In this document: in pieces, positions 1-64,000 of the stretch
Position numbering within the stretch: position 1 is the stretch's first letter
Layout: every line of letters starts with the position of its first letter
Source of the DNA: Chromatiales bacterium
GTDB taxonomy: Bacteria > Pseudomonadota > Gammaproteobacteria > SpSt-1174
Length of the DNA stretch: 64,000 nt
Direction: 5' to 3'
Assembly: GCA_014762505.1 (NCBI GenBank)
Contig: JABURS010000030.1
Location: 1 to 64,000 of the forward strand
Position numbers and translations under genes: made by a program
Notes under the pieces: model-generated
The model's input: only the letters and a program-made list of their open reading frames with translations
Told to the model about the DNA's origin: nothing
Database searches by the model: none

Positions 1-211
1 GTGGGTCCATCAGGTCGGCGGTGTTCACTTCCAGGGCCTCGGCGATGCGGTGGAGCAGGAACAGGTCCACCCGCTGCGCCGTCTCGATGGCCAGCAGGTA
101 GCTGACGACCACTCCTGCCTTAGCGGCGAGCTCTTCCGGGCTGTGACCCTTGAGGATGCGTAGCGCCGCCACGCGTCTGGCGATGCGGTCTCGCAGGTCG
201 GGCTTTGTCAT
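1..211 (-). CDS. XRE-family HTH transcriptional regulator, partial (3' end outside window)
   Basis: The 70 visible residues are an N-terminal XRE/Cro-type helix-turn-helix domain: an RRVAALRILKG first helix, a PEELAAKAGV helix-turn-helix core, and an HRIAEALEVNTADLMDP end typical of this fold. The start chosen is the ATG at 211 because AAGGAAGG lies 5-8 bases upstream. An in-frame ATG at 238 exists but has no ribosome binding site. The reading frame runs off base 1, so total length and any C-terminal domain are unknown. It is divergent from a second small XRE gene, and the space between holds repeated palindromes, so mutual or auto-repression is likely. That regulatory role is inferred. Confidence 0.75.
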   Translation of the reverse strand, partial: MTKPDLRDRIARRVAALRILKGHSPEELAAKAGVVVSYLLAIETAQRVDLFLLHRIAEALEVNTADLMDP

Positions 212-262
212 GAAGGCCTTCCTTGGCTTGTCGGTCATGCCGTAGTTTGGGTTTCATTTGTT

Positions 263-334
263 GGTGCATATGTGAACCGAGTCTAGCGCGAAATTGTTCA
301 CATGTGAACACTGGCACATGTTCACATGTGACGC
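263..334. promoter_or_regulatory. Three palindromic operator-like sites between divergent XRE genes
   Basis: A perfect 16-base palindrome TGTTCACATGTGAACA lies at 295-310. A second copy at 319-334 matches at 13 of 16 positions and ends exactly at the start codon of the rightward XRE gene. A weaker third copy at 263-278 keeps the full right half TGTGAAC. The centres are 32 and 24 bases apart. This looks like an operator array for one or both flanking XRE proteins. The site over the start codon takes the place where a Shine-Dalgarno sequence would sit, and none is visible there. Confidence 0.7.
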
Positions 335-535
335 ATGACGCTGCCCGAACGACTGGCCAGGAACTTGCGTACCCGCCGAGGTGACCTCTCTCAGGAGGTC
401 TTCGCCCGTAAACTGGGTATTAGCCGTGCAACGCTTACCCGCCTGGAAAGCGCGGCCCAGAACACCACGATCAAGACGCTCGAACAGATCGCCAAGGCAC
501 TGAAATGCGATATAGGCGATTTGTTTCGGCCCTAG
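335..535 (+). CDS. Small XRE-family HTH regulator
   Basis: This 66-residue protein is essentially one XRE helix-turn-helix domain. It reads MTLPERLARNLR, then LSQEVFARKLGISRATLTRLE (the core, about residues 19-39), then TIKTLEQIAKALKCDIGDLF. There is no second domain, so it is likely a compact Cro-like repressor or an antitoxin-like regulator acting as a dimer. No ribosome binding site precedes the ATG; a palindrome of the operator type abuts it, so translation may be leaderless or weak. No toxin gene follows within 100 bases, so a toxin-antitoxin role has no support. It ends in TAG. Confidence 0.8.
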   Translation: MTLPERLARNLRTRRGDLSQEVFARKLGISRATLTRLESAAQNTTIKTLEQIAKALKCDIGDLFRP

Positions 536-655
536 TACGGTAGGTCGACCTAGGCGTCTCGATGACCGAGGTGGTGCGTCGCCTGGAGGCATGACATTGG
601 ATAGGACAGGGCGGGATGCCCCTGATGGATGAAATAACAAAAACGGAGAATGACT

Positions 656-1276
656 ATGGATGTTGGGCGCAGGCGGTTTCTGTGTGCAGGGCTGGTCGGG
701 ATGGCTGGCGGGCTTTCCGGATGTACGGCGGAGCTGTACAGGCGAAAGGAATACAAGGAGGAGGTGTCTTCTGTCCTGTTTACCGAGGACATGAAGAAGA
801 TCGTCGTCATCGGTAGGGGTTACCACTACATCTTCGATGCACCAGAGGCGCTGGTGCACTCACTCAGGTCTAATCTGCATGCAAAAATGCATGCGCGCTT
901 CTATCCCTTTGATGTCCATGCGGATCAGCGCATAACAGGGAAGCTATCCCTGCTGATCGATGTGGAATTGTCGGCGGAAGAGGTGGAACAGGCGATGAGT
1001 CTGGGGTTCAAGCCGCGAGTAGAGAGCGGGTATGTTCTGCACATGGAGCTATCAGGCATTCGCTATGATTCGGGCGGAATACAGGCTACGGCTCCCTCGC
1101 AGCGCCTCAACAAGACCTACACGGTTAGTGTCAGTGTTGATCACACGGCGATGGGTTATGCGAAGAGGGCGGCGCTCACACCAGTCACGGTTGCTGCGGA
1201 TGGGGTCCTGATGGTCGTTGGGTTTGTGCTTCTTTCATTCATTGCCATCGCTATATCGTATAACAATTCTAATTGA
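656..1276 (+). CDS. YidX-like lipoprotein of unknown function
   Basis: The protein has a short basic N-terminus (MDVGRRR), a hydrophobic stretch and a lipobox ending LSGC near residue 23, so it is probably a lipoprotein. The body has an ARFYPFDVH segment followed by a GKLSLLIDVELSAEE segment, and the C-terminus carries a TPVTVAADG motif before a hydrophobic segment (about residues 178-200). The order of these blocks resembles the uncharacterised E. coli lipoprotein YidX, which has a similar LLPVTVTLD motif; I made this match from memory. The start at 656 is preferred over the ATG at 650 because GGAG at 645-648 is then seven bases away. It appears to be a single-gene unit. GC content looks lower than in the neighbouring genes. 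Confidence 0.65.
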   Translation: MDVGRRRFLCAGLVGMAGGLSGCTAELYRRKEYKEEVSSVLFTEDMKKIVVIGRGYHYIFDAPEALVHSLRSNLHAKMHARFYPFDVHADQRITGKLSLLIDVELSAEEVEQAMSLGFKPRVESGYVLHMELSGIRYDSGGIQATAPSQRLNKTYTVSVSVDHTAMGYAKRAALTPVTVAADGVLMVVGFVLLSFIAIAISYNNSN

Positions 1277-1535
1277 GTAATATCGATAAGTGGGGGCTGC
1301 CGAAGTCATACTGTTCCTTGTTTAAGGATAAGGTGATGGCGGGGTCGGCGCTCTAGCCACCAAAGCATCGACCATTCACAGATGAAAATGGTCAGGTCTT
1401 GCAATAACACAGTCTATGTTCGGCAACTGCGAGGCGAGCCAGGGCATTTGGTTGCATGACGGCCTGAGCTCGCCAGGCCATGAAGTACAGGCACCATGGG
1501 CGCCTGCTTTTCGGACGCGTGACGCGGGATCTGTC

Positions 1536-2333
1536 TCAGTCCGTCGGGGCGGGCAGCAACTCCACGCTCACGTCCATGTCGCTGTAGATCGCGGGTGGGC
1601 CGAACTGGGTGTAGATCGCCACGTCGGCCGCGTCGCGCCCGTAGGCCACGGCCAGGCGGCCGCCGCGCAGGAGGCCTTCAGTGGGATCGAAGGTGTACCA
1701 GCGGTTGTTCACGTAGGCCTCGAACCAGGCGTGCATGTCCATCGGCTCGAGGTCGTACAGGTAGCCCACGACCAGGCGGGCGGGAATGCTCAGGGCACGG
1801 CACAGGGCGATGCCCAGGTGCGAGAGGTCGCGGCACACGCCCTCTCCCTGCGTGTTCACCTCGACGGCGGAGAGCGGAAAGGCGCTGGTACCCGGCGCAT
1901 AGCGGACGCTGTCCCGCAGCCATTGCGTGATGCGGTCCACCTGGTCGTAACCCAGCGGGACACCCTCGACGATCTCGCGCGCCATGTTGCCGAAGCGGTC
2001 CGACTCGCAGTAGCGGCTCGGCAACAGATACATGAGCACGTTGTCCGGCAGGTTCTGGATCTCCACGAATTCCGCGCCAGGTGCCTGCACGATTGTGTCC
2101 GTGGTCACGACCTCGGCCGCGGTGTGGATGGAGAAGGCCCCGGCCGGGGCGACCAGGCGCTGGCAGAGGTTGCCGAAGATATCCGTGTATTCCCGCACCG
2201 TGACGTGGGGCGACATGGTATAGCTCTCCCGCGCGATCCATTGCTGCTCGCCGCTGCGGGGCCTCAGCATCAGGACCAGCGGTGTCGCGTCACCGAACTC
2301 GAACTGGAGCGTGCAGGTCGTTCGCATCCACAT
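1536..2333 (-). CDS. Transglutaminase-like family protein (papain-fold)
   Basis: At 265 residues this has the usual layout of bacterial transglutaminase-like proteins. An N-terminal beta domain (about 1-120) precedes a core with the Cys-His-Asp triad. The Cys is in GVCRDLSH (about residue 167), the His in DMHAWFEAY (about 201) and the Asp in FDPTEG (about 216). No signal peptide is visible, so it is probably cytoplasmic. Members act as proteases, amidases or transamidases and the substrate cannot be read from sequence. It stands alone; the 259 bases upstream of its 3' end (1277-1535) show nothing clear. Confidence 0.85.
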   Translation of the reverse strand: MWMRTTCTLQFEFGDATPLVLMLRPRSGEQQWIARESYTMSPHVTVREYTDIFGNLCQRLVAPAGAFSIHTAAEVVTTDTIVQAPGAEFVEIQNLPDNVLMYLLPSRYCESDRFGNMAREIVEGVPLGYDQVDRITQWLRDSVRYAPGTSAFPLSAVEVNTQGEGVCRDLSHLGIALCRALSIPARLVVGYLYDLEPMDMHAWFEAYVNNRWYTFDPTEGLLRGGRLAVAYGRDAADVAIYTQFGPPAIYSDMDVSVELLPAPTD

Positions 2334-2724
2334 CTGACGTATCCTCTCACCCCTGGCTGAACCGGCTGGATTGCTGTGCCTTGCTCAAACTAACACGGGC
2401 AAGCCTCGACGGACAGGGTGCTGGCAGGAGTGCACAATGAAGCAGTGCGGTGCACTTACCACAACAGGTGCTGAACCCGTGCCACGGTAGGTTGCGTACG
2501 AGTATGGGATCTTGGTCGAACCAGGGCAACTGGTCGACTGGGTGCCGACATTCCGCTTCCTGATTCGTTGTCAGCGTTTAGAGTCCCATTTTATCCGGCG
2601 AATGGCTGCTGCAGGGGTGTGGTCGCCATGAGAATGCTAGAGAGGTAGTCCAACAGGGGGCAAGACGGGGCAGGCATCGGTCTTTCTGCATCCCCGGTCG
2701 CCCCGGATGCGTGGCGGGTGGGTT

Positions 2725-2752
2725 GGGCTCAGCACATTGATGTGCTGAGCCC
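2725..2752. terminator. Strong intergenic hairpin, possible terminator
   Basis: A perfect 12-base stem (GGGCTCAGCACA / TGTGCTGAGCCC) encloses a TTGA tetraloop. It lies 8 bases past the stop codon of the leftward hydrolase gene. No T-run follows on either strand, so it may work as a Rho-assisted terminator or 3' stabilising hairpin. The rest of 2334-2760 (427 bases) holds no gene I can support: a leftward 60-codon cysteine-rich frame there has no family signal and no ribosome binding site. Confidence 0.55.
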
Positions 2753-2760
2753 GGGTCGCG

Positions 2761-3387
2761 CTAGTTATTACCCTGGAATGTCGTATAGCTGTTGATCAGG
2801 TTGCGGTAGTCCGGAATGTGATTCGCGAACAGCTGGCCGAGACCGTCGATATCGTTGCGCCAGTCGCGATGGAGCTCACATGCGGTGCCGAACCAGGTCA
2901 TAAGCTGGGCGCCGGCGGAGGACATGCGATCCCAGGCGGATTCGCGGGTCAGGGCGTTGAAGGTGCCGGAGGCGTCGGTGACGACGAATACCTCATAGCC
3001 TTCTTCCAGCGCGGAAAGCGTGGGGAAGGCAACGCACACTTCGGTGACGATTCCGGCGATGATGAGTTGCTTCTTTCCGGTGGCCTTCACCGCTGCGACG
3101 AAGTCCTCGTTGTCCCACGCGTTGATCTGCCCCGGGCGGGCGATATACGGTGCGTCCGGGAAGGTCTCCTTGAGTTCGGTCATCAAGGGGCCGTTCGGAC
3201 CCGTTTCGAAACTGGTCGTGAGAATGGTTGGAAGATTGAAGTATTTCGCGAGGTCGGCGAGTGCCAGGACGTTGTTGCGGTACTGGTCCGGATCGATGTC
3301 GCGTACGAGTGAGAGCAATCCGGCCTGGTGATCGACCAGCAGGACGGCAGCGTCGTCTTTGTCGAGGCGTGTGTAGGGTGTGTTCAT
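2761..3387 (-). CDS. Isochorismatase-family cysteine hydrolase (YcaC-like)
   Basis: This 208-residue protein has the isochorismatase-like hydrolase fold. The conserved Asp is in VLLVDHQAGLLS near the N-terminus, a cis-peptide region and Lys-containing segment follow (KATGKKQLIIAG), and the nucleophilic Cys is in TEVCVAFPTLSALE. Length and the TTSFETGPNGP segment are like E. coli YcaC, whose substrate is unknown. The start at 3387 has CAGGAGACGAC just upstream. It lies 83 bases downstream of a pirin gene on the same strand and opposite a LysR gene. A pirin/YcaC/LysR set is a recurring arrangement, which suggests a LysR-controlled stress or detoxification operon. Confidence 0.85.
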   Translation of the reverse strand: MNTPYTRLDKDDAAVLLVDHQAGLLSLVRDIDPDQYRNNVLALADLAKYFNLPTILTTSFETGPNGPLMTELKETFPDAPYIARPGQINAWDNEDFVAAVKATGKKQLIIAGIVTEVCVAFPTLSALEEGYEVFVVTDASGTFNALTRESAWDRMSSAGAQLMTWFGTACELHRDWRNDIDGLGQLFANHIPDYRNLINSYTTFQGNN

Positions 3388-3470
3388 GTCGTCTCCTGGA
3401 TTGAGTATGCCTGTGTGGACAGGCGGTGGGTGTTGGGCGCCCCGGTCGTGTAACCGGGGCGCCGTGGATT

Positions 3471-4340
3471 TCATGAGGCCGGGGGCAACTCTCCGAATCG
3501 CCCGGCGCTGAAGTCTCTGAACGCTTCGGCAATCTGGTCGTGCGTATTCATCACGAATGGCCCATGGCCGACAACGGGTTCCCCGAGTGGCATGCCGCTG
3601 AGAAGCAGTACGGTGCTGTCCTCCTCGATGTCGAATGCGAGCATCGATCCCGCGCGTTCCATTACCGCGAGTTCGCCAGCGGTGACACGCTGCCCATCGA
3701 CCAGGATTGCGCCATTCAATACGAACAGGGACGTCGTATGTTCCGGTGGTAGCTCGACCGACAGTGTCTTGCCTGCATTGAGGCGCAGGTCCCAGACGTT
3801 CATCGGGCTGAAGGTGCGGGCTGCTCCCTGTGTGGCGCCATAGGCACCGGCAATAATGCGAGCGGTGCCGACGCCCTCCGGAAACGCGAGTGTCGGGATC
3901 TGCTCCCGGGCGAGTTCCTGGTGGCTCGGGGCTGTCATCTTGTGCTGGGCCGGCAGGTTGGCCCACAGCTGGATCATCTCGAACGGCCCGCCCTGGCGCG
4001 CGTAGTCAGGTCCATGGAATTCCTCGTGCAGGATGCCTGATCCTGCGGTCATCCACTGTACGTCACCAGGGCCGATGGTCCCGGCGGTGCCCGTCGAGTC
4101 ACGATGTGCGACCTCCCCGGCGTAGACGATGGTTACCGTCTCGAATCCGCGATGAGGGTGTGCTCCCACGCCGCGACGTCGCGCCGTCGGCGCGAAATGC
4201 GTGGGGCCTGCATAATCCATGAGCAGGAAGGGGGAGATCGTTTCCGCGAGATCGTGATACGAAAATATGCTGCGCACCGGAAAGCCGTCTCCGACCCAGT
4301 GGCGGCCACTGCCGCGCTTGATGAAGGTGAGTTTTTTCAT
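3471..4340 (-). CDS. Pirin family protein
   Basis: This 289-residue bicupin matches pirins. The N-terminal cupin carries HPHRGFETVT followed by GEVAHRDSTG and GSGILHEEF, which supply the conserved metal-binding His and Glu residues. A second cupin occupies about residues 160-265. Pirins bind Fe or other metals; some have quercetinase activity and others regulate metabolism, so the exact role is open. The start at 4340 has GGAGGT upstream. The gene heads a leftward unit with the YcaC-like hydrolase and is divergent from a LysR regulator 100 bases away, its likely controller. Confidence 0.88.
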   Translation of the reverse strand: MKKLTFIKRGSGRHWVGDGFPVRSIFSYHDLAETISPFLLMDYAGPTHFAPTARRRGVGAHPHRGFETVTIVYAGEVAHRDSTGTAGTIGPGDVQWMTAGSGILHEEFHGPDYARQGGPFEMIQLWANLPAQHKMTAPSHQELAREQIPTLAFPEGVGTARIIAGAYGATQGAARTFSPMNVWDLRLNAGKTLSVELPPEHTTSLFVLNGAILVDGQRVTAGELAVMERAGSMLAFDIEEDSTVLLLSGMPLGEPVVGHGPFVMNTHDQIAEAFRDFSAGRFGELPPAS

Positions 4341-4440
4341 GTCGACCTCCTGTTTGCCTGAGGACTAATCTAGCCGGAGGCGTATAGGTCCACTAGGTGG
4401 TAAGATCGGAAAATACTTTTCAACTGAATGAATAATCGAC

Positions 4441-5328
4441 ATGGATTTCAATGAGACAGCGGTGTTCGTGAAGGTGGTCCAGGCCGGGAGTTTCAGTGGG
4501 GCGGCGCGCCTGCTGGGGCTGCCAACCTCCACGGTTAGTACGCGCGTTGCGCGCCTTGAGCAGCGGCTGGGCGCCACACTGCTTCAGCGTACGACCCGTC
4601 GTCTCAACCTGACCGAATATGGCGAGATCTACTATCGCTACGCCGCCCAGGGGCTGGAATACCTGTTGGAGGCAGAGGCCGCGGTGACAGTGTCAACCGG
4701 TGAGCCCAGGGGAAGGTTGCGGGTGACTGCCCCCGCGGATTTCGGTGACGCCATCCTCGTTTGTCTGCTCGAGCGCCTGCGTGAGACTTATCCAAGGATC
4801 AGCGTCGAACTGTTGCTGACGGATGGTTACGTGGATTTGGTCGCTGATGGCGTGGATGTGGCCATCCGGGCGGGTGTGTTGAAGGATTCGACATTGGTTG
4901 CAAAAAGGGTGGGGAGTGCATGCTGGGCGCTGTTCGCGAGTCCCGCATACCTGCAGGAGGCCCCGTCTCTGCGAGCGCCTGGAGACTTGAGTCGGCATCG
5001 TTGCCTGCAGTTCACGTCCTTCGGCAAGGAGCAATGGACGCTGTCGAGCGGGAAGCGTCGTGCCGTGGTGTCCATGGAAGGGAATCTGATAGTCAACGAC
5101 CTGGGGGTCATACGATTGATGTCCCTCGGTGGACAGGGTATCGGATTGTTGCCGACTTATATCTGCCTCGACGATATCGAGAGTGGCAGGCTCGTTCGGG
5201 TGTTGCCGAAATGGCAAGCCCGTGCCGATCCCATCCACCTGGTTTACCCGCGACAGCGGTTCATAGCGCCGAAGCTGCGAGCGTTTGTGGATGTTGCGGC
5301 TGTCGAATTGAAGCGGCTGCTCGGATAA
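4441..5328 (+). CDS. LysR-family transcriptional regulator
   Basis: At 295 residues this is a standard LysR protein. The N-terminal winged helix-turn-helix (about residues 1-60) contains FSGAARLLGLPTSTVSTRVARLE. An effector-binding domain follows, with RLRVTAPADFG and the VDVAIRAG segment typical of the AaeR/DmlR branch. It is transcribed away from the pirin and YcaC-like genes, and the 100-base gap (4341-4440) is AT-rich compared with its surroundings, fitting a shared LysR-regulated promoter. The effector is unknown. Confidence 0.9.
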   Translation: MDFNETAVFVKVVQAGSFSGAARLLGLPTSTVSTRVARLEQRLGATLLQRTTRRLNLTEYGEIYYRYAAQGLEYLLEAEAAVTVSTGEPRGRLRVTAPADFGDAILVCLLERLRETYPRISVELLLTDGYVDLVADGVDVAIRAGVLKDSTLVAKRVGSACWALFASPAYLQEAPSLRAPGDLSRHRCLQFTSFGKEQWTLSSGKRRAVVSMEGNLIVNDLGVIRLMSLGGQGIGLLPTYICLDDIESGRLVRVLPKWQARADPIHLVYPRQRFIAPKLRAFVDVAAVELKRLLG

Positions 5329-5434
5329 TAAGGGGCGCAGGCAGATATATCGGGTGTGACCAGGACCGCGTTGCTCGGCGCATTTTCCTGCCGGGGCTTC
5401 TCCAAGGGGCATGGATGCCTTCCGGAGGGAACGT

Positions 5435-6424
5435 TCATCGGGCCGGACGATTCGGGCGCCATCGGCGCCGGAGGTGCCACAGTACGGCCCACGGAAAGAG
5501 CCAGCGGGTGTAGCGCCTTGCGCCGAACCGTGGCGGGGTGGTCCCCCCGATGGCCACGAGACGAATGCCCTTCACGGCAGGACGCTCCCGGACCAGCGTC
5601 GCGTCGTAGACGATCAGGTGGCCTGGTGCGGATCTCAGGCGCAGGGCGAGTGGTTCGGTGCCCTGGCCCGGGTCGTAGCACCACAGGCCGATCCACCCGT
5701 CCCCGGCATCTTCCAGGCGATACACGACGACAACCTGTGCGGTGGCGGGCGATGCCTCGGCATCACGTATCAGCTCGACGAGTACGGGTTCGCCGTGGTG
5801 CAGTTTGCGTTCCATCTCGCGCAGGCTGTGCACGGTTTCGGCCTGCAGCCAGCGCGGCCCGCCGATGATTTTGGGGCGGAGTTCGAAGTTCACTTCCGCG
5901 TTCACGAAAAGCCGGCTGTCTTCCACCTGCTTGCGCAGCCGCCGTGCGATCTGCCCGGTGGGCAGGCCGTCCTGCGGGATGCGCGCATAGATGGCGCGGG
6001 CCACGAGCGAGCCCTGCGCGTCTGCCTGCAGCCAGGCCTGCAGGCGGCCGAGCAGCCAGGCGCGCAGTGTGGCCCCGTGTCTGCGGTTGGCGGGGTTGGT
6101 GCTGCCGCCGGCCGCGGGGCGTGGCACCGGGACGCGTGCCTGATAGCAGTCGTAGGCCAGGAGGGTGAGTGCGGTATGGAACAGGGCATCGGCGGGCAGG
6201 GCGTCGTCATCCAGGGGTTGGCCGGCAAGGCGCCGGACAAGGCCTGGCGCGTCGAACAGTGTGGCCTGGCTGCCGTACTGTTCGAGCAGGGCGTGGGCCG
6301 CCTGGATGCCGGCGTCTTTCAGCAGTGCCTGGAGTCCGGCGAGCTCGCCCGGGCTCAGCTGCCAGACGTCCCAGGGGCCGGGGTCGTCGAGCGTTGGATG
6401 GAAACGGCTCTGGTAGATCCTCAA
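5435..6424 (-). CDS. Uncharacterised protein, last gene of the DUF2589 operon
   Basis: I do not recognise this 329-residue protein. It has no signal peptide. A largely helical N-terminal half (about 1-150) leads to a beta-rich C-terminal half with segments such as PVLVELIRDAE and GHLIVYDATLV, and a very basic tail. The start is probably the TTG at 6424, 6 bases after the stop of the zinc-ribbon gene; no early ATG exists. The tight spacing marks it as the distal gene of a leftward operon with two DUF2589-type genes. A function in that locus is inferred only from position. Confidence 0.7.
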   Translation of the reverse strand: MRIYQSRFHPTLDDPGPWDVWQLSPGELAGLQALLKDAGIQAAHALLEQYGSQATLFDAPGLVRRLAGQPLDDDALPADALFHTALTLLAYDCYQARVPVPRPAAGGSTNPANRRHGATLRAWLLGRLQAWLQADAQGSLVARAIYARIPQDGLPTGQIARRLRKQVEDSRLFVNAEVNFELRPKIIGGPRWLQAETVHSLREMERKLHHGEPVLVELIRDAEASPATAQVVVVYRLEDAGDGWIGLWCYDPGQGTEPLALRLRSAPGHLIVYDATLVRERPAVKGIRLVAIGGTTPPRFGARRYTRWLFPWAVLWHLRRRWRPNRPAR

Positions 6425-6430
6425 GGGGGC

Positions 6431-6709
6431 TTAGCGGCGGGGCCGCCGCTTTCTGCGACCACTCGTCTCGGATGCCGCGTCGTTCTGTGTGGCCTGGGTG
6501 ATCGCTGCCGCGGCCCGGGCGTCGGCGGTCTCCTCGTGCCAGCGGGCGAGGGCGGCGAGGGCCTCCTGCGAGGTCTCCTGTTGCACGGTGAGTTCGAGGC
6601 CGCAGAACTGGCAGCCGATGGGCCTGCCGGCCAGCACGGCCTCCACCGGCAACGGCAGCGGTGCGCCGCAGGACGGGCAGGGGATCTTGCCGGGTGCGGT
6701 GGCGGTCAT
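6431..6709 (-). CDS. Small zinc-ribbon protein
   Basis: The 92-residue protein opens with IPCPSCGAPL and, about 20 residues later, IGCQFCGLEL. Two CxxC knuckles of this kind form a zinc ribbon. The C-terminal half is helical and ends in a basic tail (GRRKRRPRR). The start codon overlaps the stop of the upstream DUF2589-type gene by four bases (ATGA), so translation is probably coupled. It could be an adaptor or nucleic-acid-binding partner of the locus; nothing in the sequence decides this. Confidence 0.75.
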   Translation of the reverse strand: MTATAPGKIPCPSCGAPLPLPVEAVLAGRPIGCQFCGLELTVQQETSQEALAALARWHEETADARAAAAITQATQNDAASETSGRRKRRPRR

Positions 6710-7401
6710 CCCTTCTCCCCGGTCTTTTCTCCGGGCTGGGCGTCCGTGTCCTGCGGGGCGGGCAACAGGGCCTCCTGCTGGCTCGACTCGGACGCCAGGG
6801 CCAGCAGCTGCGCGAGACCGTTGGGCATGTCGGCCTGCTCGATACGCAGCTTCATCTTCACCAGCATGTCGGTGCTGCGGCGGTCACCCGGGCGGGGCTC
6901 GCGCGCGAAGGAGGCGCGCAGCCGGGCGATGGGCTCGCCTTCCGGGGTGCGCCGGGTCAGCGATTCCTGCGCGCCGTCGGCCGGCTGGATCGCCTCGGTC
7001 TGCAGGATGCGCACGGTGTAGTCGAGTTCGGCGTCGCGGATCTGCAGTGCGGGGATCGGCAGCATGGACAGCAGGGGGATCTGTACCTCCACGTCCTCGA
7101 TCTTGCCGTCCTTGGTTCGGCGCCGTCGATTGAAGCGGGCCATCTGCAGCTCGCCGAGCGCGTTCATGTCGTCGCCGTTGCCGGTGAAGCCCACCATGCG
7201 GATGAACCGCGCGGTGGCCATGGCGGCCTGGGCCTCGGCCTCGACCAGGGCGTTGATCGGCGCGCCGATGAGCTGGGAGAGCGACAGCACCGAGCCCTGC
7301 GGCGCCGGTGGGTCGGCGCGCGTGGACCGGGTGCCGCCGTCGGGCGGTTCGCTACCGCCGTTGCCCGGTGCCCGTGGCTCGTCTGAAATGTTTTCCGGCA
7401 T
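6706..7401 (-). CDS. DUF2589-type protein, paralogue 2
   Basis: The 231-residue protein starts with a low-complexity Gly/Pro/Ala region (about 1-38). A segment then resembles the DUF2589 signature: LSQLIGAPINALVEAEAQAA, then RFIRMVGF, then the strand-turn motif LLSMLPIPALQI. The same blocks occur in the gene ending at 8447 (LIGAPLDAAIEAQSRAA, NFIKSIGF, LLTIVPIPFIRI), so the two are paralogues within one operon. GGAGGGACAGGAC precedes the ATG at 7401. DUF2589 has no assigned function. No signal peptide or membrane segment is seen. Confidence 0.78.
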   Translation of the reverse strand: MPENISDEPRAPGNGGSEPPDGGTRSTRADPPAPQGSVLSLSQLIGAPINALVEAEAQAAMATARFIRMVGFTGNGDDMNALGELQMARFNRRRRTKDGKIEDVEVQIPLLSMLPIPALQIRDAELDYTVRILQTEAIQPADGAQESLTRRTPEGEPIARLRASFAREPRPGDRRSTDMLVKMKLRIEQADMPNGLAQLLALASESSQQEALLPAPQDTDAQPGEKTGEKG

Positions 7402-7423
7402 GTCCTGTCCCTCCCTGTCGGCG

Positions 7424-8242
7424 CTACTCGGATGTCAGCGCATGGCGCGTGGTGTACTTGTCCACCTTCACCTCGTTCCAGATGAGGTTGCGGACCACCG
7501 CCTTGATCTTGATGCTGGAGATGGCCGCCTCGCCGAGCTGGGCGAGCTGGCTGCCCTCCACCATCACCTCCATGCGCACGTCGCTGTTGCCGCGCGAGAT
7601 GGTCTTGAGCGGCTCGGCCATCGCCTCGACGGCGCGTTTCATGTCCGTTGTCTCGATCACCGGCTGCACGATGTCGAACAACGCCCGCTTCATCTCGCCG
7701 CTGGCCTGCGGGTCTTCCCGGTAGGACTCGTTGGCATACTGCTCCATGGCCCAGCGGAACGGGCGCTCCAGGTGCTCCAGCACCTTGTCCGTGTGCAGCC
7801 TGCCCTCGTCGTCGATGAAGTAGGTGTATGACTCGATGAAGTAGCGCAGCACCTTCTGGCGCATCTCGATGCGCAGCACCGTGGAGCCGAAGCCCTTGTC
7901 CACGTACTGCGTGCGCTGCTCGCGCAGCGAGGGATCTTTCTGCTCGCGCGCGCCGGCGACGTTGAGGAAGGTGGATACCAGCCGCTCCACCGCACGCTCG
8001 AACAGTACGGCGGCATTGGCCTCCTGGCTCTCGTGATTGGCCTCGCTAGCGAGTATCTCGGCGATGGAGAACTTGAGGTCGATCTCGACCTCTTCCACAT
8101 CCGCACGCGGGATGGGGAAGCGGCGCAGGAGATAGTCGTTCTCGTAATAGCGGGCGATGGAGCGTGAGTAGAGGTCGGCGCTGAAGCGCGCCTTGGCGAG
8201 GTCGCGAAGTAGCGCGCCCAGTATCTGCTGGATATCGGCCAT
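7424..8242 (-). CDS. Uncharacterised protein sharing the PIP motif of the DUF2589 paralogues
   Basis: This 272-residue soluble-looking protein is not one I recognise by name. Residues about 38-62 read LLRRFPIPRADVEEVEIDL, which lines up with LLTIVPIPFIRIDEMTIDF and LLSMLPIPALQIRDAELDY in the two DUF2589-type proteins of the same operon. A shared strand-turn-strand element is therefore visible in all three. The rest is helical and charged, with a KTISRGNSDVRMEVMVEG segment near the C-terminus. It sits 22 bases upstream of paralogue 2. It could be a distant third member of the family or an interaction partner. Confidence 0.75.
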   Translation of the reverse strand: MADIQQILGALLRDLAKARFSADLYSRSIARYYENDYLLRRFPIPRADVEEVEIDLKFSIAEILASEANHESQEANAAVLFERAVERLVSTFLNVAGAREQKDPSLREQRTQYVDKGFGSTVLRIEMRQKVLRYFIESYTYFIDDEGRLHTDKVLEHLERPFRWAMEQYANESYREDPQASGEMKRALFDIVQPVIETTDMKRAVEAMAEPLKTISRGNSDVRMEVMVEGSQLAQLGEAAISSIKIKAVVRNLIWNEVKVDKYTTRHALTSE

Positions 8243-8312
8243 AGTGATCCGTTAAGCCTTTGTGGTTGACGTCCTGTTCAGGTTGCAGGCGCCCCGACGA
8301 TGCCGGGACGAC

Positions 8313-8450
8313 TCAGGCGACACCCCGCCCGGGGCGCCAGGCGAGCCAGTCGAGCACCCGCTGCCAGACCCGGGTGTGTCCGGTGAGATAACGCACCGCG
8401 AGGGACAATGGGCCTGTACGGCGCTGGAGCCGGGAGGGCCCGAGGCTCAC
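8313..8450 (-). CDS. Possible 45-residue protein coupled to the DUF2589 gene
   Basis: A GTG at 8450 overlaps the TGA of the preceding DUF2589-type gene (GTGA), the classic arrangement for translational coupling. The frame runs 45 codons to a TGA at 8313-8315. The product is basic and has an aromatic C-terminal half (RYLTGHTRVWQRVLDWLAW) before RPGRGVA. It has no family I recognise. It fills part of the 204-base gap between two operon genes. It could be a small membrane-associated or binding peptide, or chance. Confidence 0.4.
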   Translation of the reverse strand: MSLGPSRLQRRTGPLSLAVRYLTGHTRVWQRVLDWLAWRPGRGVA

Positions 8451-9049
8451 GAAGGCTTTTTTCCCTCCGGCCCCGGCTTCTCCTGTCCGCCGGCAGCGGT
8501 GGTCGCGGCGATGGGCGGCGGCGCCTCGATCGTGTCGGCCAGGATGTTGAGCATTTTGGACAGGCCTGCCGGCAGCTCGTCCTGCACGGCGTGCACGTGG
8601 ATGTCGATGGTGGTCTCGACCGAGTACCGGGAGTTCTTGGTGGATTCGGAGTCCTTCTTCGAGGACACCGAGGCCTCGAGGCTGGCCTTGAAGAAGAGGT
8701 AACGCGCGCTGCCGCTGACCTTGGCACTGGCACTCTTCGACTCGATGGTCTTGTCTTCCGATTCCGTGGTCGAGGTGATGTTGGCCTTGAAGTCGATCGT
8801 CATCTCGTCGATGCGGATGAACGGAATCGGGACGATGGTGAGCAGCGGTACGGTGATCTCGGTCTCGGTCCCGCCCTTCTTGGCGGTGAAGGTGATGTTC
8901 TGGACCTTTCCCTTCTCATCGAAGCCGATGGACTTGATGAAGTTGACCGAGGAAACGGCGGCCCGGGACTGCGCCTCGATGGCGGCATCCAGCGGTGCAC
9001 CGATGAGCGTTCCGAACGGGAGGGCTTGGAGTTCTCCTGCGACGGCCAT
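8447..9049 (-). CDS. DUF2589-type protein, paralogue 1
   Basis: This 200-residue protein is the first gene of the leftward operon and the clearest DUF2589-like member. It has LIGAPLDAAIEAQSRAA (about residues 15-31), NFIKSIGFDEKG, then LLTIVPIPFIRIDEMTIDF, and a beta-rich central region with many Ser, Lys and Thr residues. The tail after about residue 178 is Pro/Ala/Gly rich. AAGGAGAAAGAC precedes the ATG. No secretion signal is present. The function of the family is unknown. The regular beta pattern would fit a structural or assembly protein, but that is a guess. Confidence 0.8.
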   Translation of the reverse strand: MAVAGELQALPFGTLIGAPLDAAIEAQSRAAVSSVNFIKSIGFDEKGKVQNITFTAKKGGTETEITVPLLTIVPIPFIRIDEMTIDFKANITSTTESEDKTIESKSASAKVSGSARYLFFKASLEASVSSKKDSESTKNSRYSVETTIDIHVHAVQDELPAGLSKMLNILADTIEAPPPIAATTAAGGQEKPGPEGKKPS

Positions 9050-9234
9050 GTCTTTCTCCTTGGGGTTGTCGGGAACGGTCGTCGCTCAGTGCCCGGGGAT
9101 TTCCCGGCCGATGCTGGCGCGGGAGAGCCTGGATCGCGGCGCAACGGACAGTTCCCTTGGGGGAGCTTGCGCGGGCACGGCTCACGTCGCCTCCGTGCGT
9201 CCATGGAGGCCAATCGAGGCCGCCACGTTAGAAG

Positions 9235-9262
9235 CTATTAGCACCCTTTGATGTATTGTCAA
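9235..9262 (-). promoter_or_regulatory. Candidate sigma70 promoter for the DUF2589 operon
   Basis: On the minus strand a perfect -35 hexamer TTGACA (9262-9257) is followed after 16 bases by TAATAG (9240-9235), a weak -10. This would give a leader of about 180 bases before the ATG at 9049. The whole divergent gap 9050-9454 (405 bases) contains no gene I can support. It must hold the promoters of both arms. A small CTTTCC/GGAAAG inverted repeat lies near 9420, before the rightward gene. Confidence 0.35.
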
Positions 9263-9454
9263 TGAAACAGGCAGGTTGGCGGGGAAGGCGTTGAGGCTTG
9301 TCAGGGAAGCCGGATTGCTTCCAGGCTTGCTGTTGCGGATGTTTCACGGATGGGTATCTGCTTGTAGGATTTTTCTGATAGTGCGTAATCCGAATTGAAG
9401 TGACCTGCAATCGCGCTAAGCTTTCCGGAGGAAAGTTCACAGGGAAGTCGTGTC

Positions 9455-10756
9455 ATGAGTGATCTGTCTGTCAATACCGCGCCTGGCGGTGGTGAGTCAT
9501 CTGCCGTGGTGACTCCCGTGGCCGCGTCCGACACGCCTTGGTGTAATCGGCTGCACGCCTTTTTTAACCGGCTTCATGCCATTTTCTCGGTATGTTGCAA
9601 CCCATGCGGCGCAGTCTCCGGCACACACTCCCAAGATGCGAAGATGGTCTCCGCCCTGCGTCTGCTACGGACGGAGGTGCTCGATCTGATTTTTCTGCTG
9701 CGCCGTATCAAGAACGGACAGCTCAAATACAGCGAGGCCAGGCCGTACCTGAAAAAGACCTGCCAGGATATCGATGAGTGTGTTGCCACTATCGTGGACA
9801 TCGAGAAGGCGTCGGGTGTCAGTAGTGATGCGGTCCGACACATCCTCAACCTCTGGGAGCAGATGAGGATCAGCCGGATCTGGCCTGCAGATTCACCTGG
9901 GAAGCCGGCCAATACGGCATCCACAGGTGCTGGCGAAGAGGTGGCCGATACCTTGCAGGTGATCTCTCTGCTGGAGGAGCAGGCGCAGGGGCTGGTGCTG
10001 GAAGTCGGCTACCGGACGATCGTCGACCGGGTCAATGCCTGGCTGAAGCTGTCGCGGCCGGGTCACGTACTGCCGTTTCACATGGTCTTCGAGGATGAAC
10101 TCCTGAATGAGGCGGACCGTGTAAAGGTGTTGAACTACATCACCTGGAAGCAGGAGCAGATCCAGGGCGGTCTGGTCGATCCTTCGACCGGTCTGATCTA
10201 TCGCTATCCCGCGAACCCGTTTTCACGGGCGCTCCGTCATGTGTTCGTCATCCTCGTGTTGGTGTCGTTCACGGCCCTGTTCTGGAAGTGGGGGGCGGTA
10301 ATGGCCTGGCTGGAGGTGTCTACCCCGTTCCTGGCGAGTGCTGAAGCTGCCGCCGAGGCAGGGCGGGCGGCGAGCCCGGCCGGCATTCCGATCACGATAT
10401 GGCTCGCATTGCTGGCGGGTCTGCTGGCACACAAGCTGGTAGGAAGTGCAAAGCATCGCCAGGGGGTTTCGGTTGCGACGTTTCTCCCCGTGTCGGACTG
10501 GGGCTACTTTCTCTCGGCGCGCACGGCGCAGATCGTCGGCAGGGTTGCACTGGCCGTGTTCGTCACCGCATGGCTGTTGCTCATGGCAGAGGAACCGGGC
10601 GATGCCACCATCAATTACGCCTTCCTCGCCGGCTATGGGCTCGACAGCTTTGCCGGCCTGTTTGCCTCGAACCTGGAGCGGCAGGCGGGGGCGCAGGCCG
10701 AGGCGTTGCGTAGCCGCTATGGCCTGAACGAGGATGGCAAGGCGGCCCGCTCCTGA
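9455..10756 (+). CDS. Uncharacterised membrane protein, first gene of the rightward arm
   Basis: The 433-residue protein has a long cytoplasmic-looking N-terminal part (about 1-260) with helical segments and a Cys-rich patch (VCCNPCG near residue 50). Three or four membrane segments follow: around 262-282 (FVILVLVSFTALFW), 310-325 (ITIWLALLAGLLA), 360-378 (VALAVFVTAWLLLM), and possibly the AFLAGYGLDSFAGLF stretch. I know no family for it. It is divergent from the DUF2589 operon and 71 bases upstream of a lipoprotein gene. Membrane protein plus lipoprotein suggests an envelope complex. Confidence 0.75.
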   Translation: MSDLSVNTAPGGGESSAVVTPVAASDTPWCNRLHAFFNRLHAIFSVCCNPCGAVSGTHSQDAKMVSALRLLRTEVLDLIFLLRRIKNGQLKYSEARPYLKKTCQDIDECVATIVDIEKASGVSSDAVRHILNLWEQMRISRIWPADSPGKPANTASTGAGEEVADTLQVISLLEEQAQGLVLEVGYRTIVDRVNAWLKLSRPGHVLPFHMVFEDELLNEADRVKVLNYITWKQEQIQGGLVDPSTGLIYRYPANPFSRALRHVFVILVLVSFTALFWKWGAVMAWLEVSTPFLASAEAAAEAGRAASPAGIPITIWLALLAGLLAHKLVGSAKHRQGVSVATFLPVSDWGYFLSARTAQIVGRVALAVFVTAWLLLMAEEPGDATINYAFLAGYGLDSFAGLFASNLERQAGAQAEALRSRYGLNEDGKAARS

Positions 10757-10827
10757 GCGTGTGCAGCGGCGTATGGCTGTGTGATGCGCCGCTGCACCTG
10801 TCTTCGATCCATGACCATGGAGGTGTC

Positions 10828-11388
10828 ATGAAACAGTGGTGTTTGGTCCTGATGCTTTCCTCGGCCCTGCCGATGAGTGGTTGTGCAATGTTCACCTCGC
10901 CGGCCAGGCAGCACGCACTGGAACCGGATACGACCTACTGGTTCGATTACACGGCCGACCGGCGCGGTGCACTGATGGTGCGGCGTGGTTCCGATATGGT
11001 CTATTGCGCCGAGCCTTCTCCCGATGTGGCCCTGGACCTGGTCTCCAGCATGAACCTGGAAGCGGACCTGCCGCAGGATGCCGCGTCCGCGAAGATCGCC
11101 TCCGAAACGCGCCAGGAGGTCGTGCAGCTCGCGAAGCGCTCGCAGATGCTGCTGTTCCTGCGTGAGTCGCTTTACCGGTTATGCGAGCTGTCCATCAACC
11201 AGGACCTGTCACCGGAGGAGGTGGTCCGTCAGTACGAGATGGTGATCAAGACCGCCCATGAGCTGGCGATGGTCGAGATGAAGGAAGCGGAACAGGGTGT
11301 GCTCAAGGCGCAAGCGGAACTGATTCAGATCAAGAGGGAAGTCACAGACATCCTCGATGAGGGTGAAGGCGCGGGGAGTCCGCCATGA
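10828..11388 (+). CDS. Putative lipoprotein of the DUF2589 locus
   Basis: The start at 10828 is set by GGAGGTGTC directly upstream; an earlier in-frame start has no such site and would bury the signal peptide. The N-terminus MKQWCLVLMLSSALPMSGC is a textbook lipoprotein signal with a lipobox (MSGC). The mature part begins with an FDYTADRRGALMV segment. It ends in a long, strongly helical region (about 125-180: MKEAEQGVLKAQAELIQIK), a likely coiled coil. It is co-transcribed with the upstream membrane protein and overlaps the next gene by four bases. Confidence 0.78.
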   Translation: MKQWCLVLMLSSALPMSGCAMFTSPARQHALEPDTTYWFDYTADRRGALMVRRGSDMVYCAEPSPDVALDLVSSMNLEADLPQDAASAKIASETRQEVVQLAKRSQMLLFLRESLYRLCELSINQDLSPEEVVRQYEMVIKTAHELAMVEMKEAEQGVLKAQAELIQIKREVTDILDEGEGAGSPP

Positions 11389-11579
11389 GTAAATTCCAGC
11401 AGAAGATCAGACGGCTTGTCGAGGAGAAACGGGAGTTCAGGACCGTGATCGGCGGAGTGCAGCATCGTGTAATTGCCGTGCGTCTCGATGATGATCACGT
11501 CGTCCTGGAAGACCAGGATCACCCGCACCGATACGATATGCATTTTTCTCAGGTCGTCATCCTCTCTTCTACACCCTGA
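11385..11579 (+). CDS. Small uncharacterised protein (64 residues)
   Basis: The ATG overlaps the stop of the lipoprotein gene (ATGA), so translation is coupled and the gene is probably real. The product is a small charged protein. A basic N-terminal helix (MSKFQQKIRRLVEEKREF) is followed by a beta-type half reading HRVIAVRLDDDHVVLEDQ, reminiscent of small Sm-like or SH3-like barrels, though I cannot assign a family. It has no signal peptide, so it should remain in the cytoplasm. Confidence 0.65.
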   Translation: MSKFQQKIRRLVEEKREFRTVIGGVQHRVIAVRLDDDHVVLEDQDHPHRYDMHFSQVVILSSTP

Positions 11580-11588
11580 CCAGGGTGT
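11571..11588 (+). terminator. Inverted repeat at the end of the rightward arm
   Basis: ACACCCTG and CAGGGTGT form an inverted repeat overlapping the last stop codon of the operon. No proper T-run follows (TATCTTG), so it is at best a weak terminator. Confidence 0.3.
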
Positions 11589-11744
11589 TATCTTGCCTGC
11601 GACAAGTGGGGCGTAGTGGGGTTATACGGCGGAGATGCGTAGACGCCAGAAGCATCGTACAGGGGGGCTGGGATGACCAGGTTCCAGAGAGTGCCGGATC
11701 AGTTTTTCGTCAGCAAAAGAAGTTCTGTGCGCTGATCGGCGAGC

Positions 11745-12665
11745 CTATTTCTCCGGCAGGGGAATGAACTCCGCCTCGTCGCCCGGCACCTTCGGGAAGC
11801 GCCCTTCGCGCCAGTCCGTCTTCGCCTGTTCGATACGCTCCCGGCGACTGGAGACGAAGTTCCACCAGATGTGGCGGTGCGAGAGGCGTTCGCCACCGAT
11901 GATGACGAAGCGGGTCGGTGCGGTGGCCGTGACCTCGATGTCCTCGGCGGGGCTGAACACGGCCATGGTGCGGGCCGCGATACGGCTTTCCATGGCCTGG
12001 AGTTCGCCGTCCACCACGTAGAGGGCGCGCTCCTCGATGCCGTCGGGCAGGCGCAGGCGCTGGCCGGGTTCGAGCCTTGCTTCCACGTACAGTGTCTCGG
12101 CCAGCGTCTTCACGGGCGAGCGGACGCCATAGGCCTCGCCGATCAGCACGCGGACGGCTGCACCGTCGATGTCTGCGGCGGGGATCTCTGCGGCATCGTA
12201 GTGGTGAAACGCCGGCTCCATCTCCTCGTCCGCCTCGGGCAGGGCTAGCCAGAGCTGCAGGCCTTCCAGCGCGTTGCCGGCGGCCTTGATCTCCTCGCGC
12301 TGACGCTCCGAATGCACGATCCCGCGGCCGGCGATCATCAGGTTGATCTCGCCGGGTCTTACCGCCAGCTCGTTGCCCAGCGAGTCGCGATGCAGCATCT
12401 CGCCGCGGAACAGGTAGGTGACGGTGGCGAGGTTGATGTGCGGATGGGGGCGCACGTCGATGCCCTGGCCGGGCGGGAAGTCCGCCGGGCCCATGTGGTC
12501 GAAGAAGATCCAGGGGCCGATCATGCGCCGCTCGGCCGAGGGCAGGGCGCGACGTACCACGAAGCCACCGAGGTCGTGGGGCCTGGGTGTGATGATCAGC
12601 TCGATGGCCGTGCAGGCGCCGGCCTGGCATTCCGGGGGCAGCTGCTGGAGGGTTTCGATGCTCAT
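11745..12665 (-). CDS. Pirin family protein (second copy)
   Basis: This 306-residue pirin has HPHINLATVTYLF and GEMLHRDSLG in the first cupin, followed by GRGIVHSERQRE. The second His block and the Glu region therefore differ somewhat from the copy at 3471-4340. A second cupin covers about 185-265. The start at 12665 is preferred over one at 12716 because it matches pirin N-termini and has a GAGG upstream. The protein is only distantly related to the other pirin here, so it is not a recent duplication. It lies downstream of the flavoprotein gene, separated by 148 bases. Confidence 0.85.
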   Translation of the reverse strand: MSIETLQQLPPECQAGACTAIELIITPRPHDLGGFVVRRALPSAERRMIGPWIFFDHMGPADFPPGQGIDVRPHPHINLATVTYLFRGEMLHRDSLGNELAVRPGEINLMIAGRGIVHSERQREEIKAAGNALEGLQLWLALPEADEEMEPAFHHYDAAEIPAADIDGAAVRVLIGEAYGVRSPVKTLAETLYVEARLEPGQRLRLPDGIEERALYVVDGELQAMESRIAARTMAVFSPAEDIEVTATAPTRFVIIGGERLSHRHIWWNFVSSRRERIEQAKTDWREGRFPKVPGDEAEFIPLPEK

Positions 12666-12813
12666 GGGGCCTCGTTGTCCTGGCGTCCCGGTTTTTGCTG
12701 GTTCGCATTGCAGCACGGGACTGATTGGTTGGGTTCACAACAAACCGGGTCAGGGAGAAAATATCATTAATTTCAGTGGAGGTGGTTGGCTGGCCCGTTT
12801 TTCTCTGCGCGAC

Positions 12814-14193
12814 TCACTCCAGCGGTCGGAGCGACTGCAGCATCGTGGGGAGTAATTCAGACACGGTCGGGTGGATGTGCACGGCACGGCTGATGACGGT
12901 GTAGGGTCTCCCGGCATACATCACGTCGAGAAGCACGTGCACGACCTCGTCGCCGTGCAGGCCGAGCAGGGTGGCACCGAGGATCTCCCCGCTGTCGGCA
13001 TCGACGAGCACTTTCATGAAGCCGCGCGTCTCGCCCTGCTCGCGGGCGCGCGCGACGGCGGACATCTCGAGCCTGCCCACCAGCACGTTGCGCCCTGAGT
13101 CGCGCGCCTCGCGTTCGGTCATGCCGGCACGGCCGAGTGGCGGGTCGGTGTAGAGGGCGTAGCAGGGGATGCGGTCGCTCACCCGGCGCGGGTCATCGTC
13201 GAACAGGTTGGCGACCACGATCTCGTAGTCGTTGTAGCTGGTGTGGGTGAAGGCCCCCTGGCCGTTGACCTCGCCGAGCGCCCACACGCCTTCGATGTTG
13301 GTACGCAGGGCGTCGTCGACGCGTATGTGCCCCCGCTCGTCGGTCTCGATCCCGGCGTTCTCAAGGCCGAGGTCGTCGGTGTTGGGCACGCGACCAACCG
13401 CCAGCAGCAGGTGGCTGCCCTCGATGGGTGTTGCGTCGTGCCCGCACTCGATGTTCACGCGCACGCCCTCCGGCCCGCGTTCGACGCTCAGGCACTCGGC
13501 CTCCAGCCGCACTGTAATGCCCTCGTCTTCGAGGAACTTGCGCACGGTGTCGGATACCTCTTGGTCCTCATGCCCTATAAGCCGGTCCTTCATCTCGACC
13601 ACGGTCACCCGGGCGCCGAACCGGCGGTACATCTGCGCGAACTCGAGGCCGATGTAACTTCCGCCGATGATGACCAGGTGCCCCGGGATGAAGTCGAGGT
13701 CCATGATGCTGGAGCTGGTGAGGTAGCCGACCTCGTCGAGGCCCGGCAGATCGGGTACCCGTGCGCGGGCGCCGACGTTGATGAAGATGCGTTCGGCCGT
13801 GAGTGTCCTGCCGTTAACGGACAGCGAGTGCGCATCCTCGAAGCAGGCGTGGCCGCGGATCAGCGTGACGTTCTCCATGCCTTCCACCCACCGGGTCACG
13901 CCCTGGTTGGCGGCGGCGACGATCTCGTCCTTGCGTGCCTTGACCCGTGCCATGTCCACGTTCACGGGCGCGTCGATCTTCACGCCGTAGTCCTCGGCGC
14001 GCCGCGCGAGATGTGCGACCCGTGCGCTCGCCACCAGCGTCTTGGTCGGGGTGCAGCCGGTGTTCACGCAGGTGCCGCCCATCAGGTGCCGCTCGACGAT
14101 GGCGGTCTTGAGGCCCTCCTTGCCGAGCCGTTCGGCCAGCGGCGGACCGGCCTGGCCGGCCCCGATGACGATGGCGTCGTAGTGTTCGGTCAT
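12814..14193 (-). CDS. FAD/NAD(P)-dependent disulfide oxidoreductase (RclA / mercuric reductase-like)
   Basis: The 459-residue protein is a class I flavoprotein disulfide reductase. It has an N-terminal GxGxxG (VIGAGQAGPPLAERL) and the redox pair Cys42/Cys47 in GGTCVNTGCTPTK. An NAD(P)-binding GGSYIGLE motif, an FAD site around VWALGEVNGQG, and a C-terminal dimerisation domain with AVHIHPTVSE follow. It lacks the N-terminal heavy-metal domain and the C-terminal vicinal Cys pair of true mercuric reductases, so Hg(II) reduction is unlikely. RclA-like protection against reactive oxidants or metal stress is more plausible. The start at 14193 is favoured by GGGAGGG upstream. It lies next to, but not within, the selenoneine genes. 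Confidence 0.85.
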   Translation of the reverse strand: MTEHYDAIVIGAGQAGPPLAERLGKEGLKTAIVERHLMGGTCVNTGCTPTKTLVASARVAHLARRAEDYGVKIDAPVNVDMARVKARKDEIVAAANQGVTRWVEGMENVTLIRGHACFEDAHSLSVNGRTLTAERIFINVGARARVPDLPGLDEVGYLTSSSIMDLDFIPGHLVIIGGSYIGLEFAQMYRRFGARVTVVEMKDRLIGHEDQEVSDTVRKFLEDEGITVRLEAECLSVERGPEGVRVNIECGHDATPIEGSHLLLAVGRVPNTDDLGLENAGIETDERGHIRVDDALRTNIEGVWALGEVNGQGAFTHTSYNDYEIVVANLFDDDPRRVSDRIPCYALYTDPPLGRAGMTEREARDSGRNVLVGRLEMSAVARAREQGETRGFMKVLVDADSGEILGATLLGLHGDEVVHVLLDVMYAGRPYTVISRAVHIHPTVSELLPTMLQSLRPLE

Positions 14194-14292
14194 GGCTTGC
14201 ACCCTCCCTGAAGCCCGCGCGGGCCGCGCACTCCGCTGTCGTGAACGAATGGCCCCGGGCCGGAATGCCGGTCGCGGCGCTGCCGTCATGGT

Positions 14293-15258
14293 CTAGATCG
14301 ACCCGGATGCCTCTATATCTTCTAGCAGTTTTTGCCAGCCGGCCTGTTCGCGCTCGGGCATGAACAGGCCCCGGCGTGCGGCGCAGGCGGCCTCGAGGTC
14401 GGTATAGAACGTCGGGTCCGACTCGGCCCGCAGGAGCAGGTCGCGCAGGGCATCGGCATTCTTCACCGGATAGTAGCCGGGGTAGTCGTCACCGAGTAGC
14501 CCCACCGAGCCGTCGATGTCGGAGGCGATCACCGGCAGGCCGGCCATCACCGCCTCGGAGATCACGTTCGCGCCGCCCTCCATGATCGAGGGCAGGACCA
14601 GCAGGTGCGAGCGCGCATACACCCGCCGCAGTTCCGCGTGCGGGATCTCGCCATGCCAGCGGTAGCGCGGGTTGCGCTGCATCTCCTCGCGCGCGGCCGC
14701 AGCCCAGTCCGGGGTGTGTGCCCCGCCGTAGGCATCCACCCGGATGCGGCTGTCCGGCGGCAGGTCGCGCACGGCCAGTGCCGGGCGCAGCGGGTCCTTC
14801 TCCTCGCGCAGGTGGCCGGCGAAGCAGACACGGAAGCTGCGCCGGGCGGGCTGTCGGTGCAGGAGCGGACGGGCCGACTGCACGATGATGCGCAGCTTGT
14901 CGCGCAGGTGATTGGGCAGCACGTTGCCCACCAGCGCATGCAGCCCGACGATGTGGTCGGCGGCCTCGAGCGAGGCGAGCGTGGGCTCGGGGTGGCTGTG
15001 GATGAAGCGGTAGGCATCGGTGCCGGTGAGCACCACCACCAGGGGGCGGTCCGGGTAGGTGGCGGCAAAGCGGGCGATGGCCTCGGCGCTGCGCCAGGCA
15101 TGCAGCCCCACCATCAGGTCGGCCGGCTCGCCCTGGTAGTCGGTGGACACGTGCACCCGGTGGCCGAGCCGGCGCAGGATCGCCGCCCAGCGGTTGGCCG
15201 TGGCCCGGTTGCCGGCGCGCGAACCGCGCGGTGCAGGGGTGATCAGGCGGATGTGCAT
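14293..15258 (-). CDS. senB: Selenosugar synthase SenB (GT4-type glycosyltransferase)
   Basis: This 321-residue protein has a GT-B glycosyltransferase layout. The N-terminal domain starts MHIRLITPAPRGSRAGNRAT. The C-terminal domain carries SIMEGGANVISEAVMAG, the family's sugar-nucleotide binding Glu region. This combination, immediately beside an EgtB-like gene and a selD gene, identifies SenB. SenB couples a UDP-sugar (UDP-GlcNAc in studied cases) to selenophosphate to make a selenosugar, the selenium donor for selenoneine. It is cytosolic. It is divergent from senA, with about 50-60 bases between the starts, so one compact promoter region probably serves both. It ends in TAG. Confidence 0.85.
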   Translation of the reverse strand: MHIRLITPAPRGSRAGNRATANRWAAILRRLGHRVHVSTDYQGEPADLMVGLHAWRSAEAIARFAATYPDRPLVVVLTGTDAYRFIHSHPEPTLASLEAADHIVGLHALVGNVLPNHLRDKLRIIVQSARPLLHRQPARRSFRVCFAGHLREEKDPLRPALAVRDLPPDSRIRVDAYGGAHTPDWAAAAREEMQRNPRYRWHGEIPHAELRRVYARSHLLVLPSIMEGGANVISEAVMAGLPVIASDIDGSVGLLGDDYPGYYPVKNADALRDLLLRAESDPTFYTDLEAACAARRGLFMPEREQAGWQKLLEDIEASGSI

Positions 15259-15320
15259 GTGACTTTCCGGCGCATCCTTGCGACCATAGCATGCGAACCT
15301 GATCGATGGGATATCGTGGC

Positions 15321-16601
15321 ATGTCGCAACCGCTGATCGACTGGATGGAAGACGCCCGCCGGCGCACGCTCGCGCTGATCGAGGGGCTGGACAGCGGGCA
15401 GCTGATGGGGCCGAAGCTGCCCATCGTGAACCCCCTGCGCTGGGAGATCGGGCACGCCGCCTACTTCTACGAGTACTGGATCCTGCGCCAGCACCTGGGC
15501 GAGCCCCCCGTGCTCCCGTCGGTGGACCGTCTCTATGACTCCATCACCATCGCCCACGACGACCGCTGGGACCTCCCCTTGCCGAGCCTCGAAGACACCC
15601 TGGCCTACATGCGCGCGGTGCACGACCGGGTGCGCCGCCACGTGGAGCAGGACGGGCCCGACCCGCAGCGGGATTACCTGCTCGAGTACGCGATCTATCA
15701 CGAGGACATGCACGGCGAGGCCTTCACCTACACGCGCCAGACCCTGGAATACCCCGCGCCGGCCATCGGCGCCGTGCCCGCGGACCTGATGCAGGGCCGG
15801 CTGGAAGGCGATGCGCAGATCCCTGGCGGCCGCTTCATGCTGGGCGCCACGCCGCAGGACGGTTTCGTCTTCGACAACGAGAAGTGGGCGCACCCGGTGG
15901 AGGTGCAGCCCTTCGCCATCGCCCGCGCCGCGGTGAGCAACGCCGAGTACGCGGCCTTCGTCGAGGCCGGCGGTTACACGGACCCGCAGTACTGGGACGA
16001 GGACGGCCTGGCCTGGCGGCGCGAGTCCGGCCTCGAACACCCGCGCTACTGGCGGCGCGCCGGCGGGGGCTGGGAGATGCGGCGCTTCGACCGCTGGGAG
16101 CCGCTGCCGCCGGATGCGGCGGTGATCCACGTCTGCTGGCACGAGGCGCGCGCCTACTGCCGCTGGGCCGGGCGGCGCCTGCCCACCGAGCTGGAGTGGG
16201 AGGTGGCGGCCGCCGGCCAGCCGGGTGCCGACGGTGGCCTGTCCGCCGAGAAGCGCCACTACCCCTGGGGCGACGCTGCGCCCGCACCGCAGCTCGCCAA
16301 CCTCGATGGCCGCGCGCTGGGCACCATCGCGGTGGGCGCGCTGCCGGCGGGCGACAGCGCCTTCGGCTGCCGGCAGATGATCGGCAACGCTTGGGAGTGG
16401 ACCGAGGATACTTTCGAGCCCTACCCGGGCTTTACACCCGACATGTACGCGGACTACTCCCAGCCGCTGTTCGGCAACACCAAGGTGCTGCGCGGCGGGG
16501 CCTGGACCACCCGCGGGCGCATGATCCGCAACACCTGGCGCACCTACTACGGACCGGAGCGCAACGACGTGTTCGCCGGTTTCCGCACCTGCGCACTCTG
16601 A
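15321..16601 (+). CDS. senA: Selenoneine synthase SenA (EgtB-like non-heme iron enzyme)
   Basis: The protein has the EgtB architecture. An N-terminal DinB-like domain carries the iron-binding histidines (in WEIGHAAYF, about residue 45, and the HEDMH pair, about 127 and 131). A C-terminal FGE/sulfatase-modifying-type domain includes CRQMIGNAWEWTED and ends RNDVFAGFRTC. EgtB makes the C-S bond of ergothioneine; its SenA relatives use a selenosugar to form the C-Se bond on hercynine. The flanking senB and selD genes favour SenA over EgtB. Start: ATG at 15321 follows GGGATATCGTGGC; an in-frame ATG at 15306 adds five residues and has no visible site. Confidence 0.82.
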   Translation: MSQPLIDWMEDARRRTLALIEGLDSGQLMGPKLPIVNPLRWEIGHAAYFYEYWILRQHLGEPPVLPSVDRLYDSITIAHDDRWDLPLPSLEDTLAYMRAVHDRVRRHVEQDGPDPQRDYLLEYAIYHEDMHGEAFTYTRQTLEYPAPAIGAVPADLMQGRLEGDAQIPGGRFMLGATPQDGFVFDNEKWAHPVEVQPFAIARAAVSNAEYAAFVEAGGYTDPQYWDEDGLAWRRESGLEHPRYWRRAGGGWEMRRFDRWEPLPPDAAVIHVCWHEARAYCRWAGRRLPTELEWEVAAAGQPGADGGLSAEKRHYPWGDAAPAPQLANLDGRALGTIAVGALPAGDSAFGCRQMIGNAWEWTEDTFEPYPGFTPDMYADYSQPLFGNTKVLRGGAWTTRGRMIRNTWRTYYGPERNDVFAGFRTCAL

Positions 16602-16673
16602 GTACCCGGAGGATTGGATGACGATGCCAGGCCGCGAGGCGATGCGCTGCACACCAGCCAGGGAGGGGCGGGC

Positions 16674-17645
16674 ATGAGCGAGCTGGCGAGCTTCGCGGAC
16701 CTGCACCCCACCGCCGACGATCTCGCGGCGGACGTGCTGGCCGGGTTCTGCCGGCCGCAGAAATCGGTCCCGCCCAAGTACTTCTACGACGCCGAGGGCT
16801 CGCGGCTGTTCGACGCGATCACCGGGCTACCGGAGTACTACCCCACGCGTACCGAGACGGCCCTGCTGCGCCGCTATGCGGACGAGATCGCGCAGAAGGC
16901 CGGCACCGGGCAGCTGCTGGTCGAGCCCGGCAGCGGCAGCTGCACCAAGGCGCGCCTGCTGTTCGCGGGCCTGAGGCCCTGCGCCTACGTGCCCATGGAC
17001 ATCTCGCGCGACCACCTGCGCATGGCCGCGGAGCAGGTCGCCGTCGAGTTCCCCTGGCTGGAGGTGCACGCGGCCTGCACCGATTTCACCCGGCTGATGG
17101 CGCTGCCGCCGGACAGCCCGGAGGGCCGGCGCCTGGCCTTCTTCCCGGGATCGAGCATCGGCAACTTCGACCCGCAGGCGGCGGTCGGCTTCCTGCGCAT
17201 GATCGCGGACCTGGTCGGGCCGGGCGGGCAGCTGCTCATCGGCGTGGACCTGAAGAAGGACCGGGCGATACTCGAGGCCGCCTACGATGACGCCCAGGGC
17301 GTGACCGCGGCCTTCAACCTCAACCTGCTCGCGCGCATCAACCGCGAGCTCGGCGCCGACTTCGATCTCGCGAAGTGGGGCCACCGGGCCGTGTACAACG
17401 AGGCCGAGGGTCGCATCGAGATGCACCTGGTCTCGCTGGCGGCGCAGCAGGTGAGGCTGCAGGGCCGCAGCTTCCACTTTGCCGAGGGCGAGACCATTCA
17501 CACCGAGAATTCCTACAAGTACACCGTGGCGGAGTTCCGCGAGCTGGCGGCACGGGCCGGCTTCACCGCGGACAGCGTATGGGTGGACGACGAGCGCCTG
17601 TTCAGCCTGCACCTGCTGACGACGGAGGCGGCGGATGAAGTCTGA
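16674..17645 (+). CDS. egtD: L-histidine N-alpha-methyltransferase EgtD
   Basis: The 323-residue protein has EgtD hallmarks: PPKYFYDAEGSRLFDAITG and LPEYYPTRTE near the N-terminus, the SAM-binding VEPGSGSCTKARLL, and PGSSIGNFDPQAA in the middle. EgtD trimethylates histidine to hercynine, the acceptor for SenA. GGGAGGGGCGGGC precedes the ATG at 16674. It follows senA by 72 bases, and its 3' end overlaps the selD start by 11 bases, so the three genes form an operon. Having the hercynine enzyme inside the cluster makes the locus self-sufficient for the organic part of selenoneine. Confidence 0.92.
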   Translation: MSELASFADLHPTADDLAADVLAGFCRPQKSVPPKYFYDAEGSRLFDAITGLPEYYPTRTETALLRRYADEIAQKAGTGQLLVEPGSGSCTKARLLFAGLRPCAYVPMDISRDHLRMAAEQVAVEFPWLEVHAACTDFTRLMALPPDSPEGRRLAFFPGSSIGNFDPQAAVGFLRMIADLVGPGGQLLIGVDLKKDRAILEAAYDDAQGVTAAFNLNLLARINRELGADFDLAKWGHRAVYNEAEGRIEMHLVSLAAQQVRLQGRSFHFAEGETIHTENSYKYTVAEFRELAARAGFTADSVWVDDERLFSLHLLTTEAADEV

Positions 17646-19893
17646 CATCCCGGTCGTCAAGGACATCGTCCTGGTCGGCGGCGGGCACGCGCACGTCTCC
17701 GTGCTGCGCCGCTTCGGCATGAAGCCCATGCCGGGCGTGCGCCTGACCGTGATCACCCGCGACATCCACACGCCGTACTCGGGCATGCTGCCCGGCCTGG
17801 TGGCCGGGCACTACGGCTGGGACGACGTGCACATCGACCTGGGGCCGCTGGCCCGCTTCGCCGGGGCGCGCCTCTACCACGGCGAGGTCGCGGGCCTGGA
17901 CCTCGCGCAGCGCGTTGTGCAGGTGCCCGGCCGCCCGCCGGTGCACTACGACCTCCTGTCCATCAACACGGGTTCGCGCCCGCGCACCATCGACGTGCCC
18001 GGTGCGCTGGAACATGCCCTGCCGGTGAAGCCCATCGACCAGTGGCTCGACAACTGGCAGGCCTTGCAGGAACGGGTGCGGGCGAGCCGTGGCGCGTTCC
18101 GCGTGGTCGTCGTGGGCGGCGGTGCCGGCGGCGTGGAGCTGGCGCTTGCCACCCGGCATCGCCTGCGAGGCCTGTTGCGCGAGCAGGGCGAGGATGCCTC
18201 GCGCCTGCACTACACATTGCTCACCGACGGGCCGGAGATCCTGCCCACCCACAACCCCGGGGTGCGCCGCCGCTTCAACCGGGTGCTGGGCGAGCGCGAC
18301 ATCGCGGTGCATGCGCACAGCAGGGTGGTGGCCGTCGAGCCCGACGGGGTGCAGGTCGAGGGCGGCGGGTTCCATCCGGCCGACGCCGTGCTCTGGGTCA
18401 CCTCGGCCGCCGCGCCGCAGTGGCCGGGGCAGTCGGGGCTCGCGGTGGACGAGCAGGGCTTCATCCGTGTGGACGCGTCGCTGCGCTCGACCTCCCATCC
18501 CGAGGTCTTCGCCGCCGGCGACGTGGCCGCGCTGCCGGACCCCCGGCCCAAGTCCGGCGTGTTCGCCGTGCGCCAGGGGCCGGTGCTCACCGAGAACCTG
18601 CGCCGCGCGGTGGCCGGCCGTCCGCTCAAGCGCTACCGCCCGCAGAAGCATTTCCTCGGCCTGATCAGCACCGGGGATCAGTACGCCGTGGCCTCGCGCG
18701 GCAACTGGTCCTGGGAGGGCCGGCTGCTGTGGACCTGGAAGGACTGGATCGACCGGCGTTTCATGCAGCGCTTCAACGAGCTGCCGGAGATGCCCCAGGA
18801 GACGGGGCCCGACGTGGGCGGCATCGCCGACGCCGAGGCCATTCGCGAGCTCTCCACCCTGGCCATGCGCTGTGGCGGCTGCGGCGCGAAGGTGGGCAGC
18901 ACCGTGCTCAGCCGGGTCATCAACCGCCTGCCGGCGCAGCGCCGCCCCGACGTGCTGATCGGTCTGGATTCGCCGGACGATGCGGCGGTGTTCGAGGTGC
19001 CGCCCGGCAAGGTGATGGTGCAGAGCGTGGACTACTTCCGCGCCTTCATCGACGACCCCTACACCTTCGGTCGCATCGCCGCCAACCATGCGCTGGGCGA
19101 CATCTTCGCCATGGGTGCCGAGGCCCAGTCCGCGCTGGCCATCGCCACGGTGCCCTACGGCCGCGAGCACATCGTCGAGCAGACCCTCGCCGAGGTGATG
19201 AGCGGCGCCCTGGACACCCTGGCGCCCACCGGCGCGGTGCTGGCCGGCGGGCATTCCAGCGAGGGCGCCGAGCTCGCCTTCGGCCTCACGGTGAACGGCC
19301 TGATCGCGAAGGACGCCCTGCTGCGCAAGGGTGGCATGCACCCGGGTGATGCACTGATCCTGACCAAACCCATCGGCACCGGCACGCTGTTCGCGGCCGA
19401 GATGCGCGGCAAGGCGAAGGGGCGCTGGGTGGACGGGGCCATCCAGTCCATGCTGGTCTCCAGTCAGGCCGCCGCGGCCTGCCTGTACCGGCGCGGTGCG
19501 ACTGCCTGCACCGACGTCACCGGCTTCGGCCTGCTGGGGCACCTGGTGGAGATGACGCGCGCCTCGGACGTCGACGTGCGGCTGGAACTGGAAACGGTGC
19601 CGGTGCTCGACGGGGCGGAGCAGACGGTGGCCGCGGGCATCCTCTCCTCGCTGCAGCCGCAGAACGTGCGCCTGCGCCGCGCCGTGCGCGACCCCGATGC
19701 CCTGAGCGCCCACCCGCGCTACCCGCTGCTGTTCGATCCCCAGACCGCCGGCGGCCTGCTGGCCGCGGTGCCGTCGGCGCAGGCGGCCGACTGCCTGGCC
19801 GAGCTGCACGACCTCGGTTACCCGCATGCCGTGATCATCGGCCGGGTCGAGCCGCGCAGCGCCGAAGAGGCGCCGGTTCAGGTCGTCCCCTGA
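17635..19893 (+). CDS. selD: Selenide, water dikinase SelD fused to an N-terminal FAD oxidoreductase domain
   Basis: This 752-residue fusion has two parts. Residues about 1-385 are an NDH-2-like FAD/NAD(P) domain (DIVLVGGGHAHVSVL, then VVVVGGGAGGVELAL, then HPEVFAAGDVAAL). Residues about 405-752 are selenophosphate synthetase, with MRCGGCGAKVG (Cys413 at the catalytic Cys/Sec position), SPDDAAVF, NHALGDIFAMGA and CTDVTGFGLLGH. It makes selenophosphate from selenide and ATP; the flavin domain may deliver or reduce selenium. This fusion is a known family type. Here it overlaps egtD and supplies SenB, so it plays the SenC role. No selA, selB or tRNA-Sec is in the window. Confidence 0.9.
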   Translation: MKSDIPVVKDIVLVGGGHAHVSVLRRFGMKPMPGVRLTVITRDIHTPYSGMLPGLVAGHYGWDDVHIDLGPLARFAGARLYHGEVAGLDLAQRVVQVPGRPPVHYDLLSINTGSRPRTIDVPGALEHALPVKPIDQWLDNWQALQERVRASRGAFRVVVVGGGAGGVELALATRHRLRGLLREQGEDASRLHYTLLTDGPEILPTHNPGVRRRFNRVLGERDIAVHAHSRVVAVEPDGVQVEGGGFHPADAVLWVTSAAAPQWPGQSGLAVDEQGFIRVDASLRSTSHPEVFAAGDVAALPDPRPKSGVFAVRQGPVLTENLRRAVAGRPLKRYRPQKHFLGLISTGDQYAVASRGNWSWEGRLLWTWKDWIDRRFMQRFNELPEMPQETGPDVGGIADAEAIRELSTLAMRCGGCGAKVGSTVLSRVINRLPAQRRPDVLIGLDSPDDAAVFEVPPGKVMVQSVDYFRAFIDDPYTFGRIAANHALGDIFAMGAEAQSALAIATVPYGREHIVEQTLAEVMSGALDTLAPTGAVLAGGHSSEGAELAFGLTVNGLIAKDALLRKGGMHPGDALILTKPIGTGTLFAAEMRGKAKGRWVDGAIQSMLVSSQAAAACLYRRGATACTDVTGFGLLGHLVEMTRASDVDVRLELETVPVLDGAEQTVAAGILSSLQPQNVRLRRAVRDPDALSAHPRYPLLFDPQTAGGLLAAVPSAQAADCLAELHDLGYPHAVIIGRVEPRSAEEAPVQVVP

Positions 19894-19899
19894 ATCGTC

Positions 19900-19980
19900 G
19901 TAGGAGCGGTGCGAGCCGCGAGCCGCGAGCCGCGATGCCGCGATGCCGCGATGCCGCGATGCCGCGATGCCGCGAGTTGC
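19900..19980. repeat. GTAGGAG repeat half followed by 7-/8-base tandem repeats
   Basis: The element starts with GTAGGAGCGGTGCGAGCCGC (19900-19919), a copy of a dispersed repeat seen again at 20092. Its end has expanded into three GAGCCGC units (19913-19933), five GATGCCGC units (19934-19973) and a degenerate GAGTTGC. Slippage during replication is the simplest explanation. Together with the pair at 20053-20114 it fills the 345-base gap 19894-20238 between selD and cbbR, in which I see no gene. Confidence 0.75.
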
Positions 19981-20052
19981 AAGTCGCGTGGGGCTGCGTT
20001 TATGCCCTCTGGGTGCAAGCTGCGATGCCGTTGCCTGGTCAACGTGCCGCCC

Positions 20053-20114
20053 GATCGCGCCTTGCAGCGCTCCTACCAACCCGGTGCTCCCGTAGGAGCG
20101 GTGCAAGCCGCGAT
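20053..20114. repeat. REP-like inverted pair (GTAGGAG family)
   Basis: GATCGCGCCTTGCAGCGCTC... (20053-20076) and GTAGGAGCGGTGCAAGCCGC... (20092-20114) are inverted copies of one another, ending CTCCTAC and starting GTAGGAG. This resembles the paired REP/BIME elements common in intergenic DNA of gammaproteobacteria. Further partial copies occur at 19900 and about 20144-20178, and a related pair lies at 57807-57882. They may form 3' hairpins or be targets of a REP-associated transposase, but none is encoded here. Confidence 0.7.
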
Positions 20115-20238
20115 TGCCCATGCCCCGGGCAGCGTGCCACCCCTGATCGCGCCTCGCACCCGGAGGACATAAACGGCGCTCCTACTCCTAACGCCTATCC
20201 CCTAACGCCATGCGGGGCAATGTCCCGGCCTGGCATTT

Positions 20239-21141
20239 CTAGCGCATCAGGCGCTCCGCATCCTTCAGCACGATCTCCGTGAAGGCCTGGGCCGCCGGGC
20301 TCGGGCGCCGGCCTTCGCGCTGCACCAGGTACCACTTGCGCTTGAGGGGAAAGCCCTTCACGTCCAGCACGCAGAGCTGGCCGGAGGCGATCTCTGCCTG
20401 GACGGTGTGCAGCGAGACCACGCCGACCCCCAGCCCGGCCTCCACCGCCTGTTTGATGGCCTCGTTCTTGTTCATTTCCATGGCCGTGTTGAACGGCAGG
20501 CCGTGTTCGGCGAGGAAGGCGGCCAGCGCGCCGCGCGTGCCGGAGCCCTGCTCGCGGCCGATCAGCGGTTCCTCGAGAAAGCGCGCCAGGGGGATGCCGC
20601 TCTTCCCCGCCAGCGGGTGGCTGGTGGCGGCGATCACCACCAGGGGGTTGTCCATGAAGGGGCGGGCATGCAGGCCGAGGTCTTCCGGCGGCTTGCCCAT
20701 CAGGGCGAGGTCGATGGTGTTCTCCGTCAGGTGCCTGAGCAGGGTTTCGCGGTTGACGACGTTGAGGCTCAGCTGCACCTCCGGATACAGGGCGCGGAAG
20801 CGGGCCATGAGCCGGGCGGCGAAGACGCTGGCGGTACTGGCGGCGGAGACGGTGAGCGTGCCGCCCTTGAGTCCCTGCAGATCGGCCAGCGCCTGTTCGA
20901 GGTTGGCGAGTTCGCGCGCGATCAGCTGGGCGCTGTTGAGTGTCTCCCGGCCGGCCTCGGTGAGACGGATCTGTTTGCCGATGTGCTCGAACAGGGGCAG
21001 GCCGAGGCCGGCCTCGAGCTGCTTGACCTGCATGGAGACGGCGGGCTGGGTGAGGTGCAGCTCGCCGCTGGCACGCGAAAAGCTGCCGCAGCGGGCGACG
21101 GCCTCGAGGATCTCGAGCTGACGCAGGGTGATTTTTCGCAT
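20239..21141 (-). CDS. cbbR: LysR-type regulator of the CO2-fixation gene (CbbR)
   Basis: The 300-residue protein has a LysR helix-turn-helix (TLRQLEILEAVARCGSFSRA, then LTQPAVSMQVKQLE) and an effector domain starting GGTLTVSAASTASVFAARL. It is divergent from cbbM, with 120 bases between starts, which is the standard CbbR arrangement. CbbR proteins sense metabolites such as RuBP, phosphoenolpyruvate or NADPH and activate cbb genes; the ligand here is not readable. The gap contains AT-rich LysR-like T-N11-A sequences around 21145-21205. It ends in TAG. Confidence 0.88.
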   Translation of the reverse strand: MRKITLRQLEILEAVARCGSFSRASGELHLTQPAVSMQVKQLEAGLGLPLFEHIGKQIRLTEAGRETLNSAQLIARELANLEQALADLQGLKGGTLTVSAASTASVFAARLMARFRALYPEVQLSLNVVNRETLLRHLTENTIDLALMGKPPEDLGLHARPFMDNPLVVIAATSHPLAGKSGIPLARFLEEPLIGREQGSGTRGALAAFLAEHGLPFNTAMEMNKNEAIKQAVEAGLGVGVVSLHTVQAEIASGQLCVLDVKGFPLKRKWYLVQREGRRPSPAAQAFTEIVLKDAERLMR

Positions 21142-21261
21142 AAGAATTACTTTGTAATTATCAAAATAATCCTTAATTTATCTGATAGACCATGTAATTT
21201 ATAGTGCCTTCCGATGCTTGTGCCCCAGGGGCACTCCCACCACGCAAATCGGAGAAGTTAC
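21142..21261. promoter_or_regulatory. cbbR-cbbM divergent control region with a leader palindrome
   Basis: The half next to cbbR (21142-21205) is very AT-rich for this genome, with several TTA/TAA half sites such as GTAATTATCAAAATAATCC and TTAATTTATCTGATA, suited to CbbR binding. Nearer cbbM, GTGCCCC-A-GGGGCAC (21220-21234) is a perfect palindrome, about 28 bases before the start codon. It could be an operator or a leader hairpin. GGAGAAGTTAC is the ribosome binding site. I cannot place the transcription start. Confidence 0.5.
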
Positions 21262-22650
21262 ATGGCTCACGATCAATCCAGTCGTTATGCGAACCTCGAT
21301 CTGACCGAAGAGGAACTGATCGCCGGCGGCCAGCACATCCTGGTTGCCTACACGATGAAGCCCAAGGCGGGCTACGACTACCTCGCCACGGCGGCCCATT
21401 TCGCCGCCGAGTCCTCCACCGGCACCAACGTCGAGGTCTGCACCACCGACGACTTCACCAAGGGTGTGGATGCCCTGGTGTACCACATCGATCCGGCCAG
21501 CGAGGACATGCGCATCGCCTATCCGCTGGACCTGTTCGATCGCAACGTGATCGACGGTCGCATGATGCTGGTGTCCTTCCTCACCCTGACCATCGGCAAC
21601 AACCAGGGCATGGGCGACGTGGAATACGCCAAGATGATCGACTTCTACATGCCCGAGCGCGCCATCCAGCTGTTCGACGGCCCGTCCCGTGACATCTCCG
21701 ATCTGTGGCGCATCCTCGGTCGTCCGGTGAAGGACGGTGGCTACATCTCCGGCACCATCATCAAGCCCAAGCTGGGCCTGCGCCCCGAGCCCTTCGCCCA
21801 GGCGGCCTATGAATTCTGGCTGGGTGGCGACTTCATCAAGAACGACGAGCCCCAGGGCAACCAGGTGTTCGCCCCCATCAAGAAGACCCTGCCGCTGGTG
21901 TACGACGCCATGAAGCGCGCGCAGGACGAGACCGGCGAGGCCAAGCTGTTCTCCATGAACATCACCGCCGACGACCACTACGAGATGTGCGCCCGCGCCG
22001 ACTTCGCACTGGAGACCTTCGGCCCCGACGCCGACAAGCTGGCCTTCCTGGTCGATGGCTATGTCGGCGGCCCGGGCATGGTGACCACGGCGCGTCGCCA
22101 GTACCCGAGCCAGTACCTGCACTACCATCGCGCCGGCCACGGCGCCGTGACCTCGCCGAGCGCCAAGCGCGGCTACAGCGCCTTCGTGCTGGCCAAGATG
22201 TCCCGCCTGCAGGGTGCCTCCGGTATCCACGTCGGCACCATGGGCTACGGCAAGATGGAAGGCGAGGCCGACGACAAGGTGATCGCCTACATGATCGAGC
22301 GCGACGAGTGCCAGGGCCCGGTCTACTACCAGAAGTGGTACGGCATGAAGCCCACCACCCCGATCATCTCCGGCGGCATGAACGCCCTGCGCCTGCCCGG
22401 CTTCTTCGAGAACCTGGGCCATGGCAACGTGATCAACACCGCCGGCGGCGGCTCCTACGGCCACATCGATTCCCCGGCCGACGGCGCCCGTTCGCTGCGC
22501 CAGGCCTACGAGTGCTGGAAGGCCGGCGCCGATCCGGTCGAGTGGGCGAAGGAGCACCGCGAATTCGCGCGCGCCTTCGAATCCTTCCCGCACGATGCCG
22601 ACAAGCTCTACCCGGGCTGGCGTGACCGGCTGGGCGTGAAGGCGGCGTAA
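21262..22650 (+). CDS. cbbM: Ribulose-bisphosphate carboxylase, form II
   Basis: The 462-residue protein is a full-length form II RuBisCO. Active-site parts are intact: Lys168 in [10 protein letters not shown], the carbamylated Lys193 with Asp195 and Glu196 in [14 protein letters not shown], and loop-6 Lys331 in [10 protein letters not shown]. It fixes CO2 onto RuBP in the Calvin cycle and needs no small subunit. The start at 21262 has GGAGAAGTTAC upstream. A Rho-independent terminator follows at once, so cbbM is probably monocistronic. No cbbQ/cbbO activase genes are adjacent. Form II enzymes suit low O2 and high CO2. Confidence 0.97.
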
Positions 22651-22674
22651 GCAGCCCGCATCGCCCGTTACAGG

Positions 22675-22711
22675 AGCGGCGTCCATCGTTGGGGTGGGCG
22701 CCGCTTTTTTG
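22675..22711 (+). terminator. Rho-independent terminator of cbbM
   Basis: AGCGGCGTCC (22675-22684) pairs with GGGCGCCGCT (22696-22705), ten pairs with one G-U, followed by a run of six T. It lies 25 bases after the cbbM stop codon. Confidence 0.88.
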
Positions 22712-22874
22712 TGGGTCTTCCTGCCGGGGATCCGTATGGGGTCTTTTGCATGAGCCGAGAAGAATGGATGCGTCCTCATTGTTGCGGTCGCGCTCGACAG
22801 TGCGCTTTGCCGAGGGGTATCGTTCTCGAGCCGTCAGGCGAACAACAACAACCAATTCAGGACAGGGGGATTTT

Positions 22875-23675
22875 ATGGGGAGTAAACGAACAATCGTTTC
22901 CTTGGTGGCCGGGTTTGCCCTGCTGGTGATGGCGGGGATGTTGCAGGCGGCCGAGATCGGGGTGGTCTTCCTGCATGCCAAGGGCGCCTCGCCGGATGCC
23001 GGCACGACCTCCGGGCTGATCGACCGAATGCGCAAGGAGGGCATGGAGGTGGTGACGCCCGAACTGCCCTGGTCCAAGGGTCGTGGCTACGATGCCAGTT
23101 ATGAAGATGCCCTCGGGCAGGTGCACGAGGCGGTGCAGGCATTGCGTGCGAAGGGCGTGAAGACCGTGATCGTCGCGGGCCATAGTCTGGGTGCCAACGG
23201 GGCGATCGGATATGCAGCCAACTATGACGGCGTGAACGGTGTGGTTGCCATCGCGCCGGGGCATTCGCCCGAGCTGAGGGGCTTTCAGAAGAAACTCGGC
23301 GACAGCGTCGAGCGTGCACGAGCCATGGTCGATGAGGGCAAGGGTGATGAGGCCGGCCGCTTCAATGACCTCAACCAGGGCAAGACCTCTGCAGTGAAGA
23401 CCACCCCGCTCATCTACCTGAGCTATTTCGATCCCGAGGGTCCGGCCGTGATGCCGAGCAACGTGATGGGTCTCAAGGAAGGAACTGCGCTGCTGTGGAT
23501 CGTCGGCGAGAAGGACCGGATGGCGAAGCGCGGTGAGGGCTATGCCTATGGCATGGCGCCGGCCAATGAACTGAATGCCTATGTCGTGGTTCCGGGTGGG
23601 CACAAGGCCACGCCGGCCAGGGGCGAGCAAGAGATCATCGCCTGGATCAAGCGGGTTGCCGCAGCGCGGCGATAG
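22875..23675 (+). CDS. Exported alpha/beta-hydrolase
   Basis: The 266-residue protein starts with a signal peptide (about residues 1-25, VSLVAGFALLVMAGMLQAAE). An alpha/beta-hydrolase fold follows. The nucleophile elbow is GHSLGANGAIG (Ser near residue 105), a possible acid lies in GEKDRM, and the His is probably in PGGHKATPA near the C-terminus. The start at 22875 follows AGGGGGATTTT. It would be a periplasmic esterase or related hydrolase; the substrate is unknown. It has its own terminator and stands between cbbM and the BLUF gene without obvious co-transcription. Confidence 0.82.
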   Translation: MGSKRTIVSLVAGFALLVMAGMLQAAEIGVVFLHAKGASPDAGTTSGLIDRMRKEGMEVVTPELPWSKGRGYDASYEDALGQVHEAVQALRAKGVKTVIVAGHSLGANGAIGYAANYDGVNGVVAIAPGHSPELRGFQKKLGDSVERARAMVDEGKGDEAGRFNDLNQGKTSAVKTTPLIYLSYFDPEGPAVMPSNVMGLKEGTALLWIVGEKDRMAKRGEGYAYGMAPANELNAYVVVPGGHKATPARGEQEIIAWIKRVAAARR

Positions 23676-23702
23676 CGTCTGTTCCATCAATGGGCAGTAC
23701 CA

Positions 23703-23730
23703 GAAAGGGGGGAGCAATCCCCCCTTTCGC
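23703..23730 (+). terminator. Terminator after the exported hydrolase
   Basis: GAAAGGGGGG (23703-23712) and CCCCCCTTTC (23719-23728) make a perfect ten-pair stem around AGCAAT. The stem's own A and T runs provide a short U-tract, and either strand could use it. Confidence 0.8.
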
Positions 23731-23841
23731 ATTTCAGCTGCCCCGTTTCTCCATTGTCCCTGAGAAAAACAATGGAACTATTCTTTCTCCACGCGGTATG
23801 AGAGTTTCAGACCCATTCTAAAAACAACCGGGAGTCCCGCA

Positions 23842-24348
23842 ATGAACCTCGTGCGTTTCGTCTACATCAGCTCGGCCACGCCGGAATACAACGAACAGCT
23901 CGATCTCGGCCGCATCCTGCAGGCCTCCCGACGAAACAACCCGCGCGAGGAGATCGGCGGGGTGCTCTATTCGGGGCACGGGTATTTCTTCCAGTGCCTG
24001 GAGGGCGACCGGCACAAGGTGAATGCCCTGTATCGCCGTCTGCTCAACGACCCGCGCCATGCCGACGTGGATGTCATCTCCGTCAAGCCGATCCCCTTTC
24101 GCACCTTCTCCGACTGGTCGATGAAATACGTCCCGGCGGAGGGCGACATCGAGCGCCTGCTCCGCCAGCGCGGTCACAAGCAGTTCAATCCCTACGCGTT
24201 CGACGAGGACATGGTCGATGCCCTGGTGAGCACCTTCGCCGGCGCCATCGACCCCACCGGCGGGCCCGACCTCGAAGGCGGGGCAGACAGTGCGAAGCGC
24301 CAGAGCGCACTGAGTTCGCTGGTGGATTTCTTCCGCGGTCGCGGCTAG
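23842..24348 (+). CDS. BLUF-domain blue-light sensor
   Basis: The 168-residue protein has a BLUF domain in residues 1-97. The flavin-interacting Tyr8 (FVYISSAT), Asn32/Asn33, Gln51 (YFFQCLEG) and the Trp92/Met94 pair (SDWSMKY) are all in place, so photochemistry should be intact. The C-terminal 70 residues are a short helical cap with no catalytic domain, as in PixD-type proteins that act by protein-protein interaction. CAACCGGGAGTCCCGCA precedes the ATG. Its position between cbbM and the BMC/Nudix genes suggests light-dependent control of nearby genes, but this is inferred from location only. It ends in TAG. Confidence 0.92.
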   Translation: MNLVRFVYISSATPEYNEQLDLGRILQASRRNNPREEIGGVLYSGHGYFFQCLEGDRHKVNALYRRLLNDPRHADVDVISVKPIPFRTFSDWSMKYVPAEGDIERLLRQRGHKQFNPYAFDEDMVDALVSTFAGAIDPTGGPDLEGGADSAKRQSALSSLVDFFRGRG

Positions 24349-24432
24349 CGTTCCCGGAGCGCCCACGGCACTGCGGGATGCCGCCCAGGGGCGGCGGGGC
24401 CAGGGTGCCGGCCCGGGCGGGCCGGCCGTCGA

Positions 24433-24639
24433 CTAGCGCTCTTCCGGTGGCAGGGCCATCTTGCCGTAGACGGCGATCGCGGCGCGCCGCTCGCGCGAGA
24501 GCCGGCGCACCACGCCCACCGTGTGCTTGAGCTCGGCAGCCGCGGCATAGGCCTCGTCCACGCTGGCTGCCTTGCGTGCCTGCTGCGGTGCGGAGGCAAA
24601 CTGCGGCTTGTGCGGTTCCAGTGTCTCGTCTTTCATCAT
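24433..24639 (-). CDS. Small hypothetical protein
   Basis: This 68-residue frame starts at an ATG-ATG pair preceded by a weak GAGGATGC. It is charged and helical, with VDEAYAAAAELKHTVGVVRR in the middle, and ends ALPPEER. I know no family. It runs against the BLUF gene and away from the BMC gene. Codon use looks like that of the genome, and a stable helical pattern supports a real small protein, but no homology evidence is available. The 84 bases between it and the BLUF gene are extremely GC-rich. Confidence 0.5.
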   Translation of the reverse strand: MMKDETLEPHKPQFASAPQQARKAASVDEAYAAAAELKHTVGVVRRLSRERRAAIAVYGKMALPPEER

Positions 24640-24754
24640 TGCATCCTCGCGTCCAGATGAAGCTGACAGGGGTATATTCCGGATACATCTTTATGGCTGC
24701 AAGCCCACAAATTGCAGGGACTTGGTGGGCGGCACTTGGGCTGAGGGGTTTCAC

Positions 24755-24805
24755 ATAGACGAATATCTATGTATTGGAAAGTACATATATATTTCCTTTG
24801 TCTAT
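24755..24805. promoter_or_regulatory. AT-rich imperfect inverted repeat upstream of the BMC gene
   Basis: ATATCTATGTA (24763-24773) and TACATATATAT (24782-24792) form a ten-of-eleven inverted repeat around TTGGAAAG, and outer arms ATAGAC (24755-24760) and GTCTAT (24800-24805) extend the symmetry. The stretch is far richer in A+T than the surrounding DNA. It ends about 50 bases before the BMC start, so it is a good candidate for the promoter/operator of the BMC-Nudix operon. Confidence 0.5.
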
Positions 24806-24828
24806 GGATAACAGCTAGGATTCGCTCC

Positions 24829-24858
24829 ATGTTACCGCTATCGCGCCCGGCCGCATGA
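24829..24858 (+). CDS. Possible nine-residue leader peptide overlapping the BMC start
   Basis: ATG at 24829, preceded by AGGA eight bases upstream, opens a nine-codon frame (MLPLSRPAA) whose TGA overlaps the BMC ATG as ATGA. The BMC gene itself has no Shine-Dalgarno sequence, so translation re-initiation from this leader would explain how it is translated. It is too short for a homology test. Confidence 0.35.
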
Positions 24859-25469
24859 TCCGGCTCCGTACCTATGTGTATATCGACTCGCTGCAGCCGC
24901 AGCTGGCCGAGTACATGGCGACCGTCTCCCAGGGCTTTCTGCCCGTACCGGGGGACTCCTGCCTGTGGGTGGAGGTTTCGCCGGGTATGGCGGTGCATCG
25001 CCTGACGGATGCGGCGCTCAAGGCCACCCGCGTGAACCTGGCCCAGCAGGTGGTGGAGCGTGAGTATGGCTCCATGGTGCTGCATCACCGCGACCAGAGC
25101 GATGTGCGCGAGGCCGGCCGGGTGCTGCTCTCCAAGATCGGCGCCGAGCAGTCGGACCGCCAGAGCTGCAAGGTGGCCTGGCAGGAGATCATCCGCGGCA
25201 TGACGCCCGACCACACCGTGCTGATCAACCGCCAGAACCGCCGTGGCTCCATGATCCTGCCCGAGCAGAGCATGTTCATCCTGGAGACCGAGCCGGCCGG
25301 TTATATCGTGTATGCCGCCAACCAGGCCGAGAAGGCCGCCAACATCACGTTGATCGACGTACGCGCCGTCGGCGCCTTCGGCCGCCTGACCCTGTCCGGG
25401 CGCGAGGCCGACGTGGACGAGGCCGCGGCCGCGGCACTGGCGGCCATCGAGAACCCGATGGGGACCTGA
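24855..25469 (+). CDS. Tandem BMC-domain protein (microcompartment shell-like), orphan
   Basis: The 204-residue protein shows two BMC-like halves. The C-terminal half is clear: [20 protein letters not shown], then [20 protein letters not shown], then [16 protein letters not shown] follows the shell-protein pattern. The N-terminal half has a parallel course ([20 protein letters not shown], then [18 protein letters not shown], then [10 protein letters not shown]). Tandem-BMC proteins form pseudohexameric trimers in shell facets, yet no other shell, CsoS2, vertex or encapsulated-enzyme genes are present. It sits 2.2 kb from cbbM and two bases before a Nudix gene. A free-standing assembly or a non-shell role is possible. 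Confidence 0.78.
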
Positions 25470-25471
25470 GG

Positions 25472-26035
25472 ATGCATCGCCGGGAACTGCTGCAACTGCT
25501 GGCCGGCTATCGCACCCGATTCATGGAGGAGGGCGCCTACCTGCGGCGCGCCCGCGCCTTCGTCGAGGCGCAGCCCGACTGTTTCTATCGCGAGCTGTGG
25601 CCGGCCCATGTGACCGGTTCCGCCTGGGTGGTGAACCCGGACCGCAGCCATGTGCTGCTGATGCACCATCGCAAGCACGACCAGTGGTTCCAGCCGGGCG
25701 GGCATGCCGACGGTGACGCCGACATCCTGCGCGTGGCCCTGCGCGAAACGACCGAGGAGACCGGCCTGGACCCCGCCCAGGTACGGCTGGTGGATGGCAG
25801 CATCTTCGATCTCGACATCCACACCATCCCGCCGATGGGGGGCCACCCCGAGCACTCGCATATCGACGTCCGCTTCCTGGTGGAGATCGATGACCGCCTG
25901 CCCATTCCGGGCAACGACGAGTCGCACGAGGTGCGCTGGGTGGCGTTGCACGAGGTGTCGCGCTACAACAACAGCCCCTCGACCCGCCGCATGGTGGAAA
26001 AGACCCGCTGGCTGCGCAACATCCACGTCGCCTGA
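25472..26035 (+). CDS. Nudix hydrolase
   Basis: The 187-residue protein has a Nudix domain at about residues 48-165. The Nudix box reads GHADGDADILRVALRETTEETGL; the REx2EExG core is intact, but the first box Glu is replaced by Ala. Helix and loop features (QWFQPGGH before the box, HIDVRFLVEI after it) fit nucleotide-diphosphate-X hydrolases of the NUDIX type seen next to metabolic genes. It begins two bases after the BMC gene stop, so the two are certainly co-transcribed and probably translationally linked. The substrate is unknown; a sugar-phosphate or nucleotide housekeeping role is one option. Confidence 0.85.
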   Translation: MHRRELLQLLAGYRTRFMEEGAYLRRARAFVEAQPDCFYRELWPAHVTGSAWVVNPDRSHVLLMHHRKHDQWFQPGGHADGDADILRVALRETTEETGLDPAQVRLVDGSIFDLDIHTIPPMGGHPEHSHIDVRFLVEIDDRLPIPGNDESHEVRWVALHEVSRYNNSPSTRRMVEKTRWLRNIHVA

Positions 26036-26068
26036 GGCCGCCACGGCGCCGGCGACAGCCCCCCCCGG

Positions 26069-26902
26069 TTACTCCCAGCCCCAGATGTTGTTCATGAGCA
26101 GCCGCTCCAGGCCGGCGTATTCCTGCGGGTCGGCGGCGACGAAGGCCGTTGCCTCCGGGCGGAAGCTGGCGAAGATCCGGCCGGCCACCGGGGCGGCCAC
26201 CGCGGGGTCGGTCAGGCGCTCGTGCAGGGTCTGCATTTCGGCCGCGCCCAGCCGGGGTCCGACGGTCAGGGTCTGCTCGGGCAGCGCCGGCACATCGAAC
26301 ACGATCTTCAGCCCCTGGCGCTCCTCCGCCGGAATCTTCTTCTCGAAATAGAACTCGCGGAACAGGGCGGCCCGGCACTGGCCTTCCCGGAAGGCCTTGT
26401 ACACGGCGCCAAAGCCGCCGCGCTGGGCATAGACCACGGGCTGCTGCACCGGGTTGGTGTACTGCGCCATGAACTGCAGGGTGCCGAGATGCGGGGAGGA
26501 AAGGCCGCAGACGCGCAGGCCGATGAGCGAGTCGCGGTCGGTCAGGGCGGGATCGCTGGCCGGGCCGGCCACGAGGAAACGGATCTCGCCCGGCAGCTTC
26601 ACCACGGGCCGGTGCTGCAGGCGCTGCATGCGCCAGGCGGTGAGATGCGGGCCGTCGAGGACGATGTCGTATTCCCCGCGGCGCATGGCGAAGGAATAGG
26701 TGGTGAAGTCCTTCGGATAGCTGTAGACCACCTCGCGCCCGAGCCACGCGGAGAGGGCCCGCACCAGCGGCGTGTAGCGTTCCATGTCCTGCTGTTCACT
26801 GCCGCGCGGGGGTGAGCTGAAGACCAGGGGGGCTTCCTGCGCCACAAGGGGGCAGGCAAGCAGGGCCAGCAGCAGGGCGGTGGCGAGTTGGCGGATTGTC
26901 AT
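26069..26902 (-). CDS. PhnD-like periplasmic binding protein (orphan)
   Basis: The protein has a signal peptide (ATALLLALLACPLVAQEA) and a PhnD/transferrin-type substrate-binding fold. The FSSPPRGSEQQDMERYTPLV opening is typical, followed by YDIVLDGPHLTAW and VCGLSSPHLGTLQFM. Such proteins bind phosphonates, phosphite or other oxyanions, or act as sensor partners. No ABC permease or ATPase is adjacent, so transport would need partners elsewhere. The start at 26902 is favoured by GGAG nine bases upstream; an in-frame ATG at 26917 is alternative. Confidence 0.8.
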   Translation of the reverse strand: MTIRQLATALLLALLACPLVAQEAPLVFSSPPRGSEQQDMERYTPLVRALSAWLGREVVYSYPKDFTTYSFAMRRGEYDIVLDGPHLTAWRMQRLQHRPVVKLPGEIRFLVAGPASDPALTDRDSLIGLRVCGLSSPHLGTLQFMAQYTNPVQQPVVYAQRGGFGAVYKAFREGQCRAALFREFYFEKKIPAEERQGLKIVFDVPALPEQTLTVGPRLGAAEMQTLHERLTDPAVAAPVAGRIFASFRPEATAFVAADPQEYAGLERLLMNNIWGWE

Positions 26903-27224
26903 TCTTATTGTCTCCATGCCTGATGGCGGCCATCATGTCCGACCCTTGCGCGGCGCGCAGTGATTAGATGGGCAAGTCCTGCAGGCTTATTCCCTCTTCT
27001 CATGAGCCGCTTTCAACAGGCTGATCCTTATGGTTTTTTATCCTGCCTCGCTGGCCTGCCAGTACATCCCTTGCAGGTGACGGTTTACCTCACCGGCTGG
27101 CTGGGGTATATCAGGTACACAAGACAAGCACGTACATCGTGACTACGCTAAGTCGATGCAGTGAAGAAGAAACGGGCCCCGAGCCCGCCCTTGTCGTACT
27201 GTTCCTACAGGAGGATGTGTCCCC

Positions 27225-28220
27225 ATGAAGACCCGTAAATTGCTTGCAGGCCTGGTGGCGGCGTTCGCGCTGGCGACCTTTTCCACCGGTGCCCTGGCCG
27301 ATCGCGCCAACTGGCCCAAGTCCGTGACCATCGGCACGGCCTCGCTGGGTGGCACCTACTTCATCTATGGCGGCGGCTGGGCCCAGGTGGTCTCCGAGGT
27401 CGTCGGTGTGCCGGCCAGCGTGGAGAACACCGGTGGTCCGGCGGACAACTCAGTGCTGGTGAGCAACGGCGTGCATGCCTTCGGCATGGTGACGCTGGGC
27501 CCGGCCTATGACGCCTGGACCGGCAACAGCCCGCTGATGCCGGGTCAGGAATTCAAGGACATGCGCGCCATCTTCCCGATGTACGCCACGCCCTTCACGG
27601 TGGTGACGCTGAAGAGCTCCGGCATCGACAGCATGGCCGAGCTCGACGGCAAGCGCGTGGGCCCGGGCCCGGCCTCCGGTACGGCCGGTTCCTTCGTGCC
27701 GCGCTTTCTCAAGGACGTGGGTGTGAACGCGCGCATCCAGAACGGTAGCTGGAACGACCTGTCCCGCAACATGCAGGACGGTCAGCTCGATGCCGTGTTC
27801 TTCGGGGCCGGCATCCCGGTGTCCGCCGCCTCCGCCATCGAGGCGCAGCAGGAGATCAACGTCTTCTCCTTCTCCGAGGAGAACCGCAAGATGCTGCTGG
27901 ACAAGTACCCCTTCCTGGTGCCGTTCAACGTGCCGAAGGGTACCTACAAGGCCGTGACGCAAGACATGCCCACCGTGGCCATCTGGAACTTCGCCATCGC
28001 CAACAAGGACCTGCCGGATGACTTCGTCTACGAAGTGGTGAAGGCGGTGATGGAAAACAACGACCGCATGGTCCAGACCCACAAGACGGCGCGCTCCACC
28101 ATCCCGGACAACTTCGACAAGAACGGCTTCCTGTGGATGCACCCCGGCGCCATCAAGTACTTCCAGGAAAAGGGTTACACCGTCCCCGACAGCCTCTACC
28201 CGCCCGAATACAAGAAATAA
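27225..28220 (+). CDS. TRAP transporter solute receptor, TAXI family
   Basis: The 331-residue protein has a signal peptide (KLLAGLVAAFALATFSTGALA) and the TAXI-type receptor fold. Typical blocks are VTIGTASLGGTYFIYGGGWA, GPGPASGTAGSFVPRFLKD and LDAVFFGAGIPVSA. It delivers its solute to the fused TRAP permease encoded next. TAXI receptors often carry C4/C5 dicarboxylates or amino acids; the ligand cannot be told here. AGGAGGATGTGTCCCC precedes the ATG. The 322 bases between it and the PhnD-like gene (26903-27224) must contain its promoter; I see no gene or strong repeat there. Confidence 0.92.
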   Translation: MKTRKLLAGLVAAFALATFSTGALADRANWPKSVTIGTASLGGTYFIYGGGWAQVVSEVVGVPASVENTGGPADNSVLVSNGVHAFGMVTLGPAYDAWTGNSPLMPGQEFKDMRAIFPMYATPFTVVTLKSSGIDSMAELDGKRVGPGPASGTAGSFVPRFLKDVGVNARIQNGSWNDLSRNMQDGQLDAVFFGAGIPVSAASAIEAQQEINVFSFSEENRKMLLDKYPFLVPFNVPKGTYKAVTQDMPTVAIWNFAIANKDLPDDFVYEVVKAVMENNDRMVQTHKTARSTIPDNFDKNGFLWMHPGAIKYFQEKGYTVPDSLYPPEYKK

Positions 28221-28393
28221 GGGCGGGACACCATCCGGTGTTTCCCGTTGACCTGACAGGATAGGACCCCGGCCCCTCCCGCCTCTGGCGCGAGGGGCCT
28301 CGGCCGTGTCGTGGACAGGACGTCCCTGGCCCGGCCCAACCTCGCCATGCAGCAGCGGCTGCCGCATGTGTCGACACGAGGCCCACAAACACC

Positions 28394-30913
28394 ATGACAC
28401 ACAAGCACTCGCCCGAAGAAGTCGCCACGGGCCCGGTCATCGCCGAGGGCATCGACCAGGAACCCACCGCCGACAGTGAGCGGCGCCCGGGAGGCTGGCA
28501 GGCCCGGTTCTTTTTCACGCTCGGCCTGCTGTTCACGGCCTGGCACCTGTTCACGCTCAACCTCTACCCGATCGAGACCTGGACCTTTCGCATCGTCCAC
28601 GTGATGGGCGGATCGGTGCTGGGTTTCGGTCTGTTCGCCGCCGCGGGCATCGGCCTGACGCGGCAGACGCGTGCGCCACGCACTGCCCTGATCGTGGCCG
28701 TCGCCACCCTGGTCACGGCACTGGCCGCCCTGCATTTCCTCAAGGGCGCCTTCTTCAAGGCCGAGTGGGTCGCCGCCATGGAGGCCGGCGGCCTCTGGTT
28801 CTGGCTGTACCTGCTCGGTGGCATCATCCTGCTGGGTTCGCTGCTCTGGGCCTGTGTGGGCCGCGACCGGGCCCCGGCCCTGCTTGAACTCATCCCGCTG
28901 GGCATTGCCGTGGCGGCCATCGGCATCGCGCTGTCCATGGCGGGCTACGCCTTCTACCTGCGCTACGCCGCGGACATGCAGTTTCCGCCGCCGTGGGTGT
29001 TCAACTGGTTTGGCCCGGCGCTGGTGGTGGCGGCGCTCACCGCCGTGCTGAGCGGCTGGGTCTTCGGCAGCCGCGGACACGCGGTGAGCTGGACGGACTG
29101 GGTGCTGGTGCTCGCGGCCCTGTGCGTGGGCTTTTACATGATCTTCAACCTGCAGGTGCTGCAGTTCCGCGCCGGTGTGCTGCCCATGCAGCCCGATTTC
29201 CTCACGGCATTCACCGGCATCGTGCTGGTGCTGGAACTCACGCGCCGGCTGGCCGGGCTGGCCTTGCCGATCATCGCCATGCTGTTCATCGCCTACGTGT
29301 TCCTCGGCACCGAACTGCCGGGCTTCCTGCAGCACAACGGCGCCACGCCGGAGCGCTTCTTCTCCTATCTCTATGCGCTGGATGGCGTGTTCGGTGTCAC
29401 GACCGCCGTCTCCTCCACCTATATCATCCTGTTCATCATCTTCGGCGCCTTTCTGCAGGCCTCGAAGGTGGGTGACTACTTCGTGAACTTCGCCTTCTCC
29501 GTGGCGGGTGCGGCGCGCGGCGGGCCGGCCAAGGTGGCGGTGTTCGCCAGCGCGCTGATGGGCACCATCAACGGCACCTCGGCCGGCAACGTGGTGGCCA
29601 CCGGGTCGATGACCATCCCGCTGATGAAGCGGGTCGGTTACGGTTCGCGCAGTTCCGCCGCCATCGAGGCGGCCGCCTCCACCGGGGGGCAGATCCTGCC
29701 GCCGGTGATGGGGGCAGGCGCCTTCATCATGGCCGAGGTCACCGAGATCCCGTATACCGAGATCGTGGTGGCGGCCGTGATCCCGGCGCTGCTGTACTTC
29801 GTCGCCATCTTCTTCATGGTGGACGGCGAGGCACTGCGCAAGGGACTGAAGGGCATTCCGCGCAAGGACCTGCCGGTGATGCGCGAGATGCTCAAGCGCG
29901 TCTACCTGTTCGCTCCGTTGCTGATCCTGGTGGTGGCCCTGTTCAGCGGCAACTCGGTGATCCGTGCCGGTTCCCTGGCCCTGCTCATCACCATGATCGT
30001 CGCCTCCCCGCTGCGCTACTCGCTCAAGCTCTCGCTGCCGGTGGCCATTGTCGCGCTGCTGGGCATCACCGGGCTCAACGTCTTCGGCATCCTCACCATG
30101 CCGAGCCTGATGGAAACGGCCGGCATAGAGGTGCCGCGCTGGCTGAGCATCCTGGCCATACTCGGGCTGGCGCTGGTGCTGGCGAAGGGCATGGGCTTTA
30201 CGCGCTCGATCAAGGGGCTGGAGCTCGGCGCGCGCATGAGCCTGCAGATCCTGGCCGTGTGTGCCTGTGCGGGCATCATCGTCGGTGTCATCGCCTTCAC
30301 CGGCGTGGGCGGGCGCTTCGCCAACGTGCTGCTGCTGCTGGCCGAAGGCAGCCAGCTCGTCGCCCTGATCTTCGCCATGATGATCTCCATCCTGCTCGGC
30401 ATGGGCATGCCGACCACGGCCGCCTATGCCGTGGCCGCCTCGGTGGTCGCGCCGGGCCTGCAGCGCATGGGCATCGACCCGCTGGTGGCGCACATGTTCG
30501 TGTTCTATTACGCGGTCATCTCCGCCATCACACCGCCGGTGGCCCTGGCCGCCTTCGCCGGCGCGGGGATCAGTGGGGCCAATCCGCTGTCCACCTCCGT
30601 CGAGAGCTTCAAGGTGGGGCTGGCCGCCTTCATCGTGCCGTTCATGTTCTTCTACAGCCCGGGCCTGTTGATGCAGGGCGAGTGGCTGGTGATCGCGCGC
30701 AACGTGGTGACCGCCCTGTTCGGCGTGTACCTGCTGGCCGGCGCGGTGGTGGGCTACTTCAAGGGGCCGCTCACCTGGTATGCGCGCCTGCCGCTGGTGG
30801 TCGCGGCGATACTCATGATCTCGGGTACCCTGGTCACGGACCTCATCGGCATCGCCATCGCGGTGATCGTGTTCCTGCTGCAGCGTTATCGCCACCGCCC
30901 CGCGGCGGCCTGA
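28394..30913 (+). CDS. TRAP transporter permease, fused small and large subunits (DctQM type)
   Basis: At 839 residues with about 18 hydrophobic segments, this is a fused TRAP permease. The N-terminal third (about 40-210) corresponds to the small DctQ-like subunit. The rest is the 12-TM DctM-like subunit, with GTSAGNVVATGSMTIPLMKR, GGQILPPVMGAGAFIMAE and MGMPTTAAYAVAASV, which are signature stretches. It imports the TAXI-bound solute using an ion gradient. It is 173 bases downstream of the receptor gene; no gene lies between. A strong terminator follows. Confidence 0.93.
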   Translation: MTHKHSPEEVATGPVIAEGIDQEPTADSERRPGGWQARFFFTLGLLFTAWHLFTLNLYPIETWTFRIVHVMGGSVLGFGLFAAAGIGLTRQTRAPRTALIVAVATLVTALAALHFLKGAFFKAEWVAAMEAGGLWFWLYLLGGIILLGSLLWACVGRDRAPALLELIPLGIAVAAIGIALSMAGYAFYLRYAADMQFPPPWVFNWFGPALVVAALTAVLSGWVFGSRGHAVSWTDWVLVLAALCVGFYMIFNLQVLQFRAGVLPMQPDFLTAFTGIVLVLELTRRLAGLALPIIAMLFIAYVFLGTELPGFLQHNGATPERFFSYLYALDGVFGVTTAVSSTYIILFIIFGAFLQASKVGDYFVNFAFSVAGAARGGPAKVAVFASALMGTINGTSAGNVVATGSMTIPLMKRVGYGSRSSAAIEAAASTGGQILPPVMGAGAFIMAEVTEIPYTEIVVAAVIPALLYFVAIFFMVDGEALRKGLKGIPRKDLPVMREMLKRVYLFAPLLILVVALFSGNSVIRAGSLALLITMIVASPLRYSLKLSLPVAIVALLGITGLNVFGILTMPSLMETAGIEVPRWLSILAILGLALVLAKGMGFTRSIKGLELGARMSLQILAVCACAGIIVGVIAFTGVGGRFANVLLLLAEGSQLVALIFAMMISILLGMGMPTTAAYAVAASVVAPGLQRMGIDPLVAHMFVFYYAVISAITPPVALAAFAGAGISGANPLSTSVESFKVGLAAFIVPFMFFYSPGLLMQGEWLVIARNVVTALFGVYLLAGAVVGYFKGPLTWYARLPLVVAAILMISGTLVTDLIGIAIAVIVFLLQRYRHRPAAA

Positions 30914-30924
30914 CAGGAGCGTCC

Positions 30925-30963
30925 AGAAGAAGACGCCCGGGCTGGTCCCGGGCGTCTTCTTCT
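30925..30963. terminator. Bidirectional terminator between TRAP permease and a leftward gene
   Basis: A perfect 17-pair stem (AGAAGAAGACGCCCGGG at 30925-30941, CCCGGGCGTCTTCTTCT at 30947-30963) with a five-base loop lies between converging genes. A- and T-rich ends let it work in both directions. Confidence 0.85.
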
Positions 30964-30980
30964 GCATGGCGGCCGCGGCG

Positions 30981-31286
30981 TCAGAGGTACTTGATGCGCT
31001 GGCGCAGGTCCTCGATGTCCGTGGTCGCGTCCGCCAGGGTCTCGCCGTCGGCGGCGGTGCCGACGATCACGCCCTTGCCCGATACCGGGATGATGCTGTC
31101 GATCTGGAAGCGCCCGGCGGTGCCGCGCAGAAAGCATTCCTCGTCGAAGTAGAGGCGATCGCCGGCCTTGCCCACGGCGTCTGACTCGAGGGTGTCATAG
31201 CCGATCCGCGTCGCGATCTCGTCCCTGCCGTTGATGTCGATGACCTCGAGCTGCTGTGCCTGCGGGTCGATCAGGATGGCCTTCAT
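30981..31286 (-). CDS. Small conserved-looking protein of unknown function
   Basis: The 101-residue protein begins MKAILIDPQAQQLEVIDING, a pattern seen in small plasmid- or chromosome-borne proteins of unknown function. It then has a beta-rich centre with LYFDEECFLRGTAGRF and VSGKGVIVGTAADG. CAGGAGAACGAC precedes the ATG. No signal peptide is present. It converges on the TRAP permease gene and is otherwise alone. It might bind a small ligand or protein partner; nothing shows which. Confidence 0.65.
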   Translation of the reverse strand: MKAILIDPQAQQLEVIDINGRDEIATRIGYDTLESDAVGKAGDRLYFDEECFLRGTAGRFQIDSIIPVSGKGVIVGTAADGETLADATTDIEDLRQRIKYL

Positions 31287-31510
31287 GTCGTTCTCCTGCC
31301 GGTGGTCTTGATAAGCGGTATCGCAAGCTTAGTCGGCCCGGAGTCCGTGGTGAAATCATGAATCGCTATCGCCGCGAGAGGGGCTGTCTATCGGTGGTGG
31401 CGGTTGCTGTGCGACTTATGCCGGGAATTTCCCCGTCATCGTCCGGTCAATAGGCAGGTATGTCGTCCCGGTCAGGCCGGGGTATCGGGGAGCAATAACC
31501 GGGGGTGTCC

Positions 31511-33034
31511 ATGGCAAGACCGCGTGCGCGGCTGGCGATTTACGCGCTGGCCATCTTTCTGAGTTCGGCCGGCCTGATGGCGCTGGAGATCGCGGCGGCA
31601 CGCCTGCTGGCGCCCTATATCGGGGCCTCGCTGTATTCCTGGACGGCGATCATCGGGGTGGTGCTCGGCGGGCTGTCGCTGGGCAACTGGCTGGGAGGGG
31701 TGTGGGCCGACCGCGGGGCCGGCGAGTCGGTGGCCGGCTGGGTGTTGGGGGCCGGGGCGCTGGCCTGTGTCGGTGTGCTGCTGCTGCTCACCCTGATCGC
31801 CGGTCCGTTGCAGCGCCTGGAGATCGGCCTGCTGGCCGCGAGTTTCCTCTACGTGGCCGCCCTGTTCTTCGTGCCGGCGGTGCTGCTCGGCGTGGTCACG
31901 CCCCTGCTCACCACCCTGGCCCTCAGGCTCGACGCCCGTACCGGCCACGTGGTGGGCATGATGCATGCCCTGGCCGCCTTCGGCAGCATCGTCGGCACCT
32001 TCGCCACCGGTTATCTCTTCATCCAGTACTTCGGTACCCAGGCGGTGATCCTCGGCACCGGGGCGATGATGGCCCTGCTGGCCCTGGTATTCCTGCGGGG
32101 ACGACTGCCTGCCGTGGCCATCCTGGCGGTGCTGGCCGTGGGCCTCGTCACCTGGACCGGGGCCCGCGGCGGCCTGCAGGTGCCCTGCGACCGGGAGACG
32201 AACTACTTCTGCATCCGCGTGGTGGACATGACCCGCGACATGCCCTTCGGCGAGGCGCGCGGCATGGTGCTCGATCACCTGCTGCATGGCATCAGCCACC
32301 GGCAGCGTCCGCAGTTCCTGCCATCACCATATACCCATCTCATGGCCGAGGTCATCGATCTGCATGCCGGCGGCGTGCAGGGGCGGCCACTGCGCAGCTT
32401 CTTTGCCGGTGGCGGGGCCTATACCCAGCCGCGCGCCCTGCGGGCGCGCTATCCCGATGCCCGTATCGTGATCGCCGAGATCGACCCGGCCGTGACCGAG
32501 ATGGCGCGGGCGCAGCTCTACTACGACGGCGCAGAGGACGTGATCATCCATGCGGATGCACGTCGTGTACTCAACACCCAGCCCGAGAGCTATTTCGACG
32601 TCATCGTGGGGGACGTCTTCCATGACATCGCCATTCCCTATCACCTGGTGACGGCGGAATACGCCGAGCTGGTGCGCTCCCGTCTCACGGCGGACGGCCT
32701 GTACGTACTCAACGTGGTGGACGCCCACCCCGATCCCCGCCTGGTGAAGAGCATCGTGAAGACCCTGGGGACCGTCTTCCCGGACGTGCGCGTGTGGCTG
32801 GAGGAGTGGCCGCAGCGGCCCGAACGCATGACCTACGTGATCACCATGGGTGGCAGCGTCGCACTGCCCGATCGCCTGGTTGCCCGCCACTGGCCGCCGC
32901 GGGAGTGGCTGGATGTGAGCGAACGGCTCGCCACCACCGGCACGCCGCTGGCCGGCCTGCCGGTGCTCACCGACGACCGGGCGCCCGTGGAACGCCTGCT
33001 GTCGACACTGATCTTCGGCGAGCTGGGGCGCTAG
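31511..33034 (+). CDS. Membrane protein with spermidine-synthase-like methyltransferase-fold domain
   Basis: The 507-residue protein has about seven membrane helices in residues 1-225 (for example LAIFLSSAGLMALEIAAARL and AIIGVVLGGLSLGNWLGG). A soluble spermidine-synthase-like domain follows, with FFAGGGAYTQPRAL, ARIVIAEIDPAVTEMA and SYFDVIVGDVFHD. Many bacteria have such fused proteins; their reaction is unproven, and true polyamine synthesis is doubtful. The ATG at 31511 is preferred over a GTG six bases earlier. It ends in TAG. It is monocistronic as far as visible. Confidence 0.85.
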   Translation: MARPRARLAIYALAIFLSSAGLMALEIAAARLLAPYIGASLYSWTAIIGVVLGGLSLGNWLGGVWADRGAGESVAGWVLGAGALACVGVLLLLTLIAGPLQRLEIGLLAASFLYVAALFFVPAVLLGVVTPLLTTLALRLDARTGHVVGMMHALAAFGSIVGTFATGYLFIQYFGTQAVILGTGAMMALLALVFLRGRLPAVAILAVLAVGLVTWTGARGGLQVPCDRETNYFCIRVVDMTRDMPFGEARGMVLDHLLHGISHRQRPQFLPSPYTHLMAEVIDLHAGGVQGRPLRSFFAGGGAYTQPRALRARYPDARIVIAEIDPAVTEMARAQLYYDGAEDVIIHADARRVLNTQPESYFDVIVGDVFHDIAIPYHLVTAEYAELVRSRLTADGLYVLNVVDAHPDPRLVKSIVKTLGTVFPDVRVWLEEWPQRPERMTYVITMGGSVALPDRLVARHWPPREWLDVSERLATTGTPLAGLPVLTDDRAPVERLLSTLIFGELGR

Positions 33035-33162
33035 CCAGGGTCCGTTGATTGTCCGCCATAGGCCGGTCACCCCGGGTCAGGGGCCGATCTGGTTTAAGAT
33101 AACGTTGTGAGCCATACCGCCCGCCTTCCGTCCATTCGCTGCCCGCTACGCAGGCGCTTCCG

Positions 33163-34917
33163 ATGAGGTACGCCCGTCTGCGTCCATCCATCCGGGGCTG
33201 GCGTGCCGGTCTGCTCGGCGGCCTGTTGCTGCTGCTTGCCGGCACGGTCCAGGCCCAGTCCCCGCAGATCCACGTCCCCGGCCTCGATGACGAGCTGGCC
33301 GACAACATCCGCGCCTTCCTGAGCATCGCCCGCGAGCCCTGCGAGCTGGTGGCCTGGCGCGAACGCCCCCTGCTGCGCCGGGCCGAGGAGGAGACGCGCG
33401 ATGCCCTGCGCGCCTTCGGCTACTACCAGCCCGGGATCACCCTGGACCTGCGTCGTATGGAGGGCTGCTGGCGTCTGGACGTGCGCGTGACACCGGGCGA
33501 GCGGGTGCGGGTGCGCCGCGTGGACGTGACGCTGACGGGGGCGGCGGCGGAGGACCCGGCCTTCGATGCCCTGCTGGCCGATGCGCCGCTGAAGGTCGGC
33601 GACCCCCTGCGTCATGACCGCTACGAGGACCTGCGCAAGGGCCTCACCCGCCTGGCCGCCGACCGGGGCTATTTCGACAGTCGGATCCTCGTTCGCGAAT
33701 TGCGCATCGATACGGGCGAGGCCGCGGCCGACGCCGTCATCCACCTGGACAGCGGCCCGCGCTACGCCTTCGGCGAGGTGACCCTGGCGCAGGACATCCT
33801 GCGACCCGAGCGGGTGAGGAAGTTCCTGCCCTTTGCCGAGGGCGATCCCTATGACGCCCGCCGGCTGATCGACCTGCAGCAGCGCCTGGTCGACAGCGAC
33901 TACTACAGCGAGGTGCGCGTGCGCACCGAGACCGAGGCGCGGGCCGAGGGACGCGTGCCCATCCTGGTCACGCTGACGCCGCGCAAGCGCCACGCCTACC
34001 TCGTCGGTATCGGTGCCTCCACGGACATCGGTCCCCGCCTGCGCCTGGGCTTCGAGAATCGCTACGCCAACCGGTTGGGCCATCGCTACCACTTCGACAT
34101 GGAACTCTCGCCGGTGCGCTCGGGGGCGGGGTTCAACTACGAGATCCCGCTGGCCGACCCCACGCGAGAACGCATCAACCTGCTCACGCGCTACCAGACC
34201 GAGGAGACCGACACGGCCGAGTCCGACATCTTCGGCGTGGGCATCAGCCACTCGCGGCAGTACCTCTCGGGCTGGGTGGCGACCCGCTCGCTGAACTTCG
34301 AGCGCGAGGACTACACCGTGGCCGGGGTCACCGACCGCAGCGACCTGCTCATGCCCGGCTTCGCGCTCACCCGCGTGCATGCCGATCACCCCCTCAATCC
34401 GCGTAGCGGCTGGAAGCTCTACGGCAGTACCCGGGGCGCGCACGAGGAGGCCGGCTCGACGGTGAGCTTTGCCCAGTTTCACGGCCGGGCCAAGCTCATC
34501 CTGCCGCTGGGCACGGGCCGCCTCATCACGCGCGCGGAGGGCGGCGCGACCCTGGCCGACGTGCTGGTGGAGCTGCCGTCCTCGGTGCGTTTCTACGCCG
34601 GCGGTGACGACAGCGTACGCGGCTACGGTTACCAGAAGCTCGGCCCACAGGACGCCAGCGGCGAGGTGATCGGCGGGCGTCACGTCCTCACCGGCAGCCT
34701 GGAATACGAACACCCCCTGGGCGGCCGCTGGAGCGCGGCGGCCTTCGTCGACGCCGGCAACGCCTATGACCGCTACGAGGACTACGACCCCGTCACCGGC
34801 GTGGGGCTCGGCATCCGCTGGCGCTCGCCCATCGGCCCCATCCGCGTGGATTTCGCCCACCCGCTGGACAGCGACGACGACTTCCGTCTGCACCTCACCA
34901 TGGGGCCGGACCTGTGA
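33163..34917 (+). CDS. tamA: Translocation and assembly module outer-membrane subunit TamA
   Basis: The 584-residue protein is an Omp85 member. A signal peptide ends at TVQAQ (about residue 32). Three POTRA domains span about 35-275, and a 16-strand barrel with the surface-antigen domain follows. The conserved lid motif is VRGYGYQKLGP, and the barrel ends with a strand finishing HLTMGPDL. With TamB it inserts or moves outer-membrane proteins or lipids across the periplasm. Its stop codon overlaps the tamB start by one base (TGATG), so the pair is translated together. Confidence 0.93.
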   Translation: MRYARLRPSIRGWRAGLLGGLLLLLAGTVQAQSPQIHVPGLDDELADNIRAFLSIAREPCELVAWRERPLLRRAEEETRDALRAFGYYQPGITLDLRRMEGCWRLDVRVTPGERVRVRRVDVTLTGAAAEDPAFDALLADAPLKVGDPLRHDRYEDLRKGLTRLAADRGYFDSRILVRELRIDTGEAAADAVIHLDSGPRYAFGEVTLAQDILRPERVRKFLPFAEGDPYDARRLIDLQQRLVDSDYYSEVRVRTETEARAEGRVPILVTLTPRKRHAYLVGIGASTDIGPRLRLGFENRYANRLGHRYHFDMELSPVRSGAGFNYEIPLADPTRERINLLTRYQTEETDTAESDIFGVGISHSRQYLSGWVATRSLNFEREDYTVAGVTDRSDLLMPGFALTRVHADHPLNPRSGWKLYGSTRGAHEEAGSTVSFAQFHGRAKLILPLGTGRLITRAEGGATLADVLVELPSSVRFYAGGDDSVRGYGYQKLGPQDASGEVIGGRHVLTGSLEYEHPLGGRWSAAAFVDAGNAYDRYEDYDPVTGVGLGIRWRSPIGPIRVDFAHPLDSDDDFRLHLTMGPDL

Positions 34918-37900
34918 TGCGGCGTCTGCTCTACGGGCTGCTCGTCGTCTTCATCGTGCTGGCGACCCTGCTCACCCTGCTGTTCGGCACCGAGCCCGGC
35001 AGCCGCTGGCTGGTGCAGCGGGGCGCGGCCCTGGCCCCGGGCGAGCTGCACTTCGAGGGCCTGCGAGGCAGCTTTCTGCAGGGGCTGGAGTTCGAGGGCC
35101 TGCGCTACGAGCAGGCGGGGCTGTCGGCGGGTGTGCAGCGCCTGGAGCTGCGGGTCAATGCCCTGGCCCTGTTTGCCGGCCGCCTGGCCGTCAGCCGCCT
35201 GCACGCCGACGACATCGACATCGTCACCGCCGCGGGCGACGAGGCGCCGGTGACCGACACCCCCTTTGCGCCGCCCGCGGCCATTGCCCTGCCGCTGCGC
35301 CTCTCGTTGTCCGACGTGGTGCTGCGCCGGCTCGCCTTCTCCCCGGGCGGCGGTGATCCGGTGAGGGTCGAGGCCGTCCGGCTGGAGGCGGTCCTGGGCG
35401 AGGTGCTGCGCATCCGTCAGCTGGACGTGGCGCTGGAAGGCCTGGCCCTCGGGCTCGCGGGCCAGGCGGGACTGGCCATGCCCTATCCGGTGGCGTTGAC
35501 CCTCGACTGGCGCTGGCAGGCCCCGGCGGCCGTGGCCGAGGGTCTGCAGGCGCAACGGCTCACGGGTCGCCTCGACCTTGCGGGCGACCTCGACCGCCTG
35601 GCCTTTCGGCACGCGCTGACCGGGCCGCTGCGCGCCAGCGCCGAGGGCGAGCTGCGCGACCCGCTCACGGCGGCGCCCGCCTGGCGCGTGGCGGCCGACT
35701 GGGAGGCCTTCGCCTGGCGGCTGGCCGGGGGCGAGGCACTGGCCGTCGAGGCCGGGGACCTGCAGGCCGAGGGGGGCATGGCGGAGTATCGGTTTTCCCT
35801 GGCGACGGCACTGACCCCGCCGGGGTTCCCGCGCCAGGGGCTGACGCTGGCGGGCCAGGGCAACCGGCAGGGCATCGACGACCTGCGGCTGGAGGCCACG
35901 GGTGATATCGGCAGGCTGTTGGTGGCGGGTGCGCTCGACTGGCAGGAGATGCCGGCCTGGGATCTGGCGATCACCGGCGAGGCCCTGGCCCCGGGCGTCC
36001 TCGATCCGCGCCTGGACGGCCGCCTGGACCTGCAGGCGCGCAGCGACGGTCGCCTGGACCCGGCCACCGGGCCGACCGCCTACCTCGAGATCGAGCGGCT
36101 GGACGGCCAGCTGCGCGACTACCCGGTCTCGGCCCGTGGCAGTGTGCGCCTGGAGGGACAGCGGCTGGTGACACCGGGCGTGCAGCTGCGCGTCGGGCGC
36201 AACCGCCTGGAACTGAGTGGCGAGGCCGACCGCGGGGCACCCGACCTGCGACTCGCGGTGAACGCCCCTCAGCTGGCGGCCCTCTGGCCGGGCCTGCAGG
36301 GCCGGCTCGTCGGCAGCCTCCGCCTGGATGACAGCTGGCGTGCGCCGCGTGTGGACCTGCAGCTGACCGGCCAGGCCATGGGCTATGCCGACTGGGCGCT
36401 GGCGAGCCTCGCCGTGCAGGCCCGCGGCAGCCTGCAGGGCGAGGGACGGCTGACCCTGGACGCCGTCCTTGACGAGCTCGCCCGGGACGGGGAGAGGCTG
36501 GTGACCCGCGCCGCCCTGCAGGGCCAGGGGCAGCGCGCGGCACACAGGCTGACCCTGGATGCCGACACCCGCGAGGGACATCTCGGGCTTGCGCTGGACG
36601 GCGGTCTCGTCGATGCAGGGGCAGACGGGGGGGGCGGCGAGGGCATGCGCGGCCTGGGCTGGCGCGGGCAGATCACCCGCCTGGACCTCGCCGGGACCCG
36701 GCTGGGGGACTGGCGCCTGGACGCGCCGGCCGGGCTCGGCGCCGATGCCGACTCGGCGAGTCTGTCGCTGTTGTGCCTCACCCAGGCGGCGGCCCGGCTC
36801 TGCCTGGAGGGCGGGCGCGATCCGCAGGGCGGCTCCCGCGCCGTGGCGGACCTCACGGAGTTTCCGCTGGCGCGCCTCGACCCCTGGCTGCCCGAGAACG
36901 CCCGGCTGGAAGGCACGCTCGCCGCCAACCTGCGCCTGCGTGACGCGGCCGGCCTGGAGGTGCTGGGCGAGGCCCGCAGTACCCGGGCCGCGCTCGTCGT
37001 GGAGGGGATGGATGGCGAGGCCGAGCGCATCCGCGTGCGCGCGGCCAGCCTGGAGGCCGCGTGGCGTGACCAGGCGCTGGAGGCCACCGGCAGCCTCTCC
37101 TTCGCCGCCGGCGGGCAGGCCGGCGCACGCCTTCAGGCCGTACCCGAGGGCGACAGCTACCGGCTCGCCGGCCAGCTGCAGGCGCGTCTCGCCGAGCTGC
37201 GCTGGCTGGAGATGCTGGCCCCGGCACTGCGCGAGGTCGGCGGTCGGCTGGCGGCGGATCTCGCCCTGGGCGGCACGCTGGCGGAGCCGGATTTCAGCGG
37301 GACCCTGCAGCTGGACGAGGGGCGGGCCCAGATCCCGGCTGCCGGCATCGTCATCGAGGACGGGCGCCTGCAGGCCCGCGCCCGGGGGCTGGACCGGCTC
37401 ACCCTGGAGGGCGAGGCGCAGTCGGGCGAGGGTCGCCTGCAGCTGGGGGGTGAGCTCGGCCTGCGTCCGGAGGGCCTGCCCTGGGCCCGGCTGACGCTGT
37501 CGGGCGAGCGCTTCCTGGCCGTGCGACGTCCCGAGGCAGTCGTGCAGGTCTCGCCCGACCTCGGCCTGGTGCTGGAGGGGCGACGGGTGGAGATCGACGG
37601 CAGTCTGACCATCCCCACGGCCCGCATCGAGTTGCGCGAGCTGCCGCCCTCGGCGGTGTCCGTCTCCCGCGACCAGGTGATCGTGGACGCGCCGCCCACC
37701 GAGGCCTCGCCCTGGGAGGTGCTGGCGCGGGTGCGCCTGGTGCTGGGCGAGCAGGTGCGCCTGAGCGGCTTCGGCCTCAGCGCCCGACTGGCCGGCGAGG
37801 TCGAGGTGGAGGAGCGGCCGCAACAGCCGGTGCGGGCAGAGGGCGAGATCCGCATCGAGGAGGGGCGCTACAAGGCCTATGGGCAGGACCTCAGCGTGGA

Positions 37901-38426
37901 GCGCGGCGTGCTGGTCTTCCAGGGGCCGGCCGACAATCCCGGTCTGGACATCCGTGCGGTGCGCCACGTGCCCGAATACGCGGTCACGGCCGGCATCGCC
38001 ATCGGGGGCACCCTGCAGGAGCCGCGTTCGCGCCTCTTTTCCGAGCCGGCCATGGAGGACAGCGAGACCATGGCCTACCTGCTGACTGGCCGCCCCCTGT
38101 CCGGCGCCTCGGAGGCCGATGCCGGCGTGCTGATGACCGCCATCGCCGCCTTCGGCGTGGAGCAGGGCGGGGTGGCCGCCCGGCAGATCGGCGAGGCAGT
38201 GGGGCTGGACGAGGTGGCCATCGAGTCCGAGGGGGCCTTCGAACAGAGTGCGCTGATGCTCGGCAAGCATCTCTCCTCGCGGCTCTACCTGCGCTATACC
38301 GTGGGTCTGTTCGAGCAGGCCTCTACGCTGATGCTGCGCTACAAGCTCACGCGCCGTCTCAACCTCGAGACCCAGACCAGTGGCGAGGCGCAGAGCATGG
38401 ACCTCATCTACCGGCTCGAGCGTTAA
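34917..38426 (+). CDS. tamB: Translocation and assembly module inner-membrane subunit TamB
   Basis: This 1169-residue protein has one N-terminal membrane anchor (LLYGLLVVFIVLATLLTLLF). A very long run of short beta-strands builds the TamB/AsmA-like groove. The C-terminal TamB domain has VERGVLVFQGPADNPGLDI, SETMAYLLTGRPLSG and LSSRLYLRYTVGLFEQ. It bridges the inner membrane and TamA and is related to lipid-transfer proteins. Length is close to the usual 1200-1300. The coding strand is so Leu/Arg/Ala-rich that the opposite strand is also open for 1.2 kb codons; that antisense frame is not a gene. Confidence 0.93.
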   Translation: MRRLLYGLLVVFIVLATLLTLLFGTEPGSRWLVQRGAALAPGELHFEGLRGSFLQGLEFEGLRYEQAGLSAGVQRLELRVNALALFAGRLAVSRLHADDIDIVTAAGDEAPVTDTPFAPPAAIALPLRLSLSDVVLRRLAFSPGGGDPVRVEAVRLEAVLGEVLRIRQLDVALEGLALGLAGQAGLAMPYPVALTLDWRWQAPAAVAEGLQAQRLTGRLDLAGDLDRLAFRHALTGPLRASAEGELRDPLTAAPAWRVAADWEAFAWRLAGGEALAVEAGDLQAEGGMAEYRFSLATALTPPGFPRQGLTLAGQGNRQGIDDLRLEATGDIGRLLVAGALDWQEMPAWDLAITGEALAPGVLDPRLDGRLDLQARSDGRLDPATGPTAYLEIERLDGQLRDYPVSARGSVRLEGQRLVTPGVQLRVGRNRLELSGEADRGAPDLRLAVNAPQLAALWPGLQGRLVGSLRLDDSWRAPRVDLQLTGQAMGYADWALASLAVQARGSLQGEGRLTLDAVLDELARDGERLVTRAALQGQGQRAAHRLTLDADTREGHLGLALDGGLVDAGADGGGGEGMRGLGWRGQITRLDLAGTRLGDWRLDAPAGLGADADSASLSLLCLTQAAARLCLEGGRDPQGGSRAVADLTEFPLARLDPWLPENARLEGTLAANLRLRDAAGLEVLGEARSTRAALVVEGMDGEAERIRVRAASLEAAWRDQALEATGSLSFAAGGQAGARLQAVPEGDSYRLAGQLQARLAELRWLEMLAPALREVGGRLAADLALGGTLAEPDFSGTLQLDEGRAQIPAAGIVIEDGRLQARARGLDRLTLEGEAQSGEGRLQLGGELGLRPEGLPWARLTLSGERFLAVRRPEAVVQVSPDLGLVLEGRRVEIDGSLTIPTARIELRELPPSAVSVSRDQVIVDAPPTEASPWEVLARVRLVLGEQVRLSGFGLSARLAGEVEVEERPQQPVRAEGEIRIEEGRYKAYGQDLSVERGVLVFQGPADNPGLDIRAVRHVPEYAVTAGIAIGGTLQEPRSRLFSEPAMEDSETMAYLLTGRPLSGASEADAGVLMTAIAAFGVEQGGVAARQIGEAVGLDEVAIESEGAFEQSALMLGKHLSSRLYLRYTVGLFEQASTLMLRYKLTRRLNLETQTSGEAQSMDLIYRLER

Positions 38427-38458
38427 CCCCCGTGCCCGCTTCTTGCTAGGATGAGCGC

Positions 38459-39748
38459 ATGACCCGGGATCACTCACCAGCCTTCGCCCTGTCTGGCGCC
38501 TGCCTCTTCTGCGTCATGCTCTGGGCCGTCCTCGCCCTGCCGGCCAGTGCCGCCGAACGCACGGTGACGGTGGACGGGGACGAGGTGCCGGTGGCGACTT
38601 ATCCGGCCGACGGCGGGCGCCTGGCCCTGTGGATACCGGCCGAGTACGGCGTGCTGGAGGCCTATCACGAGACCGCGCGGGCGCTGCAGGCCGAGGGCGT
38701 GGAATCCTGGATCGCCGATCCCTACACCACCTGGTTCCTGCCGGTGGCGTCCAGCAGTCTCGACGCGATTCCCGATACGCTGGTCGGCGCCCTGATCGAT
38801 GCCGCGCACGAGGCCACCGGCAAGCAGGTCTTTCTCGTCTCGCACGACCAGGGGGCGGCGGTCGCGCTCCACGGCGCGCAGCGCTGGCAGCGCGGGGGCG
38901 GCCGGCGCGAGGGCCTGGGCGGGGCAGTGCTGGTCAGTCCCTATCTCCTGGAGGGCACGCCCGAGGTCGGCGAGGAGGGGCGCTACCTGCCGATTGCCCG
39001 TGCCACCAACCTGCCGCTGTATCTCCTGCAGCCCGAGCGCTCGCCCCTGCATCCACGCCTGCCGGACCTGAAGGCCGCGCTGGCGGTCGGCGGCAGCGAT
39101 GTCTTCACGCACCGACTCGCCGGCCTGCGCGACCGCTACTTCTTCCGCCCCGATGCCATGGACCGCGAACATGCAGCGGCTGACGAACTGCCGGGGCTGC
39201 TGCGCAATGCCCTTGCGCTGCTCGAGACGCAGCCGGCGGCGCGCACGGCCGTGCCCATGGCCGAGGGCGAGCGGCGCTCGCGCACCGGGCGCAGCGAGCG
39301 CCTGCTCGCCCCCTATCGCGGCGATCCCGAGCCTCCGCCACTCGCCCTGAAAGGCCTGGACGGCGGTACCCGCGACCTGGCCGACCGGCGCGGCGAGGTG
39401 GTGCTGGTGAATTTCTGGGCCAGCTGGTGTCCGCCCTGCGTGCACGAGATGCCTTCCATGCAGCGACTCGCCGACCGCTATGCCGATCGCCCCTTCACCA
39501 TCCTCGCCGTCAACCTGGCCGAGGACGAGGCCGACGTGCGGGCCTTCGTCGAGCGCCACGAACTGCGCTTTCCCGTGCTGCTCGACCCGGCGGGCGAGAG
39601 CATCGACGCCTGGAAGGTCTTCGCCTATCCGACGAGCTACGTGATCGACCACCGCGGCGAGATCCGCTATGCCCTGTTCGGCGCCATCGACTGGCTGGAG
39701 CCCGAGGTGCTGAAGACTATCGAGTCCCTGCTGGACGAGGCCGGATGA
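38459..39748 (+). CDS. Exported alpha/beta-hydrolase-like domain fused to a TlpA/ResA-type thioredoxin
   Basis: The 429-residue protein has a signal peptide (AVLALPASAAE, cleavage near residue 32). A hydrolase-like domain (about 35-255) has LVSHDQGAA where an Asp or Ser elbow would be. A C-terminal thioredoxin domain (about 285-429) carries FWASWCPPCVHEMPSM (Cys324/Cys327) and the cis-Pro loop FAYPTSYVID. The thioredoxin part would act in periplasmic thiol-disulfide exchange. The hydrolase part resembles DUF3530-type proteins. It begins 33 bases after tamB and overlaps the patatin gene by four bases (ATGA), suggesting an envelope-related operon. Confidence 0.82.
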   Translation: MTRDHSPAFALSGACLFCVMLWAVLALPASAAERTVTVDGDEVPVATYPADGGRLALWIPAEYGVLEAYHETARALQAEGVESWIADPYTTWFLPVASSSLDAIPDTLVGALIDAAHEATGKQVFLVSHDQGAAVALHGAQRWQRGGGRREGLGGAVLVSPYLLEGTPEVGEEGRYLPIARATNLPLYLLQPERSPLHPRLPDLKAALAVGGSDVFTHRLAGLRDRYFFRPDAMDREHAAADELPGLLRNALALLETQPAARTAVPMAEGERRSRTGRSERLLAPYRGDPEPPPLALKGLDGGTRDLADRRGEVVLVNFWASWCPPCVHEMPSMQRLADRYADRPFTILAVNLAEDEADVRAFVERHELRFPVLLDPAGESIDAWKVFAYPTSYVIDHRGEIRYALFGAIDWLEPEVLKTIESLLDEAG

Positions 39749-40983
39749 ACGCGCGTCCTCTCGCGGTCCGGGCGGTCGTGCCCGGCATGCTGCGCTGGCT
39801 GCTGGTCGCGCTCGCCCTGTTCGCGCTCACCGCCTGCGGCGCACTCCCGCGCCAGCCGGTACCCTCGCCGATCGCCAATGCCGCCGAGCCCCTGCCGGGC
39901 GTGGCCGCGGTGCGCGCCTGGTCCGGCAGCTTCAGCGAGCAGTTCGAGGACGACCTGCTGCTGGCCGCACGGCAGGCGCATCTGGCCGGCACGCTGGCCG
40001 GCCGCAACCCCTGGGAAGGTTCGGACATCCTCGCCATCTCGGGTGGTGCAGATTACGGTGCCTTCGGTGCCGGCCTGCTCTGTGGCTGGACGGCGGCGGG
40101 TACGCGCCCACAGTTCAAGGTGGTCACCGGCATCAGTGCCGGCGCGCTGCTCGCCCCCTTCGTCTTTCTCGGTCCCGGGCAGGACGAGGCCATGAAGGCC
40201 GCCTTCACACGCACCAGTGCGGACGACATCTTCCGCGCCCGCTGGCTCAGCGTGCTGTGGAGCGACGGCCTGGTGGATACCGCCCCGCTGGCCCGGCTCA
40301 TCGCCCGCAACTTCGACGAGGCCTTTCTCGCAAAGGTCGCCTAGGCGCACCGTGAAGGCCGTAGGCTCTACGTGGGCACCACCAATCTGGATGCCGATCG
40401 CCTGGTGATCTGGAACATGGGGGCGATTGCCGCCAGCGGCCACCCGCAGGCGCTGGCGCTGTTCCAGAAGATCGTGCTGGCCTCCTCGTCCATCCCTGCC
40501 GTGTTCCCGCCGGTGCTGATCGAGGTGGAGGCGGATGGCCGGCGTTACGACGAGATGCATGTCGATGGCGGTGTTAAGGCCCAGGTGTTTCTCACGGCGG
40601 CAAGCATCGACCTCACCCGCATCCGCAAGGAACTCGCACGCAACCGGGTGACGCTGCCCCAGACCCGTCTCTATGTGCTGCGCAACGCCAAGATCGTGCC
40701 CGAACCGGAGCCGACCCCGCGTCACCTCGTCGACATCGTCGATCGCGCCACCTCCTCGTTCATCAAGTCACAGGCCCGCGGCGACCTCTACCAGATCTAC
40801 GCCGTGGCCCAGGAGCAGGACTTCGAGTTCCGCTGGGTGGCGATCCCGGACGACTTCACCCCGCGCCCCGAGGCGCCGTACTTCGATACCGCGGAGATGA
40901 ACCGGCTGTTTGGCATCGGCTACGAGATGGGGCTTTCCCCGGACCCCTGGTACCGGCAGCCGCCGGGTTTCGACCGGCACTGA
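39745..40983 (+). pseudogene. Patatin-like phospholipase lipoprotein gene interrupted by an in-frame TAG
   Basis: One continuous frame of 413 codons has a single amber codon at 40342-40344 (codon 200). Before it lie a lipoprotein signal (LFALTAC), SGGADYGAFGAGLLCGW and the nucleophile motif GISAG (Ser131). After it lies the rest of the patatin domain, including the catalytic Asp of HVDGGVKA (Asp274). The stop thus separates the two halves of the catalytic dyad, and neither product alone should be active. No ribosome binding site precedes the downstream part. CAG to TAG is a one-base change. It may be a nonsense mutation, a sequencing error or a readthrough site. Confidence 0.8.
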
Positions 40984-40990
40984 CAGGAAA

Positions 40991-41005
40991 ATGACATCGG
41001 TCAAT
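40991..41005. promoter_or_regulatory. Fnr/Crp-like palindrome upstream of the Fnr-family gene
   Basis: ATGAC-ATCG-GTCAA is a near-perfect inverted repeat with the 5-4-5 spacing of Fnr/Crp-family sites (TTGAT-N4-ATCAA type), differing in the inner base of each half. It lies 147 bases before the Crp/Fnr gene and could be an autoregulatory site. Confidence 0.35.
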
Positions 41006-41151
41006 CGGCATCGCCCTGTATGTAAAGATAATCGTGCCTTCGAGCATGGTGCTGAAATCATTCTGGCAATCGATGGGAAGCTGGCTAAAGTGGTATCAGG
41101 GGGCTACGGGGTACTATTGAATGCATTGCCGCAGAAAAGGGTGACGGCCAC

Positions 41152-41904
41152 ATGTCTTACCACTTGCTGAAATCCAGTTTCTGCACCGATCACGAATGGC
41201 AGGGGCGATCCGACTGCATCCATTGCAGCATACGCGGGATGATGCTGTTTTCGCAGCTGCCGCCCGAGAGTTTTGCCCATTTGCTGCAGCCGATCGACAA
41301 CGAGCGTTACCCGCCAGACAGCGTCCTCTACCATGAAGGTCGCCCCGGACGCATGGTGTTCTCGATCCGGCGTGGCCTGGTCAAGCTGCTATCGCAGGAC
41401 AGCGAAGGCGGCGAGCGCATCGTGCGCTTGGTCGGCAAGGGGGCGGTGGTCGGTCTCGAGCTGCTGGAAAAGGGGGCAAGCTACCGCCACACGGCCGTTG
41501 CGGTGCAGGAGGTGGACCTGTGCGCCATTCCGCTGGTCACGCTGAGAGACCTGGAAGCGCATTATCCCTCTCTCTGCGACCGCATTCGCGAGCAGCTGCA
41601 GTACCAGATCGATCGTGCCGATCAGTGGATCAAGCACCTGAACACCGGCAAGGCGCGGGTGCGCATTGCCGAGCTGCTGCTGTTGCTGGCGGAGATCGGT
41701 GGCGACAGCAACGGCGACATCCCGCTCCTGCACCGTGACGACATGGCGGCTGTGGTGGGGATTACCAAGGAAACCGCCAGTCGCATCATCGCCGAATTCA
41801 AGCGACACCGGCTGCTCTACAAGGTGGCCGCCAATCTTTACCGGGTAGAGGTGCAACGCCTGCGTGAGCTGATCGCGCATGAGTCACGTTCGGGCGGGGA
41901 TTGA
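41152..41904 (+). CDS. Crp/Fnr-family regulator with an atypical cysteine pattern
   Basis: The 250-residue protein has a cyclic-nucleotide-like sensor domain (about 30-150), a dimerisation helix and a C-terminal helix-turn-helix. The recognition helix ITKETASRIIAEF keeps the Glu-Ser-Arg triad that reads TTGAT in Fnr. Cysteines are at 11, 22 and 25 (FCTDHEW, then DCIHCSIR) and at 124 (VDLCAIP). Cys22, Cys25 and Cys124 align with E. coli Fnr Cys20, Cys23 and Cys122, but the Fnr Cys29 position is Met. Cys11 could replace it. An O2- or NO-sensing cluster is therefore possible. Confidence 0.88.
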   Translation: MSYHLLKSSFCTDHEWQGRSDCIHCSIRGMMLFSQLPPESFAHLLQPIDNERYPPDSVLYHEGRPGRMVFSIRRGLVKLLSQDSEGGERIVRLVGKGAVVGLELLEKGASYRHTAVAVQEVDLCAIPLVTLRDLEAHYPSLCDRIREQLQYQIDRADQWIKHLNTGKARVRIAELLLLLAEIGGDSNGDIPLLHRDDMAAVVGITKETASRIIAEFKRHRLLYKVAANLYRVEVQRLRELIAHESRSGGD

Positions 41905-41993
41905 ATGCTAGAGGCCTGTTCCTGGTCCGGGTCGCGCCTGCGGGCGTCGAGCGGTAAGCTGGGCCGCCATTCGTCATAAACGCAAAGGCCGTA

Positions 41994-42650
41994 ATGACCA
42001 TGCAACTCGTCAGTTTCAAGCTCTGTCCCTTCGTCCAGCGCTCGGTCATCACCCTCATCGAGAAAGGCGTGGACTACGACATCACCTACATCGACCTCGC
42101 CGAGCCGCCGGACTGGTTCCTGGCGATCTCGCCCTTCGGCAAGGTCCCGGTGCTGCGGGTGGACGACACCGTGCTGTTCGAGTCGGCAGTCATCAATGAA
42201 TATCTCGACGAGATCCACCCGCCCTCGCTGCACCCGGTCGATCCGCTGAAAAAGGCACAGAACCGCGCCTGGATCGAGTTCGGCTCGGCGCTCATCGTCG
42301 ACCAGTACCAGATGATGACGGCGGTGGACGACGATGCCTTCGATACGCACCACCACGCGGTGGTGAAGAAGCTCGCGCAGCTCGAGAGCCTGCTCGGAGA
42401 CGGGCCGTTCTTCAACGGTGAGCATTTCAGCCTGGTGGACGCCGCGCTCGCGCCGCTGTTCCTGCGCTTCGAGGTGCTGAACGGCTGGCATGCGCTGGAC
42501 GTCTACGACGGGCTCGAGAAGGTGCCGGCCTGGCACCGGGCGCTGCTGGCCCGCCCGTCCACGCGTGCCTCGGTGGTGCCGGACTTCGATACCCTGCTGC
42601 GCGACTACATCCGCGCGCACGGCCCCTACGGCGCGCAGCTGTTCGGCTGA
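41994..42650 (+). CDS. Glutathione S-transferase family protein
   Basis: The 218-residue protein has the GST layout. A thioredoxin-like N-terminal domain has FKLCPFVQRSV at the active-site position, GKVPVLRVDD with the cis-Pro, and LFESAVINEYLDE with the Glu-Ser glutathione contact. An all-helical C-terminal domain follows from about residue 90. The Cys-Pro-Phe start resembles omega/beta-like or stringent-starvation-type GSTs, which use Cys and often deglutathionylate. It precedes, but does not face, the persulfide dioxygenase gene, which uses glutathione persulfide, so the pair may share glutathione-linked sulfur chemistry. Confidence 0.88.
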   Translation: MTMQLVSFKLCPFVQRSVITLIEKGVDYDITYIDLAEPPDWFLAISPFGKVPVLRVDDTVLFESAVINEYLDEIHPPSLHPVDPLKKAQNRAWIEFGSALIVDQYQMMTAVDDDAFDTHHHAVVKKLAQLESLLGDGPFFNGEHFSLVDAALAPLFLRFEVLNGWHALDVYDGLEKVPAWHRALLARPSTRASVVPDFDTLLRDYIRAHGPYGAQLFG

Positions 42651-42681
42651 GCATCAGGCAGGCATGCACACCAGGGTCACG

Positions 42682-43434
42682 TCACCCCTGGTCGTGCAGG
42701 TCGCAGGGCCTGCGGTATTCCTCCGGGACGTTCGGCGGGCACTTGCCGCACTGCTCGTTGCCCGGCACGGCGAAGTCGATCTTGCGTGGGTAGGGCAGGT
42801 CGAGTCCGTCCATGATGGCAACGAACTCGGCCTCGCCCCTGCCGCCGCCCAGGCGTGGATTGCGCTTCTTCTCCTGAGCGATGGTGGAGATGTAACGCCC
42901 CTCGTAGTCGTGACAGGGGTAGACGATGGTATCGTCCGGCAGGCTGAACAGCTTGTCGTGCACGCTGCGATACAGCGTGTGTGCATCACCGGACTGGAAG
43001 TCGGTACGTCCGCAGGCATCGATCAGCAGCGCATCGCCGGTAAAGAGCAGCGTGTGGGTATCGGTGTCGACGCGGTAGCAGTGGTGATGCGAGGTATGGC
43101 CGGGCGTGAACAGCGGGTGCAGCGTGATGGAGCCCACCGTCAGCGGCTCGCCCTCCTTCAGCCCCAGGTCGGCACATGCCGGCATTTCCACCGCCGGATA
43201 GGCGACCTTGCAGCCGGTGCGGCTGCGCAGCACGCTCGCGCCGGTCAGGTGATCGGCATGGTGATGCGTGTCGACCGTCCAGGCGAGCGTCAGCCCGAGT
43301 TCCTCCAGTACCTTCAGGTCGCGCTCGACCGTATCCAAGGCCGGGTCGATCAGCACGGCCTGTCGTGTATCCGGGCAACCGAGCAGGTAGGTATAGGTGC
43401 TGGAGTCCGGTTCGTAAAGCTGGCGAAAGATCAT
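42682..43434 (-). CDS. Persulfide dioxygenase-like MBL-fold protein (ETHE1 / SdoA type)
   Basis: The 250-residue protein has a metallo-beta-lactamase fold with the THHHADH motif (His57, His59, Asp61, His62), FTPGHTSHHHCY with the next metal His, and FTGDALLIDACGRTDFQ, which is characteristic of ETHE1-like dioxygenases. Such enzymes oxidise glutathione persulfide to sulfite. The C-terminal segment (about 225-250) is unusual in having a Cys-rich GNEQCGKCPPNVP stretch. The start at 43434 fits the family. It converges on the GST gene and faces away from tsdB. The 270-base gap to tsdB (43435-43704) has no gene I can support. Confidence 0.87.
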   Translation of the reverse strand: MIFRQLYEPDSSTYTYLLGCPDTRQAVLIDPALDTVERDLKVLEELGLTLAWTVDTHHHADHLTGASVLRSRTGCKVAYPAVEMPACADLGLKEGEPLTVGSITLHPLFTPGHTSHHHCYRVDTDTHTLLFTGDALLIDACGRTDFQSGDAHTLYRSVHDKLFSLPDDTIVYPCHDYEGRYISTIAQEKKRNPRLGGGRGEAEFVAIMDGLDLPYPRKIDFAVPGNEQCGKCPPNVPEEYRRPCDLHDQG

Positions 43435-43704
43435 GGTCTCGTCCTCTGGCTGTGGGCGTGCGCGGCCTGTCAGTCCAGGCCTTTCCGCATCCTTGTGTAT
43501 CTGACGTCCGCACTCAAGTTTCAGCACGAACTACGCGGTTGTCGGGCCCCGGCTTTGGGGATTGCAGCGGCGTCCTGCCGCCCGACACGCATTCGGCCAA
43601 GGGGCAGAAGGGAGAGTGCAGCGACGCGCACGGCGGGTGACGCGTTTGCTAGACTCCGGGATGTTGTCCACGCCGCAAGACGCAATGCACATCGGGAGCC
43701 AATC

Positions 43705-44376
43705 ATGCCAGTGCGACTGACAAAAGGTCTTTTGTTCCTGCTGCCCCTGCTCGGGCTACATGCCCCAGCCGCCCTGGCGATGGGTGATGCGGCGGCGGGC
43801 CGGACCATTGCCATGCAGGGCAATGGCAAGGGGGCGGTGGCCTGCGTCAGTTGCCACGGGGCCGCCGGCGAGGGGAATGCCGCGGCCGGCTTTCCGCGCC
43901 TGGCCGGCCTGAATGCCGAATACCTCGTCAAGCAGCTGCAGGACTACAAGGCCGGCACACGGCAGAACCCGGTCATGCAGCCCTTCGGCGCCGCCCTCAC
44001 CAGCCAGGAGATGCTGGATGTGGCGGCCTACTACGCGAGGCTCGAACCGACCGGCAGCCAGGGGCCTGCCGATGACAACGCCCTGGGCGAGAAGCTCGCA
44101 CTGCGTGGCGACTGGGGCAACGACATCCCGGCCTGTGTCAGCTGCCATGGCCCCGGCGGGCGTGGTATCGATCCCTATTTCCCGGCCATCGCGGGTCAGC
44201 ACGCGGGTTATATCCGGTCGCAGATCCAGGCCTGGAAGGGCGGCACCCGCAAGAACGACGCCAATGACCTCATGCGCGTGGTGGCCGAGCGGATGACCGA
44301 TGAACAGATCGAGGCGGTGTCCCGGTATTTCGCCGGCCAGCCCCCCGTGAAACCGACCTCGGGAGACAAGCCATGA
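43705..44376 (+). CDS. tsdB: Diheme cytochrome c TsdB (cytochrome c4-like)
   Basis: The 223-residue protein has a signal peptide (LLFLLPLLGLHAPAALA) and two heme c motifs, CVSCH at Cys47-His51 and CVSCH at Cys144-His148. Each belongs to a cytochrome c-like half with a distal Met in the second part. Its stop codon overlaps the start of tsdA (ATGA). TsdB is the electron acceptor partner of TsdA and passes electrons from thiosulfate to the respiratory chain. The start is the ATG at 43705 after GGGAGCCAATC. Confidence 0.85.
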   Translation: MPVRLTKGLLFLLPLLGLHAPAALAMGDAAAGRTIAMQGNGKGAVACVSCHGAAGEGNAAAGFPRLAGLNAEYLVKQLQDYKAGTRQNPVMQPFGAALTSQEMLDVAAYYARLEPTGSQGPADDNALGEKLALRGDWGNDIPACVSCHGPGGRGIDPYFPAIAGQHAGYIRSQIQAWKGGTRKNDANDLMRVVAERMTDEQIEAVSRYFAGQPPVKPTSGDKP

Positions 44377-45290
44377 TTCGCCAGGTCCTGCTGTTTCTCT
44401 GCGCGTTCTGCCTGAGCGCGACGCTGGCTGCCGAGCAGACGCGCGACTATCAGGTCGAGCTGCCCGCCTCGCCGGACAATGCCCCCGGGTTCACGCCCCC
44501 GCCCGAGTCCGAGATCCCGGATGACCAGTTCGGTGAGATGGTGCGTTACGGTCGCGACCTGTTCGTGAACACCCAGCAGCTACGCGGCAAGTACGTCGGC
44601 AATGACATGAACTGCGTGAACTGTCATGTCGATGCCGGCCGGCGCGCCGACTCCGCACCGCTGTGGGCCGCCTATACCATGTATCCCGCCTACCGGAAGA
44701 AGAACGACCGGGTGAATACCATGGAAGAGCGCATCCAGGGCTGCTTCCGCTACAGCATGAACGGCAGCCCGCCGCCATCCGGTAGCCCCGAACTCACCGC
44801 GCTGATCACCTACCACTACTGGCTGGCCAAGGGGGCGCCTACCGGTGTGGCGCTGGAGGGGCGTGGTTATCCGAAGCTGGATGCGCCGGAGAAGAAGCCG
44901 GACATCCGGCGCGGCCGCGAGGTCTTCCAGGCACAGTGCGCCATCTGCCACGGCGACGACGGCATGGGGCGCATGGCCGAGGGCGAGGTCGCCTTCCCGC
45001 CGCTGTGGGGCGAGGGCTCCTACAACTGGGGCGCGGGCATGCACCGCGTCAATACGGCGGCCGCCTTCATCCATTCCAACATGCCGCTGGGCAAGCCCTA
45101 CAGCCTGAGCGAACAGCAGGCCTGGGACGTGGCGGCCTACATCAACAGCCACGAACGCCCGCAGGACCCGCGCCACGAGGGCGACCTCAAGGCCACCGAC
45201 CAGACCTTCCACGCCCACCAGTGCTTCTATGGCGACAAGATCGACGGGCAGGCGCTGGGGACACGCTCCTATCCAAACCCGTTGGAGTAG
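44373..45290 (+). CDS. tsdA: Thiosulfate dehydrogenase TsdA
   Basis: The 305-residue protein has a signal peptide (LLFLCAFCLSATLAAE) and two heme sites. Heme 1 is at CVNCH (Cys81, Cys84, His85) with the characteristic axial Cys124 in QGCFRYSMNG. Heme 2 is at CAICH (Cys189-His193). The blocks SAPLWAAYTMYPAYRKKN, FPPLWGEGSYNWGAGMHRVN and AFIHSNMPLG match TsdA. It converts two thiosulfate to tetrathionate in the periplasm, or the reverse. The gene overlaps tsdB by four bases, the expected TsdBA arrangement. It ends in TAG. The 234-base gap after it holds only a doubtful small frame. Confidence 0.93.
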   Translation: MIRQVLLFLCAFCLSATLAAEQTRDYQVELPASPDNAPGFTPPPESEIPDDQFGEMVRYGRDLFVNTQQLRGKYVGNDMNCVNCHVDAGRRADSAPLWAAYTMYPAYRKKNDRVNTMEERIQGCFRYSMNGSPPPSGSPELTALITYHYWLAKGAPTGVALEGRGYPKLDAPEKKPDIRRGREVFQAQCAICHGDDGMGRMAEGEVAFPPLWGEGSYNWGAGMHRVNTAAAFIHSNMPLGKPYSLSEQQAWDVAAYINSHERPQDPRHEGDLKATDQTFHAHQCFYGDKIDGQALGTRSYPNPLE

Positions 45291-45372
45291 ACGTTTTCCT
45301 GCTGGGGACCCGGTTAAGCGGAGAGAGGGCTTTCCTCTCTTCCAGTTTGTCCTGCATCAGCGGTAATAGGCC

Positions 45373-45540
45373 CTAAGTCCGTGCCTTCACCTCAAGGTAA
45401 TGTTTGTCGGGATGGTCGAGTGCAATAACGTCTTTCTTGTCCCAGGTCATCACGTACAGGTCATGGATGGTGCTAATGTTTTCGCATTCCAGTCCCTCCT
45501 GATACCGACAGCCGGATCCCTCTCTTGTCCTATCGAACAT
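45373..45540 (-). CDS. Doubtful 55-residue ORF or gene remnant upstream of sulP
   Basis: A frame from ATG at 45540 to TAG at 45373 encodes 55 residues ending DLYVMTWDKKDVIALDHPDK and HYLEVKART. The C-terminal half reads like protein rather than noise and lies in lower-GC DNA, but there is no ribosome binding site and the 5' part overlaps the sulP start. It could be a decaying gene fragment or an unannotated small protein. I know no homologue. Confidence 0.22.
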   Translation of the reverse strand: MFDRTREGSGCRYQEGLECENISTIHDLYVMTWDKKDVIALDHPDKHYLEVKART

Positions 45541-47276
45541 TTCTGAGTCACTGGCCGGCCTTTGCCGCCGGGTTGCGTTCGGCCTGGGGGGCGGGTTATG
45601 GCCCGGGCGAGTTGCGGCGTGACCTGCTCGCCGGTGTGACGGTGGGTATCGTGTCGCTCCCGCTCTCCATGGCCCTGGCCATCGCCATCGGTGTGCCGCC
45701 GCAGCATGGTCTGTACACCGCGATCATCGCCGGTATCGTCACCGCCCTGGCGGGTGGCTCGCGTTTCAACATCACCGGTCCCACCGCCGCCTTCGTCGCC
45801 ATTCTCTTTCCGATCGTGCAGCAATACGGTGTCGGCGGGCTGATGCTCGCCACGCTGATGGCGGGGCTGATTCTCGTGGTGCTCGGCGTCACCCGCATGG
45901 GGACGCTGATCCGGTACGTGCCGCATCCGGTGGTGCTGGGATTCACCGCGGGGATTGCCGTGGTCATCGCAGCACTGCAGTTGCCGGGCTTTCTCGGTCT
46001 GCAGGTCGCGGGTACGGGCGAGCACTTCGTCGACAACCTCGTGCTGGTCGTCAGGGGGCTGCCGACCCTGCAGCCGGCCGAGTTCGCTGTCGGGGTCTTT
46101 ACCCTGGGGGTGCTCGTCGTCTGGCCGCGGATCTCCGCGCGCCTGCCGGTCTCGCTGCCCGGTCCGCTGGTGGCGCTGGTGCTGGCTGCGGTGGCAGGCT
46201 GGGTGATCAACCACCTGGTGGATGGCCATACCGTTGGCACCATTGCGACGAATTTCCACTGGATGATCGATGGGCGCGAAGGTGGTGGCATCCCGCCCGT
46301 GGCGCCCGGTCTCGTGCTGCCCTGGCAGTTGCCCGGTGCGGATGGTCAGCCGCTGGTCATCACCTTCGGGCTGATACGCGAACTGCTGGCGCCGGCGATC
46401 GCGATCGCCATTCTCGGCGCGATCGAATCCCTGCTCTGCGCGAGCGTGGCGGACGGGATCACCCAGACCCGGCACAACCCCAACGGCGAACTGGTGGGAC
46501 AGGGGCTGGGCAACCTGGTGGCGCCGCTGTTCGGCGGCATTACCGCCACCGCGGCGATCGCCCGCACGGCGACCAATATCCGCAGCGGGGCGGTCTCGCC
46601 GCTGGCCGCCGTGTTCCACTCGCTCACCATCCTGCTGGCCGTGATGAGCCTGGCCGGCCTGCTCGGCCTGGTGCCGATGGCTGCGCTCGCCGCGTTGCTG
46701 CTCGTGGTCGCCTGGAACATGAGCGAGGCCCGGCATTTTCTCCACACCCTGCGTGCGGCACCGGGCGGGGACGTGGCGGTATTGCTCACCAGCTTCGGGC
46801 TCACCGTGCTGTTCGACATGGTGCTGGCCGTGGCGGTGGGGATCGGCCTGGCCGCGGCACTGTTCATCCGGCGCATGGCGCAGATCACCGGCGCCCGGCG
46901 CATGGAGTCACGCGAGCTGCAGTTGCCGGAGGACCTGCCGGCCGAGATCGCGGTGTTCGACATGAACGGCCCGCTGTTCTTCGGTGCCGCGGAAAAGGCC
47001 CTGGACGTGCTGCAGCTCGTGGACGGCAACGTGAAGATCATCGTCGTGGACATGCGCGACGTGACCAGTCTGGACGCCACCGGCATGGTGGCCATCGAGG
47101 GCATGCTCCACACCATGTCCCGCCGCGGGACGGGCCTGGTCTTTGCCGGCCTGCATCCGCGCCTCATCACCAAGCTGCGTCGTGCCGGCGTGCGCAAGAC
47201 ACGCGGTGTGCTGACCTACGCACGCGACATCGACAGTGCCCTGAAGGTGGCGCGACGCTGGGTGGGAGGGGATTGA
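45525..47276 (+). CDS. SulP-family anion transporter with STAS domain
   Basis: The 583-residue protein has the SulP/SLC26 pattern: ELRRDLLAGVTVGIVSLPLS at the start, GLYTAIIAGIVTALAGGSRF with the anion-site region, then NITGPTAAFV and about 12-14 membrane segments in all. A C-terminal STAS domain (about 470-575) begins AEIAVFDMNGPLFFGAAEK. It could move sulfate, bicarbonate or other anions. In this neighbourhood sulfate or bicarbonate is plausible, but the sequence does not decide. The apparent start is TTG at 45525; no better upstream ATG is seen. It is 234 bases downstream of tsdA. Confidence 0.9.
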   Translation: MSYRTFLSHWPAFAAGLRSAWGAGYGPGELRRDLLAGVTVGIVSLPLSMALAIAIGVPPQHGLYTAIIAGIVTALAGGSRFNITGPTAAFVAILFPIVQQYGVGGLMLATLMAGLILVVLGVTRMGTLIRYVPHPVVLGFTAGIAVVIAALQLPGFLGLQVAGTGEHFVDNLVLVVRGLPTLQPAEFAVGVFTLGVLVVWPRISARLPVSLPGPLVALVLAAVAGWVINHLVDGHTVGTIATNFHWMIDGREGGGIPPVAPGLVLPWQLPGADGQPLVITFGLIRELLAPAIAIAILGAIESLLCASVADGITQTRHNPNGELVGQGLGNLVAPLFGGITATAAIARTATNIRSGAVSPLAAVFHSLTILLAVMSLAGLLGLVPMAALAALLLVVAWNMSEARHFLHTLRAAPGGDVAVLLTSFGLTVLFDMVLAVAVGIGLAAALFIRRMAQITGARRMESRELQLPEDLPAEIAVFDMNGPLFFGAAEKALDVLQLVDGNVKIIVVDMRDVTSLDATGMVAIEGMLHTMSRRGTGLVFAGLHPRLITKLRRAGVRKTRGVLTYARDIDSALKVARRWVGGD

Positions 47277-47295
47277 AGTTGGAAGTTGGAAGTTG
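47275..47295. repeat. Three tandem GAAGTTG units
   Basis: Three perfect copies of the 7-base unit GAAGTTG begin at the sulP stop codon and are followed by a degenerate GAAGGCG. They are most likely a slippage product. Confidence 0.7.
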
Positions 47296-47311
47296 GAAGG
47301 CGAAAGTCTAT

Positions 47312-47390
47312 GCGCCACAGAAGGCACAGAGTCCACAGAGAAAGCACATAGCCCGCTTTACCTCTGTGTCCTCTGTGCCCTCTGTGGCGC
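47312..47390. repeat. CACAGAGG/CCTCTGTG inverted repeat element, copy 1
   Basis: GCGCCACAGAAGGCACAGAG (left) and, after about 40 bases, CCTCTGTGCCCTCTGTGGCG (right) are near-perfect inverted arms, each made of 8-9-base sub-repeats. An almost identical element lies at 62663-62739 and a half copy at 57895-57926. This is a dispersed intergenic repeat family able to form a long 3' hairpin. Confidence 0.75.
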
Positions 47391-47420
47391 CTGGATTTTA
47401 CGCCTGACTCCTAACTCCTC

Positions 47421-47798
47421 CTACCACGTCAGTACCTTGCCTGCGGCACCCAGTGACGGCAGGGCCTGGCTGGGGGTGAGCAGCGGCAGGTCCATGGCGA
47501 GGTCATCTTCGCTCATGCCGTTGAGTTCGAGCGACTGGCGGCAGCCGATGACCTGAACGCCGTTGTCGGTGGCGAGTTTCATGAATTCGGCGACGCTCTT
47601 GCCGCCTTCCATGGGATGGATCGTCTCCGCCACGCCCTTTTTCAGCAGTTCGGTGGCGGGGCCCGTGAGGTAGAGGATCACGTTCTGCTCGGCGGCCGCC
47701 GCGGTGGCGGTGAGGAAGAAGGCCGAGGGCAGGCGCCTGGGGTTCTCGGGGCCGGTGATGAGGATGACGACGAGGTCGGCGGGTTGCTGGTCGTTCAT
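47421..47798 (-). CDS. DsrE/DsrF-like family protein
   Basis: The 125-residue protein has the DsrE-like fold: VVILITGPENPRRLPSAFFL opens the domain, then VILYLTGPATELLKKGV, and a Cys in VIGCRQSLELNG at about residue 88. It resembles single-subunit DsrE-family proteins that bind or transfer sulfur through that Cys, but it is not in a dsr operon. It could be a small sulfur-carrier or peroxiredoxin-like protein. GGAGCAGACC precedes the ATG. It lies 42 bases downstream of the old yellow enzyme gene, likely in one transcript. Confidence 0.82.
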   Translation of the reverse strand: MNDQQPADLVVILITGPENPRRLPSAFFLTATAAAAEQNVILYLTGPATELLKKGVAETIHPMEGGKSVAEFMKLATDNGVQVIGCRQSLELNGMSEDDLAMDLPLLTPSQALPSLGAAGKVLTW

Positions 47799-47839
47799 GG
47801 TCTGCTCCTTGCGATTGTGGGTGGTCTTGCGATGGTTGG

Positions 47840-48931
47840 CTACGCCTGTCCGAGGACCGGGTAGTCGGTATAGCCCTTCTCCCCCGGCGTGTAGAAGCTG
47901 TCCGGGTCGGGCGGGTTGAGCGCCGCGCCCTGCTGCCAGCGAGTGGGCAGGTCGGGGTTGGCGAGGAAGTCGCGCCCCACGGCGATGAGCGCGGCACGGC
48001 CGGCGTCGAGGTCGGCCTGGGCGCGTGCGGGGTCGTAGGCGCCGCAGCGGATGACGGGGCCGCCGAAGCGCTCGGCCATGGTCTGTTTGATGTGTTCGGG
48101 TACCTCGGGCGCACCCATGGCCGAGTGGTCGACGAGGTGCAGGTAGACGAGTCCCAGTCGGCCGACGTGCTCGGCCAGCCAGCTGTAGTCGGCGTCCATC
48201 CCGGGGTAGTGCGGCATGTCGTTGAACACGCCATAGGGGGAGAGACGGATGCCGACGTTGCCCGCACCGATGGCGGCGATGGTCGCCTCGGCGATCTCCA
48301 GCAGCAGTCGCGCGCGGTTCTCGATGGGGCCGCCATAGGCATCCTCGCGCCGGTTGCTGGTCGGGCGGATGAACTGTTCGAGCAGGTAGCCGTTGGCCGC
48401 GTGCAGCTCCACGCCGTCGAAACCGGCGGCGATGGCATTTCTCGCCGCCTGCACGAATTCCTCGCGTACCGTGGCGATGTCGTCGGCGGTCATGGCCTCG
48501 GGTTGCGGGTGGGGTTGCAGCCCCTGGGCATCGGTGTAGATCTCGCCCGCGGCGGTGATGGCCGAGGGTGCCAGCACCCGGGCGCCTGCCGGCAGGTTGA
48601 GGGGATGGCCGATGCGCCCGGTGTGCATGAGCTGGACGAAGATCTTCGCCCCGCCGGCATGTGCCGCGGCGGTGACTGCCTGCCAGCCTTCGACCTGGGC
48701 CGGGGAGAAGATGCCGGGGATGCGCGGGTAGCCAAGCCCGTTGGGCGAGGGACTGGTGCCTTCGGTGATGATGAGTCCGGCCGAGGCGCGTTGCCCGTAG
48801 TACTCGGCCATGAGTGCGCCGGGCCGGTTGTCGATGGCACGGTTGCGTGTCATCGGCGCCATCACGATGCGGTTCTGCAGTCGGTGCGGCCCGAGCGTGG
48901 CCGGTTCGAAGATCGGGCGTTGCGAGCTCAT
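47840..48931 (-). CDS. Old yellow enzyme family FMN oxidoreductase (NemA-like)
   Basis: The 363-residue protein is an NADH:flavin oxidoreductase. It opens with RIVMAPMTRNRAIDNRPGAL, carries GFDGVELHAANGYLLEQFI with the substrate-binding His-Asn, and has SNRREDAYGGPIENRARLL. These match N-ethylmaleimide reductase-type enzymes, which reduce activated alkenes and nitro compounds using NAD(P)H. The start at 48931 has AAGGAG upstream. It follows an Rrf2 gene by 26 bases in the same direction, so Rrf2 probably regulates it, as NemR-like regulators do elsewhere. The DsrE-like gene is next. Confidence 0.93.
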   Translation of the reverse strand: MSSQRPIFEPATLGPHRLQNRIVMAPMTRNRAIDNRPGALMAEYYGQRASAGLIITEGTSPSPNGLGYPRIPGIFSPAQVEGWQAVTAAAHAGGAKIFVQLMHTGRIGHPLNLPAGARVLAPSAITAAGEIYTDAQGLQPHPQPEAMTADDIATVREEFVQAARNAIAAGFDGVELHAANGYLLEQFIRPTSNRREDAYGGPIENRARLLLEIAEATIAAIGAGNVGIRLSPYGVFNDMPHYPGMDADYSWLAEHVGRLGLVYLHLVDHSAMGAPEVPEHIKQTMAERFGGPVIRCGAYDPARAQADLDAGRAALIAVGRDFLANPDLPTRWQQGAALNPPDPDSFYTPGEKGYTDYPVLGQA

Positions 48932-48957
48932 GGGGACTCCTTGGGTTGCGGGGTGGG

Positions 48958-49368
48958 TTACATGGCCTGGACGATGTCGGCGAGCGAGGTGTCGGCGAGC
49001 GAGGCCTCGAAGGCCTGCTGGGCGTGGGCGAGATGGGTTGCCAGTGCCGGTCGTACCTTGCAGCTCACCACGCATTGCACGTTTTCCGGATTCTCGTGCA
49101 GACCGACCAGCGGCTGGCCGGCCTGCACGGCGTGATGGATGTCGCGCAGGCTGATCGTGGCGGGGTCGCGGGCGAGGCGGAACCCGCCGTGCTTGCCCCG
49201 CTCGGCCAGGATCAGGCCGGCCAGCGCCAGGTCGCGGAGCAGGCGGCGGATCACCACCGGGTTGGTGTTCACCGTCTGCGACAGCAGCTCCGACGAGGTC
49301 CTGGCATCGAGATAGGCCAGTGCCGTCATGATGTGTACCGCCATGGAGAAGCGGGTATTCGCCGTCAT
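48958..49368 (-). CDS. Rrf2-family transcriptional regulator
   Basis: The 136-residue protein has an Rrf2-type winged helix: FSMAVHIMTALAYLD, then SSELLSQTVNTNPVVIRRLL, then ERGKHGGFRLARD. Only two cysteines follow (NVQCVVSCKV, near residues 99 and 103), not the three of Fe-S members such as IscR and NsrR. It may therefore be a thiol or electrophile sensor of the YwnA/CymR-like type. It heads a leftward unit with the old yellow enzyme and DsrE-like genes and is divergent from a histidine kinase gene; the gap is 66 bases. Confidence 0.9.
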   Translation of the reverse strand: MTANTRFSMAVHIMTALAYLDARTSSELLSQTVNTNPVVIRRLLRDLALAGLILAERGKHGGFRLARDPATISLRDIHHAVQAGQPLVGLHENPENVQCVVSCKVRPALATHLAHAQQAFEASLADTSLADIVQAM

Positions 49369-49434
49369 AATGTAACCTGTATAGTTGCTTTTATAGGGAA
49401 TGCAAGTCCCGTAATGCCCCAGTTATGATGGGGT

Positions 49435-51018
49435 ATGCCCGCCCGTATCGAACATCCCGGCCTGATCTATTCCCTCGTCGGTATCGTCTTCTCCGCCTGC
49501 CTGGCGCTGAGCCTGTATCTCCACCAGCTGGAACGCGAACGTGAACTCGCCGGTCTGCGTACCGCCGTGGCCCAGGAATCGGCGGCCATCCGTGCACGCA
49601 TCGAATACGAGGTGGGGACCACCCTCAATCTCACGCTGGGCCTGGTGGTGTACGTGGCGACCAATCCGCAGCTCGATCAGGCGGAGTTCGATGCAATCGC
49701 GGCCCGGTTGCTGCGGCGCGCCCCGCATCTGCGCAACATCGCCCTGGCCCGTGACAACGTGATCACGCACATGGCACCGCTGGCCGGCAACGAGGCCGCG
49801 CTGGGTTTCCGCTACATGGACAGCCCGGAGCAGCGTGACGGGGTGCTGCGCGCCATTGCCAGCCGCAACACCGTGATCGCCGGACCCGTCAACCTGGTGC
49901 AGGGCGGGCGCGGCTTCATCAGCCGCACGCCCATCTTCCTGGACAGCGAACAGACGCGGTACTGGGGCCTGGCCAGCCTGGTGCTGGATGTGGATGCCTT
50001 CATTGCCCGCACCGGCATGGCCGAGCGGGGGGATGGCCTGCGCTTTGCCCTGCGCGGACGCGATGGCGAAGGTGCGCGGGGCGCCATGATCCACGGTGAT
50101 CCGGATCTGTTCGCGCGGCCGGATGCGTTGCTCTCGACCATCCAGCTGCCCCAGGGAACCTGGCAGCTCGCGGCCTACCCGGCGGATGGCTGGCAGCCGT
50201 CGGGCGAGGCCTCCCGCCTGGCCCTGTATGCGGGGCTGATGTTGTCGCTGCTGGTATCGCTGCTGGTGTTCGCCCTGCTGCGTTCGCTCGGTGCCCTGTC
50301 TGCGGCCAAGCGCCAGGCCGAGCAGGCCAACGCGGTGAAGACGCGTTTCTTCTCCCACATGACACACGAGCTGCGTGCGCCGCTCTCGGCACTGGAGGCG
50401 GCGCTGCAGCAGCTGGCGGACGATGCGGTACGCAGGGACGACGCCCGTGCACGCCCGCTGCTCGACCAGGCCGGGCGTGGTTCCGCACGCCTGGGGCGCG
50501 TCATCGACGACATCCTCGACATCAAGCGGCTGGAGGCGGACGGCATCACCTATGCCTTCGCCCGGTGTCATGTACAGGGGGTGATCGATGATGCGCTGGA
50601 GCAGGTGGAGCCCCTGCTGAGCCAGTATCACAGCCATGTGGAGGTGGAGTCCTATCTGGCGCCGGAGGAGACGATCTGGGGTGATGCCCACCGGCTGGCG
50701 CAGGTGCTCGTGAACCTGCTCGGCAATGCCATCCGTCATTCTCCCGAGGGCTCGACCATCACCCTGCATGCCTCGCGCATCGACGAGCGCCTGCGCATCG
50801 AGGTGATCGACAAGGGGCCGGGGCTGGACGAGGAGGTACTCGCGGCGGTCCTGCGCGACTCGGGGGTGACGCTGCTGGCGGGGGATGCCGGTGGCAGCGG
50901 TCTGGGCCTGAGTCTCAGCCGCCTGATCATCGCGCAGCATCGGGGCGTGCTGGGCGCCTACAACATCGTGGGACGCGGCAGCTCCTTCTATATCGAACTC
51001 CCCGTGCAGCCGGGCTGA
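49435..51018 (+). CDS. Membrane sensor histidine kinase with CHASE-like domain
   Basis: The 527-residue protein has a membrane segment near residues 9-28 (YSLVGIVFSACLALSLYL). A periplasmic CHASE-type domain (about 60-250, including PHLRNIALARDNVI and GPVNLVQGGRGFISRTPIF) and a second membrane segment (about 262-285) follow. Next come the H-box HMTHELRAPLSALE (His311) and an ATPase domain with NLLGNAIRHSPEGS and GSGLGLSLSR. It would sense a small periplasmic ligand, but no response regulator gene is adjacent. Confidence 0.9.
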   Translation: MPARIEHPGLIYSLVGIVFSACLALSLYLHQLERERELAGLRTAVAQESAAIRARIEYEVGTTLNLTLGLVVYVATNPQLDQAEFDAIAARLLRRAPHLRNIALARDNVITHMAPLAGNEAALGFRYMDSPEQRDGVLRAIASRNTVIAGPVNLVQGGRGFISRTPIFLDSEQTRYWGLASLVLDVDAFIARTGMAERGDGLRFALRGRDGEGARGAMIHGDPDLFARPDALLSTIQLPQGTWQLAAYPADGWQPSGEASRLALYAGLMLSLLVSLLVFALLRSLGALSAAKRQAEQANAVKTRFFSHMTHELRAPLSALEAALQQLADDAVRRDDARARPLLDQAGRGSARLGRVIDDILDIKRLEADGITYAFARCHVQGVIDDALEQVEPLLSQYHSHVEVESYLAPEETIWGDAHRLAQVLVNLLGNAIRHSPEGSTITLHASRIDERLRIEVIDKGPGLDEEVLAAVLRDSGVTLLAGDAGGSGLGLSLSRLIIAQHRGVLGAYNIVGRGSSFYIELPVQPG

Positions 51019-51034
51019 GGGCCCGGCTTGGCAC

Positions 51035-53938
51035 TCAGTTCACCGGTTCGTTTTCCCGGCAGTATGCCAGCAGATTCTCCAGCGGCTCGGGGCGGCTGAT
51101 GCCGTAGCCCTGGGCGTAGTCCACACCCAGTTCCCGCAGGGCCTCGATGGTGGCCTCGTCCTCGGCGTATTCGGCGATGGTGTGCTTGCCGAGCAGGTGG
51201 CCGACGTCGTTGATGTTGCCGACCAGGGTGCGGTTGACCTGGTCGGTGCTGATGCCGCGCACGAAGGTGCCGTCGATCTTGAGATAATCCACCGGCAGGT
51301 TCTTCAGGTAGGAGAAGGAGGAGAGGCCCGAGCCGAAGTCGTCCAGGGCGAAGCGGCAGCCCATGGCGCGCAGCTCGCGGATGAAGCGCAGCGCGGCCTG
51401 GAAGTTGGAGATGGCGGCGGTCTCGGTGATCTCGAAGCAGAACATCTGCCCTGGCAGGTCGTGCAGGCTGAGCTGGGTCTTGATGAAGGGCAGCAGGGTC
51501 TCGTCGCTGAGCGTGCCGCCGGAGAGGTTGATGGCACAGTGGGCGATGGGCGGTGTGTCCTCGCGGCGCGTGCAGTCGGCCACCATGCTGAAGGCGCGGG
51601 TGATGATCCAACGGTCCACGATGGAGATGAGGTCGAAACGCTCGGCCGCCGGCAGGAACACGCCGGGGGCGATGAGCTCGCCGTCGTCGTCACGCATGCG
51701 CACCAGCACCTCGAAGGCGAGGCCGGGCGGCATGTAGCCATTGCCCAGACGCTCGATGGTCTGTGCATAGAGCACCAGCCGGTCGTCCTCCACCGCGTCG
51801 TTGATGCGGGTGGCCCAGTCCATCTCGTGGCGGTGACGCTGCAGGCTCTCGTCCTGCGCCTCGTAGATGTGCGTGCGGCGTCGGCCGGCGTTCTTGGCCG
51901 CGTAGCAGGCCATGTCGGCGGCACTCAGCAGGTCGGTGAGCGACTGCTCGCCCGGGCGGAACTCCAGCACGCCGATGCTGGCGCCGATACGGAACACGCG
52001 CTCGTCCCAGGCAAACTTGAAGTCGTCGAAGGTGCGGTGGATGGCGTCGGCCACGCGCTGCGCATGCTGGATGTCGCAGTGGGTGAGCACCACGCCGAAT
52101 TCGTCGCCGCCCAGGCGCGCGAGCATGTCGGTGTCGCGCACCTGTTCCTGCATGAGCCCGGCGATCTGTTTCAGCAGTTCGTCGCCGGCGACGTGGCCGG
52201 CGAGGTCGTTGACCACCTTGAACTGGTCCAGGTCGATGTAGAGCAGGGTGTGCCGGGCGGCCTCGCGTGCACCTTCCGGGAAGCGCGTGAGCTGGCGGAG
52301 TTTTTCCTCGAAGGCGATGCGGTTGTGCAGGCCGGTGAGGGCATCGTGACTGGCCTGCCAGCTCAGGCGGTTGGCCATCTCCCGCGCCTTGGTCACGTCG
52401 TGGAACACCAGCACCACGCCGATGATACTGCCGTCGCTGTCGCGGATCGGAGCCGCCGAATCCTCGATGGCGAATTCGCGGCGGTCGGTGCGCACCAGGA
52501 TGGTGTGGTTGGCCAGGCCGACGATGCGTCCCTCGCGCAGGCAGCGTGCCACCGGGTCGATGGCCGGCTGGCGGGTGAGCTCGTTGATGATGTGGAACAC
52601 CTCGGTGAGCGGTTTGCCCTCCGCCTGCGGCGTCTTCCAGCCGGTGAGGTATTCGGCCACCGGATTGAGGTAGCGCACGCGGCCCTCGGTATCGGTGGTG
52701 ATCACGCCGTCGCCGATGGAGGCCAGGGTCACCTGGGCCAGTTCCTTCTCGCGGTAGAGTGCCGCCTCGGCGGCCTTCATCTGCGTGATGTCCTGCACGA
52801 TGCCGTACATGCGCAGCGGATTGCCCGCCGTGTCGCGCAGCACGTCGCCGCGGCCCATCAGCCAGCAGGTCTCGTCGGTACCTGCCACCCGGTATTCCAC
52901 CTCGTAGGGCTTGCCCTGTTCCAGCAGATTGCGGGCCGCCGCCTCCACGCGGGCACGGTCCTCGGGATGCACGGCGGCGATGAAGCGTTGATAGGTCACC
53001 TCGCAGCCGACCGGCGTGATGTTGAACAGGCGATAGGTGTTGTCGGTCCATATCACGCGGTCGCTGGCGATGTCCCATTCCCAGCTGCCGATGTGGGAGT
53101 AGCTTTGCGCCAGAGACAGGCGGCGCTCGCTGTCCTCTACCTGGGCGTGCTCGGCGGCCAGGGCGTCGGTCATGCGGTTGAAGGATTCGGCCAGGCGCCC
53201 GACCTCGTCGCGCCCGCCCAGTCTGGCGCGCAGTTCGCCCGCGCCGTCGGCGATGCGCTCGGCCGTGCGGGTGAGGCTGGCCAGCCGGCGGACCAGCACC
53301 TGATACAGGAGCCACCAGATGGCCAGGTAGGCGGCGATCAGCAGCGGCAGCAGCATGAGCCCGGTGTTCAGGGCGGCATGACGGGCCTGGGCAAAGGGGT
53401 GTGCGAGGCTCCAGGCCAGCACCACGGCGCCCTGCTCGCGGGGGCCGAGCCGGGTGGCCGTCTCGGGCATCTCCAGCGGGGCGACGGCGAGCAGGCTGTT
53501 GGTCCCGTCGACGTGCGCGACCTGTGCCGCCCGCCGCTCGCGCGCCTCGGCCAGGAGGGTTGTCAGTGTCTTGCCAACGGCCGGGGAAGCGGCCTTGCCC
53601 AGGCCGTCGTCGAGGATGTGATCGCGGTCGAAGGGTTCCAGGGAGGCGAGGATGCGGTTGTCCTGGTCGATTGCCAGGGCCAGGTTCACCCGGATGTCCG
53701 GGCCGAAGGCGGCGATCTCCTCCTGCAGGCGGACGAGGCTTCCGCGCTCGATAAGGGACTGCCCCAGTCGCTGCAGGCGACTGATCTCGTCGGCCAGCTC
53801 GCGTTCGGCATTGTGGCGGATGGATTCCTGCTGGCCGTTGATGAGCGTGATCATGTAGATGCCCGCCAGGGCCAGCGTGCCCAGCAGCAGAAGCAGCGGC
53901 AGCGTCACGGCCAGTGGATAGCGGTACAGCCACTTCAC
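51035..53938 (-). CDS. Membrane PAS-GGDEF-EAL protein
   Basis: The 967-residue protein has a membrane segment (about 10-33), a periplasmic region, a second segment (about 190-215), a HAMP domain, two PAS domains (about 265-385 and 400-525), a GGDEF domain with intact LGGDEFG, and an EAL domain. The EAL signature reads EVL (FEVLVRM), with the later catalytic set (CFEITETAAI, DDFGSGLSSFSYL, YLKIDGTFVRG) present. It may be bifunctional or mainly a phosphodiesterase for c-di-GMP. It overlaps the upstream binding-protein gene by four bases, so that lipoprotein is likely its ligand sensor. Confidence 0.92.
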   Translation of the reverse strand: MKWLYRYPLAVTLPLLLLLGTLALAGIYMITLINGQQESIRHNAERELADEISRLQRLGQSLIERGSLVRLQEEIAAFGPDIRVNLALAIDQDNRILASLEPFDRDHILDDGLGKAASPAVGKTLTTLLAEARERRAAQVAHVDGTNSLLAVAPLEMPETATRLGPREQGAVVLAWSLAHPFAQARHAALNTGLMLLPLLIAAYLAIWWLLYQVLVRRLASLTRTAERIADGAGELRARLGGRDEVGRLAESFNRMTDALAAEHAQVEDSERRLSLAQSYSHIGSWEWDIASDRVIWTDNTYRLFNITPVGCEVTYQRFIAAVHPEDRARVEAAARNLLEQGKPYEVEYRVAGTDETCWLMGRGDVLRDTAGNPLRMYGIVQDITQMKAAEAALYREKELAQVTLASIGDGVITTDTEGRVRYLNPVAEYLTGWKTPQAEGKPLTEVFHIINELTRQPAIDPVARCLREGRIVGLANHTILVRTDRREFAIEDSAAPIRDSDGSIIGVVLVFHDVTKAREMANRLSWQASHDALTGLHNRIAFEEKLRQLTRFPEGAREAARHTLLYIDLDQFKVVNDLAGHVAGDELLKQIAGLMQEQVRDTDMLARLGGDEFGVVLTHCDIQHAQRVADAIHRTFDDFKFAWDERVFRIGASIGVLEFRPGEQSLTDLLSAADMACYAAKNAGRRRTHIYEAQDESLQRHRHEMDWATRINDAVEDDRLVLYAQTIERLGNGYMPPGLAFEVLVRMRDDDGELIAPGVFLPAAERFDLISIVDRWIITRAFSMVADCTRREDTPPIAHCAINLSGGTLSDETLLPFIKTQLSLHDLPGQMFCFEITETAAISNFQAALRFIRELRAMGCRFALDDFGSGLSSFSYLKNLPVDYLKIDGTFVRGISTDQVNRTLVGNINDVGHLLGKHTIAEYAEDEATIEALRELGVDYAQGYGISRPEPLENLLAYCRENEPVN

Positions 53939-54996
53939 GACGCGCCCTCCTTGCGGTCGCGGGGTTCCGGGTGGCAGTCCAGCCCGCGCAGCACGCGGTC
54001 GTCGAAGAGCTGTTCGATTGGCGGTTGTTCACTGAACACCAGTGCACGCTGCTGCATCAGCGTGTAGAGACGACGGGCAGGGGGCTGAAGTGCCTCGCCG
54101 CCCTGCGCGAGCAGGCGACAGTTCTCCGCCTGTGATGGCAGGTGGATGCCCGTCAGTGCCTGCTCCAGGCCTTCCCGGGACAGGCCGGCGTGCCGTGCCA
54201 TGGAGTCCGCGGCATCCCGTGGGTGATCGCCCAGGTAGTCGATGGCCGCGAACCAGGCCGCGATCAGCCGGGTCAGGCCCTCGGAATGTTCCTCGATGAC
54301 CTCGGCGCGGGTGACGAGCACATCCACGATCTCGCCCGGCATCTGGCGGCTGCTGAAGAGCTCGCGGGCGCCCTGTTCCAGCAGGCGGGTACGCAGGGGC
54401 TCGTAGGTGGCCAGTGCGTCGACCTGGCCGCTCAGCCAGGCCTGTTCCTGCCGGGAGACATGCAGGTGCACCACCTCGATGTCGTCGGCGGTGAGGCCGC
54501 CGAATTCCAGGGCGCGGGAGAGCAGGTAGGCGGTGGCCGCGGTGCTTTCCACGCCCACGCGCCGGCCGCGCAGGTCTTCCAGGCGTTCGATGTCCGGGCG
54601 GGCGACGATGCTGTCCGCCCCTTCGGAATAGTCCATGACGAGGATGACCCGGGCGTCGTGGCCGACGTCCCTTAGCTGCAGGGCCTCGTCCAGGGTCAGG
54701 GCCGCCACTTCCACGTTGCCGTTGCGAAAGGCGCGCAGGGTTTCGGTATTGGAGCTGAAACTCACCAGCCGGATCTGCTCGGCGGGGAAGAGCGCGTGTT
54801 CCTCGGCCAGGTGCAGGGGTTGGTAGCCGATCCACTGACTCGTCGCCACCCGCAGGGGTGGCTCGGGGGCCTGGCAGGCGCCAAGCCCGAGGAGGGTGAT
54901 GAGGGTGAACAGCAGGACGAAACCGTGCCGCGTCTGCCGCCCGGCGCGATGTGTCTCCCTGGGGCCCGATGATGCGGGCCGTCCTGCTTCGCGCAT
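53935..54996 (-). CDS. SsuA/NMT1-type substrate-binding lipoprotein (orphan)
   Basis: The 353-residue protein has a long basic N-terminus, a hydrophobic core and a lipobox ending LGLGAC at about residue 41. A type II periplasmic binding fold follows: LRVATSQWIGYQPLHLAEEH, VEVAALTLDEALQLRD and RVGVESTAATAYLL. It is like the nitrate/sulfonate/taurine binding proteins, but no permease or ATPase lies nearby. The stop overlaps the start of the GGDEF-EAL gene (ATGA). It starts at the ATG 54996, 209 bases from the hemP start on the other strand. Confidence 0.83.
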   Translation of the reverse strand: MREAGRPASSGPRETHRAGRQTRHGFVLLFTLITLLGLGACQAPEPPLRVATSQWIGYQPLHLAEEHALFPAEQIRLVSFSSNTETLRAFRNGNVEVAALTLDEALQLRDVGHDARVILVMDYSEGADSIVARPDIERLEDLRGRRVGVESTAATAYLLSRALEFGGLTADDIEVVHLHVSRQEQAWLSGQVDALATYEPLRTRLLEQGARELFSSRQMPGEIVDVLVTRAEVIEEHSEGLTRLIAAWFAAIDYLGDHPRDAADSMARHAGLSREGLEQALTGIHLPSQAENCRLLAQGGEALQPPARRLYTLMQQRALVFSEQPPIEQLFDDRVLRGLDCHPEPRDRKEGAS

Positions 54997-55102
54997 GAAG
55001 AGTCCGGTTGTTTGTATTTGTTTTGACCGATTGTGACCCAGCCGGCCCGCCGGCTCAAGGCGCGAGGCGGCTGTCAGCAAGGCACTGTCTTGATATGCAC
55101 TT

Positions 55103-55121
55103 GATAATGATTCGTATTTAG
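55103..55121. promoter_or_regulatory. Fur-box-like site upstream of hemP
   Basis: GATAATGATTCGTATTTAG matches the first nine bases of the 19-base Fur consensus and retains an ATT block in the second half; the AATGATTCGTATT core is roughly palindromic. It lies 85 bases upstream of hemP and faces the binding-protein gene on the other side. Fe-dependent repression of the hemP-TonB receptor operon is therefore likely. Confidence 0.6.
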
Positions 55122-55205
55122 TTTAGTGTTCGCTGCCATGCCGCCGGCCCGACATCGGGGATGGGCCGATGAGGGCAGTCGATACAGGGCCTAGGGAGAC
55201 GAGTG

Positions 55206-55382
55206 ATGACCGAGAGACGCGAATTCCGGCCACCGCGGGAGGACGGGGGCGATTCGGCCACCCGGCGGGTGGTCAGCAGCCGGTGTTTATTGCCCGAGGG
55301 GCAGCCGCTGCACATCGAACACGAGGGCGAGGTGTACACACTGCGTCGCACCCGCACCGGAAAATTGATCCTGACCAAGTAA
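55206..55382 (+). CDS. hemP: Hemin uptake protein HemP
   Basis: The 58-residue protein has the conserved HemP C-terminal block. VVSSRCLLPEGQPLHIEHEG is followed by EVYTLRRTRTGKLILTK at the extreme end, which is characteristic. HemP is a small regulator or accessory factor commonly encoded just upstream of a heme or iron receptor. The start at 55206 is preceded by GGAGACGAGTG. It lies 83 bases upstream of the TonB receptor gene and downstream of the Fur-like box, so the two form an iron-responsive operon. Confidence 0.85.
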   Translation: MTERREFRPPREDGGDSATRRVVSSRCLLPEGQPLHIEHEGEVYTLRRTRTGKLILTK

Positions 55383-55465
55383 GACCGACTTCATCCAACC
55401 GCCAGCCAGCCGCGCCCCGGCGCCGCCAGCCAGCCCAAGAGACCTCAACTGACTGGGAGGCTGGC

Positions 55466-57694
55466 ATGTACAGCAAGCAGAACAACGCATTTGATAAACA
55501 CCGTTTCGGTGCCGTGGCCGCCGCGGTGGCCCTGGCGCTGGTGCAGGCACCGGGGCTGCAGGCGGCGGAGGCCACCCGCGACCTCGACCGCATGATGATC
55601 ATCGGTGGTGCCGAACAGGTGGACGACGTGCCGGGCTCGGCACACTACATCGACGAGGCGAACCTCGACCAGCACGAGTACAGCGACATCAACCGCGTAC
55701 TGCAGCAGGTGCCCGGCGTTTACCTGCAGGAAGAGGACGGCTACGGCCTGCGGCCGAACATCGGCATGCGCGGCACCGGCGTGAGCCGCAGCTCGCGCAT
55801 CACCCTGATGGAGGACGGCGTGCTGGCTGCCCCCGCCCCCTATGCCGCACCGGCGGCCTACTACTTCCCGAGCGTCGGACGCATGTCCGGCGTGGAGGTG
55901 CGCAAGGGATCGAGCGCGATCAAGTACGGCCCCAATACCACGGGTGGCGCACTCAACCTGATCAGCAGCCAGATACCCACGGACTTTGCCGGGCATCTCG
56001 AGGTGGGGACGGGGGATGATGCCACACGCCGTATCCATGCCCGGGTGGGCGATGCCGGTGAAAACGGCGGCTACATGGTCGAGACCTTCCAGCACCTGAC
56101 CGATGGTTTCAAGGAACTGGACGGCGGTGGCGACACCGGGTTCGACGTCACCGATGTCGTCGGCAAGTTCCGCATCAATACCGCGCCCACGGCCATGGTC
56201 TACCAGGAACTCGAGCTCAAGCTCGGCAATTACGATCAGCTCTCCAACGAGACCTATCTCGGCCTTACCGACGACGACTTCGCGGCCACGCCGTTCCGGC
56301 GTTATGCCGGCTCGCAGCGTGACCAGATGGATGTCGAGCAGCAGCAGGCAAGCCTGCGTCACTACGCCGAACTCGGCGCACGAGCGGATGTGACCACCAC
56401 CGTCTACCGCCAGGACGTCACGCGCAACTGGTACAAGCTCGATCGCGTGAATGGCACCGGTATCAGCGCCATCCTCGCCGATCCCACCACCTATGCCGCG
56501 GAGCTGGCCACCATCCAGGGGGCGACCAGCGCGGACGATGCCCTGTCGGTGAAGGCCAACAACCGCGAGTACCAGTCGCAGGGTATCCAGACCGTGGTCG
56601 GCCTGTCGCTCGGTCAGGGTGACATCCGGCACGAGATCGAGCTCGGCCTGCGTTATCACGAGGATGAGGAGGACCGCTTCCAGTGGTCCGACGGCTATCG
56701 CATGGACAACGGGACGATGGTGCAGACCAGCGCCGGCGTGCCCGGCACCGGCAGCGGCAACAACCGTATCGCCAGCGCAAAGGCCTGGGCCGCCTTCGTC
56801 CAGGACACCATCCGGGCCGGCGACTGGGTGCTGCAGCCCGGCCTGCGCTACGAGACCATCGACACGAGGCGTATCGATTACGGCGCCGCCGATCCGTCGC
56901 GCACCGGTACGCCCACCGTGGTCGAGGGCTCGGAGAGCGTGCTCATGCCGGGGATCGGCGTAACCCGTCGCATCAACCCGCAGCTCAGCCTGGTGGCCGG
57001 CGTGCATCGCGGCTTCACGCCGCCCGCCCCCGGCAACGCGGATGCCGAGGCGGAGGACAGCCTCAACTACGAGTTCGGCCTGCGCTACGCCCAGGGCGCG
57101 CTCAGCAGCGAGCTGATCGGTTTCTACAACGACTACGACAACCTGCTCGGTACCTGCACCGCGGCCACCGGTGGCGGCTGTACCATCGGCGACCAGTTCA
57201 ATGGTGGCGAGGTGGAGGTGAAGGGCCTGGAGGCCTCGCTGGCCTACGACATCGGTGCAGCCCGCGGGCTGGGTTACGGTGTGCCGGTACGGGTTGGCTA
57301 CACCTGGACCGATGCCCAGTTCAAGACCAGCTTTGACAGCGGCTTTGGCGAGTGGGGCGACGTGCAGGCCGGTGATGAACTGCCCTACCTGCCCGAGCAC
57401 CAGCTGTTTGCCGCGGTGGGCCTGCAGCAGGCCGACTGGCGTGTGGACCTGAGCGCTAGGTACACCGACGACATGCGCACCGTGGCCGGTTCCGGCGCCA
57501 TCCCCGATGCCGAAAAGGTGGAGAGCCACGTCGTCATGGACCTGGCCGGAGATTACCGCATCAGCAAGGACGGCCGCCTGTTCCTCGCGGTGGAAAACCT
57601 CGCCGACGAGACCTACATGGCCGCACGCCGCCCGGCCGGCGTCCGCGCCGGAAAGCCGCGCAGCGTGATGGCCGGTCTCAAGCTCGACTTCTGA
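55466..57694 (+). CDS. TonB-dependent outer-membrane receptor (FecA-like siderophore or heme receptor)
   Basis: The 742-residue protein has a signal peptide (VAAAVALALVQAPGLQAAEA), a plug domain (about 45-160, with VLQQVPGVYLQEEDGYGLRP and IKYGPNTTGGALNLIS) and a 22-strand barrel. The C-terminal strand ends MAGLKLDF with aromatic Phe, as expected. FecA-type plug features favour an iron-siderophore or ferric citrate ligand. There is no N-terminal signalling domain, so it is not a trans-signalling FecA. GGGAGGCTGGC precedes the start. HemP upstream points to iron or heme uptake; other substrates cannot be excluded. Confidence 0.9.
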   Translation: MYSKQNNAFDKHRFGAVAAAVALALVQAPGLQAAEATRDLDRMMIIGGAEQVDDVPGSAHYIDEANLDQHEYSDINRVLQQVPGVYLQEEDGYGLRPNIGMRGTGVSRSSRITLMEDGVLAAPAPYAAPAAYYFPSVGRMSGVEVRKGSSAIKYGPNTTGGALNLISSQIPTDFAGHLEVGTGDDATRRIHARVGDAGENGGYMVETFQHLTDGFKELDGGGDTGFDVTDVVGKFRINTAPTAMVYQELELKLGNYDQLSNETYLGLTDDDFAATPFRRYAGSQRDQMDVEQQQASLRHYAELGARADVTTTVYRQDVTRNWYKLDRVNGTGISAILADPTTYAAELATIQGATSADDALSVKANNREYQSQGIQTVVGLSLGQGDIRHEIELGLRYHEDEEDRFQWSDGYRMDNGTMVQTSAGVPGTGSGNNRIASAKAWAAFVQDTIRAGDWVLQPGLRYETIDTRRIDYGAADPSRTGTPTVVEGSESVLMPGIGVTRRINPQLSLVAGVHRGFTPPAPGNADAEAEDSLNYEFGLRYAQGALSSELIGFYNDYDNLLGTCTAATGGGCTIGDQFNGGEVEVKGLEASLAYDIGAARGLGYGVPVRVGYTWTDAQFKTSFDSGFGEWGDVQAGDELPYLPEHQLFAAVGLQQADWRVDLSARYTDDMRTVAGSGAIPDAEKVESHVVMDLAGDYRISKDGRLFLAVENLADETYMAARRPAGVRAGKPRSVMAGLKLDF

Positions 57695-57720
57695 TCTTCC
57701 TCCGGATCGGATGTGGGATT

Positions 57721-57752
57721 GCCCACGCCTCGACAGGGGCGTGGGCTTTTTT
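57721..57752 (+). terminator. Terminator of the hemP-receptor operon
   Basis: GCCCACGCC (57721-57729) pairs with GGCGTGGGC (57738-57746) and is followed by six T. It lies 26 bases after the receptor stop codon. Confidence 0.9.
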
Positions 57753-57806
57753 GGTTTTGCGCGTGAGGCGCTTGGATCACACGCGCCACTAGCCCGCCCG
57801 CCCCCC

Positions 57807-57926
57807 GTAGGAGGCCAGCCCACTGGCCGATGGGGTTATGCGAACGGCATGGTTGTCATCGCCGAGAGGGCTCGGCTCCTACAGAATGGCTTTCAGCTCT
57901 CTGTGATCTCTGTGTCCTCTGTGGCT
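57807..57926. repeat. Compound intergenic repeats: GTAGGAG inverted pair and a CTCTGTG half element
   Basis: GTAGGAGGCCAGCCCACTGG (57807 onward) and a facing ...CTCGGCTCCTAC (ending 57882) form an inverted pair of the same GTAGGAG family as that at 20053-20114. Directly after comes CTCTGTGATCTCTGTGTCCT and CTGTGGC (57895-57926), half of the CACAGAGG/CCTCTGTG element. The two families therefore sit back to back here. Confidence 0.65.
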
Positions 57927-57958
57927 GAAAAGGCCTTTGCATCACCCACGCCTCACCC

Positions 57959-58927
57959 TCAGAAATATCCTTCCTGTTCCATCACCGCCGACAGCAGGGC
58001 CCGTCCGCCGTCGAGGTTGTTCATGATGCCGTGGCGGTGGTCGATCCACCATTTCGCGTCGGTCTGTTCCTCCAGCCAGCCGCTGGCCTTGCGGATGCCC
58101 TGCTTGACCGTGTGCCAGTGATCGGGATCCTCGGCCTCGGCGGCGGCGTCGTTCTGCTCGATCCACTTGTGGACCTTGTCGATGGCGGAAAAGGCCGTCA
58201 GGCGGACACCCTCGGCCCAGGCGACCTGTTTCTCCGAGCCTTCCAGCGGCGGCAGCCCGCGCTCGCGGGCGGCCAGTTTCGCCTCCATCGCCTTCTGTTC
58301 CCGTTCGGCGCGGGCCTCGTCATCGGCACAGAGCAGGCAGGCTCCCTGGGCCAGTTGCGCGATGCGGTCGGCCCAGGCGTAGTCGTCGTCGCCGTAGAAG
58401 GGGTAGAGGGTGACATGGTCGCAGGCGTGGGCCACGCGCTTCAGGTCGAAGATCTCGCGCGTGGCGCCGTTGCCCTGGTTGGGGCCGAACAGCGTGCAGG
58501 CGATGCCGCGTTCGGTGCACCAGCGGGCCACGTCCAGGTGCTGGGCGCTTTCGTACACACGGCGAATCTTCTGCCCCGCATAGTGTTGCTCGATGATGGA
58601 AGCCTTGTAGGTTGCCGCCGGCTTGAAGTCGCCGACCGGCCGCATCCACAGGGCGTCGTGTCCCACGCCCCAGCGCGCGAGCCAGTCCCGGGTCTCGCCC
58701 AGCACCGTCGCACTGCGCCCGGTGACCAGCGCCACGGCCACCCCCTCCTGCCGCGCCTGGTTGAGCCGGTGGATCAGTGGCAGGTTGGGCATGTCCTCGC
58801 CACAGGCGGCATGGAAGCGCTCCCAGTCGCGCTCGCCCTCCTCGTTGTAGAGGAAGGGCAGGCGGTGTTCGAGCAGGGCGAGTACGCCGTCGAGGCCGCA
58901 GATGACCAGTTCCCGGGTATCAGACAT
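57959..58927 (-). CDS. HAD-like protein lacking the nucleophilic aspartate
   Basis: The 322-residue protein has a HAD-type N-terminal domain. Motif I reads VICGLDGVLALL, in which the first Asp of DxDG(T/V) is Gly while the second Asp remains; motif II appears as VALVTGRSA. Without the nucleophile, normal HAD phosphatase chemistry is not expected. The C-terminal half (about 195-322) has an acidic helical region, the WHTVKQGIRKASGWLEEQTD segment, and a HRHGIMNNLDGGRALL end. It may be a structural or binding homologue. Upstream bases 58928-59174 hold no further gene. Confidence 0.75.
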   Translation of the reverse strand: MSDTRELVICGLDGVLALLEHRLPFLYNEEGERDWERFHAACGEDMPNLPLIHRLNQARQEGVAVALVTGRSATVLGETRDWLARWGVGHDALWMRPVGDFKPAATYKASIIEQHYAGQKIRRVYESAQHLDVARWCTERGIACTLFGPNQGNGATREIFDLKRVAHACDHVTLYPFYGDDDYAWADRIAQLAQGACLLCADDEARAEREQKAMEAKLAARERGLPPLEGSEKQVAWAEGVRLTAFSAIDKVHKWIEQNDAAAEAEDPDHWHTVKQGIRKASGWLEEQTDAKWWIDHRHGIMNNLDGGRALLSAVMEQEGYF

Positions 58928-59174
58928 GCGCCCATCTTCCCCATATCGCGCGGCCACGCAAGTCCTCGCGGCGTCGATGGGTGTCTGTTGGGCGGTTATG
59001 GTGTGTGCCAGATCCAGCTTTCGATGGCGAAATTGATCTACATTAGTGTGGAGTGGTGAAAAAAGGCCAATGATAAGACAATGGAAACCACTCGATTTCC
59101 GCAAATGAATGCCGGTATGTCCCGGCGGACGTCCGTCCGCTTCCATGCCGGTCTGCCAAAGGTGATATGAAGCC

Positions 59175-61322
59175 ATGAATACACATTTTCTGCGCAAGCC
59201 CCTTGCGCTTCTTTCGGGTGCCGTTCTGCTGGCAGGGATGCTGACGGCATGCGACGAAGGGGGCTCGTCGGGTACCACCACGACCAGCGACGTGCCGATT
59301 TCTGCAAAGGTACTGGACAGCGCGGCCTCCTTCCTCGGGGCGGCGACCGGAAAGGAATCCCCGCTGATCGTCGATGACGTGGTGTTCATCAACTCCGCGC
59401 TGGGTCTGAACGACGTCCCGCGCGATGCACTCGATCTCTATGGCGACCTGTGGGTCGTGGTGCGCGATGCCTACGGCGTGCCGGAGTTCGATGCCAACGG
59501 CTGTGTTTAGCCGGTCGCCTCCGAACCGGTGGTCTGGCCGGATGGCAGCACGCAGGACACCGTGCCCATGATGCTCGAGGAGTTCATGGACGGTGAGCTC
59601 AAGTGCACGCCGGTGGAGGGTTACGAGGAATTCACCGTGGAGCTGGAGATCGGCCGGCTGAACATGGTGCGCACCATGTCCACCAATCCGACGGTCTTTG
59701 CCCGCGCCCTGCAGGAGGCGATCAAGAACATCAATGCCGCCAGCGAGGTGAAGACCGATGCGGCCGGGCGCCTGGTGCTGGTGACCGAGGTGGATGGGCT
59801 GCCGGTCGAGAAGACCATCGACTCGCCGCGCGAGAACCTCGCGATGTACTACGCCCTGCTGAAGCAAGGCCGTATCGCCGGCTATGGCCCGGAGAGCCGG
59901 GGCGAGGAGGGCGAGGTGATTCCGCCGCAGTGGCTGGAGATCCGACCCGACCTGGACCTGGGCGCGCTCGCCTACCTGCGAGATGGCACCTTCGGTCGCG
60001 AGGGCGGCGTGAACCTCTACAAGGGTTACGCCGACCTGTCCGTCATGACGCACAATCGCCAGGAGGACTACCAGACCCAGCTGGTCAGCTATGTCCAGTA
60101 CGCCGACGATGGTTCGGGCTGTTTCTACCGGGACATGGAAGACTACGTCTGGCCGCGCGTATTCGGTGAAGAGGCCTACTATGGCGAGAACATCGCCGGC
60201 TTCACCCAGCATGCCGACGATACACGCGCGACGATCGTCTTCATGCACAACGTGATCCAGGACGTGCCAGAGACGATGCTGGCCACGCTGCCCGTGATCG
60301 ATGACGGGGTGAATCCCCCGTATGGCCGCCTGGACCTGATGGAGGCCGCCGCCGCGTTCATCGGTGCCGCGTCCAACAAGGGTGTGCCGCTGACCGTGGA
60401 CGGGCTGGTGTTCGTCAACACCGTGCTGGGCCTGAACGAGGTGGACTTCTCCTACAAGGGCGAGATCTATGGCGACCTGTGGGAACTGCTGCGCAACGAC
60501 AATGGCGAGCCGGTCCTGGACGCCAACAGCTGCCCGCAGCCGATTTCGTCCGATCCCGTGGCGACCGGTGGCGACTACGTGCCCATGGAGCTGGACGACC
60601 AGGGCGAGTGCGTCATCGTGGCAGGCTACGAGGACTATGTCATCGAGCTCGAACTGGGGCGTCTGAACGGCGTGCGCGTCGCGCTCACCAACCCGGCCAT
60701 GCTCGATCGCGCCCTCTACGACGTGGTCAACAGCATCAACGCCTCGACGGGCGTGAAGCTCGACCTGGCCGGCCGCCTGGCCTTTGGCGTGGACGAAGAC
60801 AGCGATGGCGATGCCGACCGTTACCAGACCGTCGACTCCCCGCGTGCCAACCTGGCGATGTACAACGCACTCATGCGCTGGGGCAAGCTGGAAGGCACGG
60901 TCGAGATCATGGAAGACGGCACCTGGGTGACCAAGACTATCCAGATCACGCTGGATGATGCGGTGCTGGATGAAGAAGGCCTTGGTTACCTGAAGCGTGG
61001 CGATGCGGGTTGCGAGCTCGACCCCGCGAACTGCGGCGCCCTGCGCCTGCCGAGCGGCTATGTCGATTACTCGGCCTTTGCGCACAACGCCCAGGAGGAC
61101 TTCCAGGGTGTCGACGTGAGCTACGTCGAGCGTACCCCGGATGATCCGAGCTGCAGCTATGCGGACAGGACCAGCGCCCTGTGGGAACGCGTGCTGGAAA
61201 GCGACGCGGCGGACTATGCCAACATCGCCGGCTTCGTGGCGCAGGCCGAGGATACGCGCAGCATCATCCAGTTCCTGCATACCGTGATTCAGGACCCGGT
61301 CACCGAACCGGCACCTGAATAA
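59175..61322 (+). pseudogene. Duplicated-domain lipoprotein gene interrupted by an in-frame TAG
   Basis: One 716-codon frame has an amber codon at 59508-59510 (codon 112). The N-terminus is a lipoprotein signal (LLAGMLTACDEGG). Two long repeats follow, starting LDSAASFLGAATGKESPLIV and MEAAAAFIGAASNKGVPLTV. Just before the stop the first repeat reads DANGCV-stop-PVASEPV and the second DANSCP-Gln-PISSDPV, so TAG aligns with a CAG Gln codon. The part after TAG lacks its own ribosome binding site. This looks like a single C-to-T change, an error, or a readthrough codon. The family is unknown to me; surface exposure is likely from the lipobox. Confidence 0.78.
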
Positions 61323-61364
61323 ACGCGCAACGCGGTATGTGGCAACGCATACCCGGCTAGACAG

Positions 61365-61395
61365 AAACCCCGCCCCGGCGGGGTTTCTTTTTTTG
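61365..61395 (+). terminator. Terminator after the duplicated lipoprotein
   Basis: GAAACCCCGC (61365-61374) and GCGGGGTTTC (61379-61388) form a perfect ten-pair stem with a four-base loop and are followed by seven T. The intact terminator suggests the interrupted gene is, or was recently, transcribed as one unit. Confidence 0.92.
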
Positions 61396-61498
61396 GGCGA
61401 GCACGGCAGGTCCACGCAGTGGAGGGTCGCGCTGGCTGTTAACATGGGAACCGGAATCCCTGGTGGCTGGCTGTCGCGGGGACGTTCGACACACGGGG

Positions 61499-62605
61499 GT
61501 GGTTATTTCTCACGATTGCGTCATCGTCGGCGGCGGGCTGAGCGGTCTGTATGCCGCCTGGCAGCTGGAACAGGCCGGCGTGGACTACCGTCTTCTGGAG
61601 GCGCGTGCGCGCCTGGGCGGGCGTATCGACGCCGAGACCCGCGTGCGTGCCGACGGCGGTTCTGCCCGCTACGACCTGGGGCCGGCCTGGGTCTGGCCGC
61701 AGCTGCAGCCGCGCATGGCGCAGCTCGTGTCCATGCTCGACGTGCCCCTGTTCAACCAGCAGGTGGCGGGTGCCGGGCTCTACGAGGACATGAGCACGAA
61801 TGGCCCGTTACGCCTGGACACGCCCTCGCCGCATGGCGAGTCCTTTCGCATCACCCAGGGTGCCATCAGCCTGATCGAGGCGCTGGCCGGCCGGCTGGAT
61901 GCGGCGCGTGTGCAGCGGGATTGCCGGGTCACCGGCCTGGCCGACCGGGGCGGGCGCGTGGAGCTCCGGCTGCGTTGTGGCGGGGAGGACCATCACATGG
62001 AGGCGCGGCGGGTCATCCTCGCCATGCCGCCGCGCCTGGTGGCGCACGACCTGGCATTCGAACCGGCCCTGCCGGCGGCGCTGGACGCCGTGCTGCGCGA
62101 CACGCCCACCTGGATGGCGGCCCATGCCAAGTTCCTGGCCTTTTACGCACGTCCCTTCTGGCGCGAACAGGGCCTGTCGGGCGAGGTCTTCAGCCGCATC
62201 GGCCCGCTCACCGAGATCTACGATGCCTCGCCGCGCGAAGGCGGCCCCTATGCGCTGTTCGGTTTCTACGGCCTGCCCGCGAGCAGCCGGCGGGAGATCG
62301 GTGCAGAGGCCCTGGCGACGCACACGCTGGCCCAGCTTGCGCGCCTGTTCGGGCCCCAGGCGCAGGACGTGCTGGACTGGCGCATCCGGGACTGGAGCGA
62401 GGACCCGCTGACGGCCACCGCGGACGATCGCGTCCCGCCCGTCGGCCATCCGGCCTATGGCCTGCCCGAGGCGCAGCGGGGGATCTGGGGGGGAAAGCTG
62501 ATCTTCAGCGGCAGCGAAACCGCCGCCGAGAGCGGCGGTTACCTGGAAGGGGCGCTGGAGGCGGCAGAGGCCGCCGTGGCAGACGTGCTGGGTGCGCCGG
62601 TCTGA
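61499..62605 (+). CDS. Amine-oxidase-like FAD flavoprotein
   Basis: The 368-residue protein begins HDCVIVGGGLSGLYAAWQLE, the Rossmann FAD motif, followed by LLEARARLGGRID, the typical amine-oxidase/phytoene-desaturase-type second motif. The C-terminal FAD contact block reads IFSGSETAAESGGYLEGALE. It is shorter than many monoamine oxidases but complete. Substrate is not determined; oxidation of amines or desaturation of carotenoid-like lipids are both possible. The start is probably GTG at 61499 with GGGG upstream. No partner genes adjoin it. Confidence 0.85.
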   Translation: MVISHDCVIVGGGLSGLYAAWQLEQAGVDYRLLEARARLGGRIDAETRVRADGGSARYDLGPAWVWPQLQPRMAQLVSMLDVPLFNQQVAGAGLYEDMSTNGPLRLDTPSPHGESFRITQGAISLIEALAGRLDAARVQRDCRVTGLADRGGRVELRLRCGGEDHHMEARRVILAMPPRLVAHDLAFEPALPAALDAVLRDTPTWMAAHAKFLAFYARPFWREQGLSGEVFSRIGPLTEIYDASPREGGPYALFGFYGLPASSRREIGAEALATHTLAQLARLFGPQAQDVLDWRIRDWSEDPLTATADDRVPPVGHPAYGLPEAQRGIWGGKLIFSGSETAAESGGYLEGALEAAEAAVADVLGAPV

Positions 62606-62662
62606 GCGCCACCGGCAAGGCGGGTTTGGCCGCAGAGAGCGCAGCGATGTAAAGGCGTTTTA

Positions 62663-62739
62663 GCCACAGAGGGCACAGAGTGCACAGAGGAAGAATACAG
62701 CCCGGTTTTCCTCTGTGCCCTCTGTGCCCTCTGTGGCGC
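62663..62739. repeat. CACAGAGG/CCTCTGTG inverted repeat element, copy 2
   Basis: GCCACAGAGGGCACAGAGTG on the left and CCTCTGTGCCCTCTGTGGCG on the right are inverted arms around a short AT-rich loop. It is nearly identical to the element at 47312-47390. It lies just past the stop codon of the flavoprotein gene and before the convergent small membrane protein gene. Confidence 0.78.
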
Positions 62740-62760
62740 TCAGACTTGCAAGCCTGACGC

Positions 62761-62946
62761 CTACTTCGCCGCCTTCGGTCCGAACAGCAGCCAGAGGATG
62801 AAGCCGAGCAGCGGGATCACCAGCAGGATCACGATCCACAGCACCTTGTTGCCGGTGCCGGCCCGGCTCTGGACGGTGCTGACGATGCCCCAGATGACGA
62901 GGATGAGAAGAATCAGGCCGAACAGGCCGCCGATTTCGATGCCCAT
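62761..62946 (-). CDS. Small membrane protein, PLDc_N-type
   Basis: The 61-residue protein consists almost entirely of two membrane helices (GLFGLILLILVIWGIV and VLWIVILLVIPLLGFILWLL) around a short loop, with FGPKAAK at the end. The IVILLVIPLLGFILWLLFG block matches the N-terminal membrane domain found in cardiolipin synthases, which also occurs as stand-alone small proteins. The ATG at 62946 is chosen because GGGAGG lies eight bases upstream. The role is unknown. Confidence 0.75.
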   Translation of the reverse strand: MGIEIGGLFGLILLILVIWGIVSTVQSRAGTGNKVLWIVILLVIPLLGFILWLLFGPKAAK

Positions 62947-63053
62947 GCCGAGCACCTCCCTGGTTGGTTTGGTGTGATTGTTATGCCGTATCGACGATAG
63001 CAGCTACGCCCGCTGCTTTCACGCCCGGGGAGGATTTTCCAGGCCGCAGAAAC

Positions 63054-63083
63054 GAAAAGGCCCCGCCGAAGCGGGGCCTTTTC
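63054..63083 (-). terminator. Terminator of the cold-shock gene
   Basis: A perfect 13-pair stem (GAAAAGGCCCCGC at 63054-63066, GCGGGGCCTTTTC at 63071-63083) with a CGAA loop lies 23 bases past the stop of the leftward cold-shock gene. Confidence 0.85.
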
Positions 63084-63105
63084 TTACAGCGAGGTCGGTT
63101 GGACC

Positions 63106-63309
63106 TTACTGAGCAACCACGTTGCTGGCCTGCGGGCCTTTCGGGCCCTGCTCCAGATCGAACGTGACAGCCTGGCCTTCAGCCAGGGTCTTGAAGCCGT
63201 TGCCCTGGATGGCGCTGAAGTGAACGAACACGTCGTCACCACCGCTGTCCTGGGAAATGAAGCCGAAGCCCTTGCTCTCGTTGAACCACTTGACGGTACC
63301 GGTAGCCAT
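63106..63309 (-). CDS. CspA-family cold-shock protein
   Basis: The 67-residue protein is a single cold-shock domain. It has [20 protein letters not shown] (RNP1 KGFGFI) and [10 protein letters not shown] (RNP2 VFVHF), and ends [16 protein letters not shown]. It binds single-stranded RNA or DNA and destabilises RNA structure. An AT-rich leader precedes it (63310-63466), with TAAAAGGTAAATCTTC just before the ATG. Whether it is cold-inducible or constitutive cannot be judged. Confidence 0.95.
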
Positions 63310-63466
63310 GAAGATTTACCTTTTACAAATAAAAAACGAAGTATGAATGTCTACAGGTCCTGAAGAGGGGATCGAGAACTGCCGGAAGGGAACTGTCTGA
63401 ATACCAATGCAAAATCTGTAGCCAAAGTCACTATAGGCCTATTCCCGCCAATAAGCTACAACAATT

Positions 63467-64000
63467 TCATTCGCCGGCAGGTGGGCAGCCCGCGGCCCGG
63501 TCACCCTGTGCGAACTCGTGCACGCATTCGCACAGGGCCTCGAAGCAGTCGGCGTCCAGCGCCGTACCCACCATGCGTCCCATGATCTCCAGTGCCTTCG
63601 GTACCGGGATGGGGCCGCGGTAGGGGCGCGCGGCGGTGATGGCATCGAAAATGTCACCCAGGGTGATGATGCGGGTCTCGGTACAGATTTCGGCGGCGGC
63701 GATGCCGCGTGGATAGCCCTGGCCGTCCAGACGTTCGTGGTGCGCGCCGGAGGTGATGGCGAGTTCCCGGAACGGCGGAATGCGCGAGAGGATCTCCTCG
63801 GTATAGGCCGGGTGCAGGCGCACCTCGGTCCATTCTTCTTCGGTGAGCTGGTCCGGCTTGTCGAGGATGGCGTTGCTCACGCCCAGCTTGCCGAGGTCGT
63901 GCAGCAGGGCGCCTCGCTTGAGCCAGCGCCGGCGCCCCGGCTCGATGCCCATCTTCGCGGCCACCGTATCCGTATAGAGCGCCACGCGCTGGCTGTGGCC
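63467..64000 (-). CDS. HD-GYP domain protein, partial (5' end outside window)
   Basis: The visible C-terminal part is an HD-GYP domain: GHSQRVALYTDTVAAKMGIE, then LLHDLGKLGVSNAIL (the HD pair), then AHHERLDGQGYPRG (the GYP motif), then ITLGDIFDAITAARPYRGP. All key residues are present, so c-di-GMP phosphodiesterase activity is likely. An internal ATG/GTG near 63985 is not the true start, because the HD domain's first helix continues to the window edge. The N-terminal sensory part is unseen. The tail ends AGCPPAGE. Confidence 0.9.
   Translation of the reverse strand, partial: GHSQRVALYTDTVAAKMGIEPGRRRWLKRGALLHDLGKLGVSNAILDKPDQLTEEEWTEVRLHPAYTEEILSRIPPFRELAITSGAHHERLDGQGYPRGIAAAEICTETRIITLGDIFDAITAARPYRGPIPVPKALEIMGRMVGTALDADCFEALCECVHEFAQGDRAAGCPPAGE

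Follow-up and report, generated by a model that had tools for sequence, protein, structure and literature searches.

A predicted selenoneine biosynthesis cluster with its own hercynine and selenophosphate enzymes in a Chromatiales bacterium

Selenoneine biosynthesis has been described for Variovorax paradoxus, whose sen cluster (SenA, SenB and SenC) has a SenB that adjoins SenA and a selenophosphate synthase (Kayrouz et al. 2022, via PMC9814287, PMC10702425 and PMC10891094). The same adjacency is found in the window, that is, the whole stretch of 64,000 nucleotides of a Chromatiales bacterium analysed in this study (contig JABURS010000030.1 of assembly GCA_014762505.1). The residues with which SenB handles selenophosphate and the sugar have been identified by mutagenesis (PMC10891094). 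SelD proteins fused to an oxidoreductase and carrying a CxxC motif have been known since 2008 and are common in the sea, and their role was unclear at that time (PMC2398784). In 2015, selenocysteine (Sec) machinery was reported for all then-known genomes with a fused SelD (PMC4561486), and at least 26 bacteria have a SelD without a known use for it (PMC5029168). The selenoneine pathway itself is already known and the new points of this study are modest, i.e., the selenium economy of the host, the possible use of a single EgtD for two products, and a set of residues by which SenA can be told from OvsA.

Our results indicate that the cluster very probably encodes selenoneine biosynthesis and is a genuine, complete member of the known pathway. 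The original prediction described a SenB-like gene divergent from an EgtB-like gene that is followed by EgtD and SelD, and the four genes were recovered exactly at 14293-19893, all over the curated NCBI cut-offs and with matches far beyond chance. The features are as follows (model scores with cut-offs in brackets).

12814..14289, minus strand: FAD-containing pyridine nucleotide-disulphide oxidoreductase, downstream of senB (NF004992 769, cut-off 629)
14293..15258, minus strand: senB, predicted selenosugar synthase, a Se-glycosyltransferase (TIGR04348 429 bits, cut-off 300)
15259..15320, no strand: intergenic region of 62 bp between the divergent senB and senA (from the sequence, with the senA start taken from the homologue at locus L042)
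15306..16601, plus strand: senA, predicted selenoneine synthase, an EgtB-like non-haem iron enzyme (NF041186 528, cut-off 420)
16614..17645, plus strand: egtD, histidine N-alpha-trimethyltransferase (TIGR03438 417, cut-off 291)
17635..19893, plus strand: whole SelD fusion (TIGR03169 499 and TIGR00476 308)
17635..18804, plus strand: N-terminal FAD/NAD(P)H oxidoreductase domain of the SelD fusion, NDH-2/SQR-like (TIGR03169 499, cut-off 310)
18835..19893, plus strand: SelD domain in the SenC role, selenophosphate synthase with a CxxC active site (TIGR00476 308, cut-off 125)

The Pfam folds agreed with these calls (GT-B transferase; DinB and FGE-sulfatase; Methyltransf_33; FAD oxidoreductase and AIRS). 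The genes senB and senA are transcribed divergently, and senA probably starts at 15321, where its homologue in L042 starts, while an alignment with M. smegmatis EgtD (MsEgtD) places the egtD start probably at the ATG at 16674. With these starts 62 bases separate senB from senA, and about 72 bases lie between senA and egtD, so the overlapping operon that had been proposed stands for egtD and selD, which overlap by 11 bases, and not for senA and egtD. Beside the sen operon, a CbbR-like regulator of the LysR type and a form II RuBisCO are encoded divergently (20239-23675 of the window), neighbours which make autotrophy of the host likely. The FAD disulphide oxidoreductase on the other side bears a CVNTGC motif and could reduce oxidised selenoneine. 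Its family is present at 5 of the 83 SenB loci, which leaves a conserved pathway reductase unsupported, and the gene is probably a neighbour and not a conserved part of the cluster.

Family models support every step of the route from histidine and selenide to selenoneine, as had been predicted. EgtD would trimethylate histidine to hercynine, the fused SelD would form selenophosphate from selenide and ATP, and SenB would convert selenophosphate and a UDP-sugar into a selenosugar. SenA would then use iron and O2 to attach the selenium of this selenosugar to hercynine at carbon 2; the resulting selenoxide would eliminate the sugar residue and give selenoneine after reduction. The N-terminal FAD domain may feed the SelD step or keep it reduced. 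We infer these reactions, and selenoneine as their product, from what the sequence gives, namely the families to which the proteins belong, their catalytic residues, the clade and the order of the genes. Such a self-contained gene set from histidine to selenoneine would be handy for heterologous production.

The window SenB is 40% identical to that of V. paradoxus and scores well over the cut-off of its family model. The alignment showed that N20, T23, H58, R61, T83, T85, R155, K158, E231 and E239, i.e., the catalytic lysine K158 together with the sugar and selenophosphate pocket, are all kept in the window protein and in the other 11 aligned SenBs. The window SenB departs only at V157, which is E, at H235, which is N, and at L209 and T214 of the uracil pocket. 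The hercynine source is the sole EgtD of the genome, which aligns with M. smegmatis EgtD over its whole length (236 bits against the MsEgtD structure). The SelD domain keeps C17 and K20 of E. coli SelD, carries the motif RCGGCGAK (CxxC) and is over the cut-off for a selenophosphate synthase, and the structural relatives of the N-terminal fusion domain are NDH-2, SQR and FSP1. The fused form that had been singled out from a plain SenC is indeed present, but it is the usual form at SenB loci and, as noted above, long known. The oxidoreductase-fused SelD is the rule at these loci, with CxxC in 57 of 57 fused SelDs whose motif was in view. The idea that a fused SelD occurs only with selenoneine or ovoselenol was rejected: the four plasmids that bear a full-length fusion are not the three that bear SenB, and the fused SelD of Rhodobacter sp. 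CZR27 adjoins mnmH/selU.

The EgtB-like protein could be SenA, OvsA or the EgtB of ergothioneine biosynthesis. Were it OvsA, a possibility that the original prediction did not consider and that we regard as improbable, it would act on histidine and not on hercynine, and the cluster would yield ovoselenol or another selenohistidine. OvsA is the top solved-structure match (342 bits), followed by mycobacterial EgtB and then by V. paradoxus SenA (256 bits), a CAL C-terminus is common to the window protein and OvsA, and the SenA model NF041186 also scores the OvsA of Vreelandella (Halomonas) utahensis (locus L086, 10114-11460) at 427, over the cut-off of 420. The SenA model score alone was therefore rejected as proof of SenA, and automatic annotation with NF041186 may label OvsA genes as senA. 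Because the model and the top structure match left OvsA possible, trees were built and residues were compared, taking the proteins from 80 SenB loci of named genomes, EgtBs of the same class and other genomes. The careful tree, built from 34 proteins, separated the selenium clade (100/99), the EgtBs (100/99) and the OvsAs (100/100), and it placed the window protein outside the OvsA group, with the SenB-linked SenAs, its nearest relative being that of another Chromatiales genome (L042, 85% identity). A quick tree of 87 proteins gave the same split of the selenium enzymes from EgtB. That quick tree nested OvsA inside the SenA group; the careful tree neither confirms nor contradicts such a branching among the SenA groups, and we make no claim on the origin of OvsA. 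Residues were mapped by alignment and numbered as in mycobacterial EgtB, their active-site roles being in part those that we presume. The iron triad H51, H134 and H138 is retained in the window protein, and R87 is replaced by H and Q137 by M, as in all other selenium-clade proteins aligned (56 SenA-type proteins, four OvsA rows and two Variovorax-type proteins in the alignment). At positions 380, 414 and 415 the natural OvsAs, further OvsA-type genes included, have M/Q/A, whereas SenAs have Y, then N or T, then an aromatic residue; the window protein has Y/T/Y, in which T in place of the usual N, common to only seven other clade members, is a small departure. The OvsA-specific W at window Y142 and N at D134 are absent as well, EgtD lies inside the operon, and no methyltransferase other than EgtD was found among the scanned cluster genes (11745-21141), all of which argues against ovoselenol. 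Within the aligned part, the only differences between the two OvsA sequences of solved structures are at the pocket positions 380, 414 and 415, where M is exchanged for Y, Q for N and A for F; 8ux5 appears to be an engineered SenA-like variant. Ergothioneine as the product, with SenB and SelD as mere neighbours of an ordinary EgtB, is extremely unlikely. Adjacency to EgtD is typical of ergothioneine operons, and the EgtB model TIGR03440 scores the window protein at 336, just below its cut-off of 360. But the EgtBs lie outside the selenium clade, and position 87 of the 15 class EgtBs is R in 14 and Q in one, with Q at position 137 in all 15 (EgtB2-type proteins have K at 87 and mostly Q at 137), while both positions are replaced in the window protein, and SenB with all its catalytic residues is divergent from the EgtB-like gene at dozens of loci. 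Tree position, pocket residues and the adjacent hercynine gene together favour SenA, and both the clade and the active-site comparison that the original prediction proposed as checks came out on the selenium side. The signature of R87H and Q137M marks selenium enzymes, and Y/N-or-T/aromatic versus M/Q/A splits SenA from OvsA, which the NCBI model now in use does not tell apart.

On the other hand, selenoneine may not be the only product that draws on this EgtD. It is quite possible, though we stop short of calling it probable, that EgtD also feeds a distant EgtB-like/EgtC pair and that both a selenium and a sulfur compound are made from one hercynine pool, which extends the selenoneine explanation and does not oppose it. 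The second EgtB-like gene (L009:9076-11003; G000:C43:403075-405002, minus strand) adjoins an EgtC that is borderline (TIGR03442 218.9, cut-off 218.65), has no EgtD nearby, and in its relatives EgtD often stands beside this second EgtB. Since the only EgtD of the genome is in the sen operon, ergothioneine, if made, must use the hercynine formed there. Against this, the second EgtB-like protein falls below the cut-offs of both the EgtB and the SenA model, and its residue is M where EgtB has Q137 and K where EgtB has R87. Ergothioneine had been named as evidence against selenoneine; that argument falls away, because this pair could make ergothioneine alongside. Selenoneine as the product of the sen cluster remains our reading, and the original interpretation was largely right.

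The host genome, which is rated 100% complete, has one SelD over the cut-off, one EgtD and one SenB over the cut-off, and its sole SelD and EgtD sit in the sen cluster. Searches of this genome, for which E. coli gave the expected matches as a control, did not find SelA or YqeB, nor SelU apart from a scrap of 20 bits, nor tRNA-Sec; one tRNA-Sec match (48.1, threshold 47) was rejected, as all eight fetched candidates were Ser, Gly, Tyr or Leu tRNAs. The notion that selenium is diverted to a small molecule did not hold, for none of these other outlets was found in the host genome. With one SelD and none of these markers found, SenB is the only protein there with a recognised use for selenophosphate, and it seems somewhat probable that selenoneine is the whole dedicated selenium economy of the host, its sole, fused SelD having no outlet to selenoproteins, selenouridine or a selenium cofactor. 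Earlier definitions would class the genome as one with an "orphan SelD" (PMC5029168). It is also at odds with what was stated in 2015 (PMC4561486), since a fused SelD is present and neither SelA nor tRNA-Sec was found. It is a natural test of what an orphan SelD is for, and if the reading is true, such genomes would account for some of the orphan SelDs, and one function could be assigned to the fused CxxC SelDs abundant in the sea. A PhnD/PhnC/PhnE-type ABC transporter (TIGR04553, a putative selenate transporter) stands beside senB at about 31-34 loci, including L052, L054, L061, L066, L080, L083, L084 and L097-L121; it is absent from the window, and the host genome has only a sub-cut-off relative (167 vs 250).

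SenB was over the cut-off in 22 of the 369 sampled genomes of the class and in none of the neighbours sampled from the genus or family, a pattern suggestive of patchy gain or loss. In Marinobacter (L097, L108, L111 and L115, with L173-L176) senB and a fused selD lie apart from an OvsA-type gene that the genome carries elsewhere, and these pairs without SenA were rejected as a third pathway on account of that gene. The OvsA-type gene of Marinobacter similis A3d10 (L177; G369:C1:3879416-3880742) appears to be split into overlapping pieces with an in-frame stop while senB and selD are intact, through decay or sequencing error. A Taylorina symbiont (L172, L179; G374:C4:76965-80759) has SenA-type and OvsA-type genes about 1.2 kb apart with one senB-selD locus close by, and perhaps makes both selenium compounds from one selenosugar supply. 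In Halochromatium glycolicum DSM 11080 (L048) senB adjoins a fused selD, and the sole EgtB-like match in the draft has the EgtB-type residues R and Q. This purple sulfur bacterium may have a SenB with neither SenA nor OvsA, or the assembly may have a gap. A small plasmid of Methylorubrum populi (NC_010727.1, L182) carries senA and senB beside an IS6-type transposase, with no selD or egtD in the stretch shown, and may be a mobile partial cluster.

As compared to the known systems, the catalytic residues of SenB and the selenium-clade replacements of SenA are the same in V. paradoxus and in the window. The Variovorax-type locus (L158) has a single-domain SelD and egtD lies several kilobases off, whereas egtD of the window is in the operon and its SelD is the fused CxxC form; the window SenA has a longer middle segment that is not found in V. 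paradoxus SenA. Ergothioneine EgtB operons have the EgtB-like fold, the iron triad and the EgtD neighbour in common with the window, but keep R87 (Q in 1 of 15) and Q137 and have no SenB. The ovoselenol cluster of V. utahensis (OvsA, L086) shares SenB, a fused SelD and an EgtB-like selenium enzyme with the window, but its OvsA has the M/Q/A pocket in a clade of its own and, unlike in the window, there is no EgtD within the 9-kb flanks; a candidate methyltransferase beside OvsA was identified by eye only. In the nearest relative, L042, egtD is not between senA and selD, having been lost or moved. A similar layout is seen in Thioalkalivibrio, Thiohalophilus and uncultured Gammaproteobacteria (L042, L044, L049, L050, L053, L054, L056 and L070), which have the divergent senB and senA and the fused SelD as in the window. 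Several of these SenB-linked clusters also have egtD in the same place, and the divergent order of senB and senA-egtD-selD is found in at least six loci besides the window, namely L050, L053, L054, L056 (whose contig ends inside selD), L070 and L160.

Follow-up and report, generated by a model that had tools for sequence, protein, structure and literature searches.

An amber codon at an ancestral glutamine position of a duplicated lipoprotein gene in a Chromatiales bacterium: probably a recent nonsense mutation

In-frame stops and the window gene

A lone UAG inside a conserved reading frame is what the interrupted lipoprotein gene described here has in common with cases of amber suppression or UAG recoding, which depend on a suppressor tRNA or involve pyrrolysine. 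The gene lies in the window, i.e. the whole stretch of 64,000 nucleotides of Chromatiales bacterium DNA that was analysed (assembly GCA_014762505.1, contig JABURS010000030.1, positions 1 to 64,000, forward strand), and differs from those cases in that its genome possesses release factor RF1, employs TAG as an ordinary terminator and yielded no tRNA with a CTA anticodon, and in that every full-length orthologue has a sense codon at the site. According to the text of Belinky et al. (2021; PMC7918605), in-frame stops are widespread in bacteria and mostly short-lived. The nonsense pseudogenes of which that text treats resemble the window gene in having one stop within an intact frame still under purifying selection, and the example of its Figure 1, as the text describes it, is a TAG/CAG pair, as in the window gene. 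Compared with the stop polymorphisms discussed there, the window's amber codon has been seen in one genome only.

The interrupted frame and the ancestral codon

The frame begins at an ATG (59175) and ends at a TAA (61322), with TAG at 59508-59510 as its sole internal stop. Its parts are as follows.

59158..59165, + strand: putative ribosome binding site, purine-rich, 5' of the ATG (from sequence only)
59175..61322, + strand: internally duplicated lipoprotein gene (two repeats) of 714 sense codons, interrupted by a single TAG and closed by TAA
59175..59510, + strand: signal peptide and lipobox-bearing product expected without readthrough, 111 amino acids (from sequence)
59241..59252, + strand: lipobox Leu-Thr-Ala-Cys, residues 23-26 (from sequence)
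59313..60293, + strand: repeat 1, approximate bounds (repeat comparison)
59427..59882, + strand: domain conserved across a broad, uncharacterised family (alignment A3 and its structure model)
59508..59510, + strand: in-frame amber TAG, codon 112, glutamine in relatives
60333..61298, + strand: repeat 2, approximate bounds (repeat comparison)
60537..60539, + strand: CAG (Gln455), repeat-2 counterpart of the amber site, glutamine in 12 of 12 sequences
61363..61388, + strand: terminator-like hairpin of 11 pairs followed by T6

The earlier note had described an amber codon at a glutamine position of a duplicated lipoprotein, in a frame otherwise open for 716 codons and closed by a good terminator. 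The description is borne out: the frame 59175-61322 has 716 codons if the amber and the final TAA are counted, and a terminator-like hairpin follows it. The sense frame 3' of the amber comprises 603 codons and is homologous throughout to 11 full-length orthologues (62-67% identity), which align across the entire gene, and so the interrupted frame is judged to exceed chance expectation. The GC content of third codon positions resembles that of coding sequence before the amber (0.74) as well as after it (0.87 and 0.84), and the cysteine of the lipobox is invariant in the nine rows of alignment A2. The two repeats share 45% identity as proteins and about 65% as DNA, and the internal control that the note had drawn from them is correct, with DANGCV-TAG-PVASEPV in the first and DANSCP-CAG-PISSDPV in the second.

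At the amber site, glutamine is present in each of the 11 full-length orthologues, which come from Marinobacter and Alcanivorax (CAG in eight, CAA in three), and at the counterpart site in repeat 2 glutamine is found in the window gene as well as in these 11. The same column of alignment A3, which represents the wide domain family with rows drawn from loci L103-L182 and L194-L196, has glutamine in 79 of 94 rows, the remainder being Ile (7), Val (4), Lys, Thr and Asn (1 each) and a gap (1). A separate family-wide count gave glutamine in 97 of 109 reads, or 81 of 93 once the 16 reads from duplicate loci (L186-L193 repeat L103-L110) are subtracted. Because glutamine is conserved across the orthologues, repeat 2 and the family, the sense codon is ancestral and the amber derived, one substitution away from CAG; 18 of the 19 glutamine codons in the focal frame are CAG. 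There are no stops inside 103 family domains, the domain model ending just short of the position at which the orthologue of Marinobacter koreensis is interrupted (see below).

Constraint, distribution and decoding

In the part of the gene after the stop, comparison of the window sequence with the 11 orthologues gave pN of 0.22-0.24 and pS of 0.62-0.70, versus 0.166 and 0.718 for the same part in the uninterrupted pair L103-L106; synonymous change is near saturation, and pN/pS therefore shows only a mostly constrained history with no long neutral decay. The ratio of post-stop to pre-stop dN is about 1.6 in comparison with L103 and about 2.2 in the control pair L103-L106; there is no excess of nonsynonymous change after the amber, and no further stop breaks the frame. 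Since constraint after the stop is much like that of uninterrupted orthologues, the amber mutation appears to be young, without a long decay after it, although the same constraint fits a very young null and a gene still made by readthrough alike. The absence of decay on either side of the stop that the earlier note had reported thus holds for codon-position GC and for constraint, and the comparison with orthologues that it had proposed supports the recent C-to-T change that it had offered as one explanation, with glutamine ancestral and the frame otherwise intact.

No relative was found when genome contigs were scanned with the single protein as query. The same scan with an alignment as query (a profile scan) confirmed 162 loci, and the best 80 of these, which were kept, include eight close orthologues (seven from Marinobacter, one from Alcanivorax). 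In the Marinobacter group, the genus of locus L103, the gene is present in 10 of 124 genomes, seven of them also reached by the profile scan and two or three adding further orthologues. Of the 11 full-length orthologues, 10 run through as one frame with no interruption. An even sample of the class gave matches, mostly distant, in 8 of 369 genomes, and among three genomes of the window's order there was a strong match in one, its own. By these counts the gene appears to be patchy and accessory, with many strains doing without it. In a protein tree the window gene groups with the Alcanivorax copy (support 0.999). The genes next to the Marinobacter and Alcanivorax copies, of which nine were surveyed at four of the eight loci, vary (carbohydrate kinase, patatin, RES, phosphoribosyltransferase and others) and consequently offer no operon hint to function.

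The eleventh orthologue, from M. koreensis DSM 17924, has a lone TAG of its own (L109:4685-4687), farther along the gene than the amber of the window, after which its frame is open to the end; the other sequences have Tyr (nine, the window's included) or Phe (two) at that position. Two of the 12 full-length sequences are therefore interrupted, at different sites, and the independent TAG of M. koreensis suggests that loss of the gene recurs. That both interruptions are TAG carries little weight, because 116 of the 146 stop-prone codons in the window's GC-rich frame are able to become TAG.

Reassignment of UAG in the window's genome is ruled out by an intact RF1 gene (prfA; full-length, 564.7 bits, no stops inside) and by TAG as the terminator of 10 of 45 window ORFs, these having been picked by a codon-position heuristic. 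The genome has 45 tRNA matches, 43 of them above the family cut-off; ARAGORN typed all 43 and assigned a CTA anticodon to none, and the two weak matches yield no tRNA. A pattern of CTA loop plus T arm matched at three sites, one of which is a tRNA-Arg(tct) and two of which are no tRNA. The tRNA-Leu labelled 'tag' carries the anticodon UAG and reads CUA codons; it does not suppress amber. The set of tRNAs found may fall short of the full complement, tRNA-Leu(TAA), tRNA-Ile(GAT) and tRNA-Ala(TGC) being missing among the 43, probably as gaps in the draft. The window's genome holds two tRNA-Ser(TGA) genes that differ from each other. All 46 tRNAs of M. koreensis were typed as well, and none has CTA. 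The window was also scanned for further genes with a same-frame interruption; the scan discriminated poorly, returning 18 pairs, the lipoprotein gene among them, most of which look like adjoining genes or like shadow frames that accompany real genes.

Origin of the amber codon

The amber codon is attributed, with a probability of roughly 0.7, to a nonsense mutation of recent date in an accessory lipoprotein gene that looks functional but is dispensable. The change is most likely an inactivating mutation of a kind common in bacterial genomes and not a new reading of the code. A single base change would have converted CAG to TAG at codon 112 of an intact, constrained frame; ribosomes would then halt at the UAG with RF1 and release a product of 111 residues, without the second repeat and with very little of the first domain, and the gene would by now be either a newly formed pseudogene or a null allele that segregates within the species. 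Such a loss would be tolerated because the gene is accessory. The event would be an ordinary one, yet well documented: the orthologues and the internal repeat establish what the ancestral codon was, and another lineage bears an independent amber in the same gene.

An error of sequencing or assembly, in a genome that actually encodes glutamine, would likewise leave the remainder of the gene intact and constrained around a conserved glutamine, but is rather unlikely: the change is a substitution and not a homopolymer indel, the typical error of some platforms; the completeness of the genome, in 43 contigs, is rated at 100% and its contamination at 0.27%; and the M. koreensis orthologue has the same kind of interruption, although none of these points tests the base itself.

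It is unlikely that a near-cognate tRNA, or a suppressor that escaped detection, reads the amber at a useful level and lets a little full-length lipoprotein be made. Such readthrough would account for the full constraint after the amber and for a second orthologue with a lone TAG and an open frame behind it; both interrupted sequences have TAG and nothing else, as such a model would give, and the base following the window's amber is C, which after a stop is a weak terminator context in E. coli. Belinky et al. (PMC7918605) also argue, in the text of their study, that many bacterial in-frame stops are tolerated or read through. Against this, CTA is absent from the 43 tRNAs of a possibly incomplete list and from the 46 of M. 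koreensis, the three pattern matches came to nothing, RF1 is intact, and the amber is unshared, with glutamine at the site in all 11 orthologues. The suppressed readthrough that the earlier note had offered is thus weakened by the missing CTA tRNA and the presence of RF1, and keeps a small share of probability. If it were shown to occur, the gene would lend itself as a natural test of the yield of full-length protein across an unsuppressed UAG.

It is very doubtful that the family is prone to recurrent amber mutations whose low-output, revertible and weakly read-through alleles, here and in M. koreensis, would tune down an exported lipoprotein. It is highly improbable that the gene makes both a short lipoprotein and, by restart downstream of the amber, another protein: an in-frame ATG lies at 59586 with GAGGAG three bases before it, but the spacing is short, GAGGAG codes for Glu-Glu inside the domain, the downstream product would have no signal peptide, and all but one of the full-length orthologues are one uninterrupted frame. 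A frameshift or bypass is ruled out by the same frame going on and aligning on both sides of the amber, and a shared programmed stop by the finding of a stop at the site in none of the 11 full-length orthologues.

Protein family and fold

The window protein is predicted from its sequence to be exported and probably membrane-anchored, and the prediction of function goes no further. Searches of Pfam, NCBIfam and PADLOC returned no family for it, no Pfam model matched any of the 10 scanned members of alignment A1, and a sequence search for relatives in the PDB found none, its lone match (E 0.37) being taken as chance. The structure model of the full-length protein is poor (mean pLDDT 43.9), whereas that of the domain is confident (mean pLDDT 86.4) and places the amber at residue 28 of 152, directly before a strand at 29-36. 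Foldseek found no PDB match to the domain model at E 0.001 or better, and the best match by VIA-align (Z 3.6 over 66 residues) is taken as no evidence. The motif of the wide domain family in alignment A3, GDL..LRD..G.P.....G..QP ... GRLN ... IDSP..NLA.Y, occurs in members that are mostly from Proteobacteria. In one genus of the class (L006, L007 and L008), the domain is found as two adjacent paralogous genes and not as an internal repeat.
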